DNA of 41,377 bases, taken from assembly GCA_007280915.1 (NCBI GenBank), contig QYQL01000170.1:1-41377 (forward strand), written 5' to 3'. The stretch's first letter is position 1. Each line of letters starts with the position of its first letter. The DNA comes from Verrucomicrobiaceae bacterium (GTDB taxonomy: Bacteria; Verrucomicrobiota; Verrucomicrobiia; Chthoniobacterales; Terrimicrobiaceae). Position numbers and translations under genes: made by a program. The notes beneath the pieces were generated by a model. The model did no database searches. It was not told where the DNA came from and saw only the letters and a list, made by a program, of their open reading frames with translations. Positions 1 to 41,377 of this stretch are shown here, in pieces.

Positions 1-659
1 GTGGGCTGTTCAAAAAGCACCCTGGAAAGGCCGACATCGTTGCAGCTTTTGACTTCGGGTCCCGTGTAACGCTCGGACCACATGACCGACCAATTGCCCA
101 GCAGTCCCCACTTTGCGGGCACGGTGATCGTTCCGATCTCCATCTCTTTTCCATCGGCTTCATTGCGGACAGTTGAGGTCCATTGCGTCCCTTTCCGGTT
201 TTCTCCGCTCTGAAAAACTCTCAGACGATACTTCTGTCCCGCCCTCCAGTCATAGGGGACCAGAGTTTGAAACCCCACGCCTTCTCCACTAAACCGCCGC
301 GCGATCCCCGGGCCGGAGGCACTCAGGGCATTCCAGATGGAAAATATGGCGACTTTCCCGGTGCTTCCATCCGGGCTCTCCCCGAGGGTTTGGAGACCGA
401 GATAGACGGTATCTCCATTGATGAACCCGGCCTGATGCGCCCAGAAATAGCCGACGCCCTTGGGCGGTTCGATTTCCACAGTCAGGCAATGCTCAAAGCT
501 GCGATAGCCGGGCTTTCCCGCTGAATTCGCAGGCGGCCAGTTCCATTCGGTATTGGTTCCCGTCGGCCCGTGTTGGTGATCTGCGGCCACGGCTGCATCA
601 AGCCAAAAGGCGAGCAGGCCCAGGCCGGCAAAAATCCGGAGTGACAAGGAAATTCTCAC
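1..659 (-). CDS. Secreted DUF3472 protein, C-terminus cut by window
   Basis: Open reading frame on the minus strand that runs off the window edge, so only about 219 N-terminal residues are visible. The GTG at 659 is followed by a signal peptide (hydrophobic run IFAGLGLLAFWL, then DAAVAA before the mature part). A second in-frame GTG at 692 is possible. The mature part matches the DUF3472 pattern from memory: an opening WNWP segment, FWAHQAGF, YLGLQT, GKVAIFSIWNA, GEGVGFQT, YDWRAGQKYRLRV, and WGLLGNWSVMWSERY with a following Cys. The family is exported and associated with carbohydrates or surface structures in many bacteria, but no reaction is established. There is no clear Shine-Dalgarno sequence. 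The next minus-strand gene upstream ends at 775 with a hairpin between them, so this is probably a separate transcript. Confidence 0.75.
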   Translation of the reverse strand, partial: MRISLSLRIFAGLGLLAFWLDAAVAADHQHGPTGTNTEWNWPPANSAGKPGYRSFEHCLTVEIEPPKGVGYFWAHQAGFINGDTVYLGLQTLGESPDGSTGKVAIFSIWNALSASGPGIARRFSGEGVGFQTLVPYDWRAGQKYRLRVFQSGENRKGTQWTSTVRNEADGKEMEIGTITVPAKWGLLGNWSVMWSERYTGPEVKSCNDVGLSRVLFEQP

Positions 660-735
660 ACGTGACTTTCGGAGATGCAACCGCCGGATCACTTGGAAAA
701 TCCATGCCGACTCGTCCAAGTCCCGGCTTTCCCGG

Positions 736-757
736 ACCGGAGGATGCTTCCTCCGGT
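736..757 (-). terminator. Hairpin after the 775-1290 gene
   Basis: A perfect 9-bp stem (ACCGGAGGA / TCCTCCGGT) with a 4-nt loop lies 17 nt past the stop codon of the minus-strand gene above it. No U-run follows on the minus strand, so it is a terminator-like or mRNA-end hairpin rather than a classic intrinsic terminator. Confidence 0.5.
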
Positions 758-774
758 TTCGGGTCACACCATCG

Positions 775-1290
775 TCAGGGTGCCTGCAGCGAGTTGACGA
801 TCTTGTTCGCCTGATCCATTCCCGGCTCGTCGTCAAGATCGGTGATGAACCAGAGCTCCGCAATCTCATCGCTCGGAAGCGCGCACCAGGCCAAGGCGAT
901 GCGGACCGGCGTTCCGGACTTTTTCTCCTTGGCGGTTCCCACCGCATAAAATCCGGTCAGGCCCGATGGTTTCCAGTCCTGCGCGTCCCCGAGTTCCACA
1001 GCGTCGAACTTCTCGTTGACCATCTCCAGGCAGTTCTTCATGGAGTCGTTCAGTGCGCTTTCGTTCCCCTCCAGTGTCCGCATGGAAAAAAGTGCTCCGG
1101 TCGGACCGTCCAAGTGGAAATAGTCGCCGACCTCTTCCGCCGGGCTGAGTTTCCAATCCGTGGGAACGCTGATCAAGAAACTCGGTTTGTCCTTGGTCGG
1201 ATAGACGATGGTCTGGGTATTTCCTGCTGCAAATGCGGGCGCAACGGCAACAAGAAGGCCGCAGGCAAGAAGGCTGAGTAGTTTTTTCAT
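775..1290 (-). CDS. Small secreted protein of unknown function
   Basis: 171 residues. The N-terminus is a textbook signal peptide: two lysines, a hydrophobic stretch (LLSLLACGLLVAVA) and a likely cut after AFA. The mature domain of about 150 residues starts with a beta-like segment (TIVYPTKDKPSFLISVPTDW) and contains two cysteines (C-LEMVNEKF and W-C-ALPSDE). The opening resembles the PsbP-like or lipoprotein folds that often begin with 'fsi.vP.dW', but I cannot assign a family. It has no neighbours suggesting a pathway: the gene downstream is a DUF3472 protein and the one upstream is a broken membrane protein. The 159-bp region upstream holds a perfect TTGACA at 1371-1376 on the minus strand, but I found no -10 box at a suitable distance. 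Existence of the gene is likely; function is unknown. Confidence 0.75.
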   Translation of the reverse strand: MKKLLSLLACGLLVAVAPAFAAGNTQTIVYPTKDKPSFLISVPTDWKLSPAEEVGDYFHLDGPTGALFSMRTLEGNESALNDSMKNCLEMVNEKFDAVELGDAQDWKPSGLTGFYAVGTAKEKKSGTPVRIALAWCALPSDEIAELWFITDLDDEPGMDQANKIVNSLQAP

Positions 1291-1449
1291 GGTGTGGTAG
1301 TGGTTGTTGTTGATCTTCCCTTCAGCGGCTGCGGAAGTTCGAGTGTTTTGGTCTCTAAAAGATTGACCGATGTCAAATAATTTATTGCAACCGGTCGCGT
1401 TTTGAGGCGTTACCGGCTTTCGGCAGCAGGTTGGTTCAAAACCAATGAA

Positions 1450-3106
1450 CTATTTCCCGGGGCTTTCAGGTGAGTGAGTCTCCTGGGCTTGCAGGCGGTC
1501 CCGCAGTTCGAGAGCCATCCGGTTTCCCGGAGCCTCGACAAGGCAGCGCTCAACAAATGCCAGACCGCCGGACTGATCCCCCCGCTCTTGCGCGGTGACC
1601 GCGAGGTTGAAAAGAAATGTGGCCCGGTCGGCGGAGGTGGTGGATTCCGCGAGCCCCCGTTCAAAGACTTCGGCAGCTTCAGCTGGAAGACCGCGTTTAA
1701 AATACAGATCGCCGGTGAGCTGGATATTGCGGAGGCGGAAGGCTTCCTGAAATGTTTTCCTGCTTTCCGCGCTGATTCCATCCACCGGGGGTTCCGCGCT
1801 GGCGCGCCGCTGAAGAACCTCCGACAGCATTGCCGCGCTCGAGGGGGTGATGCCCCGTGGAGTTGTAAATGTCTTTCCGTGTCGCGGAGGGTGAAATTCC
1901 AGGGAGGGATGGTCATCCGTGATGATCGGAGCGCCTTCCGTGAGGTCACGCACCGCAGAAGGTCCGAGCGTGAAAAGCTGAAGGAACTCTTCAGGCGTGG
2001 GCACCTCCAGACGTGTCAGACCCGACGCGAGTTCAGGGTTTTTATAGGCCTGCAACAGGGCGGCCAAATCCACTGAGACGGGAGCGTCTTTTCGGGCCAC
2101 GATCAGGCCGGTGGTGTTCCAAAGCCACAGGGTGGTTTCAGAAAAAACATCCTGAACCGTGCGGAGGACAGACAGGGATTCCTCAACAGTCAGAAGATGA
2201 AAGCGAAAGGAAGCGAATGCCATCGACGCGACCGTCGAGGCGCGAAAAAAGCATGCTGCCGAATGCCAGCCCAAGGAGAAAAATGATCAGGATGATCGTA
2301 AACGAGTAGATCGTGCTGCCGAACGCAAAGATCAGAATCCGCGTCCAGGTGACTTCATATCCCATGGTCAGGAGTCCGGACAGGGCCACGACGGTCCAGA
2401 GGATGACGCGCAGGGCCGGGCGAATGGTTTTTGTCCCCTCTGTGGCCGGAGGGCCTGATTGCGAGGGCGCCGGTGGCGTGACGAACGAAAGCCAAAGCGC
2501 TGCGATTCCGATGCTCAAATTGACGAGGACGGTGGCGAGGATCGTGCCGGTCATGCCCAGCGTGCGGATCAGCAAAAACCCTGTGAGAGCCCCGCCCAGA
2601 ACAGCTCCCGCAAGGTTTGTCGAATACAGGGTTCCCAGATCCCATCCGAGCCGGTCCGCCCGACGGGGCACATGCCTGACCAGAATCGGAAGTGTTCCCC
2701 CCATGAGAACGGCTGGGACAAAAAGCACGATCGCCGAGACGCCGATCCGCAGCGCCAGCAGGTTGATTCCGGGATGGCCGACCCGTGGAATGAAATGAAG
2801 ATAGGCCTTGTCCATCCAGAAGAGAATCCCCGGTTGAGCGAGGGCGAACAGGCCGATCCCCAGTTCAAGAGCCGCATACCAGCGAAGCAAAAAACGGCTG
2901 CGGTCGGCGAGGGGACCAAGGAGCCGCGCCCCCAGCGCGAGTCCTCCCATGAACACCGCAAGAACGGTGCTGACAGCCGCCGTCGTCGTGCCGGCCAGAA
3001 GCGTGAGCTGGCGGGTCCATATGATCTCATACGCCAGAGCGCATGCCCCGGAGAGAAAGAAAAATGCAAAAATCATCCTCCGGGTGCCGGAGCTGATGGA
3101 ACCCAC
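1450..3106 (-). pseudogene. Broken fused MFS-like/spermidine synthase-like gene, catalytic domain deleted
   Basis: Two reading frames together look like the two ends of a fused membrane/spermidine-synthase-like protein. The upstream part (3106 to about 2215) gives about seven or eight membrane segments, including the family-like CALAYEIIWTRQL and a second copy, GYEVTWTRILIFAFG. The downstream part (about 2225 to 1450, another frame) resumes at HLLTVEESLSVLRTVQDVF and ITDDHPSLEFHPPR, which is the C-terminal end of such synthases, then TPR-like helices. The membrane end and aminopropyltransferase core expected between them (several hundred residues) are absent, and the reading frame changes at the junction near 2200-2235. 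The upstream frame stops at 2183. I chose the GTG at 3106 because GAGGAAG lies just before it, overlapping the metX stop; in-frame TTG (3163) and ATG (3076) also exist. Either a decayed gene or an assembly deletion. Confidence 0.75.
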
Positions 3107-3116
3107 CGGTTCTTCC

Positions 3117-5571
<2,455 letters not shown>

Positions 5572-5705
5572 TCAGAAACTCAAAGACGATCTGCGCGGAG
5601 ATGGACTTGATAGAATTGACCGTGTTTGCAAAGGCTCGGTTTCATCGGTTGATGCGGGACCATTGCCGGAACCTTGCTCGGAATGGGAGGGGCCTGTTGT
5701 TTGGG

Positions 5706-6458
5706 TCAAAGCCCGGTCGGGTGGTCGAGGAACTGCCAGGGAAGGGCGAAGCGCTCGGAGAGTTCTGCGGCAAGCGCCTTCACCCCGAATGTCTCGGTGG
5801 CGTAGTGTCCGCCGTAGAACAAATTGACTCCGAGTTCTTCGGCCGCCGTGAACGACCAGTGCGGGCCTTCGCCGGTGATCAAGGTATCCACGCCTTCCGC
5901 AGCGGCCTTGGCGACATCTCCGCCGGCTCCTCCCGTGACCACCCCGATTTTTCGAGCGAGGATCGGTCCGCCGGGAGCTAGGTGGACCGGACCTCCGAGG
6001 GCCTTTTCCAGCAAATTCCGCAATACCTCGCGGTTGATCTCGGCCTCGAATTTCCACCCGATCGGGCGGTCAGCGGCCGGGAAGAACGGTTCGCCATCCG
6101 TGAGGCCGAGTTCGGCTGCGAGCAGCGCGTTGTTTCCGAGGCGAGGGTGGGCATCCAGAGGAAGATGCGCGCTGTAAACAGCCATATCCGATTCGATGAG
6201 CATCCTGGTTTTCCGGTAGGACGCACCGGTCAGCGAGGTCATCCCTCCCCAGAAAAGCCCGTGATGCACGATGAGGAGATCCACCCCGGCTGCGGCGGCT
6301 TCCTTGATCACCGACTCACAGGCATCAACGGCCGCGCCGATCCGGGAAAGGCTTCCGGAATTCTCGACTTGCAGCCCGTTCATGGCATTCGGGTAATCCC
6401 CGAAATCCGGGATGCCCAGAAGCTCGTTCAAGTAGCCGGTCACCTCGTTCAAATGCAT
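5706..6458 (-). CDS. Nif3/DUF34 family metal-binding protein
   Basis: About 250 residues of the Nif3-like (YbgI/YqfO) family, toroidal hexamers with a two-metal centre whose cellular role is still uncertain (some are annotated as GTP cyclohydrolase I type 2). Metal-ligand segments are clear: LLIVHHGLFWGG near the N-terminus, YSAHLPLDAH in the middle, and TGEGPHWSFTAAEE with GGHYATETFGVKAL near the C-terminus. I took the ATG at 6458 (MHLNEVTGYLNELL) because the family begins there. An in-frame ATG at 6521 adds 21 residues and has a good Shine-Dalgarno (GGAAGG, 8 nt away), so the longer form is a real alternative. The frame stays open further upstream only because it mirrors ychF on the other strand. 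Divergent from ychF. Confidence 0.88.
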   Translation of the reverse strand: MHLNEVTGYLNELLGIPDFGDYPNAMNGLQVENSGSLSRIGAAVDACESVIKEAAAAGVDLLIVHHGLFWGGMTSLTGASYRKTRMLIESDMAVYSAHLPLDAHPRLGNNALLAAELGLTDGEPFFPAADRPIGWKFEAEINREVLRNLLEKALGGPVHLAPGGPILARKIGVVTGGAGGDVAKAAAEGVDTLITGEGPHWSFTAAEELGVNLFYGGHYATETFGVKALAAELSERFALPWQFLDHPTGL

Positions 6459-6570
6459 GGAGTCATTGCAGCGGATCGCGCGGGCGATGAGAAGGATTTC
6501 TTTCCGCGCCCATGGCAACATGTTTTCATCCTTCCCTCCCTGCGCTGCGGCACTGTAGGGTCCGCATCTT

Positions 6571-7686
6571 ATGCTTCGAGCCGGAATCGTCGGGCTCCCG
6601 AATGTCGGGAAGTCCACCCTCTTTAATGCTGTCACCCGCACGCGCAAGGCGCAGGCGGCAAATTTCCCGTTTTGCACGATCGAGCCGAATGTCGGGATCG
6701 TGAGTGTTCCCGACGAGCGCCTCGAAAAGCTCGCGGCGATTTCCAAGTCCGAGAAGATCCTGCCTGCGGCGATCGAGTTTGTGGACATCGCCGGGCTCGT
6801 GGCCGGGGCCAGCGAGGGTGAGGGGCTCGGCAACCAGTTCCTGAGCCACATCCGTGAGGTGGATGCCATCATCCAGGTCGTGAGATGTTTTGAGAGCGAT
6901 GACATCCACCATGTGTCCGGCTCGGTCGATCCGATCCGGGACATCGAGGTGATCAACACCGAGCTTATTCTCGCCGACCTCGCCTCTGTAAAAAAGCGCG
7001 GAGAGCGCTCTCAGAAAGGCGCGAGAAGCGGAGACAAGGAGGCCAAAGCCGAGCTGGCGCTCACGGAAAAGCTCATGCCCCATCTCGATTCTGGGAAGCC
7101 CGCTCTTACCCTTGATCTCAACACCGAGGAGAAGGCGCTTCTCAAAGGGTTTTTCCTCCTTTCCTCCAAGCCAACGCTTTTTGCCTGCAATGTCGGAGAA
7201 AATGACCTCGGCTCGGCCGATGCCGGCTCACCGGCATCGAAGCATGTGCAGGCGGTCCGCGAATATGCCGCCACGCACCTCGGAAGCGAAGCGGTGGTGA
7301 TCAGCGCCCAGATCGAGAGCGAGCTGGCCGATCTTCCGGCAGAGGAGGCGAAGGAATTTCTTACCGGGCTCGGAGTTGAGGACAGCGGAGTCAGCCAGCT
7401 CATCCGCGCGGCCTACCACCTGCTCGGCCTCCGCACGTATCTGACCACCGGCCCGAAAGAGACCCGCGCGTGGACGATTCACGCGGGCGACAAGGCCCCG
7501 GCTGCGGCGGGCGTCATCCACAGCGATTTCGAGCGCGGCTTCATCGCGGCGCAGATCATCGCGTTCGATGATCTCATGGCATTCGGCTCCGAAGCCAAGG
7601 CGAAGGAAGCCGGGAAGCTTCGTCTAGAGGGCAAAGAATACACCGTGCAGGATGGCGATGTCGTCGAGTTCCGGTTCAACGTTTAG
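6571..7686 (+). CDS. ychF: Redox-responsive ATPase YchF (Obg family)
   Basis: 371 residues, the standard YchF length. A ribosome-associated P-loop ATPase of the TRAFAC/Obg class (ATP-preferring in E. coli and OLA1 homologues), linked to oxidative stress and translation. The P-loop is GLPNVGKST at residues 8-16, switch II is VDIAGLV.GASEGEGLGNQFL, and the usual NKxD is replaced, as in the family, by an N-x-x-E-like segment (FACNVGEND). The C-terminal TGS domain is complete (YLTTGPKETRAWTIHAGDKA, then DFERGFIAAQIIAFDDL and a final VEFRFNV). No Shine-Dalgarno is visible before the ATG. The gene is divergent from the Nif3-family gene across a short intergenic region. Confidence 0.96.
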   Translation: MLRAGIVGLPNVGKSTLFNAVTRTRKAQAANFPFCTIEPNVGIVSVPDERLEKLAAISKSEKILPAAIEFVDIAGLVAGASEGEGLGNQFLSHIREVDAIIQVVRCFESDDIHHVSGSVDPIRDIEVINTELILADLASVKKRGERSQKGARSGDKEAKAELALTEKLMPHLDSGKPALTLDLNTEEKALLKGFFLLSSKPTLFACNVGENDLGSADAGSPASKHVQAVREYAATHLGSEAVVISAQIESELADLPAEEAKEFLTGLGVEDSGVSQLIRAAYHLLGLRTYLTTGPKETRAWTIHAGDKAPAAAGVIHSDFERGFIAAQIIAFDDLMAFGSEAKAKEAGKLRLEGKEYTVQDGDVVEFRFNV

Positions 7687-7704
7687 CCCGCCGGTGGCGG
7701 GAAT

Positions 7705-7774
7705 GGGAAATGTAGAATGAAGAATGACTTTCCCGGGTCCAAAGGTTTCTTCCATTCTCCATTTTGCATTTCAC
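7705..7774. repeat. Imperfect inverted repeat of GAATG/CATTC words
   Basis: Left arm 7705-7728 (GGGAAATGTAGAATGAAGAA...) and right arm 7751-7774 are imperfect reverse complements: about 18 of 24 positions match by eye. The loop is about 22 nt. The element is built from short words (AATG, GAAGAATG) and is more AT-rich than its surroundings. It lies between the ychF stop and the hydrophobic start of the exporter gene and contains that gene's only in-frame ATG. Confidence 0.7.
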
Positions 7775-10197
7775 ATTATTCATTGTGCTTTGCCCGTCTT
7801 GCCGTCCGGCGTCCGGGTGTCCTGATCGCAGCGGCCCTGCTGATTTTATTCGGTGCGGTATTTGTTTTTCAGAGCCGTCAGGCTTTTGATTCCGAGATTC
7901 TAAACCTGCTTCCCGCCGATGCGCCGGCGGTTCAGGGGCTCAAGCTTTACAACTCCCGGTTCAATTCCTCGCGCGAGCTGGCGTTCCTTGTCGAGTCCGG
8001 CGATCCCGCGGCTGTGGATGATTTCGTCGAGGAGCTTTCCAGGCAGCCGTGGGTGACCCGCGTTCTGGATGCTCCCCCGACCGAATCCTCCTCCGGCCGC
8101 GAGACCCTTCCGCAGCTCGTGGCCCCGCTTCTTCTGGCGCAGGACGATGAGGATTTTGATCGCACGCTGGAACTGCTGGATGCGGAAAAACTGAAACTTC
8201 ACGTCACCGCACTTGCCGCCAGAGCAGCGGCAGGCTCTCCGGTGGCACTCATGGAGCTGACGAATGATCCCACCGGGCTGATCGCCCCGGTTGCGGCCGG
8301 GCTTTCGCAAAAGCTGTCGATTGCGGAGACCTTTGACATGTCTTCCGGAGATGCGCGGATCATTCCCGTCGTCACGAACCAGCCCGACCTGTCTGCCGAG
8401 AGCTGTACCAGCCTGATGAAGTCGGTTCACCAGTTTCTTGCTGTCATGGCGGAGCGGCCGGGTGCACCGCATGTTTCCGTCACCGGTCGCTCGCCGTATG
8501 TGGATGAGATAGCCAGTTCTATGCAGCGCGACATCGTGCTGACGAGCCTGGTCTCGATCGCGGCCGTCACGTGCCTTTTTTGGTTCTCGTTCCGCTCGCT
8601 TGTCCCGCTGGCCGGTTCGGTGCTGATCCTGGCATGGAGCTGCATGTTGTCTCTTACCGCCGGTTCGCTGGTATTTGACAAGCTCAACGTCGTCGCGATG
8701 GGATTCTGCTCGATTCTTGTCGGTCTCGGGGATGATTTCAGCCTGCTGCTTTACCAGCGGTATGTTGGTGCAAGAGGCGCGGGAATGGCGCGTGAGGAGG
8801 CGATTGAGGATTCGGTCCGCCACGCGGCCCCCGGAATCCTGTGGGTGGCCCTCACGACATCTCTCGGTTTCGCCGCCCTTTCCTTCAGCGGATCGGCGGG
8901 CTTCGCGCAGCTTGGCATCCTGATCGCTATCGGGGTTGTGGCCGGCGCGCTGGGGATGATTGCCTTCATGCCGCTCTTCGAGAGGGAGGTTCCAGTCCGT
9001 GATGGCGACCCGGTGCTGAGGCTTTGTGTTTGGCTCATGAAATCGCAACGGCTCCCCGTGTTTTCCGCCATTGTCTTTTCCGCTGTAGTTCTGATTGCGG
9101 CAGTTCCCTGGCGGCCGCTGCATTTTGATACCTCCACGCATTCCCTGGAACCGCGTGACATCCCCGCAGCAAAAACGCTGGCCCGCATCATGGAGGTTTT
9201 TCCGGGCACCTTCGAGCCGGTGATGGTTCTTGTTCCGGGACCGGTCGGCCAAGGAATGCTGCCCGGCTTGGATCGTGCCCTGGAGGATTTGAAATCCCGG
9301 GGGCTGATCACAAAATTCTCCAGCCCGTCCCCCCTCTCTCTCGATCCCTCCCGGGTTAGTCGTAACATCGCGAAAGTCCGTGCCCTCGACATTGAGGGGG
9401 TGCAGCGCGGTCTTGCCTCAGCGGAAGAATCCGCGGGACTCCGGCCTGGCGCGCTCGATTCCGGAGTTCGTCTTCTTCAGGGGTTGCAGTCCCCGGAATC
9501 TCTCCATGCCCGTCTTCCCGCCGCATCTCCGTGGTGGTTTGTTCTCGACCGGATGCTCGCTCCCGGATCCGGCGACGTGATTTATTACCTGCACCTTCCG
9601 GAGAATACAGACTCCGCAGGCAGACGGGTGATCGAAGAGGCGCTGCATCGCGCAGCACCGGGGGCATTTGTCACCGGATGGAGTCAGATGCTGCAATCCC
9701 TCGTTCCCTGGGCAACCCGGGAACTCCTCCTTTTTGGCGGGATCGTGGTGGCGGTTATTCTCGTTCTCCTGCTCTTTATCTACCGGGAGGTCCGCGCCTT
9801 CGCGCTCCACATCGCCGCGCTGTTTCTTGCGATGTGCGGGACTGTCGCCACCCTCAAGATCACAGACCGTCCGGTCAACCTGCTCAATGTTCTGGCATTT
9901 CCTCTGATCCTAGCTGTGGGAGTGGACTACGGGGTCCATCTTTTGCTCGCCATCCGGGAACCAGGAAAAATCTCAGGAACCCTGCCGGCGGTGATGAAGC
10001 CGGTCCTCATCAGCGCGCTGACCACCATCACGGGCTTTGGTGCGCTGACGCTCGCGCGGAATCCCGCGCTGAATGGATTGGGGTTCGTCTGTGCGACGGG
10101 CGTCACCTGGTGCCTCGTCACTTCTTTTCTGCTCATCGTTCCGGCCGTGTGCCCGCGCCGGGGAAAGGGCGGTTCCGACGGGGAACAATGCGTTTAG
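7717..10197 (+). CDS. RND/MMPL-family exporter, HpnN-like
   Basis: Up to 826 residues, an inner-membrane RND-superfamily transporter. One membrane segment lies near residues 35-53 (VLIAAALLILFGAVFVF), followed by a periplasmic loop, a five- to six-helix cluster at about 275-425 with the RND-type VVAMGFCSILVGLGDDFSLLLYQRY, a second loop, and a second cluster at about 669-815 with ILAVGVDYGVHLL. The two-half architecture and the G-x-x-x-D-(F/Y)-x-x-x-L motifs resemble MMPL proteins and the hopanoid transporter HpnN; the substrate (lipid, hopanoid or fatty acid) is inferred only. The start is doubtful: the ATG at 7717 lies inside an inverted repeat, and residues 1-22 (MKNDFPGSKGFF...) are translated repeat. 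The family-like start is FARLAVRRPG, for which an in-frame TTG at 7783 could serve. Confidence 0.88.
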   Translation: MKNDFPGSKGFFHSPFCISHYSLCFARLAVRRPGVLIAAALLILFGAVFVFQSRQAFDSEILNLLPADAPAVQGLKLYNSRFNSSRELAFLVESGDPAAVDDFVEELSRQPWVTRVLDAPPTESSSGRETLPQLVAPLLLAQDDEDFDRTLELLDAEKLKLHVTALAARAAAGSPVALMELTNDPTGLIAPVAAGLSQKLSIAETFDMSSGDARIIPVVTNQPDLSAESCTSLMKSVHQFLAVMAERPGAPHVSVTGRSPYVDEIASSMQRDIVLTSLVSIAAVTCLFWFSFRSLVPLAGSVLILAWSCMLSLTAGSLVFDKLNVVAMGFCSILVGLGDDFSLLLYQRYVGARGAGMAREEAIEDSVRHAAPGILWVALTTSLGFAALSFSGSAGFAQLGILIAIGVVAGALGMIAFMPLFEREVPVRDGDPVLRLCVWLMKSQRLPVFSAIVFSAVVLIAAVPWRPLHFDTSTHSLEPRDIPAAKTLARIMEVFPGTFEPVMVLVPGPVGQGMLPGLDRALEDLKSRGLITKFSSPSPLSLDPSRVSRNIAKVRALDIEGVQRGLASAEESAGLRPGALDSGVRLLQGLQSPESLHARLPAASPWWFVLDRMLAPGSGDVIYYLHLPENTDSAGRRVIEEALHRAAPGAFVTGWSQMLQSLVPWATRELLLFGGIVVAVILVLLLFIYREVRAFALHIAALFLAMCGTVATLKITDRPVNLLNVLAFPLILAVGVDYGVHLLLAIREPGKISGTLPAVMKPVLISALTTITGFGALTLARNPALNGLGFVCATGVTWCLVTSFLLIVPAVCPRRGKGGSDGEQCV

Positions 10198-10242
10198 AGA
10201 TCAGTTGCATCGCCGGGGAATTTCGGTCCATGATGAACACCC

Positions 10243-12099
10243 ATGCCGCATCTGAAATCCGTTTTTAAAGAACAGCCGGAACTTGCCGGGTTTGCTTCGA
10301 ATGTCGATGCGGGGATCGTGGAGCCCGGGCACGCTGAACTTGCAGAGAATTTGCTCGCCGAGGACCAGCATCACTTGTTTTCCGACTGGGACGCTCCGGG
10401 CGTGAAGGATGCGGAGAAGCGCCGGTTTTTGGATACCCTTGCCAATGCCCACCGATCGTATCCGGGAGGCCTCCCGGGCTACATCTCCAACGCGCGCCGG
10501 TTGCTCGCCGAGGCCTCGGCCGGAGCGAATCCCTTTGAAGGTTGCACGCCCGTCCGTCCCGATCTTGCCGACCTTTCCGGATTCGGAGACGAATACGAAA
10601 AGGCGGAGGCGGCCGGTTTGAAATGTTTTGCGGAGACAGCCGTGGTTCTTGTTGCCGGTGGGCTCGGGGAGCGACTTGGCTACCACGGCATCAAGCTCGA
10701 CATACCGGTCGAGGTCACCACCGGAACGACTTATCTGGCCCACTTTGCATCGGTGATCCTCGCTGCGTCCCGCCGCCTCGGAAGGAAAATCCCGCTCGTC
10801 ATCATGACAAGCCGGGAGACGAACGAGGGAACCATTGCCACGCTGACGGCCAACAGGAATTTCGGGCTCGATGAGGACCAGGTCATCATCCTTTGTCAGG
10901 AACTGGTTCCCGCTCTGTCGGATGTCGGCGGGCATCTTGCGCTGGAAGGAAAATACGAGCTTGTTTTGAAGCCGCATGGTCACGGGGACATCCACATGCT
11001 CCTGCACACGAGCGGAACGGCAAAAAAGCTCGCCGTGTCGGGCGTGCGCTACCTGCTCTTCATCCAGGATACAAACGGTCAGGTGTTCAATGCGGCGCTG
11101 GCTGCGATCGGCGTCTCAGAACTTCACGGCTACGATTTCAACTCAATTGCCGTGAACCGGATTCCCGGCGAGGCTGTCGGCGGGCTGGCAAAACTGAAGA
11201 AGAACGGCTCGCCCGATCTCACGCTTAATGTCGAATACAACCAGCTCGACCCGCTGCTGCGGGCCACTGTCAGCCCGGAGGGCGACGTGCCGGACAGTCG
11301 TGGCTTCTCGCTTTTTCCGGGCAACATCAACGTTCTCATCATTCGCCTGGAACCGTATCTCCGCGTTCTCGAGACTTCGCAGGGGATCGTTGCAGAGTTC
11401 GTGAACCCGAAATTCTCGAATGCGTCTCGCACGCAGTTCAAAAAGCCCGCACGCCTGGAAACGATGATGCAGGACCTGCCGAAGCTTTTTACGGCCGGTG
11501 AAAAAGTTGGAGTGACCGTTTTTGACCGGGCATGGTGCTTCAGCGCCTGCAAGAACAACCTGACGGATGCCGCGGCCAAGGTCGCCCAGGCCGGGCCGCC
11601 GGAGAGCGCATCCAGCGCAGAGAACGATTTCTATCTCGCGGGCCGTCAAAAACTCCGCATGGCGGGAATGACGATTGCCGACGGTCAGACCACGATGATC
11701 CGGGGAATCCCTTTCACTGCCGGTCCGAGAGTCATCCTGCGTCCGTCGTTCGCACTCACCATCGCGGACGTCCGTGACCGGATCAGCGGGGGAAGTCTCA
11801 CGGGTGGCTGCACTCTCGTTCTGGACGGCGACGTTCGTCTGGAAAATGTCGCGGTTTCTGATGGAGCGGCGCTCTCTGTCACGGCGGCTCCCGGCACCGA
11901 TATCGCCATCAAGGATTCCACGATCACGTCTGGACCGGCATTTGAACTGCAGGAGTTGTCCGACGCGGAAATGAAATCGGCGGACGTCCCGGAATACCTG
12001 AGAATCCGCGGATACCTGATCGTGGATGCCGGAGCAAAGCGCCTGTCCGCTTCCGGAACATGGAGAGTCAACTCCACGGGAGACTTTGAACCCGCCTGA
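10243..12099 (+). CDS. Plant-type UDP-sugar pyrophosphorylase
   Basis: 618 residues. A UDPGP-family nucleotidyltransferase that converts a sugar 1-phosphate and UTP to a UDP-sugar and pyrophosphate. The nucleotide-binding loop VVLVAGGLGERLGYHGIKLD (about residues 134-153) is the version I associate with UDP-sugar pyrophosphorylases (USP) of plants and Leishmania, rather than bacterial GalU or ordinary UGP. Further supporting segments are LVIMTSRETNEGT, LKPHGHGDIHMLLHTSG, LLFIQDTNGQVFNAALAA and NVEYNQLDPLL. The last 130 residues or so look like a left-handed beta-helix (repeated short beta segments such as LVLDGDVRLENVAVSDGA). USP enzymes accept many sugar 1-phosphates, so the physiological sugar is not decided. 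It sits between an exporter and a LolC/E permease with no shared pathway visible. Confidence 0.85.
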   Translation: MPHLKSVFKEQPELAGFASNVDAGIVEPGHAELAENLLAEDQHHLFSDWDAPGVKDAEKRRFLDTLANAHRSYPGGLPGYISNARRLLAEASAGANPFEGCTPVRPDLADLSGFGDEYEKAEAAGLKCFAETAVVLVAGGLGERLGYHGIKLDIPVEVTTGTTYLAHFASVILAASRRLGRKIPLVIMTSRETNEGTIATLTANRNFGLDEDQVIILCQELVPALSDVGGHLALEGKYELVLKPHGHGDIHMLLHTSGTAKKLAVSGVRYLLFIQDTNGQVFNAALAAIGVSELHGYDFNSIAVNRIPGEAVGGLAKLKKNGSPDLTLNVEYNQLDPLLRATVSPEGDVPDSRGFSLFPGNINVLIIRLEPYLRVLETSQGIVAEFVNPKFSNASRTQFKKPARLETMMQDLPKLFTAGEKVGVTVFDRAWCFSACKNNLTDAAAKVAQAGPPESASSAENDFYLAGRQKLRMAGMTIADGQTTMIRGIPFTAGPRVILRPSFALTIADVRDRISGGSLTGGCTLVLDGDVRLENVAVSDGAALSVTAAPGTDIAIKDSTITSGPAFELQELSDAEMKSADVPEYLRIRGYLIVDAGAKRLSASGTWRVNSTGDFEPA

Positions 12100-12132
12100 T
12101 CTCCGCAATTTTTCCGCAGGAATAAACCCTCC

Positions 12133-13422
12133 ATGTTGACAAAAAACTTCAGTCTTTTTCTTGCGCTCCGCTACCTGAAGCCGAAGCGCACGTTTCTCTC
12201 GATCATCACTCTCGTGTCGATTCTCGGGGTGACGCTCGGGATCATGGTGCTGATCCTTGTGATCTCGGTGATGACGGGATTCGAACTTGAACTGCGCCGC
12301 AAGGTCATCGGATTCGACGCGCATCTGGTCATCAGCAACCAGGCGGTCATGGAGGATTGGACGAAGATCATGAAGCTATGCCAGGAGGATCCCCGTGTCA
12401 CGGCGGCGGCTCCCTTCGTGCAGGGCCCGGTCATCGTGGAATTCCAGAACCGCCGGCTTGCCCCGAAAATCCGCGGAGTCGAGCCGGAGCTTGAAGAAAA
12501 GGTCGTGAGCGTCGGAGAATACATCGTCGAGGGCAAGTATGACCTCAACGGCGACAAGACCGTGCTGGGGTCCGAGCTCGCCCGCACGCTGGGCGCCAGG
12601 GTGGGGGACAAAGTGACTGTTTATTCCCCGGGAAATTTTGACCAGATCCTCACCGAACTGAACCGGATCGAGAAGGAGGGAGGAAATGCTGCCGACGCGG
12701 CGGCCTTGAAGCAGATGGTGCTACCGAAGGAACTGGAGGTGACGGGAATCTTCGAGAGCGGCCGCTACCTCTACGACAGCGAGTTTTTGATCGTTCCGCT
12801 CTACATCGGCCAGGAACTCTACAACCTCGGGGACTCTGTTCACGGACTCGCGCTCCGCACCACCGATCCTTATCTGGCCCCTGAGATCCGGGATGTCCTC
12901 AACGAAAAGCTCACTCCGCCGGAGTTCGCCCTGACGTGGATCGACCTCAACAAGCAGATCTTCGATGCCATCCGGATGGAGAGAAATGTCATGTTCTTCC
13001 TGCTGATGTTCATCGTCCTGGTCGCCGCCTTCGGGATCATGAACACGCTCATCACGGTGACCGTCCAGAAGACCCGTGAGATTGGTGTGATGAAGGCGCT
13101 CGGCGCCCGCACCCACCAGATCATTGGAGTTTTCCTAGCGCAGGGAATGGTGGTGGGCGTTTTCGGAACGATCACCGGTCTCGCTCTCGGGATCGGGATG
13201 GTCCAGTATCGCAATGAGGTCAGCCACTGGCTCGCGACAGGTTTCGGCATCGAGATTTTTCCGCGCTCCGTTTACCAGTTCAGCGAGATTCCGGCCCAGA
13301 TCGTGCCGTCCGATGTGGCGATCATCTGCGTGAGCGCATTTCTCATCTGCTCGCTGGCCGCTCTCATCCCGGCGTGGTTCGCCGCCCGCCTCGACCCGGT
13401 CAAGGCCCTGCGATACGAATAG
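12133..13422 (+). CDS. LolC/LolE-type lipoprotein-releasing permease
   Basis: 429 residues. Membrane subunit of the Lol ABC transporter, which lifts outer-membrane lipoproteins out of the inner membrane. The first membrane helix is at about residues 22-48 (FLSIITLVSILGVTLGIMVLIL), next to the family start LALRYLKPKR. A periplasmic MacB-like domain of about 230 residues follows, then three helices from about 286 (NVMFFLLMFIVLVAAFGIMNTL) to the end, with TREIGVMKALGA at the FtsX coupling helix and the usual closing PVKALRYE. The ATPase LolD, commonly adjacent, is not next to it. Only three bases separate it from the AraC gene downstream, so transcripts may run through. LolC and LolE cannot be told apart here; a single C/E hybrid is common outside enterobacteria. 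Confidence 0.92.
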   Translation: MLTKNFSLFLALRYLKPKRTFLSIITLVSILGVTLGIMVLILVISVMTGFELELRRKVIGFDAHLVISNQAVMEDWTKIMKLCQEDPRVTAAAPFVQGPVIVEFQNRRLAPKIRGVEPELEEKVVSVGEYIVEGKYDLNGDKTVLGSELARTLGARVGDKVTVYSPGNFDQILTELNRIEKEGGNAADAAALKQMVLPKELEVTGIFESGRYLYDSEFLIVPLYIGQELYNLGDSVHGLALRTTDPYLAPEIRDVLNEKLTPPEFALTWIDLNKQIFDAIRMERNVMFFLLMFIVLVAAFGIMNTLITVTVQKTREIGVMKALGARTHQIIGVFLAQGMVVGVFGTITGLALGIGMVQYRNEVSHWLATGFGIEIFPRSVYQFSEIPAQIVPSDVAIICVSAFLICSLAALIPAWFAARLDPVKALRYE

Positions 13423-13425
13423 AAC

Positions 13426-14172
13426 GTGCAGAACAACGACTTTCCCCCGGTTGAGATGGATCCTGCCGTGCCCTTTGACAGGATCCGGGAGCTGTATCTG
13501 TATGAGGAGCCGGCGCTGCTCGCCTCGATCCGCAGGGGGGACCGCCGCGAGGCCACCCGCATCATTAACCTGCTTCTGGTGCACATCTACAGCGCTGGTG
13601 CCGAGCGGAGCGAACTGCTCAAAGGCCTGCTTCTCGAACTGATCGTGATGATGTCGCGTGCCGCTGTCGAGGCCGGGGCTTCGCAGTCGGAGGTCCTGGG
13701 ATTGAGGTTTACCCACCTGACGGAGCTGGCCGGAATCGAGGACGACGAGCATATGTCCCGCTGGCTCAGGGATTCGGTGGTCCGGATCTTCGAGGCGGTC
13801 GAGCGCCGGCAGGACGTCGCGCTTCCGAGCGTCGTGACCCGTGCCTTGCAGATCATCCGTGACGAATGTGGAGGAGAGCTCGACCGGACATCGGTGGCCA
13901 GGAAAGCCGGAGTATCCCCAGGACATCTCGCCGAGCTTTTGCAGGAGCGCACCGGTCGCACATTCACCGACCTTGTCCGTGAGGCCCGGACCGACCGGGC
14001 CTGCGAGCTTCTCCTCACCACAGAACTTTCAATGGCGGCAATCGCCGCGGAGTGCGGGTTCTGCGACCAGAGCTACTTCACCCACGTCTTTCAGAAGCTG
14101 AAAAAGTCGTCTCCAAAACAGTATCGGGAGGCACATCCCGCAAAGGGAAAAACACAAAAAAATCCTCCCTGA
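13426..14172 (+). CDS. AraC-family regulator lacking a sensor domain
   Basis: 248 residues starting at a GTG three bases after the LolC/E stop. The last 100 residues are a double helix-turn-helix of the AraC type (LDRTSVARKAGVSPGHLAELLQERTGRTF, then MAAIAAECGFCDQSYFTHVFQKLKK). In front is an all-helical domain of about 110 residues (ELYLYEEPALLASIRRGDRR to VRIFEAVERR) that is clearly homologous to residues 150-265 of the regulator at 18186-19298. That paralogue has an extra PocR-like domain; this one lacks it, so it may respond to something else, act constitutively, or compete with its paralogue. It ends 57 bp before the corrinoid-protein gene and is the likely local regulator of mtaC-mtaA-DUF1638. 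Confidence 0.88.
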   Translation: MQNNDFPPVEMDPAVPFDRIRELYLYEEPALLASIRRGDRREATRIINLLLVHIYSAGAERSELLKGLLLELIVMMSRAAVEAGASQSEVLGLRFTHLTELAGIEDDEHMSRWLRDSVVRIFEAVERRQDVALPSVVTRALQIIRDECGGELDRTSVARKAGVSPGHLAELLQERTGRTFTDLVREARTDRACELLLTTELSMAAIAAECGFCDQSYFTHVFQKLKKSSPKQYREAHPAKGKTQKNPP

Positions 14173-14202
14173 GCACAAGACCCCGCTGGCGGTGGCGGCT
14201 AT

Positions 14203-14229
14203 GGTGTGCACGCAATTCTATAACACACC
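14203..14229 (+). promoter_or_regulatory. Hairpin abutting the mtaC start codon
   Basis: GGTGTG at 14203-14208 pairs with CACACC at 14224-14229, leaving a 15-nt loop; the right arm touches the ATG of the corrinoid-protein gene. There is no Shine-Dalgarno sequence. It could be an mRNA fold affecting initiation or a protein-binding inverted repeat; the evidence is only the symmetry. Confidence 0.35.
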
Positions 14230-14868
14230 ATGAGCAAACTTAACGATCTCTCCCTCGCTGTTGAAAAAGGAAAACGCAACGATGCCAAGGCGCTGACCCA
14301 GGCGCTTCTTGATGAAGGAATGAAGCCGCTCGATATCGTCGAGCAGGGGCTTGTTCCCGGAATGAGCGCCATTGGCGAGAAATTCAAAAACAACGAGGTC
14401 TTCGTGCCGGAGATGCTGATTGCCGCGCGGGCGATGAAGGAGGCCATGGGCCTTCTTGAGCCACTTCTTGCACAGGCGGGCATCAAGCCGAAGCACACCG
14501 TTGTCATCGGCACCGTGCAGGGCGACCTTCATGACATCGGCAAGAACCTTGTCGCCATGATGCTCAAAGGCGCCAACTTCGGGGTTGTCGACGTGGGAAC
14601 CAATGTTACACCGGAGAAATTTGTCTCCGCGCTGCAGGAGCACGGGGCTTCTCTGCTGGCGCTCTCTGCTCTGCTGACCACGACGATGCCTGCCATGAAA
14701 ACCGCGGTCGAGGCGGTCCGCGCAGCCGGACTCAAGGATCTGAAGATCATGATCGGCGGCGCACCGGTCACCCAGGATTTCGCGAACGAGATCGGTGCCG
14801 ACGGCTACAGTGCGGACGCGGCCAGCGCCGTGGATCTCGCCCTCGCCCTCCTGGGCGAGACAAAGTGA
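14230..14868 (+). CDS. mtaC: Corrinoid protein of methyltransferase system (MtaC-like)
   Basis: 212 residues, the normal size for MtaC/MtbC/MttC-type proteins. The N-terminal four-helix cap covers about residues 1-85 and the Rossmann B12-binding domain 88-212. The cobalt-ligating histidine is H101 in GDLHDIGKN (the D-x-H-x-x-G motif). Later GG-containing turns (MIGGAPVT and ADGYSADA) hold the corrinoid tail. It carries a methyl group on cobalt between a substrate-specific methyltransferase (here probably MtaB at 16712-18088) and an acceptor methyltransferase. Its stop overlaps the next start by four bases (GTGA), showing tight coupling to the UroD-type partner. The name mtaC rests on the neighbouring MtaB; by sequence alone it could serve another methyl donor. 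Confidence 0.93.
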   Translation: MSKLNDLSLAVEKGKRNDAKALTQALLDEGMKPLDIVEQGLVPGMSAIGEKFKNNEVFVPEMLIAARAMKEAMGLLEPLLAQAGIKPKHTVVIGTVQGDLHDIGKNLVAMMLKGANFGVVDVGTNVTPEKFVSALQEHGASLLALSALLTTTMPAMKTAVEAVRAAGLKDLKIMIGGAPVTQDFANEIGADGYSADAASAVDLALALLGETK

Positions 14869-15896
14869 ACCGATCATTCTACCTCGATCTGGCCGCAGAC
14901 GGCCACCGGGCGCCGATCGGAACGCATCTCGTGCTGCACACGAAAGGTGTTTCGGAGGCGATTGTTTTGGACGGGAAAAAGCTGGGGGGTATTGTCGTCG
15001 AAACTGCGGAACGTTTCCGGACGCCACTCGCTATTCCCCTGATGGACCTGACTCTGGAGAAGGCGGCCTATCTTGGTGCGCTGGGGATTCCTGCCACCGA
15101 GGTAGATTCCTTCCATTTCGAGGAACCACCCAGCGGTCCCGTGACACTCCAGATGACACCCCGCATGCTGGCTACGTGCGAGGCGATCTCCCACGTAGCC
15201 TCCTCGGCTTCGCTGGTTCCCATCGGCATGGGAATAGGACCGTTCTCCTTCATGACCAAACTCGTGAAGGATCCGATCACCCCGGTTTTTCTAGCGTCCA
15301 GCGGAATGACGGGAGAAGACGAACCGGAGGTTGCGATTGTGGAGAGGTGCCTGGAGGCGGGGACCGAACTGATCCTCTCCTACCTTGCGGCCCAGGCCGA
15401 TGCCGGAGCCAAGGCAATCATCGTTTGCGAACCGGCTGCCAACCAGGTCTATTTCTCCCCGAATCAACTCGCGGAGAGCTTTGAGATATTTGACCGGTAT
15501 GTCATGGAGCCGATGAAACGGATCAAAGCCCTGCTCGATGCGAGGGGGGTCGACCTGATCTTCCATGACTGCGGGGAACTGACGAACGAGATGGTCTCCC
15601 GCTTTGCGACGCTCGACCCGGCGATGATGAGTCTGGGTTGCTCGCGAAACCTCTGGGAAGACGCCGCCCTCGTGCAGAAATCAACCGTGCTTTACGGAAA
15701 CCTGCCGACAAAGAAATTCTATTCCCCGCAGCTCACCGTCGCTGACGTCGAGGAACTCTCCCGTGACCTGCTTGAAAAAATGCGGGCATCCGGGCATCCG
15801 TTCATCCTCGGCAGCGAATGCGATGTCCTCAGCGTCCCCGGAAGCGAGCAGGAAATCCTCGCAAAAGTGGATGCGTTCATGAATGTTTCGGGCTGA
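14865..15896 (+). CDS. UroD-family corrinoid methyltransferase (MtaA-like)
   Basis: 343 residues, starting at the GTG that overlaps the mtaC stop. Member of the uroporphyrinogen decarboxylase superfamily that includes MtaA/MtbA, which move the methyl from a methyl-corrinoid protein to a thiol or folate acceptor. The zinc ligands expected of methyltransferases are present: H234 and C236 in FHDCGEL and C319 in SECDV, giving H-x-C-x(n)-C. True UroD decarboxylases lack this set, so heme synthesis is unlikely. The acceptor in a bacterium would not be coenzyme M; tetrahydrofolate or homocysteine are candidates. Coupled at both ends: four bases with mtaC and one base (TGATG) with the DUF1638 gene. 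Compare the second UroD-family gene at 22803, which lacks the last cysteine. Confidence 0.88.
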   Translation: MNRSFYLDLAADGHRAPIGTHLVLHTKGVSEAIVLDGKKLGGIVVETAERFRTPLAIPLMDLTLEKAAYLGALGIPATEVDSFHFEEPPSGPVTLQMTPRMLATCEAISHVASSASLVPIGMGIGPFSFMTKLVKDPITPVFLASSGMTGEDEPEVAIVERCLEAGTELILSYLAAQADAGAKAIIVCEPAANQVYFSPNQLAESFEIFDRYVMEPMKRIKALLDARGVDLIFHDCGELTNEMVSRFATLDPAMMSLGCSRNLWEDAALVQKSTVLYGNLPTKKFYSPQLTVADVEELSRDLLEKMRASGHPFILGSECDVLSVPGSEQEILAKVDAFMNVSG

Positions 15897-16621
15897 TGTC
15901 CTCCTGTCCCCGCATCGCCCTGATCGCATGCCGCGTCTTTGAGGACGAAATTGCGATTCACGGCGGGAACGATTCCCATATCGTGGAAACCCGGTTCCTG
16001 GAAGTGGGTCTTCACGATCATCCGGATAATCTCCGCAAATCCATTCAGGCGGAGATCGACAGGTTCGATGAAAGGGAAGATATCGATGCCGTCGTTCTCG
16101 CGTATGCGCTCTGCGGGCTGGGGACTGCCGGACTTCGTGCCGGACGCCACCGGCTGGTGATTCCGCGCGGCCACGACTGCATCACGGTCTTCATGGGGAG
16201 CAAGGAGAAGTTCGCGTGCCAGCAGTCCGCCTGCCCGGATTCGTATTATTACACGCCGGGTTGGATGAAGGCGAACCGCACGCCCGGTCCAGACCGGCTG
16301 GAGTCGCTTCGCGCCGAACTGGCGGAAAAATTCGAACCGGATGACGTCGAGTTTCTCCTTGAATCCGAGAAGGCGAACTGGGCGCAGCACGGGAAGGCGG
16401 TGTATCTCGATCTTGGAACGGACGGAGCGGATGCAAAAGCTGCGGATGCCCAAGCTGCCGCGGAATCCCTCGGTTGGAAGTATGAACGGATTCCGGGTGA
16501 TCCCTCCCTGCTTCATGACCTGCTGGCTGGTCGCTGGGATGACGACCGTTTTCAGGTGATCGAGCCGGGGGCGGCGCTCGCCCACTCCCCGGACGAAAAG
16601 ATATTCCGCTCGCGCTCCTGA
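15896..16621 (+). CDS. DUF1638 protein of the corrinoid cluster
   Basis: 241 residues from the ATG at 15896, which overlaps the upstream stop by one base; the open frame before this start is not coding. DUF1638 features: an opening IALIACRVFEDEI, VVLAYALCGLG, a central VIPRGHDCITVFMGS, a Cys-rich CQQSACPDS, then YYTPGWMK. The conserved Cys and His residues suggest a metal or corrinoid/thiol site, but no activity is established. From memory the family recurs beside corrinoid methyltransferases in methanogens and anaerobic bacteria, and its position here fits. It is the last gene of the mtaC-mtaA-like-DUF1638 unit, followed by a double hairpin. Confidence 0.85.
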   Translation: MSSCPRIALIACRVFEDEIAIHGGNDSHIVETRFLEVGLHDHPDNLRKSIQAEIDRFDEREDIDAVVLAYALCGLGTAGLRAGRHRLVIPRGHDCITVFMGSKEKFACQQSACPDSYYYTPGWMKANRTPGPDRLESLRAELAEKFEPDDVEFLLESEKANWAQHGKAVYLDLGTDGADAKAADAQAAAESLGWKYERIPGDPSLLHDLLAGRWDDDRFQVIEPGAALAHSPDEKIFRSRS

Positions 16622-16637
16622 CGTCTCGGCAAGGCAA

Positions 16638-16677
16638 CCCTACCGTTGCGTGGTAGGGCGGTTTCGCCGAAACCGCC
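16638..16677. terminator. Double hairpin between converging operons
   Basis: Two perfect hairpins sit back to back between the plus-strand DUF1638 gene (stop 16621) and the minus-strand mtaB gene (stop 16712). The first is CCCTACC / GGTAGGG with a 7-nt loop (16638-16658). The second is GGCGGTTT / AAACCGCC with a 5-nt loop (16657-16677). They share two bases, so only one can form fully at a time. A TGTTTT follows the second on the plus strand. Best read as a bidirectional terminator or a member of a dispersed hairpin repeat. Confidence 0.65.
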
Positions 16678-16711
16678 GTGATGTTTTACTCATTTCGCCG
16701 TGCGCTTGGTA

Positions 16712-18088
16712 TTACAGTCCGTATTCTGCGGCCAGGAATTTGTCTCTGTCCGCAAATGCGAGTTGTTCTGCGATGAAGTCATCCTCATTTTCCGGGAGTT
16801 CGCCGACGGTTTCCTCCATGGTGTCGAGCCAGTCCTTCTCGCGTTCGAGGATGTGGAGGCAGCCCGCCTCGCTTCCTTCGCGCATGATGGCGAGTGCCTC
16901 GAGCGCCGCAGCGCATCCGGCGCGGTAGTGGTCCTTTGCGGATACGATCGCATTTGCGATGCGGATGACGTTTGTCGGAGTGAGGATGTAGGCTTGCGGG
17001 TCGAGCCCGGCATCCGACCGGACGGTCCATCGCTGGTAGGTGGCGATGCCCTCCTTGCCGTCGTTCACCGCCTCGTTCATCATCCGGCAGTCGTAGATGA
17101 GCTGTTCCATGTAGCAGGTCGGAGCCATTCCACCGAGGAGCTTGATGTTCTGGACCGATTCGTTCGACCAGGTGTCGCAGGTTGCAGCGGCGATATTGCC
17201 GAGAGGGCTCAGGTGGGCACAGGCCGAGGTCTTGCCCTCCATGGCCATCGGGTAGCCGGTGATCGCCTTCAGGAACGGGTTTTCATAGCCGCAGTCCTTG
17301 CCGGGGCCGACCGCACCGCATTCGTAGGCCACCAGCGAGCGTACGGCGCTGACCGCACGGACCGTGGCCGCAAAAACCCTCGGGATCATTTTCTGCTCGG
17401 CGAGAACCATTGCGGTGTTGCCAAACCCGCAGGCGGTGTCGCCGGCCGCATGGACTCCGTGGCGGGATGCAATCTCGCTGATGGTCGTCCAGAGATAGCG
17501 CATGTCCCGCACACCGACGCAGCACTGGGAAAATATCACGGCTGCCAGGTCTCCGTTCACCAGAGCGTCGTCATGCAGTTCCTTGCCGCCGACGGACTCA
17601 ATGCTGAGGAGTTCGGCCCCCTCCTTGGCGGAGCTCTCGAAAAGCTGGAGCATCCGGTCGAGGTAGTATCCGCTGCGCATCGTGGGCGGACGCACGAATT
17701 CCCGGTTGTCGTTCGGCGTCATGCGGAGGACGGATTTTAACCCGGTCGCGCTCTCGAACGCCCGCATTCCGTCGAGGAGAACCCGGGCGATCGAGAGCCC
17801 CCATTCGGGAAACTCCGTCATTGGGGGGAGGGTTTCGAATTCGATGACGACGCCTTCCGCCTCAAGTTCCACAGCTCGGGTGAGGGCGCCGTTGATGATC
17901 TCTTTGTAGTGCTCCAGGACGCGTGGCATCGTGTCGGCCGTGATGGTCATCGAGGGCAGGGTGAAGTTGAGTTCCGGATAGACATGACCGCCGCCGATCA
18001 CCATTCCGGAGCGGGTGGTCAGAGGTTTGGGAGCGGATCCGAAGATCAGGGACTCCGGTTTGTCGATGGCAAGGGATTGGTATTTCAT
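16712..18088 (-). CDS. mtaB: Methanol:corrinoid methyltransferase
   Basis: 458 residues from the ATG at 18088 (an in-frame GTG at 18124 is less family-like). MtaB is a TIM-barrel zinc enzyme that moves the methyl of methanol onto the Co(I) corrinoid of MtaC. The zinc ligands known from Methanosarcina barkeri (Glu164, Cys220, Cys269) have counterparts at E164 (LLSIESVGG), C220 (AAGDTACGFGN) and C266 (GPGKDCGYENP); the first two keep the same numbers when counted from this start. The family-like start (LIFGSAPKPL, then VIGGGHVYPELNFTLP) and length agree. In acetogens MtaB starts methanol use. Here it is on the minus strand behind RACo and a PocR-like AraC gene, converging on mtaC. No coenzyme M pathway gene is visible, so a bacterial acceptor is implied. 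Confidence 0.92.
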   Translation of the reverse strand: MKYQSLAIDKPESLIFGSAPKPLTTRSGMVIGGGHVYPELNFTLPSMTITADTMPRVLEHYKEIINGALTRAVELEAEGVVIEFETLPPMTEFPEWGLSIARVLLDGMRAFESATGLKSVLRMTPNDNREFVRPPTMRSGYYLDRMLQLFESSAKEGAELLSIESVGGKELHDDALVNGDLAAVIFSQCCVGVRDMRYLWTTISEIASRHGVHAAGDTACGFGNTAMVLAEQKMIPRVFAATVRAVSAVRSLVAYECGAVGPGKDCGYENPFLKAITGYPMAMEGKTSACAHLSPLGNIAAATCDTWSNESVQNIKLLGGMAPTCYMEQLIYDCRMMNEAVNDGKEGIATYQRWTVRSDAGLDPQAYILTPTNVIRIANAIVSAKDHYRAGCAAALEALAIMREGSEAGCLHILEREKDWLDTMEETVGELPENEDDFIAEQLAFADRDKFLAAEYGL

Positions 18089-18108
18089 GATGGGTTCGGA
18101 TGGAGCGA

Positions 18109-18121
18109 CGGGAATTTCCCG
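18109..18121. promoter_or_regulatory. Palindrome upstream of mtaB
   Basis: CGGGAATTTCCCG is perfectly symmetric around its central base and lies 20 bp before the mtaB ATG, in the gap of about 97 bp that follows the AraC gene. An operator is plausible, though AraC proteins usually bind direct repeats. Symmetry and position are the only evidence. Confidence 0.35.
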
Positions 18122-18185
18122 CACGGATCCGACCCTGTCAGAACCCCGCCACTAGGATCTTTCACTCTCGTGCAAAAATTTGGGA

Positions 18186-19298
18186 TTATTGTGCTTTGGC
18201 GCGATACGCGCGGGGCGTGATTCCCGTGTAGCGCTTGAAGACCCTTGTGAAATAGCTCTGGTCCTCGAATCCGCATTCCAGCGCGATCTGGATGATGCTC
18301 TCACCGGTTCTTCGCAGCATGGTTTTCGCCCGGTCGATCCGGTATTGCGCCATCAGATCGGTGAATGTCCGCCCTGTCTTTTCCCGGATCAGGTGGGAGA
18401 AATGGCTCCCCGAGAGTCCGGCGGCGCGGGCCACGGAATCCCGGTCGAGAGCCTCGCCGAGGTGTTCCTCCATATAGGCCACTGCCTTGCCCAGAAGGAC
18501 GGCGTTTGGAAATTCCCTGTGGTCACGGATCGAATCCATCACCCGTTCGAGCATTCCGCAAAGCCACTTGGACACTTCTTCCTCGTCCGAAAGTCCGGCG
18601 AGGACGGTCGCGCTCTCGTAATTGCAACCGAGGACCTCCGAGGGATCCGCTCCGGATTCCACCGCCGCACGGGACATGACGACTACAAGCTCCAGAGCGA
18701 GGCTCTTCAGGAGCTGCGGACGGGATCGGGCGGCATGATAGATGCCTACGAGAACCCGGTTGATGATCTCGCGGGCGGCGTGCCGCTCACCGCGCTTGAT
18801 CGCTGCCAGCAGGCCCGGTTCCTCGCGCAGATAGAGGTCCCTGATTCCGTCGTAGAGCCGGCCTTTGAGGACATGGATCGCCTCCGCCTTCTCGCGCTCG
18901 CGCCGCGATTCTTCGCGCCGGGCCTTGAGAAACTCCACGTTTGTCAGGTTGGAGTCCTCCATCATGGAGAGCAGTTGAGCCGAGGCGGAACGGATCCGCT
19001 TGGAAATGTCCGCGGGGTCGCAGCCTTCGAGTGGGACACGTTCGACGATGATCCCTCCGGTGACGAGCGAGTTGATCATCAGCGGAATCCCCCAGCCGGC
19101 CAACCCGTCGCTGTCAGTCATGACGCAAGCCTCCCCCCAGCGCAACGCCTCACGGAGGACCTGGGTTCTCCACTCTTCGCCCGGTTTTCTCCGACGGGAG
19201 CCGGCAAGCCTGCCGTCCGCATCGGTTTCGACTGCTTGAAAGCCTGTCTCGCGAAAGTAATCGCTGAGGAGGTTCCCGATCACTTTGCCATCGGGCAT
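18186..19298 (-). CDS. AraC-family regulator with PocR-like sensor domain
   Basis: 370 residues. Residues 1 to about 120 resemble a PocR/GAF-like ligand domain (CVMTDSDGLAGWGIPLMINSLVTGGIIVERV). A charged helix follows at 125-145, then a helical domain at 150-265 shared with the regulator at 13426, and the AraC double helix-turn-helix from about 270 to the end (DRDSVARAAGLSGSHFSHLIREKTGRTF; IIQIALECGFEDQSYFTRVFKRYTG). The start overlaps the end of the RACo gene by 19 bp and mtaB follows about 97 bp later, so it sits inside the methanol gene run and is its best candidate activator. PocR-type domains sense small metabolites such as propanediol; methanol, a corrinoid state or a related alcohol are guesses for this one. 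Confidence 0.9.
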   Translation of the reverse strand: MPDGKVIGNLLSDYFRETGFQAVETDADGRLAGSRRRKPGEEWRTQVLREALRWGEACVMTDSDGLAGWGIPLMINSLVTGGIIVERVPLEGCDPADISKRIRSASAQLLSMMEDSNLTNVEFLKARREESRREREKAEAIHVLKGRLYDGIRDLYLREEPGLLAAIKRGERHAAREIINRVLVGIYHAARSRPQLLKSLALELVVVMSRAAVESGADPSEVLGCNYESATVLAGLSDEEEVSKWLCGMLERVMDSIRDHREFPNAVLLGKAVAYMEEHLGEALDRDSVARAAGLSGSHFSHLIREKTGRTFTDLMAQYRIDRAKTMLRRTGESIIQIALECGFEDQSYFTRVFKRYTGITPRAYRAKAQ

Positions 19299-20869
19299 GG
19301 CAGCGAGAGGTGGTCGAGGAAGCGGTCCTCGAATCCGGGATCGAGGTTGAGCTCAACCGTTTCGACCTGCAGGTCGCCCATTTCCGCAGCGAGCGAGCGG
19401 TCGAGCATGGCGAGGTAGGCGCCTCCCAGCGAGGTGTTGCCGACGGCGGAAACCTGCTCCTCGCCGAAGCCGGGGAGCAGTCCACAGGCGATGGCGTTGG
19501 GAATCGAGAGGTGGAGCCCGAATCCTCCGGCAAGGAAGAGGCGGCCGATCCCGGAGGGTGGAAGATTTTGAAGTTCGAGCAGGGTCTCGATGCCTGCTGC
19601 AATCGCCGCCTTGGCCTGAAGCAGAAGCGCGACATCCACCTCGCCGATGCGCAGGTCGGGCAGGTGAGGCGAGAGCAGGAAACTCAAACCGTTTTCCTCA
19701 TTCCGGAAGTGATCCGGAAAAGAGGCCACAAGCTCCTTGTCGAAACGTCCGTTTTCCGAGAGGAGGCCGATCCTACGACCCTCGGCAAGAAAATCCACAT
19801 ATGCCGATCCGGTGATCCCGTGAGGCGCATCGCAGGGTCCGCCGATCGTATCGAACTCCACCCCAAACGGCTCCATGCGCAGGGAGATCTTTCCGACAAC
19901 ATCGCGAGCTGCGCGCATTCCGCAGAGCAGCCCGCAGCCTTCAAAAGCGGGACCTGCTGCGGTTGCGCAGGCCAGGCTGCCCGCGGGCCCGCAGAGCAGA
20001 ATCTCGCCGTTTGTTCCCACGTCCACCAGCAACTGCGGGGAGTCCCCGTATCGGACTCCGCAGCAAGCCGCCCCCGCGGAGATATCTGCTCCGACATAAG
20101 CGGAGATGCCCGGCAAAAAAATCACGCGGAGGTCGCATGGGAGGCCGAAGGCATCGCCGCAGAATTCCCGCTGGTCGAGAAACGCCGGAGTGAAGGGCAC
20201 CGTCCCAAGGGGAGTCGGGTCGGTTCCGCAAGCGAGGTGGAGCATGGTCGTGTTTCCGGCCACCACGACACCGGAGATATCTCCAGTGGCTGCCCCGGAC
20301 TCCTTGAGAAGTTCCTTCAAAAGCGGATGGAAGGTTTTTTTCCAAAAATCCTCCTTCAACAAATCGATCTGCGCCTTGTCGTCCTGACAGAGCTGGATTC
20401 TCGTGAGCACATTGTCCCCCCGCGAGACCTGCGCATTGAGGGCCGAGGCCTTCGCGAGAACCTTCCCGCTCGCAAGTTCCGCAAGGATCATCGCCACCGT
20501 GGTTGTTCCTATGTCCACAGCAACACCGAGTGTTCCCGGCTCGGTGAAGATCGGATCACTACCCACAGGCACTCCCGTCTGGAAATCGCTGACCACGGAA
20601 GGAGGGTGGGAGAGCAGCGAGCGCCCCGGGATTGCGATCTTCAAAGAATCGCCTTCGTCAAGGTGATGCTGGCACGCAAGGAGATCGTGCGGAGAATCTC
20701 CTTTCAAAACCACATGACACCCTCTGCAAAGGCCTCGCTGGCTGCAGCGGGTGTTGAGCGGATAACCCGAGGAGGCAAGGATCTCCGCAAGCGTCCGTTC
20801 GAGGCGGTCCGCTTTGATGTGCCGCACTCCGGCCGCCGATTCGATTTCGATTTCCGCGAAACCGTTCAC
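19280..20869 (-). CDS. RACo, reductive activator of corrinoid proteins
   Basis: 529 residues. It uses a [2Fe-2S] cluster and ATP to reduce inactive Co(II) corrinoid back to Co(I). The N-terminal ferredoxin domain (about 1-85) has the plant-type ligands C42, C48, C51 and C66 (CSQRGLCRGC, then LLACQ). The ASKHA ATPase domain follows: phosphate loop VAVDIGTTTVAM near residue 115, VVVAGNTTMLHL, LVDVGTNGEILL and LFLAGGFGLHL. The domain set matches RACo/RamA-type activators of bacteria (DUF4445-type). The gene is seven bases after the homocysteine methyltransferase and overlaps the AraC gene downstream, forming one minus-strand operon with mtaB. Its presence shows the corrinoid proteins here need rescue, as expected if cells meet some oxygen. 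Confidence 0.93.
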   Translation of the reverse strand: MNGFAEIEIESAAGVRHIKADRLERTLAEILASSGYPLNTRCSQRGLCRGCHVVLKGDSPHDLLACQHHLDEGDSLKIAIPGRSLLSHPPSVVSDFQTGVPVGSDPIFTEPGTLGVAVDIGTTTVAMILAELASGKVLAKASALNAQVSRGDNVLTRIQLCQDDKAQIDLLKEDFWKKTFHPLLKELLKESGAATGDISGVVVAGNTTMLHLACGTDPTPLGTVPFTPAFLDQREFCGDAFGLPCDLRVIFLPGISAYVGADISAGAACCGVRYGDSPQLLVDVGTNGEILLCGPAGSLACATAAGPAFEGCGLLCGMRAARDVVGKISLRMEPFGVEFDTIGGPCDAPHGITGSAYVDFLAEGRRIGLLSENGRFDKELVASFPDHFRNEENGLSFLLSPHLPDLRIGEVDVALLLQAKAAIAAGIETLLELQNLPPSGIGRLFLAGGFGLHLSIPNAIACGLLPGFGEEQVSAVGNTSLGGAYLAMLDRSLAAEMGDLQVETVELNLDPGFEDRFLDHLSLPCPMAK

Positions 20870-20875
20870 AACATT

Positions 20876-21760
20876 TCAGGCCAACGCCTTTGCCATGGCA
20901 GCCAAATGGAGGGGGGTTGTCCCGCAGCATCCTCCGATGATCGAGACGCCAGCATCACGCAGGCGCAGGGCCGTGTCGGCCATTTCTTCCGGCGAGGCAT
21001 CATAGAGGACTCCTTCCGGTGTGTTCTTCGGGGCCCCGGCATTCGGCTGCAGGATGACAATGGCATCTCCTGCTGCGGCCTTGAGTTCGGAGGCCAGGGC
21101 GATGTAGTCGTCGAGGCTCAGATCGGTTCCGCAGTTGGCACCGACAATGTCAGCTCCCGCTTCGAGTGCGGCCGCGACGGCATCACGGGCGGAAGTCCCC
21201 ATCATGGTGCGGAAATCCGGACCGGATTTCTGGAAGGCATAAGTTACGGCGACAGGAAGTCCGCAGACCGATTTCGCCGCGCGGACTCCGACAGCCGCTT
21301 CGCCCGGGTCGCTCATCGTTTCCACTAGAATCGCATCGGCTCCACCTTCGACAAGGGCAGTAATCTGCTCGCCGAAAATACCGAGCAGCCCGGCCTCGGT
21401 CATGTCTCCGACCGGTTCCAGGAAGTCGCCGAAGGGTCCGACATCGCCGAAAACCCATCCATCGGGACCGGCGGCATCCCGGGCAAGCACAGCGGCATTT
21501 TTGTTCCAATCGACGACGTGTTCGCCAAGTCCGTGACGATCGAGCATCGATCGTGTGCCGCCGAACGAATTCGTTGTGATCAACCTGCAACCGGCTTGCG
21601 AATAGGCTGAGTGAACCGCCCGGACGTCATCCGGGCGTTCCCGGTTCCACTTCATCCCGCACTCGCCGGGGGTGAGCCCGCGCTGGATCAACTGTGTTCC
21701 CATGGCCCCGTCGCATACGACGACGCCGGACCGGCACGCGGAGAGAAGATTAGATTTCAT
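20876..21760 (-). CDS. Stand-alone homocysteine S-methyltransferase domain
   Basis: 294 residues, only the zinc-dependent homocysteine-binding barrel of MetH/BHMT type. Opening VVCDGAMGTQLIQRGL, TNSFGGTR, then zinc ligands C210 (GANCG) and C278-C279 (GGCCGTTP). It carries no folate, corrinoid or activation domain, so it needs an outside methyl donor. Candidates are S-methylmethionine or SAM (as in MmuM), betaine, or a separate methyl-corrinoid protein. Its place as first gene of the run ahead of RACo, AraC and mtaB, opposite mtaC, favours the corrinoid protein as donor: in effect the homocysteine half of MetH split off and fed by methanol. This is inference from context. The upstream AraC gene ends 61 bp before its ATG. 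Confidence 0.9.
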   Translation of the reverse strand: MKSNLLSACRSGVVVCDGAMGTQLIQRGLTPGECGMKWNRERPDDVRAVHSAYSQAGCRLITTNSFGGTRSMLDRHGLGEHVVDWNKNAAVLARDAAGPDGWVFGDVGPFGDFLEPVGDMTEAGLLGIFGEQITALVEGGADAILVETMSDPGEAAVGVRAAKSVCGLPVAVTYAFQKSGPDFRTMMGTSARDAVAAALEAGADIVGANCGTDLSLDDYIALASELKAAAGDAIVILQPNAGAPKNTPEGVLYDASPEEMADTALRLRDAGVSIIGGCCGTTPLHLAAMAKALA

Positions 21761-21821
21761 TGGTGAGGATCATCTGATGAGGTCCGAGCGGATTCAACAT
21801 CAAAACCGGCGGGATGACTCC

Positions 21822-22709
21822 TCAGACTCTCAAGCAGGCGCGTGGCCCCTGCCCATAGGACGCTGTGAAGACTTTGAAAAATTGTGCGTAGCTGCCGAAT
21901 CCGGCCTCATAAACCGCCTCCATGATCGTGGGGCGCACGGGCTTGCTGTAGCATTCCCAAAAGCGGGCCATTCGCAGGGAGTTTCTATACCGGTTGAGGG
22001 GAACACCGACCTGCCGGGCAAACATCCTGCTGAAATGAGCCTCGCTCAGCCCGCATTGTCTTGCGAGTTGGGCGAGCGAGCCTCCCCATGTGTCATCGCT
22101 CAGGAGTTCGATTGCTTTCGACACGGAGGGATGCAGTGAAATAGCCTGTTTCCGAGAGGTGCCGGCCTGCTGGAAGCGCCAGCAGAGAAGGAGTAGATGG
22201 TGCAGACCGGCATTGAGGCCGTCCGGGTCCCCGTGTCGGTAGCGAAAATCCGAGCCCACTCCGAAACCGGACTCACGGTTGAGCAGGTCCGGATCGAGCG
22301 ATCCCACCATGACATGGTCCATCATTTTGCGCAAAAAAACGAATGTCTCGGGATCCAGAACCGAGTGGAGAACCTGCCCGGGCCCCGCCTTCTTCCGCTT
22401 GAGTCCCTTGTAAGGATCGCTGTGGCAGGAGCGTGCAATCAGGCTGGGCTTGAAGACAGCCACGTAGTTTTGCGCATCATTGGTGCGGTCGACGAGCTGG
22501 TGTTCCTGCGAGGGAAACATCCAGAGCAGAGTGCGCGGGCCGAATGTGAAGCGACCGTCTCCCGTGACGTATGTGATCGAGCCGCGGGCGACCAGATTCA
22601 ACTCGAGTTCGGCGTGATGGTGGCTGCGTAAGGACGGAGGATTGCGGGCGGATTCCGCCAGAAAAATGAAACCGTCATATTCCGGTCCGAGCTTCAGGTC
22701 CTGGAGCAC
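21822..22709 (-). CDS. AraC-family regulator with cupin domain
   Basis: About 295 residues from the GTG at 22709 (a TTG at 22772 would add 21). The N-terminal cupin has PSLRSHHHAELELNLVARG, VTGDGRFTFGPRTLLWMFPSQEHQ and FKPSLIARSC; such domains bind sugars or other small ligands. The C-terminal AraC helix-turn-helix pair is GSLAQLARQCGLSEAHFSRMFARQVG and IMEAVYEAGFGSYAQFFKVF. I prefer the GTG because the cupin begins at YDGFIFL soon after, and because the shorter form leaves a palindrome at 22721-22738 in the gap to the divergent UroD-family gene. It probably controls that plus-strand run (uroD, galM, MocDEF-like fusion, hydantoinase) and perhaps itself. The sugar-type sensor fits the epimerase in that run. 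Confidence 0.85.
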   Translation of the reverse strand: MLQDLKLGPEYDGFIFLAESARNPPSLRSHHHAELELNLVARGSITYVTGDGRFTFGPRTLLWMFPSQEHQLVDRTNDAQNYVAVFKPSLIARSCHSDPYKGLKRKKAGPGQVLHSVLDPETFVFLRKMMDHVMVGSLDPDLLNRESGFGVGSDFRYRHGDPDGLNAGLHHLLLLCWRFQQAGTSRKQAISLHPSVSKAIELLSDDTWGGSLAQLARQCGLSEAHFSRMFARQVGVPLNRYRNSLRMARFWECYSKPVRPTIMEAVYEAGFGSYAQFFKVFTASYGQGPRACLRV

Positions 22710-22720
22710 GGGAGCAAAAT

Positions 22721-22738
22721 ACGATAAGTTTTTATCGT
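22721..22738. promoter_or_regulatory. Operator candidate between AraC and UroD-family genes
   Basis: ACGATAA-GTTT-TTATCGT, a perfect 7-bp inverted repeat with a 4-base spacer, lies between the divergent starts at 22709 (minus) and 22803 (plus). It is AT-rich in a GC-rich setting. If the AraC gene started at the TTG 22772 the palindrome would be coding, which is less likely. Either a repressor/activator site or a small hairpin in one leader. Confidence 0.5.
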
Positions 22739-22802
22739 GTGGCGAGAAGAATGCACGGTCCGCTTCTGCCAAGATATTTTTTCACTTCACACCCCGTTTC
22801 CC

Positions 22803-24062
22803 ATGACATCAAAAGAACGCACGCGCGCCGCCATTGAGCACCGCCAGCCCGACCGGGTTCCGATTGATTTCGGAGCCTCCTTCATCACCGGCATCCACTG
22901 CAGCGTCATCGAGAACTTGCGCCGCCATTACAAGCTGGAGCCGCACCCGGTGAAGATCTGCGAACCCTACCAGATGCTGGGATGGGTCGAGGACGACCTC
23001 CGGGAGGTGATGGGGGTGGACACGACATCGATCCTGCCGAATCGCACGATCTTCGGTTTTGTGAATGAGAACTGGAAACCCTGGAGGACGCCCTGGGGCC
23101 AGGACGTTCTGGTTTCGGAGCATTTCCAGGTGGAGGAAAGGGCGGATGGCATTTACATCCATCCGCAGGGTGATCGCTCGGCAGCGCCCAGCGGCCATCT
23201 GCCGAAAACCGGATACTTTTTTGACTCGATTATCCGGCAGGGAGAAATCGACGAGGATCATCTCAAGGTCGAGGAGAACATGGAGGAGTTCGGAGTGATG
23301 AAGGCTGCCGAAGAGGAGTATTGGCGCGAACAGGCCGAGTTGTTCCGCGGTTCCGACCGCGCGGTTGTCACGCACTTGAACGGAACGGCACTCGGGGATA
23401 TCGCGCTTGTCCCCGCCCCGTTTCTCAAGGAGCCGAAAGGGGTCCGGGACATCGCCCAGTGGTATATGACGGTCGCAACCGATCCGGATTTCGTTGCGGA
23501 GCTTTTCGACCGCCAGGTGGAGATCGCATTGGGAAACCTCGCGAAGCTTCACGAGATCGCGGGCGATGTGATCGACATCGTGGTCGTCTGCGGCACCGAT
23601 TTCGGTACGCAGGAATCCACATTTTGTTCGCGGACGACCTACGACGACATCTGGCTACCCCGCTACCGCCGGATCAACGACTGGATCCACCGGCATACGA
23701 ACTGGAAGACATTCAAGCACTCGTGCGGCGCGATCGAGGGATTTCTGCCCGGCATCATCGAGTCCGGATTCGACATCATCAATCCCGTGCAGTGCTCTGC
23801 GAAAGGGATGGATGCCAGACTGCTGAAGGAACGCCACGGCGACCGGATCACGTTCTGGGGCGGCGGGGTCAACACGCAAAAGACGCTTCCCTTCGGCACG
23901 CCGGAGGAGGTGAGGGCGGAGGTGCTCGATCGCTGCGAAACATTTGCGCCGAGCGGAGGATTCGTCTTCAACGCGATCCACAACGTCCAGGCGCTCACGC
24001 CGACGGAAAACGTGGTGGCGATGATCGAGGCGGTGCATTCGTTCAACGGCGGGCGGGCCTGA
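22803..24062 (+). CDS. UroD-family protein, likely methyltransferase-related
   Basis: 419 residues from the ATG at 22803 (the frame upstream is untranslated leader). Opens MTSKERTRAAIEHRQPDRVPIDF, the usual start of COG0407 UroD-like proteins. It has H306 and C308 (KHSCGAI) as two of the three zinc ligands of MtaA/MtbA-type enzymes, but where those have a third cysteine near the C-terminus this reads GGFVFNAIHNVQAL. It may bind metal differently or act in another reaction. There is no corrinoid protein next to it. Downstream, galM begins after 13 bp and the fused oxygenase 9 bp after galM, so it leads an operon of sugar-type enzymes. A demethylation or methyl-transfer step on a methylated sugar is possible, not shown. 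Confidence 0.8.
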   Translation: MTSKERTRAAIEHRQPDRVPIDFGASFITGIHCSVIENLRRHYKLEPHPVKICEPYQMLGWVEDDLREVMGVDTTSILPNRTIFGFVNENWKPWRTPWGQDVLVSEHFQVEERADGIYIHPQGDRSAAPSGHLPKTGYFFDSIIRQGEIDEDHLKVEENMEEFGVMKAAEEEYWREQAELFRGSDRAVVTHLNGTALGDIALVPAPFLKEPKGVRDIAQWYMTVATDPDFVAELFDRQVEIALGNLAKLHEIAGDVIDIVVVCGTDFGTQESTFCSRTTYDDIWLPRYRRINDWIHRHTNWKTFKHSCGAIEGFLPGIIESGFDIINPVQCSAKGMDARLLKERHGDRITFWGGGVNTQKTLPFGTPEEVRAEVLDRCETFAPSGGFVFNAIHNVQALTPTENVVAMIEAVHSFNGGRA

Positions 24063-24075
24063 GCCAACCTCCGAC

Positions 24076-25098
24076 ATGAGATCGCGCCCATTTGGAAATC
24101 TTCCATCCGGCGAATCCGTGGAGCTCTGGACGCTCGCCGGAAGCGGCGGGGCGAATCTGGAGTTCCTGACTTACGGAGGGATCGTCACCTCGCTAATGGT
24201 GCCCGATAGAAACGGAACAATTGCCGATATCGTGCTCGGATTTGACCGGCTGGAGCCATATCTGACCGGCCATCCGTATTTCGGTGCGATCACCGGCCGC
24301 GTGGCCGGACGCATTCCCGGCGCACGTTTCACGCTGGATGGAAAAACTTACGAGCTCGCAAAAAACGACGGGCCGAACCACCTGCACGGCGGCCTGTGCG
24401 GCCTCGACAAGCGGATCTGGAAGGCGGAGCAGATCGTCCGCGCGGATGGGGCCGATTCGATCCGGCTCGTTTACCACAGCCCGGACGGCGAGGAAGGATA
24501 CCCCGGGGCGGTGGATTTTTCCGTCACCTACACGTTCACCCGTGACAACGTTTTCCTGATCGAGAGCGAGGCCGTCAGCGACCGCCTGACTCCTGTGAGC
24601 CTGACTCACCACAGCTACTTCAACCTTGCGGGGAAGGGGAGCATTCTCAACCACGAGCTCGAGGTCTTCTCCGACCGGGCATTTGTGGTTGATGAGATCT
24701 TGACCCCGCTCGGGCAAAGCAGGCCGGTCGCGGGAAGTGTGAGCGATTTCAACTCGCCCCGGCGGTTGGGGGATGTGATTCCTCACCTATTTGAGGGCCA
24801 TGGAGAATGCTATCAACTTCCGGGCGGCGACTATCTTGCCGCGCGCGTTTATGATCCCGCCAGCGGTCGCACGCTCGCCGTTTCGACCGACGAATTTTGT
24901 CTCCAAATCTACACGTCTTCCAAGCTCGACTGTGCTTCACCCGGGAAATCAGGACGCCCGTATCCGCCCTATTCCGGTCTGTGCCTGGAATGCGAAGGGT
25001 ATCCGGGCGGGGTGGATTATCCCGAATTCGGCAGCATTCTCGTCGAGCCCGGACGCCCCATGCGCCGCACCACCCGCTACGCGTTTTCCACGCAATAG
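24076..25098 (+). CDS. galM: Aldose 1-epimerase (galactose mutarotase)
   Basis: 340 residues. Interconverts alpha and beta forms of free aldoses. The catalytic signatures are present: FGAITGRVAGRIPGARF, NHLHGGLCGLDKRIW, THHSYFNLAG with the acid histidine, and near the end LCLECEGYPGGVDYPEFGSILVEPG with the catalytic-base glutamate. Full length for the family. It is sandwiched between a UroD-family gene and the MocDEF-like fusion with only 13 and 9 bp of spacing, so it probably acts on a sugar handled by that operon rather than in the Leloir pathway; no galK/T genes are near. Substrate specificity cannot be read from sequence. Confidence 0.93.
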   Translation: MRSRPFGNLPSGESVELWTLAGSGGANLEFLTYGGIVTSLMVPDRNGTIADIVLGFDRLEPYLTGHPYFGAITGRVAGRIPGARFTLDGKTYELAKNDGPNHLHGGLCGLDKRIWKAEQIVRADGADSIRLVYHSPDGEEGYPGAVDFSVTYTFTRDNVFLIESEAVSDRLTPVSLTHHSYFNLAGKGSILNHELEVFSDRAFVVDEILTPLGQSRPVAGSVSDFNSPRRLGDVIPHLFEGHGECYQLPGGDYLAARVYDPASGRTLAVSTDEFCLQIYTSSKLDCASPGKSGRPYPPYSGLCLECEGYPGGVDYPEFGSILVEPGRPMRRTTRYAFSTQ

Positions 25099-25107
25099 CA
25101 TTTCGAT

Positions 25108-27382
25108 ATGAATGACGCGATTCTGAAGCCACCCGCGCACCTCGACTACAGCCTCACCGGCGAGAATGCCGCGCTGGCTGTGGAACGCGGGCTCGCCGAG
25201 GCGGATTGGTATCAATGTCCGGTCCCGCGCGCGACCATGCGCAAGCTCCTTGAGCGCCGCGACGGCCCGGCGCTGCGCGATACAGCGATTTGGTTTATAC
25301 TCCTGCTCGCAAGCGGCTGGGCGACGTATCATCTCTGGCCGTCGTGGTGGGCGGTGATCCCGTATCTGTTGTATGCCGTGCTTTACGGGTCGGTTTCGGA
25401 TTCGCGCTGGCACGAGTCGAGCCACGGGACCGCGTTCAAGACGGACTGGATGAATGCCGCCCTTTACGAGATCGCGTCGCTCATGATCCTGCGCGAGTCC
25501 ACCGTCTGGCGGTGGAGCCACACACGCCACCACAGCGACACGATCATCGTCGGCCGTGATCCCGAGATCGCCGTGCCCCGGCCGCCGGATATCCCGGCAA
25601 CGATCATGGCGTTCTTCAGCCTCAAGGTGTATCCGAAATACTTCAAGCGCATCCTCCTTCACGCATTCGACCGGATGGCTCCCGATGAGATGACGTTCGT
25701 GCCGGAGAGCGAGTATCACAAAGTCTATTTCCGCGCTCGGATCTATCTTCTGATTTATGCGGGGGTGCTCGTGCTCTGCATGGCCACCCGGAGCATCCTC
25801 CCGCTTCTCTTCGTCGGACTTCCGAACCTTTTCGGCACGTGGTTGACGGTGATCTATGGTCTGACCCAACACGCAGGGCTTGCCGAGAACGTGCTCGACC
25901 ACCGGCTGAATTGCCGGACCGTCCACATGAACCTGATCCACCGGTATCTCTACTGGAACATGGGATACCATGTGGAGCACCACATGTTTCCGCTGGTTCC
26001 CTACCACGCGCTTCCCCGCCTTCACGAGGAGGTGAAGGATGACTGCCCGACTCCTTATCCAAGTCTTCTCACCGCATGGAAGGAGATCGTTCCGGCAATT
26101 CTCCGGCAGGTCAAAGATCCCGCATGGCATGTGAAGCGCACGCTCCCCGAGCCGAAAGCCCGGCGTGCCGAGCCATGGAACTGTTCGACGGCCAAACCAG
26201 ATCCCGACGGGTGGGTGGAGGTTTGCGAGGCCTCGCAGCTTGGACGCGGAGATGTCATTCGGTTCGATCACGGCAAAAAGACCTACGCGCTCGTCCGTGA
26301 CGACGACGGCGTTCTTTACGCAACCGACGGGATCTGCACGCACGGAAACACGCACCTTGCCGACGGTCTCGTTATCGGGAAAACGGTCGAGTGTCCGAAG
26401 CACAACGGACGCTTCAGCCTCGCGGATGGTTCGCCTGCCCGCGCGCCCATCTGCCGCGGACTGGCCACGTATCCGATTGAGGCGCGGGACGGGAAATTGT
26501 TTCTCAACATCGTAAAGGCGGGCGGGGCGGGTTCGCGCGGGCAGCGGACAGTTGCCCTCCGCGTGGTGAGCAACCGGAGCGTTGCGACATTCATCAAGGA
26601 GCTTGTCCTCGAGCTGCTCGATTCGAACGAGAAGATGGAATTCTCCCCGGGCAATTATTTGCAGATTGATATTCCGGCCTACGAAACGATCCGCTTCCGG
26701 GATTTCGATATTCCGGAACCTTATGCCTCGGTTTGGAATGCCCACCACATTTTCGATCTCCATGTCAGCAATCCGGGGTCGGGCCGGAGGAACAACTATT
26801 CCCTGGCATCGAACCAGAAACTCGAGCGGACACTGCGATTCAATGTGCGGATTGCAACGCCTCCGTCCGGGCAGGATTGTCCGCCGGGAGTCGGGTCGAG
26901 TTATATTTTCAGCCTCAGGACGGGAGACACCGTCACCTCCATCGGGCCGTTCGGCGACTTCCACATCAAACCGACGCAGAAAGAAATGGTCTACATCGGC
27001 GGCGGCGCCGGGATGGCCCCCCCTGCGCGCGCACCTCTCCCACCTCTTCGAAACCGAGAAGACCGCAAGAAAGGTCAGTTTTTGGTATGGGGCGAGATCG
27101 CGGCAGGAGCTCTTCTATCAGGAATACTTTGAGGCCCTCGCAAAAGAGCACTCGAACTTCACCTTTCATGCAGCGCTGTCATCCCCGCTCCCCGATGACA
27201 ACTGGAGTGGCCCGACGGGTTTTATTCATGAGGTCGTTCGCAAGAAATACCTCGCCGGCCATGAGAACCCGAAGGCTGTCGAGTTCTACCTCTGCGGCCC
27301 GCCAATGATGATCAAAGCCTGCACGAAAATGCTCTCCGACCTCGGTGTCGGCGCGGAGCAGATCGCTTTCGACGAATTCTGA
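25108..27382 (+). CDS. Fused MocD-like desaturase + Rieske + NqrF-like reductase, one frameshift
   Basis: Read with one base removed from the C-run at 27017-27023 this is a 757-residue protein with three modules. (1) Residues about 1-345: membrane fatty-acid-desaturase domain with His boxes H102-ESS-H106, H138-TR-H141-H142 and H288-VE-H291-H292, closest in my reading to MocD. (2) About 365-470: Rieske [2Fe-2S] domain, C410-T-H412 and C429-PK-H432. (3) About 485-757: FAD/NADH reductase like the C-terminus of NqrF (SVATFIKELVLEL, NNYSLAS, GGGAGMAP, and after the shift SFWYGAR, CGPPMM, DEF end). Electrons would pass NADH to FAD to Rieske to the di-iron site. MocD/E/F in rhizobia are separate proteins that demethylate a methylated inosamine. 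Substrate here unknown. As sequenced the frame stops at 27132. Confidence 0.88.
27017..27023 (+). other. C7 homopolymer carrying a +1 shift
   Basis: With seven C the frame reads GGGAGMAPPARA and stops at 27132. With six it reads GGGAGMAPLRAHLSHLFETE and continues to a proper NqrF-type C-terminus at 27382. Sequencing error, phase variation or a young mutation are all possible. Confidence 0.85.
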
Positions 27383-27427
27383 GCATTTTTCGGTGGCGTG
27401 TGCGGCTCCCCGTGCTTGAATCGCCCG

Positions 27428-28813
27428 ATGGCATTGCTGATCAAGAACGGCGAGATCGTCACCGGGGATGCGCGCTATGTGGCCGACATCTGGTGCGAGG
27501 GGGAGACCATCACCCGGATTGACCGCGACATTCCGGCGCCTCCCGGTGCCGAGGTTGTCGATGCTGCCGGAAAATTTGTTTTCCCGGGGTTTATCGACCC
27601 TCACACGCATATCCACCTGCCGTTCATGGGGACACTTGCGAAGGATACCTACGCAACCGGGACACAGGCGGCTCTCGCGGGTGGAACGACGACCATTTTT
27701 GATATGTGCTGCCCGGCGAGGAGCGAGGAGCCTGCCGGGGGATTTGAGACATGGAAGGCTCTGGCGGAGGACAATGCCTGCTGCGACTATTCGTTTCACA
27801 TGGGGGTGACGAAGTTTGACGGGCGCACGGCGGACCAACTCCGGCGGATCGCGGGGGAGGGGATCCAGTCGTTCAAGATCTTTCTCGCTTACCAGGGTGC
27901 CTTTGGAATCGATGATTCGGAATTGTTCCAAATCCTCCACCTGGCGCGTGAACTGGGAGTGATCACCGCCGCGCATTGCGAGAATGCGATCCTTGTGGCG
28001 GAGCTTCAAAAACAACTCCTCGCCGAGGGGAAAACCGGACCCGAGTGGCACCATGAGAGCCGTCCGCCCTTCGTGGAAGCGGAGGGGGTCCATCACCTCA
28101 TGACATTTGCCGAGGCAACCGGCGCCCCGGTGTATATCGTGCATCTGAGCTGTCAGGAGGCGCTTGAAGAGGCGCTGCGAGGCCGCCTGCGCGGAGTGGA
28201 TGTCAGAATCGAGACCCTCATTCAATACCTTCTCCTCGACAAATCCTTTGCGGAGCGCCCGGATTTCGAGGGGGCTAAGTTCGTGATGTCGCCTCCGCTC
28301 CGTCATATGGACAATCAAGCCGTCCTCTGGAATGCCCTGAGGCAGGGCCAGGTGGATACTGTGGGGACGGACCACGCGCCCTTTGATTTCCAGACCCAAA
28401 AACCGATGGGACTCGCGGATTTCACAAAAATCCCAAACGGGATTCCAGCCATTGAGGAGCGTGTCTCACTCCTTTACACCCATGGTGTTTGCAATGGGAA
28501 CATGGATCTCCACACGTTCGTAAACACCGCCAGCACGAACGCCGCCCGAATTTTCAACCTTTTCCCGATGAAAGGCACCATCCAACCCGGCAGCGATGCC
28601 GATCTTGTCGTCTTCGACCCCGCCTATCGCGGAAAAATCAGTGTTTCAAACCAAGTTTCAACGGTGGACTACAATGCCTTCGAGGGCATGGAAATTCAAG
28701 GACGCCCCGAGGTCGTCACACTCCGGGGACAAGTCGCGGCCCGGGACGGCAGATTTACAGGCACCCCCGGCCGTGGGAAATTTCTTCCGCGACCTCTTTC
28801 GCGAAATACGTGA
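27428..28813 (+). CDS. Dihydropyrimidinase / hydantoinase family amidohydrolase
   Basis: 461 residues from the ATG at 27428. Cyclic-amide hydrolase with a two-metal centre: metal ligands H59, H61 (DPHTHIH), carboxylated lysine K150 (QSFKIFLAY), H183 (AAHCEN), a later histidine in VHLSC and the catalytic aspartate in GTDHAPF. C-terminal PGSDADLVVFDP and VTLRGQVAARDGRF complete the barrel-plus-beta-sandwich form of D-hydantoinases and dihydropyrimidinases. No other pyrimidine-degradation gene (preA/T, beta-ureidopropionase) is nearby, so the substrate is open. It follows the fused oxygenase by 45 bp and may share its transcript. Its last 59 bp overlap the end of hemB on the opposite strand. Confidence 0.88.
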   Translation: MALLIKNGEIVTGDARYVADIWCEGETITRIDRDIPAPPGAEVVDAAGKFVFPGFIDPHTHIHLPFMGTLAKDTYATGTQAALAGGTTTIFDMCCPARSEEPAGGFETWKALAEDNACCDYSFHMGVTKFDGRTADQLRRIAGEGIQSFKIFLAYQGAFGIDDSELFQILHLARELGVITAAHCENAILVAELQKQLLAEGKTGPEWHHESRPPFVEAEGVHHLMTFAEATGAPVYIVHLSCQEALEEALRGRLRGVDVRIETLIQYLLLDKSFAERPDFEGAKFVMSPPLRHMDNQAVLWNALRQGQVDTVGTDHAPFDFQTQKPMGLADFTKIPNGIPAIEERVSLLYTHGVCNGNMDLHTFVNTASTNAARIFNLFPMKGTIQPGSDADLVVFDPAYRGKISVSNQVSTVDYNAFEGMEIQGRPEVVTLRGQVAARDGRFTGTPGRGKFLPRPLSRNT

Positions 28814-29771
28814 GGATCATATTGGCGCCTGCCCGCTTGATTGCGACTAGGGATTCGTTGCGAGTCCGCTCGTAATCCAACCAGCCCAGCCGGGCAGCCG
28901 CATGGATCTGTGCATATTCTCCGCTCACTTGGTATGCCGCGACAGGAATCTTTGAAAAATCGCTAACTTCGCGAATAATATCAAGATAGTAAGAAGCAGG
29001 TTTAATCATCACAATATCAGCAGATTCAAAAATATCAATATTTACTTCAATCGTGGCTTCCCGGCGGTTTGCCGGATCCATCTGGTAAGTGGATTTACTG
29101 ATGCTGTCTTTGCCGATTTTGCTTCCGACCGCATCCCGGAATGGGCCGTAGAGAGCGGACGCATACTTGGCTGCGTATGATAGGATTGCGGTGTCTTTGT
29201 GACCGGCGGCATCCAGCGATTCGCGAATACTGCGTATTCTGCCGTCCATCATGTCGGAAGGGGCGACAATATCGGCACCAGCTTGGGCTTCAAGGACCGC
29301 CAAGCGGGAGAGGACCTCAACGGTAGCGTCGTTGTCCACGGATTTTCCGTCGTGGGAGAGAAGTCCGTCATGCCCGTGTGACGTGTAGGGGTCGAGAGCG
29401 ACATCCGTGATCACCAGAAGGTCTGGAAATTCCTTTTTTACGCTTCGGACAGCTTGGAAGAGAAGGTTGTCCGGGGCGAGTCCGTGCGTTCCGATGGGAT
29501 CCTTGAGTGCTGGAGCGATGGACGGAAAGATGGCGACGGCAGGGATGCCGAGGCGGGAGGCTTCTCCACATGCCTTAAGGAGTGAGTCCAGAGAATGGCG
29601 CATCACTCCCGGCATGGAGGCGACTTCCTCGGAGTCGGACCCGGCATACACGAAGAGCGGCCAGATGAGGTCGTTCACCGAGAGGTGGGTTTCGCGGACA
29701 AGTCGGCGAAGGGCGTCCGTGCGCCGGAGCCTTCTGGGACGTCTCAGGATATTCAGGGATTTCGCAGCCAT
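28755..29771 (-). CDS. hemB: Porphobilinogen synthase (delta-aminolevulinate dehydratase)
   Basis: 338 residues from the ATG at 29771 (an in-frame start at 29813 would add 14). Condenses two 5-aminolevulinates to porphobilinogen for heme and corrinoid synthesis. The two Schiff-base lysines lie in SYAAKYAS and VMIKPASYYLD. The metal site reads DVALDPYTSHGHDG, with aspartates where zinc enzymes have cysteines (DVCLCxYTxHGHCG), so this is the magnesium-responsive, zinc-independent type. The gene converges on the hydantoinase gene and overlaps it by 59 bp tail to tail. A stretch of about 100 bp around 28951-29050 uses AT-ending codons unlike the rest of the gene. A local tetrapyrrole gene suits the corrinoid island but may be coincidental. 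Confidence 0.95.
   Translation of the reverse strand: MAAKSLNILRRPRRLRRTDALRRLVRETHLSVNDLIWPLFVYAGSDSEEVASMPGVMRHSLDSLLKACGEASRLGIPAVAIFPSIAPALKDPIGTHGLAPDNLLFQAVRSVKKEFPDLLVITDVALDPYTSHGHDGLLSHDGKSVDNDATVEVLSRLAVLEAQAGADIVAPSDMMDGRIRSIRESLDAAGHKDTAILSYAAKYASALYGPFRDAVGSKIGKDSISKSTYQMDPANRREATIEVNIDIFESADIVMIKPASYYLDIIREVSDFSKIPVAAYQVSGEYAQIHAAARLGWLDYERTRNESLVAIKRAGANMILTYFAKEVAEEISHGRGCL
28951..29050. other. Low-GC patch inside hemB
   Basis: Counted by hand, 28981-29040 has 17 G/C of 60 (28%), while 28861-28920 has 36 of 60 and 29101-29160 has 35 of 60. The encoded residues are ordinary HemB, including the catalytic lysine, so the bias is in synonymous positions. Confidence 0.75.
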
Positions 29772-29858
29772 GCTGGGATCATAGTCATCTCGATGCGATG
29801 AAGTCATGCGCATTTTCCCCCTCGACTCACAGAGGGCGGCGAATCATGTTGGATTTTC

Positions 29859-30446
29859 ATGAGAGTGGCTATTCCTGTTTTCTCCGGCGTTGAGGAACTT
29901 GATGCCGTGGGTCCGTTTGAGGTTTTTGGTTTGGCTAGGCAGGCAGGCCTGCCGATTGAGGTGGCGCTCGTCACGCATGTCGCCGGAGGACGGGTTCGCG
30001 GGTTTCACGGCATGGAGTTTGGCGGACTTGCTCCTTTCGCTTCCGGGGACAACTTTGATGTGATAGTCGTGCCCGGCGGGGCATGGCTGTCCGGTGAAAA
30101 GGAGGGGGTGCGCCTCGCCATGGCCGAGGGGGTTCTCCCTGAACTTCTGCGCCTCCAGTTCGAGCGCGGTGCCGTGGTGGCTTCTGTCTGCACCGGAGCG
30201 TTCCTGCTCGAGTCCGCCGGCTTGCTGTCCGGAGTCCGCGCAACGACTCACCATCTTGCCTGGGAGGAGTTGAGGGAAAAAGGCGTTGAGGTTTCCACAG
30301 AGCGCGTCGTGGATGCCGGGCGGATCCTGACCGCAGGAGGAATCACCTCGGGACTCGACCTTTCACTCCACCTGATCGAGAAGTTCTTCGGTGAAGGGGA
30401 ACGAATTGCCGCGATGCTGGAATACCCATGGCCCGGGAAGCAATAA
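29859..30446 (+). CDS. DJ-1/PfpI family protein
   Basis: 195 residues, a complete class-I glutamine-amidotransferase-like fold. Nucleophile elbow cysteine C111 in ASVCTGAFLLESAGLL, preceded by DVIVVPGGAWLSG and followed by ATTHHLAWEEL and ILTAGGITSGLDLSLHLIEKFFG. This subgroup, close to isonitrile-hydratase-like InhA and the amidase-like N-domain of GlxA-type AraC regulators, includes hydratases, glyoxalase III-like and stress proteins, so no reaction is assigned. The gene is divergent from hemB across 87 bp and followed 40 bp later by an enoyl-reductase-like gene on the same strand. It is soluble, with no signal peptide. Confidence 0.87.
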   Translation: MRVAIPVFSGVEELDAVGPFEVFGLARQAGLPIEVALVTHVAGGRVRGFHGMEFGGLAPFASGDNFDVIVVPGGAWLSGEKEGVRLAMAEGVLPELLRLQFERGAVVASVCTGAFLLESAGLLSGVRATTHHLAWEELREKGVEVSTERVVDAGRILTAGGITSGLDLSLHLIEKFFGEGERIAAMLEYPWPGKQ

Positions 30447-30486
30447 TCGGTTCGACTTGATCTGCTTCCGAGGGCACAATCCGACC

Positions 30487-31470
30487 ATGCCACTTGCATC
30501 ACGCCTGAATAGTTTTGGAGCAGCGCAGGAATCCCTGACGACCGCAGAAGTTGCCGTCCCCGATCCCGGACCCGGGGAGGTATTGATCGGGATGATGGCG
30601 GCACCCGTGAATCCGGCGGACATCAATGTCATTGAGGGCACCTACGGGGATCTTCCAAAACTTCCAGCCACGATCGGAAACGAGGGAGTCGGACGGATCC
30701 TTGCGGTCGGTCCGGGTGTCCGGAATCTGGAAGCGGGGCAGATGGTTTTGCCAATGACCTTCGGAACGTGGTGTGCCCGGATGGTTGCGCCGGCTTCTTC
30801 GGTGATTCCACTCCCCGGAGAGTTGGACCGGTTCCAGGCCGCCATGCTGACGGTGAATCCCGCCACGGCCTGGCGGATGCTTCACGACTTCGTCAAGCTC
30901 CAGCCCGGCGACTGGATTGTTCAAAACGCCGCGAATTCAGGAGTCGGCCGCAGCGTCATCCAGCTCGCCCGTGCGCTCGGGTGGAAGACGTTGAACGTTG
31001 TTCGCAGGGAGTCGCTCTGCGGAGAACTCCAGTCGGCCGGAGCAGACGTGGTGGTGACCGAGGAATGCGATCTGCGCAAGGAGTGGAGGACCCTCTGTGG
31101 CGGGGGCCGGCCGAAACTGGCGCTGAATGCGGTCGGCGGACCAAGCGCTCTTAATCTGGCCAACTCGCTCGCCGCCGGATCAACGATGGTGACCTACGGC
31201 GCGATGAGTAAACAGGCACTCAAGATCCCCAACGGCCTCCTGATTTTTCAGGGGTTGAGATTCCAAGGCTTCTGGCTCAAGCGCTGGCGTGAGAACGCGG
31301 AGGAATCCGTCCGCCGCGAAACGTATGCCGCCCTCGCGGAACACTTGGGAAAAGGAACGCTATTCACTCCGGTCCATGCCTCGTTCCCGCTGGACCGGGT
31401 CGTGGAGGCAGTCCTTGCCGCCCAACAGGATGAACGGGGAGGAAAAATCCTCCTCGACCTGAGTGTCTGA
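30487..31470 (+). CDS. MECR/Etr1-like medium-chain reductase
   Basis: 327 residues from the ATG at 30487; the frame before it is untranslated. Zinc-free medium-chain dehydrogenase/reductase with the family's groove motif NPADINVIEGTYGDLP; Y53 corresponds to the catalytic tyrosine of mitochondrial 2-enoyl thioester reductase (Etr1p/MECR). The nucleotide-binding domain has VQNAANSGVGRSVIQLARALG, with basic residues after it (VVRRES) that favour NADPH. Such enzymes reduce trans-2-enoyl thioesters with NADPH. It lies 15 bp before a CFA-synthase-like gene and is probably cotranscribed with it, suggesting membrane-lipid modification. A general quinone-oxidoreductase role cannot be excluded. Confidence 0.87.
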   Translation: MPLASRLNSFGAAQESLTTAEVAVPDPGPGEVLIGMMAAPVNPADINVIEGTYGDLPKLPATIGNEGVGRILAVGPGVRNLEAGQMVLPMTFGTWCARMVAPASSVIPLPGELDRFQAAMLTVNPATAWRMLHDFVKLQPGDWIVQNAANSGVGRSVIQLARALGWKTLNVVRRESLCGELQSAGADVVVTEECDLRKEWRTLCGGGRPKLALNAVGGPSALNLANSLAAGSTMVTYGAMSKQALKIPNGLLIFQGLRFQGFWLKRWRENAEESVRRETYAALAEHLGKGTLFTPVHASFPLDRVVEAVLAAQQDERGGKILLDLSV

Positions 31471-31485
31471 TATCCTGGCAACGAA

Positions 31486-32721
31486 ATGATTTTCCGCCGA
31501 CTCGTCCTCCGCAGCTTTTCAAAGCTCAAGCATGGTTCGCTTGTGGTCGTGCTGCCGGATTCCAAGCGCCGGCTTTATGGCGGTCTTTACGAGGGAATCG
31601 AGGCGGAGATCCGGATTCTGAAGGAGGATTTCTTCCGCCGGTGCGTCCTGTTCGGGGCCATCGGCTTTGCGGAGAGCTACATGGCTGGCGAGTGGGAGAC
31701 GCCGGACCTCACAAAGGTTATCTCCTGGTTCATTCTGAACTCCGGGGATTCGGATGCCCTCGAAAAACCGCAGTCCGGCGGGACCGGGGTGTTCAACATC
31801 CTCAACATCATCAACCGAGCAATCCACCGGCGCCGTCCGAACAGCCTCGAAAAAAGCCGTGACAATATCCGGGACCACTACGACCTCGGCAACGACTTCT
31901 TCAGCCTCTGGCTCGATCCCACGATGACCTACTCCAGCGGGTATTTTGATGCTCCGGAGACCACGCTTGAGGCGGCGCAGGTTAGAAAATACGATGTGCT
32001 CTGCCGCAAACTCCATCTTTCACCATCCGATGAGGTTCTTGAGATCGGAAGCGGATGGGGTGGGTTCAGCATCCATGCCGCCCGGCATTACCACTGCAAA
32101 ATCACCACCGTCACTATCTCGGAGGAGCAGTTTGCCGAAGCTACCGCCCGCATTCGTGATGCGGGGCTCAGCGACCGCATCGAGGTTCTCCTTTGCGATT
32201 ACCGCACGATTCGCGGACGCTTTGACAAGGTGGTTTCGATCGAGATGCTGGAGGCCGTTGGCGACCGCTATGTGGACCGGTATTTTGCAAAAATCCATGA
32301 AGTCCTCAAACCGCACGGCCTCGTTGCCATCCAGGCGATCCTGTGTCCGGACCGTCAATACCGGGTGCTCCGCGATGGTGTGGACTTCATTCAAAAGCAC
32401 ATTTTTCCGGGTTCGCTTCTGATGTGCAACGCGCGGATCACCGAGGCGCTGATGGCTTCAGGCGATCTGAACCTTTTGGATTATGAGGACATGGCGCCGC
32501 ACTACGCCCGGACACTCCGGATCTGGCGGGAGAATTTCGAGTGCCAGCTTGATGCGATCCGGGCGATGGGATTCGACGAGGTCTTCATCCGGAAATGGCG
32601 CTACTATTTCTGCTATTGCGAGGCAGCTTTCGGCACCCGGCACATCACCGTCGCACAGGCGGTCTATTCCCGGCCGGACAACGCAGGCCTTAGTTCCCCG
32701 GTTTACGAGATTTTTCGGTGA
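31486..32721 (+). CDS. Cyclopropane-fatty-acid synthase family methyltransferase
   Basis: 411 residues. SAM-dependent enzyme that adds a methyl or methylene carbon across a double bond of membrane phospholipid acyl chains. The N-terminal lipid-binding domain (1 to about 120) is followed by the catalytic domain: DHYDLGNDFFSLWLDPTMTYSSGYF, SAM motif VLEIGSGWGGFS (184-195), VVSIEMLEAVGDRY, and DFIQKHIFPG. In E. coli Cfa the motif is YSCAYW with a cysteine in the bicarbonate site; here S151 stands at that place. That change occurs in many CFA-like homologues and may alter the product, for example methyl branching instead of a ring. The reductase gene just upstream would fit a methylate-then-reduce pair, but this is inference. 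Confidence 0.92.
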   Translation: MIFRRLVLRSFSKLKHGSLVVVLPDSKRRLYGGLYEGIEAEIRILKEDFFRRCVLFGAIGFAESYMAGEWETPDLTKVISWFILNSGDSDALEKPQSGGTGVFNILNIINRAIHRRRPNSLEKSRDNIRDHYDLGNDFFSLWLDPTMTYSSGYFDAPETTLEAAQVRKYDVLCRKLHLSPSDEVLEIGSGWGGFSIHAARHYHCKITTVTISEEQFAEATARIRDAGLSDRIEVLLCDYRTIRGRFDKVVSIEMLEAVGDRYVDRYFAKIHEVLKPHGLVAIQAILCPDRQYRVLRDGVDFIQKHIFPGSLLMCNARITEALMASGDLNLLDYEDMAPHYARTLRIWRENFECQLDAIRAMGFDEVFIRKWRYYFCYCEAAFGTRHITVAQAVYSRPDNAGLSSPVYEIFR

Positions 32722-32814
32722 TCGGAATTCCCCGGGAAGGTGAACCGGAGGGTTGGGGGGAAGAAAACGCGAGCCGGCCGAAAGCCGTGGGCGTCAACGC
32801 GGGGAGAGATTTCC

Positions 32815-33015
32815 CTACTGCCCCGTTGGAAAAAACCTCGGGGAATCGGGGTTCACCTTTTCCGGCGTGGCGGCGCGGTTTTTTTCTGCCGCCTGTCTGT
32901 CCGCGAGTTTCTCCGCGAAGCCGGGAACGGTTTGCGTGGCAGCATGACGTTCGCAGCCGGATTGCGTCAGAATGAGAGCGGCGGCTGCGGCCAGCGCGGC
33001 AGAGAGCAGTCTCAT
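32815..33015 (-). CDS. Tiny lipoprotein coupled to khpA
   Basis: 66 residues. A signal sequence (MRLLSAALAAAAALIL) ends in a lipobox-like TQSGC with C21 as the lipidation site, followed by a charged, low-complexity tail. The box lacks the usual leucine at -3, so lipidation is likely but not certain. The strongest evidence is the start: its ATG overlaps the khpA stop as ATGA, on the same strand. It occupies the place where rimM-trmD normally follow khpA in this operon. I do not recognise a family; the size resembles small outer-membrane or periplasmic lipoproteins. The 93 bp beyond its stop, up to the converging CFA-like gene, hold no gene; only a weak CGGC/GCCG hairpin is visible. Confidence 0.65.
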   Translation of the reverse strand: MRLLSAALAAAAALILTQSGCERHAATQTVPGFAEKLADRQAAEKNRAATPEKVNPDSPRFFPTGQ

Positions 33016-33242
33016 TCGATGATTTCCAGCGCGGCTTTGGTGCCACGCTTCTGGGCGGCGGCATTCAGGAGCGTGCGGAGTGCCTGAATCGTGTGGCCGC
33101 CCTTGCCGATGATCCTTGGCAGGTCGGTCTTGCGCATGGCGACATGGAAAATGATGCGCTCCGGCGTCTCGGTTTTTGTAAAAACCACCTCATCCGGGAA
33201 TTCGACGAGCGAGCCGATCACGTATCGCAGAAATTCGTCCAT
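33012..33242 (-). CDS. khpA: KH-domain RNA-binding protein
   Basis: 76 residues, a single KH domain with the RNA-contacting loop IGKGG at residues 45-49 (LPRIIGKGGHTIQALRTLL). KhpA works with KhpB on RNA and influences cell size and division in Gram-positives; the role in other phyla is less clear. It follows rpsP by 13 bp in the conserved ffh-rpsP-khpA order and overlaps the lipoprotein gene downstream by four bases. The length is normal. Confidence 0.93.
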   Translation of the reverse strand: MDEFLRYVIGSLVEFPDEVVFTKTETPERIIFHVAMRKTDLPRIIGKGGHTIQALRTLLNAAAQKRGTKAALEIIE

Positions 33243-33255
33243 GCCGGAGAAAAAA

Positions 33256-33507
33256 TCAGGCCGCGAGTTTTTTCCGGGCCTTCGTCATGATGCTGCCGAC
33301 TGTCTGGGAAGGACGGGCACCCACGCCGACCCAGTAATCCGCGCGATCGAGCTGGATCGAGAAGTTTTCACCCTCCTTCTTCGGGTCGTAAGTTCCGATG
33401 ATTTCGATGAATTTGCCATCACGCGCACGGCGTTGATCGGCGACAACGATTTTGTAATAGGGACTGTTCTTGGCGCCTTCGCGGCGGAGTCGGATAGCTA
33501 CGGCCAT
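33256..33507 (-). CDS. rpsP: 30S ribosomal protein S16
   Basis: 83 residues, standard S16: MAVAIRLRREGAKNSPYYKIVVADQRRARDG, EIIGTYDPKKEG, and the basic end VGSIMTKARKKL. It binds 16S rRNA and helps assembly of the 30S body. Located between ffh and khpA as in many bacteria. No Shine-Dalgarno is seen: the 38 bases before its ATG are the AT-rich word repeat AACTTAATACTT, so initiation is probably leaderless-like or S1-dependent. Confidence 0.97.
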   Translation of the reverse strand: MAVAIRLRREGAKNSPYYKIVVADQRRARDGKFIEIIGTYDPKKEGENFSIQLDRADYWVGVGARPSQTVGSIMTKARKKLAA

Positions 33508-33513
33508 GGAATA

Positions 33514-33544
33514 AAGTATTAAGTTTTAAGTATTAAGTTTCAAG
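33514..33544. repeat. AAGTATTAAGTTTT word repeat before rpsP
   Basis: AAGTATTAAG occurs twice, separated by TTTT, then TTTCAAG. The element is almost free of G/C, in strong contrast to its neighbours, and ends six bases from the rpsP start codon in the ffh-rpsP gap. It is a direct repeat of short words rather than a hairpin. Confidence 0.7.
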
Positions 33545-33578
33545 TCACGGGCATCACCGTGCGGAATCCGCCTCCGCC

Positions 33579-34919
33579 TCAGAATCCCCCGGGGACCTGA
33601 AGGCCGAAGTTTTTTCCGGCGCGGGCCATCATTTTTTTCATCTGGCCCGCCTTTTTCATCATCTTGCGCATCTGGTTGAAACGCAGGATGAGGTTGTTTA
33701 CCTCGGTGACGGTGGTGCCGCTGCCCCGGGCGACCCGCTGGCGGCGCCGCGCGTTCAGAATATCCGGCCGCGCACGCTCCTGCGGCGTCATGGAAAGCAC
33801 AATCGCCTCCACCCGCTTCAGTTGCTTCTCGTCAATCGAGGAATCTTTTAACTTATCCATCCCGGGGATCATGCCAAGAACATTTTCGAGGGGGCCCATG
33901 CGCCTGATCATTTTGAACTGTTGGAGGAAATCCTCGAGGTCGAAGCTGGCGGTGCGGAGTTTTTGCTCCATCCGGCGGGCATCCTCCTCGGTGATGGCTT
34001 CCGCCGCTTTCTCGACGAGGCTGACGACGTCTCCCATGCCGAGGATGCGTCCGGCGAGCCGGTCGGGATAGAACGGCTCAAACTGGTCCAGTTTTTCGCC
34101 GATGCCGGCGAATTTGATCGGCCGTCCGGTGACCGAGCGGAGCGAGAGGGCGGCTCCGCCGCGGGCGTCGCCGTCGAGTTTGGTGAGGACGATCCCGGTG
34201 ACTCCGAGGGCGGCATGGAAATGCTCGGCGACGCTGACCGCCTGCTGGCCGGTGGCGGCATCGCAGACCAGGAGGACCTCCTGTGGCTGGAGGAAATCCC
34301 TGAGCCGGCGGAGTTCCTGAACAAGCGGTTCGTCGATTTCCTGGCGTCCGGCGGTATCGAAGATCTGGACGTTGCCCCCGGTGGCATCACACCACTCCAG
34401 GGCTTTTTTAGATGAGCGCAGAACGTCGGTCTCCCCCGCGTCAGGGCGGAAAACCGGAACGCCCACCTGTCCGCCGAGGACGGCGAGTTGTTCAATCGCG
34501 GCCGGACGATAAAGGTCCGCAGCGATGAGCAGGGGGGACTTACCCTGGGATTTGAGCCAACGCGCCAGTTTGGCCGATGAAGTCGTTTTTCCCGCACCGT
34601 TGAGCCCGACCATGAGGATGCGCGCCGGTTTCGAGAGGTCCAAGGGTGCCTCGTCGCCGCCGAGCAGGCTGCACAGTTCCTCATGAAATATTTTTACGAT
34701 CTGCTGTCCGGGGGTCACGCTCCGGAGAACCTCTTCGCCCAGCGCCTTCTCCTTGACCCGCGCGATGAAATCCTTTGCGACCTGGTAGTGGACGTCGGCA
34801 TCGAGGAGCGCCATACGGATCTCGCGCAGGGCGTCGCTGACATTCGTCTCGCTGATCTTCCCGTGACCACGAAGATCCTTGAAAACATCCTGAAGTTTGT
34901 CTGAGAGCCGGCTGAACAT
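33579..34919 (-). CDS. ffh: Signal recognition particle protein Ffh
   Basis: 446 residues. SRP54-type GTPase that binds signal sequences and 4.5S RNA and docks with FtsY. The N domain spans about 1-90; the G domain starts with P-loop GLNGAGKTTSSAKLA (105-119) and has DTAGRQEIDE and TKLDGDARGGAALS. The methionine-rich M domain spans about 330-446 (DFLQQFKMIRRMGPLENVLGMIPGM, then RGSGTTVTEVNNLILRFNQM and KKMMARAGK). First gene of the ffh-rpsP-khpA-lipoprotein run. The P-loop is GLNGAGKTT rather than the commoner GLQGSGKTT; function should be unaffected. Confidence 0.97.
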   Translation of the reverse strand: MFSRLSDKLQDVFKDLRGHGKISETNVSDALREIRMALLDADVHYQVAKDFIARVKEKALGEEVLRSVTPGQQIVKIFHEELCSLLGGDEAPLDLSKPARILMVGLNGAGKTTSSAKLARWLKSQGKSPLLIAADLYRPAAIEQLAVLGGQVGVPVFRPDAGETDVLRSSKKALEWCDATGGNVQIFDTAGRQEIDEPLVQELRRLRDFLQPQEVLLVCDAATGQQAVSVAEHFHAALGVTGIVLTKLDGDARGGAALSLRSVTGRPIKFAGIGEKLDQFEPFYPDRLAGRILGMGDVVSLVEKAAEAITEEDARRMEQKLRTASFDLEDFLQQFKMIRRMGPLENVLGMIPGMDKLKDSSIDEKQLKRVEAIVLSMTPQERARPDILNARRRQRVARGSGTTVTEVNNLILRFNQMRKMMKKAGQMKKMMARAGKNFGLQVPGGF

Positions 34920-34962
34920 GTGCGGTCAATCTATGCGGCCGGCCGGGCAAGAAAAGGATATT

Positions 34963-35439
34963 TCAGTTCGCCTTTTTGACCTTCCGATTCGGCTTGGGCA
35001 TCACGTCGATTTTTTTGAGAACCTCGACACGAACGGAGACCACCCCTGCTTTGACCATGTCGATGCGCTCGGCGGCCGCCTTGCTCAGATCGATGATGCG
35101 CCCGCGAACATAAGGCCCCCGGTCGTTGATCCGGACGAGAACGGTTTTCCCGTTCCGGAGGTTGACGACACGGACCACCGAATGCATGGGGAGCGACTTG
35201 TGTGCGGCTGTGAACTCCCTGGGGTTGAATCGTTCTCCGCTGGCGGTTTTCTGCGGCTCCCAGTAATAGGACGCTTTTCCCTGGAGTATGGAGACGGGCT
35301 TGGGCTGGAAGAGTGACGGGAGTTGTTCCGTATCCCCCGCCCGATGGGAGGGGGCAGGGTCGGTGACAAGTTGGCGGGGGGTTGCGCAACCGGTCATCAG
35401 CAACGCCAGCGACAGAAGCCAGATCTTGGGAGAGAACAT
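34963..35439 (-). CDS. rlpA: RlpA-like lipoprotein, double-psi beta-barrel
   Basis: 158 residues with a clean lipoprotein signal (LLSLALLMTGC, C18). The mature domain is the RlpA double-psi beta-barrel: GKASYYWEPQKTASGERFNPREFTAAHKSLP, then VLVRINDRGPYVRGRIIDLSKAAAERI, which includes the histidine and aspartate of the lytic site. RlpA proteins cut naked glycan strands at the division septum. There is no SPOR domain, so septal recruitment by denuded glycans is not shown; shorter forms like this are common outside gammaproteobacteria. Divergent from the peroxiredoxin-like gene across about 97 bp. Confidence 0.9.
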   Translation of the reverse strand: MFSPKIWLLSLALLMTGCATPRQLVTDPAPSHRAGDTEQLPSLFQPKPVSILQGKASYYWEPQKTASGERFNPREFTAAHKSLPMHSVVRVVNLRNGKTVLVRINDRGPYVRGRIIDLSKAAAERIDMVKAGVVSVRVEVLKKIDVMPKPNRKVKKAN

Positions 35440-35536
35440 GTGGTGTCCCTTTCTGACTTAGCGGCCGGAACGTGACAGGAAAAGAAAAACATCCGGATGA
35501 GTTGCAGCGGGACGCGTCGCTTGGCACAGTAGACGC

Positions 35537-36085
35537 ATGGCTGCGACCGCGTCTCCCGTGACACCTTCAGGAACTCCTCTTCCGGATTTCAAACTGCGAG
35601 ATGTTGCAGATGGCACGGTCTATACAAAGGGCAGTTTTGCGGGATGTGCAGGAATTCAGGTGGCGTTCATCTGCCGGCATTGCCCGTATGTCGTCCACAT
35701 GCGCGACGAGTTCGCCAGGATCGCCACGGAGTTTGAAGGGAAGGGGATCCGGACGGTGGGAATCTGCTCGAATGATGCCGTGGCCTACCCCGATGACGCT
35801 CCGGACAAGCTGCGCGAGATGCGTTTGCCGTTTCCCGTGCTGCATGACGAAACCCAGGACGCGGCGCGGGCGTTCGGAGCGGTCTGCACTCCGGATCTTT
35901 TTCTGTATGACGCCTCGGGCCGGCTGTTTTACCGGGGCCGGATGGACGACAGTTCTCCCGGCAACGGCCGGCCGGTGACGGGGAGCGAACTGCGTTCGGC
36001 GATCGAAAAACTTCTCTCCGGTTCTCCGGCACCGTGCGATCAGCGTGCCTCGATCGGGTGCAGCATCAAGTGGAAGAAATCCTGA
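35537..36085 (+). CDS. PRX-like1 thioredoxin-fold protein
   Basis: 182 residues of the AhpC/TSA-like 'PRX_like1' group. FICRHCPYVVHMRDEF contains a C46-x-x-C49 pair at the start of helix 1, the place of the redox site in this subfamily (usually CNHCPYV). FPVLHDETQDAARAFGAVCTPDLFLYD holds the cis-proline loop (CTPD). Likely a cytoplasmic thiol peroxidase or disulfide oxidoreductase; the partner is unknown. It has no signal peptide. Its stop lies 78 bp before glgP, and a possible small stem with a TTCG loop sits at 36090-36103. Confidence 0.88.
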   Translation: MAATASPVTPSGTPLPDFKLRDVADGTVYTKGSFAGCAGIQVAFICRHCPYVVHMRDEFARIATEFEGKGIRTVGICSNDAVAYPDDAPDKLREMRLPFPVLHDETQDAARAFGAVCTPDLFLYDASGRLFYRGRMDDSSPGNGRPVTGSELRSAIEKLLSGSPAPCDQRASIGCSIKWKKS

Positions 36086-36163
36086 AGGCGGTTTTTCGAA
36101 ACCTTCCTGAAAAATCACCGCTCGCGGATCCTGTGACGAGGTGGTAGTCGTCGGGAACCACCT

Positions 36164-38743
36164 ATGGAACAGATCATCACATTCAACGTCATCCCGAAGC
36201 TTCCCTCCGCGCTCGAGCCGATGCGCGAGATGGTTTACAACCTTTGGTGGACATGGGAGCCGTCGGCGCGCCGGTTGTTCCGATATCTTGATATTCCTCT
36301 CTGGGACGAGACGAACCACAACCCGCTCCGCATGCTGCAGATGTGCCGCCAGTCCCGGCTGACCGAGGTTGCGGGCGATGAGCATTTTCTCAAAGACCTG
36401 AAGGAGGTTTATTCCCGTTACCAGGCATACATGCAGCGCAGTGACACCTATGGGAAACTCAGGCATGAATCGACGCCGCTCCAGCACCCGGTGGCGTATT
36501 TTTCTGCGGAGTATGGGTTTCACGAGTCGTTTCCCAACTACTCCGGCGGCCTCGGGATCCTGTCCGGCGACCATTGCAAATCCGCATCCGACCTCGACCT
36601 CAATTTTGTGGCGGTCGGGCTTCTTTACCGGGACGGGTATTTCAAGCAACAGATCAACCGGGATGGCTGGCAGGAAGCGGTGAGCCTGAACCAGAACTTC
36701 CATCATCTTCCGGTGCAGGAGGTCAAACTCGACGGGGTTCCCTTGAGAGTTTCGGTCTCCCTGCTCGGCAGGGATGTTTTTGCGAAGGTCTGGCGGCTCG
36801 CGGTCGGCCGCATCAACCTCTATCTTCTCGATACTCTGTTGCCGGAGAACTCCCCTGCCGATCAGGCCATCACCGCGCAGCTCTATGGTGGCGATCATGA
36901 ATTCCGTCTGCGGCAGGAGATCGTGCTGGGAATGGGCGGATTCCGCGCCCTCCATGCCATGGGAATCACACCGCAGGTGTTTCACATGAACGAGGGGCAT
37001 TCCGCATTTCTCGGACTGGAGAGGATCCGGGAGTATGTCCGGAACGAGGGCCTCGATTTCAGTTCGGCCCTGCAGGTTGTGGCCTCATCCAGCGTCTTCA
37101 CGACCCATACGCCGGTGCCGGCCGGAAACGACGCATTTTCGCCGGAACTGATGTCGAAGTATTTCCTTGATTACCCGGCGCAGGTGGGGATCCCGTTCGA
37201 GAAGTTGTTTGCGCTCGGGCAGGTCACGGTCCAGCCCGAGAATACGTTCAGCATGACCGTCCTTGCCCTGCGGACCAGCCGCTTTGCCAACGGTGTGAGC
37301 AAGCTTCACGGAGAGGTGAGCCGCGGGCTTTGGAAAAACGTCTGGAAGGACGTCCCGGAAAACGAGGTGCCGATCACGAGCATCACGAACGGCGTCCACA
37401 TCAAAACCTGGGCCGCCGGGGAGTTTCACGACCTCTACACAAAATATCTGGGGACTGACTGGGAGGACCAGCTTTCGAACAGCGACTACTGGCGCGGAGT
37501 CATCGACATCCCGGATGAAATCCTCTGGAACCTGCACCAGCTTCTGAAGCAGCGCTCGATCGAGTTTTTGCGCGAGCGGATCCACCGTCAGCGGCTGCGC
37601 AACGGGGAATCTCCCGAGGAGGTCCGGCATGCGAACCGCCTGCTGAACAGCGAGGTGCTGACAATCGGATTTGCGCGGCGCTTTGCGACTTACAAGCGTG
37701 GAACATTGCTTTTCCGGGACTTGGATCGTCTCACGAAGCTGGTCACAAACCGGGAGCGGCCGGTCCAGTTTGTCTTCGCCGGAAAATCCCACCCTGCCGA
37801 CGACGGGGGAAAGAAACTCATCCAGGAGGTTTACAAGTATTCCAGAGACCCGCGCTTTCAGGGACGGATCGTCTTTGTCGAGGACTATGACACGAATGTG
37901 GGCCGCAGGCTTTATCAGGGGGTCGACCTCTGGCTCAACAACCCGCTTCGTCCGCTGGAGGCGAGCGGCACGAGCGGGATGAAGCTCCCTCCGAACGGCG
38001 GGCTGAACCTCAGCGTGCTCGACGGGTGGTGGCTCGAAAGCTGGAATGGTAAAAACGGATGGGCGATCGGGGCCGACATCACCGGCGGCACAGAGGCGCT
38101 GCAGGACGAGGTGGACATCCAGAGCCTCTTCCACGTTCTCGAGAACCAGATCATCCCCCTATATTATGCAAAGCCCGACGGGGTTTTGCCGCTCGCGTGG
38201 ATCCAGCTGATGCGCGAATCCATGCGCACGGTGGTTCCTGTCTTCAACACCCACCGGATGGTTTCCGAATACAACGAACGCCTCTACGAGCCAGCGGCGG
38301 CTGCCATTGCCGCGCTGAGCGCGAATCACTGCGCCAATGCGGTTGCTCTGAGTGAATGGAAATCCGCAATCCGCGGCCAGTGGCCCCAGATCCGGGTTCA
38401 GGATTATTCCATCAGCTACGACATTCCGGACGGAAATGTCGCCCACGAGATATTCTTTGTCGGCGAGAAGATGAAGGTCAGCGCGCTTGTCCATCTTGGA
38501 CCGGTCAATCCCGAGCATGTCCGCGTGCAGGCCTACTATGGGCCGGTCCACAATTTCTCCATCCTCTCCGCCACCGTTTCAGATCTCACGCTTGAGGAGC
38601 GCCTGAATGGCGGAAACTACCGGTTCGGCGGCCTGGTGCCGGCCAGTGAAAGCGGCAGTTACGGGCTCAATGTCCGGGTCATCCCGACACATCCGCACCT
38701 GACTCAGGAACACGAACTCCGGCTGATCACATGGGCGAGGTAA
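36164..38743 (+). CDS. glgP: Alpha-glucan (glycogen) phosphorylase
   Basis: 859 residues, GT35. Releases glucose 1-phosphate from glycogen or maltodextrin. The N-terminal DUF3417 segment (about 1-110, NVIPKLPSALEPMREMVYNLWWTWEPSA) marks the actinobacterial/thermophile-type GlgP rather than the E. coli type. Core features: YFSAEYGFHESFPNYSGGLGILSGDH, VFHMNEGHSAFLGLERI, GFARRFATYKR, and the PLP region LEASGTSGMKLPPNGGLN with K607. A C-terminal region of about 110 residues follows (ENHRG-type: GEKMKVSALVHLGPVNPEHVRV). The start is ATG after CCACCT, with no Shine-Dalgarno. It is followed by the third word repeat. Glucose 1-phosphate from it could supply the UDP-sugar pyrophosphorylase at 10243. 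Confidence 0.95.
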   Translation: MEQIITFNVIPKLPSALEPMREMVYNLWWTWEPSARRLFRYLDIPLWDETNHNPLRMLQMCRQSRLTEVAGDEHFLKDLKEVYSRYQAYMQRSDTYGKLRHESTPLQHPVAYFSAEYGFHESFPNYSGGLGILSGDHCKSASDLDLNFVAVGLLYRDGYFKQQINRDGWQEAVSLNQNFHHLPVQEVKLDGVPLRVSVSLLGRDVFAKVWRLAVGRINLYLLDTLLPENSPADQAITAQLYGGDHEFRLRQEIVLGMGGFRALHAMGITPQVFHMNEGHSAFLGLERIREYVRNEGLDFSSALQVVASSSVFTTHTPVPAGNDAFSPELMSKYFLDYPAQVGIPFEKLFALGQVTVQPENTFSMTVLALRTSRFANGVSKLHGEVSRGLWKNVWKDVPENEVPITSITNGVHIKTWAAGEFHDLYTKYLGTDWEDQLSNSDYWRGVIDIPDEILWNLHQLLKQRSIEFLRERIHRQRLRNGESPEEVRHANRLLNSEVLTIGFARRFATYKRGTLLFRDLDRLTKLVTNRERPVQFVFAGKSHPADDGGKKLIQEVYKYSRDPRFQGRIVFVEDYDTNVGRRLYQGVDLWLNNPLRPLEASGTSGMKLPPNGGLNLSVLDGWWLESWNGKNGWAIGADITGGTEALQDEVDIQSLFHVLENQIIPLYYAKPDGVLPLAWIQLMRESMRTVVPVFNTHRMVSEYNERLYEPAAAAIAALSANHCANAVALSEWKSAIRGQWPQIRVQDYSISYDIPDGNVAHEIFFVGEKMKVSALVHLGPVNPEHVRVQAYYGPVHNFSILSATVSDLTLEERLNGGNYRFGGLVPASESGSYGLNVRVIPTHPHLTQEHELRLITWAR

Positions 38744-38759
38744 CTTCAAAGAGTGTTCG

Positions 38760-38843
38760 GTTTTCAGTGATTCAATGTTCAGAGAAGCATTGCGAGCTGA
38801 AGACTTTCCGGGCTGAAAACTGAACCCCTGAACCCCTGAAAAC
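38760..38843. repeat. CTGAAAACTGAAC word repeat, imperfect inverted pair
   Basis: Left arm GTTTTCAGTGATTCAATGTTCAG (38760-38782) is an imperfect reverse complement of the right arm CTGAACCCCTGAACCCCTG-AAAAC (38820-38843). Words TTCAG and CTGAA recur across the element. It fills the gap between glgP and the TIM-barrel gene and overlaps the expected start of the latter. Confidence 0.65.
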
Positions 38844-39762
38844 TTTCTTCCCGCTTTCGCTTTCCACTTGCTGGAACGCCTCCCGGCACAAGTCGGGTTG
38901 TGAAATGATCGAGGAGATCCTCGGTCTGGGATTTCGCAGCATCGAACTCGGGCACGGACTCCGGGCCACCCAGTTCGAGGGGGTGCTGGAGGCCCGCAAG
39001 AAGCACCGCTTCGAAATCAGCAGCGTTCACAATTTCCTGCCATCCCCGGTCGAGGTCCTTGCCGACAATCCGGATTGCTACGAATTCACCTCCCACCGTC
39101 CGTCCGATCGGGAGCGCGCGGTGCGCCTGACCCGCGGGTCCATCGATTGGGCAGCAAGGCTTGAAGCGCCCTTTGTTGTGATCCACTGCGGACGGATCCG
39201 CTCGCTCAACCTCACGGGACACCTTCGCGAAATGGTGGAAGGCGGAAAATCCCCCGGTCGCGAATACGGGGCCGCCAAGCTCAATGCGGTGCGGAAGCGC
39301 GAGGGGGTGGCCGAGGTTTACCTCCAGAGGGTCCTGGAATGCCTGACGGATATCGTGGACTACGCCGGATCGAAAGGCGTCCGGGTCGGCATCGAAAACC
39401 GCGAGTATTACGAAGCGGTGCCGACCGAGCGCGAACTGGTCACGTTTCTGCGGCGTCTCGATTCCGCGAACGCGGGGTATTGGCACGACTTCGGCCATGC
39501 CCAGATCAAGCACAACCTCGGACTGCTGGACCACAGGCAGTGGCTCGAAACCGCCGCGCCTCTCGCTTTGGGTTGCCATGTCCACGATGCGAAGTGGCCG
39601 TTCCGCGACCACAGTCCGCCTTTCTCCGGAGAAATCGATTTTCCATCCCTGCTTCCGCTCTTTCCAAAATCATGCGTGATGGTATTTGAACTGTCCCCGC
39701 GTGTGCCGGTCGAAGATCTGCGCGAGGCGGCTGACCGCTGGACTCGTTATTTTTCCCAATGA
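38836..39762 (+). CDS. Sugar isomerase/AP-endonuclease-2-like TIM barrel, start uncertain
   Basis: At least 285 residues from the ATG at 38905, but homology begins earlier. In-frame codons before that ATG read SLSTCWNASRHKSGCE, matching the remembered family opening (LSTCWNSxRHxDG). No ATG, GTG or TTG lies between the in-frame TGA at 38821 and 38905; only CTG at 38836 could start it, and it lies in the word repeat. The barrel shows SVHNFLPSP, FVVIHCGRI, VGIENREYYEAVP, YWHDFGHAQIKH, GCHVHDAKWP and VFELSPRVP: the His/Glu/Asp metal ligands of the xylose-isomerase-like family (PF01261). The reaction is unknown. Its TGA overlaps the start of the flippase-like gene (ATGA). Either non-ATG initiation or a start lost to the repeat. 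Confidence 0.85.
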   Translation: MKTFFPLSLSTCWNASRHKSGCEMIEEILGLGFRSIELGHGLRATQFEGVLEARKKHRFEISSVHNFLPSPVEVLADNPDCYEFTSHRPSDRERAVRLTRGSIDWAARLEAPFVVIHCGRIRSLNLTGHLREMVEGGKSPGREYGAAKLNAVRKREGVAEVYLQRVLECLTDIVDYAGSKGVRVGIENREYYEAVPTERELVTFLRRLDSANAGYWHDFGHAQIKHNLGLLDHRQWLETAAPLALGCHVHDAKWPFRDHSPPFSGEIDFPSLLPLFPKSCVMVFELSPRVPVEDLREAADRWTRYFSQ

Positions 39763-40814
39763 AAAAAATCCTTCTTCCCATCATTCAGGTTCTCATCACT
39801 GTCGGCCTGCTCTGGTGGATTTTCCGGGATCCGGAGCAGGACAGAAAGATGCTGGAGGCGATCGGCAAAGCGAAGACCGATGGCGGGCTCTGGTGGTTCC
39901 TTCCGGGCATTTGCGCACTCGGCCTTGCGATTTTGCTCCAGACCCAGCGGTGGATCGTGCTCCTGCGCGTGCAGGACATCACGATTTCCTTCTGGAGGGC
40001 GCTGCGGATCATGCTCCCGGGAATGTTTTTCAACCTTTTCCTTCTGGGATCGACCGGCGGGGACGTCATCAAGATCTTTTTCATCATGCGCGAGGCGCCG
40101 GACAAAAAGGCGGGGGCGCTTCTCAGTGTCTTCATCGACCGCATTGTCGGAGTGGCCGCGCTTGCGGTGGTTTCCGCCGTTGTCATTGTTGCCCGATGGA
40201 ATGATCTCATGCGATGCGCCCCGATGGGCGTCCTCACCGTGGCAGTCATTCTTGGCGGATCACTTGGCTTTATCCTCGCTGCGTGGCTTGTCGACCGCTT
40301 CCAACTGACCACAAGGCTGCCTCACTGGCTGCCACTGCATGCGAAAATCGCCGAGGCGGCGGCCGCATTTTCTCAATATGCCAAAGCCGGAGGTTCGATC
40401 GGAACGGCTTTTCTGCTCTCCCTGCCCGCCCATCTGCTGTTTTTTTCGACATTTTACTTCGCTGCGAAGGCATTTGACGCCGGACTCAGCCTGATCGGGG
40501 TGTTCTGTGTGATGCCGGTGGTTTGTGCGGTCACCGCCCTTCCGATCAGCCTGGGGGGAGCCGGTGTGCGCGAGGGGCTCTTTATCACGCTGCTCGGATC
40601 CCTTTACCAGACGCCGAAGGAGATCGCGATGTCGATTTCGATTTCCGGGTTTCTGATGGCCGTGTTCTGGAGCCTGGCGGGGGGGCTGGTTTACCTGCTC
40701 TATCGCTCCAGCACATCCGATCACACCCGCATCAGTGACATGGAAGCCTCCGTCGAGGATCTCGAACACCGGATCGAGGAGGAAGCCGAGGGCGGGAAGA
40801 CGCTGGAAGATTGA
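39759..40814 (+). CDS. Flippase-like membrane protein (UPF0104/AglD family)
   Basis: 351 residues, about eight membrane helices: LLPIIQVLITVGLLWWIF, WWFLPGICALGLAILLQTQRW, LPGMFFNLFLLGSTGGDVIKIFFI, AALAVVSAVVIVA, VLTVAVILGGSLGFILAAWLV, AFLLSLPAHLLFFSTFYFAAKAF, LIGVFCVMPVVCAVTALPISLGGAGVREGLF and AMSISISGFLMAVFWSLAGGLVYLL. The 'GG-D--K' and 'P-SLGG-GVRE' signatures are those of the lysylphosphatidylglycerol synthase membrane domain (flippase-like) family, whose members are linked to lipid or glycolipid transfer. A charged cytoplasmic tail follows (EDLEHRIEEEAEGG). The start overlaps the TIM-barrel gene stop, so the two are probably coupled. Confidence 0.88.
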   Translation: MKKILLPIIQVLITVGLLWWIFRDPEQDRKMLEAIGKAKTDGGLWWFLPGICALGLAILLQTQRWIVLLRVQDITISFWRALRIMLPGMFFNLFLLGSTGGDVIKIFFIMREAPDKKAGALLSVFIDRIVGVAALAVVSAVVIVARWNDLMRCAPMGVLTVAVILGGSLGFILAAWLVDRFQLTTRLPHWLPLHAKIAEAAAAFSQYAKAGGSIGTAFLLSLPAHLLFFSTFYFAAKAFDAGLSLIGVFCVMPVVCAVTALPISLGGAGVREGLFITLLGSLYQTPKEIAMSISISGFLMAVFWSLAGGLVYLLYRSSTSDHTRISDMEASVEDLEHRIEEEAEGGKTLED

Positions 40815-40873
40815 GCCGGAGTTTTCTGATTTCTCAGTTGCGGGCGCAAGGGGCCTTGTGTAGGTATTGGCAC

Positions 40874-40888
40874 TCCCGCTCCGCGGGA
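40874..40888 (+). promoter_or_regulatory. Small hairpin before cysK
   Basis: TCCCGC-TCC-GCGGGA is a perfect 6-bp stem with a 3-nt loop, ending seven bases before the cysK ATG. It would sit where a ribosome lands. No Shine-Dalgarno is seen. It may affect translation or be chance. Confidence 0.3.
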
Positions 40889-40895
40889 CACACCT

Positions 40896-41377
40896 ATGGG
40901 TAAAATTTATAACAACATTGTTGAAACCGTCGGCAGGACCCCCTTGGTCAAGCTCAACCGGATCACGGCAGGGCTTCCGGCGACGATCGCGCTCAAGTGC
41001 GAGTTCTTCAACCCGCTTGGCAGCGTGAAAGACCGCATCGGCGCGGCCATGATCGAGGATGCCGAAAAACAGGGGATCCTGAAGGCGGACACCATCATCG
41101 TCGAGCCGACGAGCGGAAACACGGGGATCGCGCTCGCTTTTGTCGCGGCGGCCAAGGGATACAAACTCATCCTGACCATGCCGGAGACGATGAGCGTCGA
41201 GCGCCGGACACTGCTCGCCATGCTCGGGGCAAAGCTCGTGCTCACGCCGGGATCGGAAGGCATGAAGGGGGCCATTGCACGTGCCGAAGCCATCGTCAAC
41301 GAAACGCCCGGCGCATGGATGCCCCAGCAGTTCAACAACCCGGCGAATCCGGCCATTCACTCCAAAACAACCGCGGA
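40896..41377 (+). CDS. cysK: Cysteine synthase, N-terminal part
   Basis: Cut by the window end; about 160 residues are visible from the ATG at 40896. PLP enzyme making cysteine from O-acetylserine and sulfide. PLP lysine K45 in [11 protein letters not shown] and phosphate-binding loop [13 protein letters not shown]. Early residues [20 protein letters not shown] are typical of CysK. Together with metX/metY the window holds both cysteine and homocysteine sulfur-assimilation steps, but 36 kb apart and without a shared regulator visible. Confidence 0.95.

Follow-up and report, generated by a model that had tools for sequence, protein, structure and literature searches.

Methanol-corrinoid methyltransferase systems have two known acceptors, coenzyme M and folate. 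What, then, accepts the methyl group when such a system is encoded beside a stand-alone homocysteine methyltransferase (HcyMT), as it is in the window studied here (the whole stretch of 41,377 nucleotides from a Verrucomicrobiaceae bacterium)? An earlier note on this DNA had suggested that methanol carbon may go to methionine through a split methionine synthase (MetH). The genes that it listed (MtaB, MtaC, an MtaA-like protein, RACo and a homocysteine methyltransferase) are all present at 14230-21760, and we found, in addition, a DUF1638 protein and AraC-type regulators (Table 1). ORFs were called with a simple codon-based caller, since one that picks the longest ORF was misled by antisense frames. 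On the minus strand, HcyMT and RACo are separated by 6 bp, RACo and a regulator overlap by 19 bp, and the regulator and mtaB lie 61 bp apart; on the plus strand, the mtaC, uroD and DUF1638 genes overlap. This tight packing therefore indicates two convergent operons, corrinoid protein-UroD-DUF1638 (+) and HcyMT-RACo-regulator-mtaB (-).

Table 1. Predicted features of the locus and its flanks in the window.
Feature	Coordinates	Strand	Matches and motifs
AraC-family regulator, upstream of mtaC	13426..14172	+	PF12833/PF00165
Corrinoid protein, MtaC/MtgC-like, methyl carrier	14230..14868	+	PF02607+PF02310
UroD-superfamily MtaA-like protein, putative second methyltransferase	14865..15896	+	PF01208; HxC...C motif
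DUF1638 protein	15896..16621	+	PF07796, 122.7 bits
MtaB, predicted methanol:corrinoid methyltransferase	16712..18124	-	PF12176; 2i2x_A, 3.8e-87; Zn ligands
AraC-family transcriptional regulator	18186..19298	-	PF12833; NF047788 below cut-off
RACo, ATP-dependent reductive activator of corrinoid protein	19280..20869	-	PF14574, PF17651; PDB 4c1n/3zyy
Stand-alone homocysteine S-methyltransferase, MetH Hcy-module type, MtgE-like	20876..21760	-	PF02574, 208.8 bits
Second UroD-family protein	22737..24062	+	PF01208; no second Zn cysteine
NqrF-like reductase fused to MocE-type Rieske ferredoxin	25108..27132	+	TIGR01941/TIGR02377 below cut-off

We found that MtaB is a genuine member of its family, matching PF12176 over its full length (540.5 bits, model positions 3-460 of 460). 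The claim that E164 and C220 occupy the M. barkeri positions was borne out by alignment to PDB 2i2x; all three zinc ligands (M. barkeri E164/C220/C269) are kept, as E176/C232/C278 of the ORF as called, or E164/C220/C266 if translation starts at Met13. The score against the NCBIfam equivalog for methanogen MtaB (417.9 bits) does not reach the cut-off of 720, so methanol is the predicted and not a proven substrate. The corrinoid protein combines a B12-binding cap and domain, with the DxHxxG motif at 99, and its top PDB match is 1y80 (2.4e-56), while RACo matches both the middle and the C-terminal RACo domains. DUF1638, which is required for methionine synthesis in Phaeobacter (PMC5764234), is presumed by analogy to be a helper in corrinoid reactivation.

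The HcyMT lacks a cofactor domain, as had been claimed: PF02574 is its sole domain, with none for B12 binding, pterin binding or activation, and its zinc cysteines (210/278/279) are invariant in five relatives. Sequence matches place MetH (1.3e-44) ahead of BHMT (8.7e-16) and MmuM (1.1e-13), the predicted fold gives the same ranking (nearest T. maritima MetH, 3bol, TM 0.90), and PRK07534, a model named for alphaproteobacterial-type bmt, scores 234 bits. By sequence and modelled fold, then, this protein is the homocysteine module of MetH and not BHMT or MmuM. It is predicted to dock on the corrinoid protein of the locus. In the phylum, stand-alone HcyMTs often occur away from corrinoid genes, which tells against the methionine reading and would suit an unrelated salvage enzyme, acting on S-methylmethionine or betaine, that sits in the operon by chance; however, the proximity of this HcyMT to the MetH module, and a linkage that recurs with HcyMTs of several clades, make such an enzyme very improbable here. 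The window genome itself encodes a second stand-alone HcyMT (at C172), a further point against the methionine reading. The bmt genes carried on plasmids of Sinorhizobium and Paracoccus were considered and set aside, being HcyMT homologues of a separate clade with no complete cluster in the stretches examined.

The hcyMT-RACo-mtaB linkage, whose conservation the earlier note had proposed to check, recurs elsewhere: HcyMT adjoins mtaB in nine further loci (L010, L017, L019, L020, L033, L034, L035, L059 and L060) that belong to Verrucomicrobiota, Planctomycetota and Armatimonadota, among others, and cover no fewer than three named phyla, with chance proximity of the two genes at ~0.7% per genome. 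Four of these loci are one-strand operons (mtaC-mtaB-uroD-HcyMT-DUF1638-RACo in L034; uroD-mtaC-mtaB-DUF1638-RACo-HcyMT in L035; mtaC-RACo-mtaB-HcyMT-DUF1638 in L059, where UroD was not found; and mtaC-mtaB-cobW-uroD-RACo-HcyMT in L060). On the HcyMT tree, 9/12 members of one 99/95 clade sit in corrinoid clusters, a clustering equalled in 0/500 label shuffles, and HcyMTs from other clades (L059, L060/L141 and probably L017) are also found in such clusters. On the MtaB tree, however, HcyMT linkage is scattered no better than chance, which speaks against a fixed linkage. HcyMT, UroD and DUF1638 have been lost at this locus in the sister species (L007), and HcyMT is also absent from the Opitutaceae loci L011 and L026, which keep UroD. 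Pairwise distances of MtaB, MtaC and RACo correlate strongly with one another (r 0.86-0.90), whereas those of HcyMT and MtaC correlate weakly (r 0.41, p 0.04), and we therefore rejected a single fixed five-gene unit. The HcyMT-mtaB linkage is optional, which also counts against the methionine reading. We also rejected metX and metY as parts of the system, although they had been thought to supply homocysteine from nearby: the genes are real but lie 9 kb off behind unrelated genes, and neither was seen near any other mtaB locus.

The MtaA-like protein is a member of the UroD family (PF01208), but the MtaA label itself fits poorly, with 22.5 bits against the curated MtaA model (cut-off 400) and 40.2 bits against the subfamily (cut-off 244). 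A sequence search against the PDB returned no match for it, a profile search returned only remote UroD decarboxylases, and the AlphaFold model is poor (pLDDT 61.5), so that its low-confidence fold matches to UroD and to MtaA (4ay7/4ay8) are indicative only. H234-x-C236 and C319 are invariant among six orthologues. This protein may act as a further thiol methyltransferase, supplying methyl groups to the corrinoid protein of the locus or drawing them off; it could also be another acceptor enzyme, which counts against the homocysteine reading. Two loci (L106/L107) carry the HcyMT-corrinoid-RACo set without mtaB and with other donors, among them several UroD proteins; that the set recurs there also speaks for the homocysteine reading. 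Use of methyl-sulfur/selenide has been proposed for corrinoid clusters of the UroD family that lack a folate methylase (PMC10418091). Together with the MtaB score below the equivalog cut-off, these observations favor a set that serves other donors (methyl thiols or O-methyl compounds, both via the UroD proteins), with MtaB acting on a non-methanol substrate or in a side role. Since MtaB keeps its three zinc ligands and a full-length family match, and co-varies tightly with MtaC and RACo, we consider this rather doubtful.

Could the methyl group instead enter folate? In such a dissimilatory or folate route, UroD might transfer it from MtaC to THF or to a different acceptor, in the manner of acetogen MtaA, while HcyMT only tops up methionine from the same methyl pool. 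Consistent with this, uroD overlaps mtaC by 4 bp and is translationally coupled to it, UroD occurs without HcyMT in L011, L026 and L065, and PurU adjoins HcyMT in L010; moreover, the sister genome G002 has an mtaBC locus without HcyMT, and its FolD, Fhs (formate-THF ligase), methyl-THF:corrinoid methyltransferase homologue and hydrogenase genes lie together (L147). The window genome (91% complete), however, has no stand-alone methyl-THF:corrinoid methyltransferase (PF00809), Fhs, ACS or MetE; its PF00809 matches are only MetH and a contig-split folP, with no separate pterin-binding module. CdhC was not found in it either, and a CO/acetyl-CoA route was thus rejected; Fhs and CdhC are likewise missing from the five further genomes in which HcyMT is linked. 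The contrast between Fhs and HcyMT linkage is a tendency only (0/6 linked vs. 4/13, Fisher p 0.26). In addition, the UroD HxC...C motif would fit a thiol acceptor, not folate, and seven HcyMT-linked loci are without this UroD type. We therefore view the folate route as unlikely, and homocysteine, given the genome's lack of these four enzymes, as the best-supported acceptor, with methyl flow toward it as the predicted direction.

The earlier note had also raised the search for a complete metH or metE, and had named a complete metH coupled with loss of the linkage in relatives as evidence against its proposal. MetE was not found, but the genome encodes a complete MetH (1238 aa) along with MetF, and the linkage, though gone from the closest sister, persists in others. 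A full MetH in the same genome means that there is no metabolic need for a second one, which weighs against methionine as the product; the system would therefore be an additional methionine synthase and no replacement of MetH. Within that limit, the proposed passage of methanol carbon to methionine stands on a MetH-type HcyMT, a recurrent linkage and the lack of a known folate acceptor enzyme, and we give somewhat better than even chances to a methanol-fed split methionine synthase (MtaB, corrinoid protein, HcyMT and RACo) as the predicted function of the locus.

In this predicted pathway, MtaB would activate methanol at its zinc and methylate the small corrinoid protein at its Co(I); HcyMT, holding homocysteine at its own zinc, would take the methyl group from methyl-Co(III) and release methionine; and RACo (with DUF1638) would reduce oxidised Co(II) to Co(I). 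MtaB would thus replace the folate module of MetH, and the route would supplement normal MetH/MetF by supplying methyl groups to methionine and SAM with no need to reduce methylene-THF.

We compared the locus with known systems and regard it as a variant of the MtgBCDE/split MetH type. The split methionine synthase of Phaeobacter inhibens is genetically proven (PGA1_c13370, c16040, MtbC c13350, RamA-like c15200 and DUF1638 c13340; PMC5764234), and the locus shares 4/5 of its parts (separate HcyMT, small corrinoid protein, RACo/RamA-like activase and DUF1638); it lacks the fifth, the pterin module, has MtaB and UroD instead, and occurs with a full MetH. MtgBCDE of Ruegeria pomeroyi, which joins glycine betaine demethylation to methionine synthesis (PMC12478193), likewise uses one corrinoid protein for a donor methyltransferase and a homocysteine module; however, its donor enzyme (PF06253) takes glycine betaine and the flow runs via folate (MtgD), whereas the locus has an MtaB donor and no MtgD. 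Neither precedent was named in the earlier note. Methanosarcina MtaABC (methanol:coenzyme M) has the same MtaB/MtaC logic, a UroD-family third protein and a corrinoid activase, but here the predicted acceptor is homocysteine, the corrinoid protein is nearer bacterial MtgC and 1y80, and UroD is only remotely MtaA-like. The core methionine synthases MesA-MesC also make methionine from a methyl-corrinoid protein without folate, using MetE-type catalytic domains that are supplied by MtrA or CoFeSP (PMC7857596), in contrast to the MetH-type and, as predicted, methanol-fed locus. Type 1 mlp clusters share a corrinoid protein, activase, UroD proteins and the lack of a folate methylase; unlike at the locus, MtaB and HcyMT are not described as core members in the part of that source available (PMC10418091).

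A broader reading, to which we give even chances, is that a methanol methyl group reaches methionine folate-free via one corrinoid protein, that HcyMTs of different origins were added more than once to MtaB-MtaC-RACo in several phyla, and that this belongs to a plug-in scheme in which the donors MtaB, UroD and MtgB feed a shared corrinoid/homocysteine module. A direct route from methanol to methionine would tie methanol of plant origin to the methionine and SAM of bacteria without visible genes for folate-route methanol dissimilation, and would show that corrinoid methyltransferase modules are exchanged freely between energy metabolism and biosynthesis; the locus would offer a compact folate-free methylation module of five proteins.

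Flanking genes recur at related loci as well. Homologues of the regulator upstream of mtaC accompany mtaC in the sister locus L007 and RACo in both L010 and L033; those of the minus-strand regulator, whose best-matching curated models include PocR, adjoin mtaB/mtaC in many loci. Membership of the two distal genes in the system is uncertain: the second UroD-family protein is a possible extra methyl-donor enzyme, and its homologue stands first in the complete operon of L035 and occurs within the L012 cluster; the NqrF-like/Rieske fusion is a possible electron donor for RACo, with a homologue between DUF1638 and RACo in the mtaB locus L012.

We found that a convergent operon pair occupies 14230-21760 of the window, and the coordinates, domain matches and residues of its genes confirmed the grouping that the earlier note had described there: MtaB, MtaC, an MtaA-like protein (UroD), the reductive activator of corrinoid protein (RACo) and a stand-alone homocysteine methyltransferase (HcyMT).

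Genes at, and just upstream of, the convergent operon pair
Feature	Position	Strand	Remark
AraC regulator	13426-14172	+	just upstream of mtaC-like gene
mtaC-like corrinoid protein	14230-14868	+	
UroD/MtaA-like protein	14865-15896	+	4-bp overlap with corrinoid gene
DUF1638	15896-16621	+	start ATG at 15896 touches UroD stop
MtaB	16712-18124	-	
AraC-family regulator	18186-19298	-	19-bp overlap with RACo
RACo	19280-20869	-	6-bp gap to HcyMT
HcyMT	20876-21760	-	

The PF12176 match of MtaB (540 bits) spans the whole protein, and M. barkeri MtaB (2i2x) was hit with 3.8e-87, with E164, C220 and C269 of 2i2x aligned to E176, C232 and C278; taking Met13 as the translation start gives the numbering E164 and C220. 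Because its score falls below the cut-off of the NCBIfam equivalog model for MtaB of methanogens, we regard methanol as a strongly inferred substrate rather than an established one. The sole domain of HcyMT is PF02574, which bears out the lack of a cofactor domain. A PDB sequence search ranked MetH homocysteine modules first (1.3e-44), with BHMT at 8.7e-16 and MmuM at 1.1e-13, and the AlphaFold model (pLDDT 88.5) matched T. maritima MetH (3bol, TM 0.90); together with the invariant zinc cysteines (3/3), this ranking and predicted fold indicate that HcyMT shares the architecture of the MetH segment to which methylcobalamin donates its methyl group.

What the analysis shows is the identity of the genes, their residues, their operons and their linkage. 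The most likely flow would be as follows: MtaB (Zn) would move the methyl group of methanol to the corrinoid protein, the methyl-Co(III) form would pass it to HcyMT (Zn-homocysteine) to yield methionine, and RACo with DUF1638 would restore Co(I). The weakest point of this mechanism is UroD, for which an H-x-C...C motif hints at a thiol partner; it may thus take methyl groups from this corrinoid protein or supply them to it. The AlphaFold model of UroD was of poor quality. An NqrF-like reductase fused to a Rieske ferredoxin (25108-27132, +), with a homologue between DUF1638 and RACo in another mtaB cluster (L012:5226-7517), is a possible electron donor for RACo.

By genetics, the split methionine synthase of Phaeobacter inhibens requires HcyMT, a pterin module, a corrinoid protein, a RamA-like activase and DUF1638 (PMC5764234); four of these five parts are common to the window, where MtaB (and UroD) replaces the pterin module. 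MtgBCDE of Ruegeria pomeroyi couples glycine betaine demethylation to methionine by way of a single corrinoid protein, and the flow passes through folate (PMC12478193); the MetE-like core methionine synthases MesA-C make methionine folate-free from corrinoid proteins (PMC7857596). Among the titles and abstracts searched, which took in few subscription papers, none described a natural route from methanol through MtaB/MtaC to a homocysteine methyltransferase.

The window genome (assembly 91% complete) encodes MetF, a second, unlinked HcyMT (G000:C172) and a complete MetH (1238 aa, pterin and activation domains included); within that assembly MetE and CdhC were not found, and Fhs gave no match above the cut-off. 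Since PF00809 matched MetH and one folP split across two contigs, and nothing else, the enzyme that transfers methyl groups from corrinoid protein to folate in other bacteria is missing from this assembly. Transfer of methanol carbon to methionine, as the earlier note proposed, is the best-supported reading, which we moderately favor, albeit as an addition to MetH and not a replacement for it.

MtaB is rare and patchy (5/58 genomes in the relatives' draw and 15/388 in the phylum draw, own genome counted). With the window left out, HcyMT was linked in 3 of 4 and 2 of 14 MtaB genomes, respectively; proximity by chance has a probability of about 0.7% per genome. The suggested HcyMT-RACo-mtaB linkage held in part: HcyMT shares a cluster with mtaB in nine further named loci of the genome collection (L010, Limisphaerales; L017, Opitutales; L019, Fimbriimonas; L020, Planctomycetota; L033, L034, L035, from the window's own taxonomic order; L059; L060), but is lost in the sister species. 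L034, L035, L059 and L060 are one-strand operons, and L059 reads mtaC-RACo-mtaB-HcyMT-DUF1638, with no UroD detected within the 14 kb examined. In the HcyMT tree, the window protein belongs to a clade of 12 proteins (support 99/95). Nine of its members lie in corrinoid clusters; L059, L060/L141 and, on a long branch, L017 are not part of this clade. Two of the nine (L106:457-9641 and L107:6506-15648) carry HcyMT, a corrinoid protein and RACo, the acceptor module seen in the window, together with several UroD-type proteins and without mtaB: it is the corrinoid module, and not MtaB alone, that HcyMT accompanies. At L141 (G060:C71:14000-30000), HcyMT, RACo and a corrinoid protein lie beside two CooC-like ATPases, a MetE/UroD-like protein and an ACS (CdhC) gene.

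Linkage of HcyMT to mtaB is optional, and on the MtaB tree it is scattered as at random. At the sister-species locus (L007), MtaB and MtaC are 90-91% identical to those of the window, HcyMT, UroD and DUF1638 are absent, and RACo, between mtaC and the regulator, is reduced in frame (L007:8619-8905): the ASKHA core is missing, and the C-terminal tail follows on the ferredoxin part in one fused protein. One stretch of that genome (L147, G002:C39:55000-74900) holds FolD, a bifunctional HcyMT/MTHFR, Fhs, a methyl-THF:corrinoid methyltransferase homologue, MetF-like genes and hydrogenase genes (FolD and hydrogenase identified by eye from sequence), which suggests a route from methyl groups to formate plus hydrogen. 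This resembles an exchange of acceptors, folate and formate in the sister species and homocysteine in the window genome; a wider test of Fhs against HcyMT linkage was not significant (0/6 vs. 4/13). In the Limisphaerales mtaB cluster, PurU (formyl-THF deformylase, L010:8088-9089) lies directly upstream of HcyMT. Finally, several loci (L011:11397-12590, L026:9141-10373) have, after mtaB, genes for a CobW-like GTPase and a DUF6580 protein, which may serve metal or corrinoid supply.
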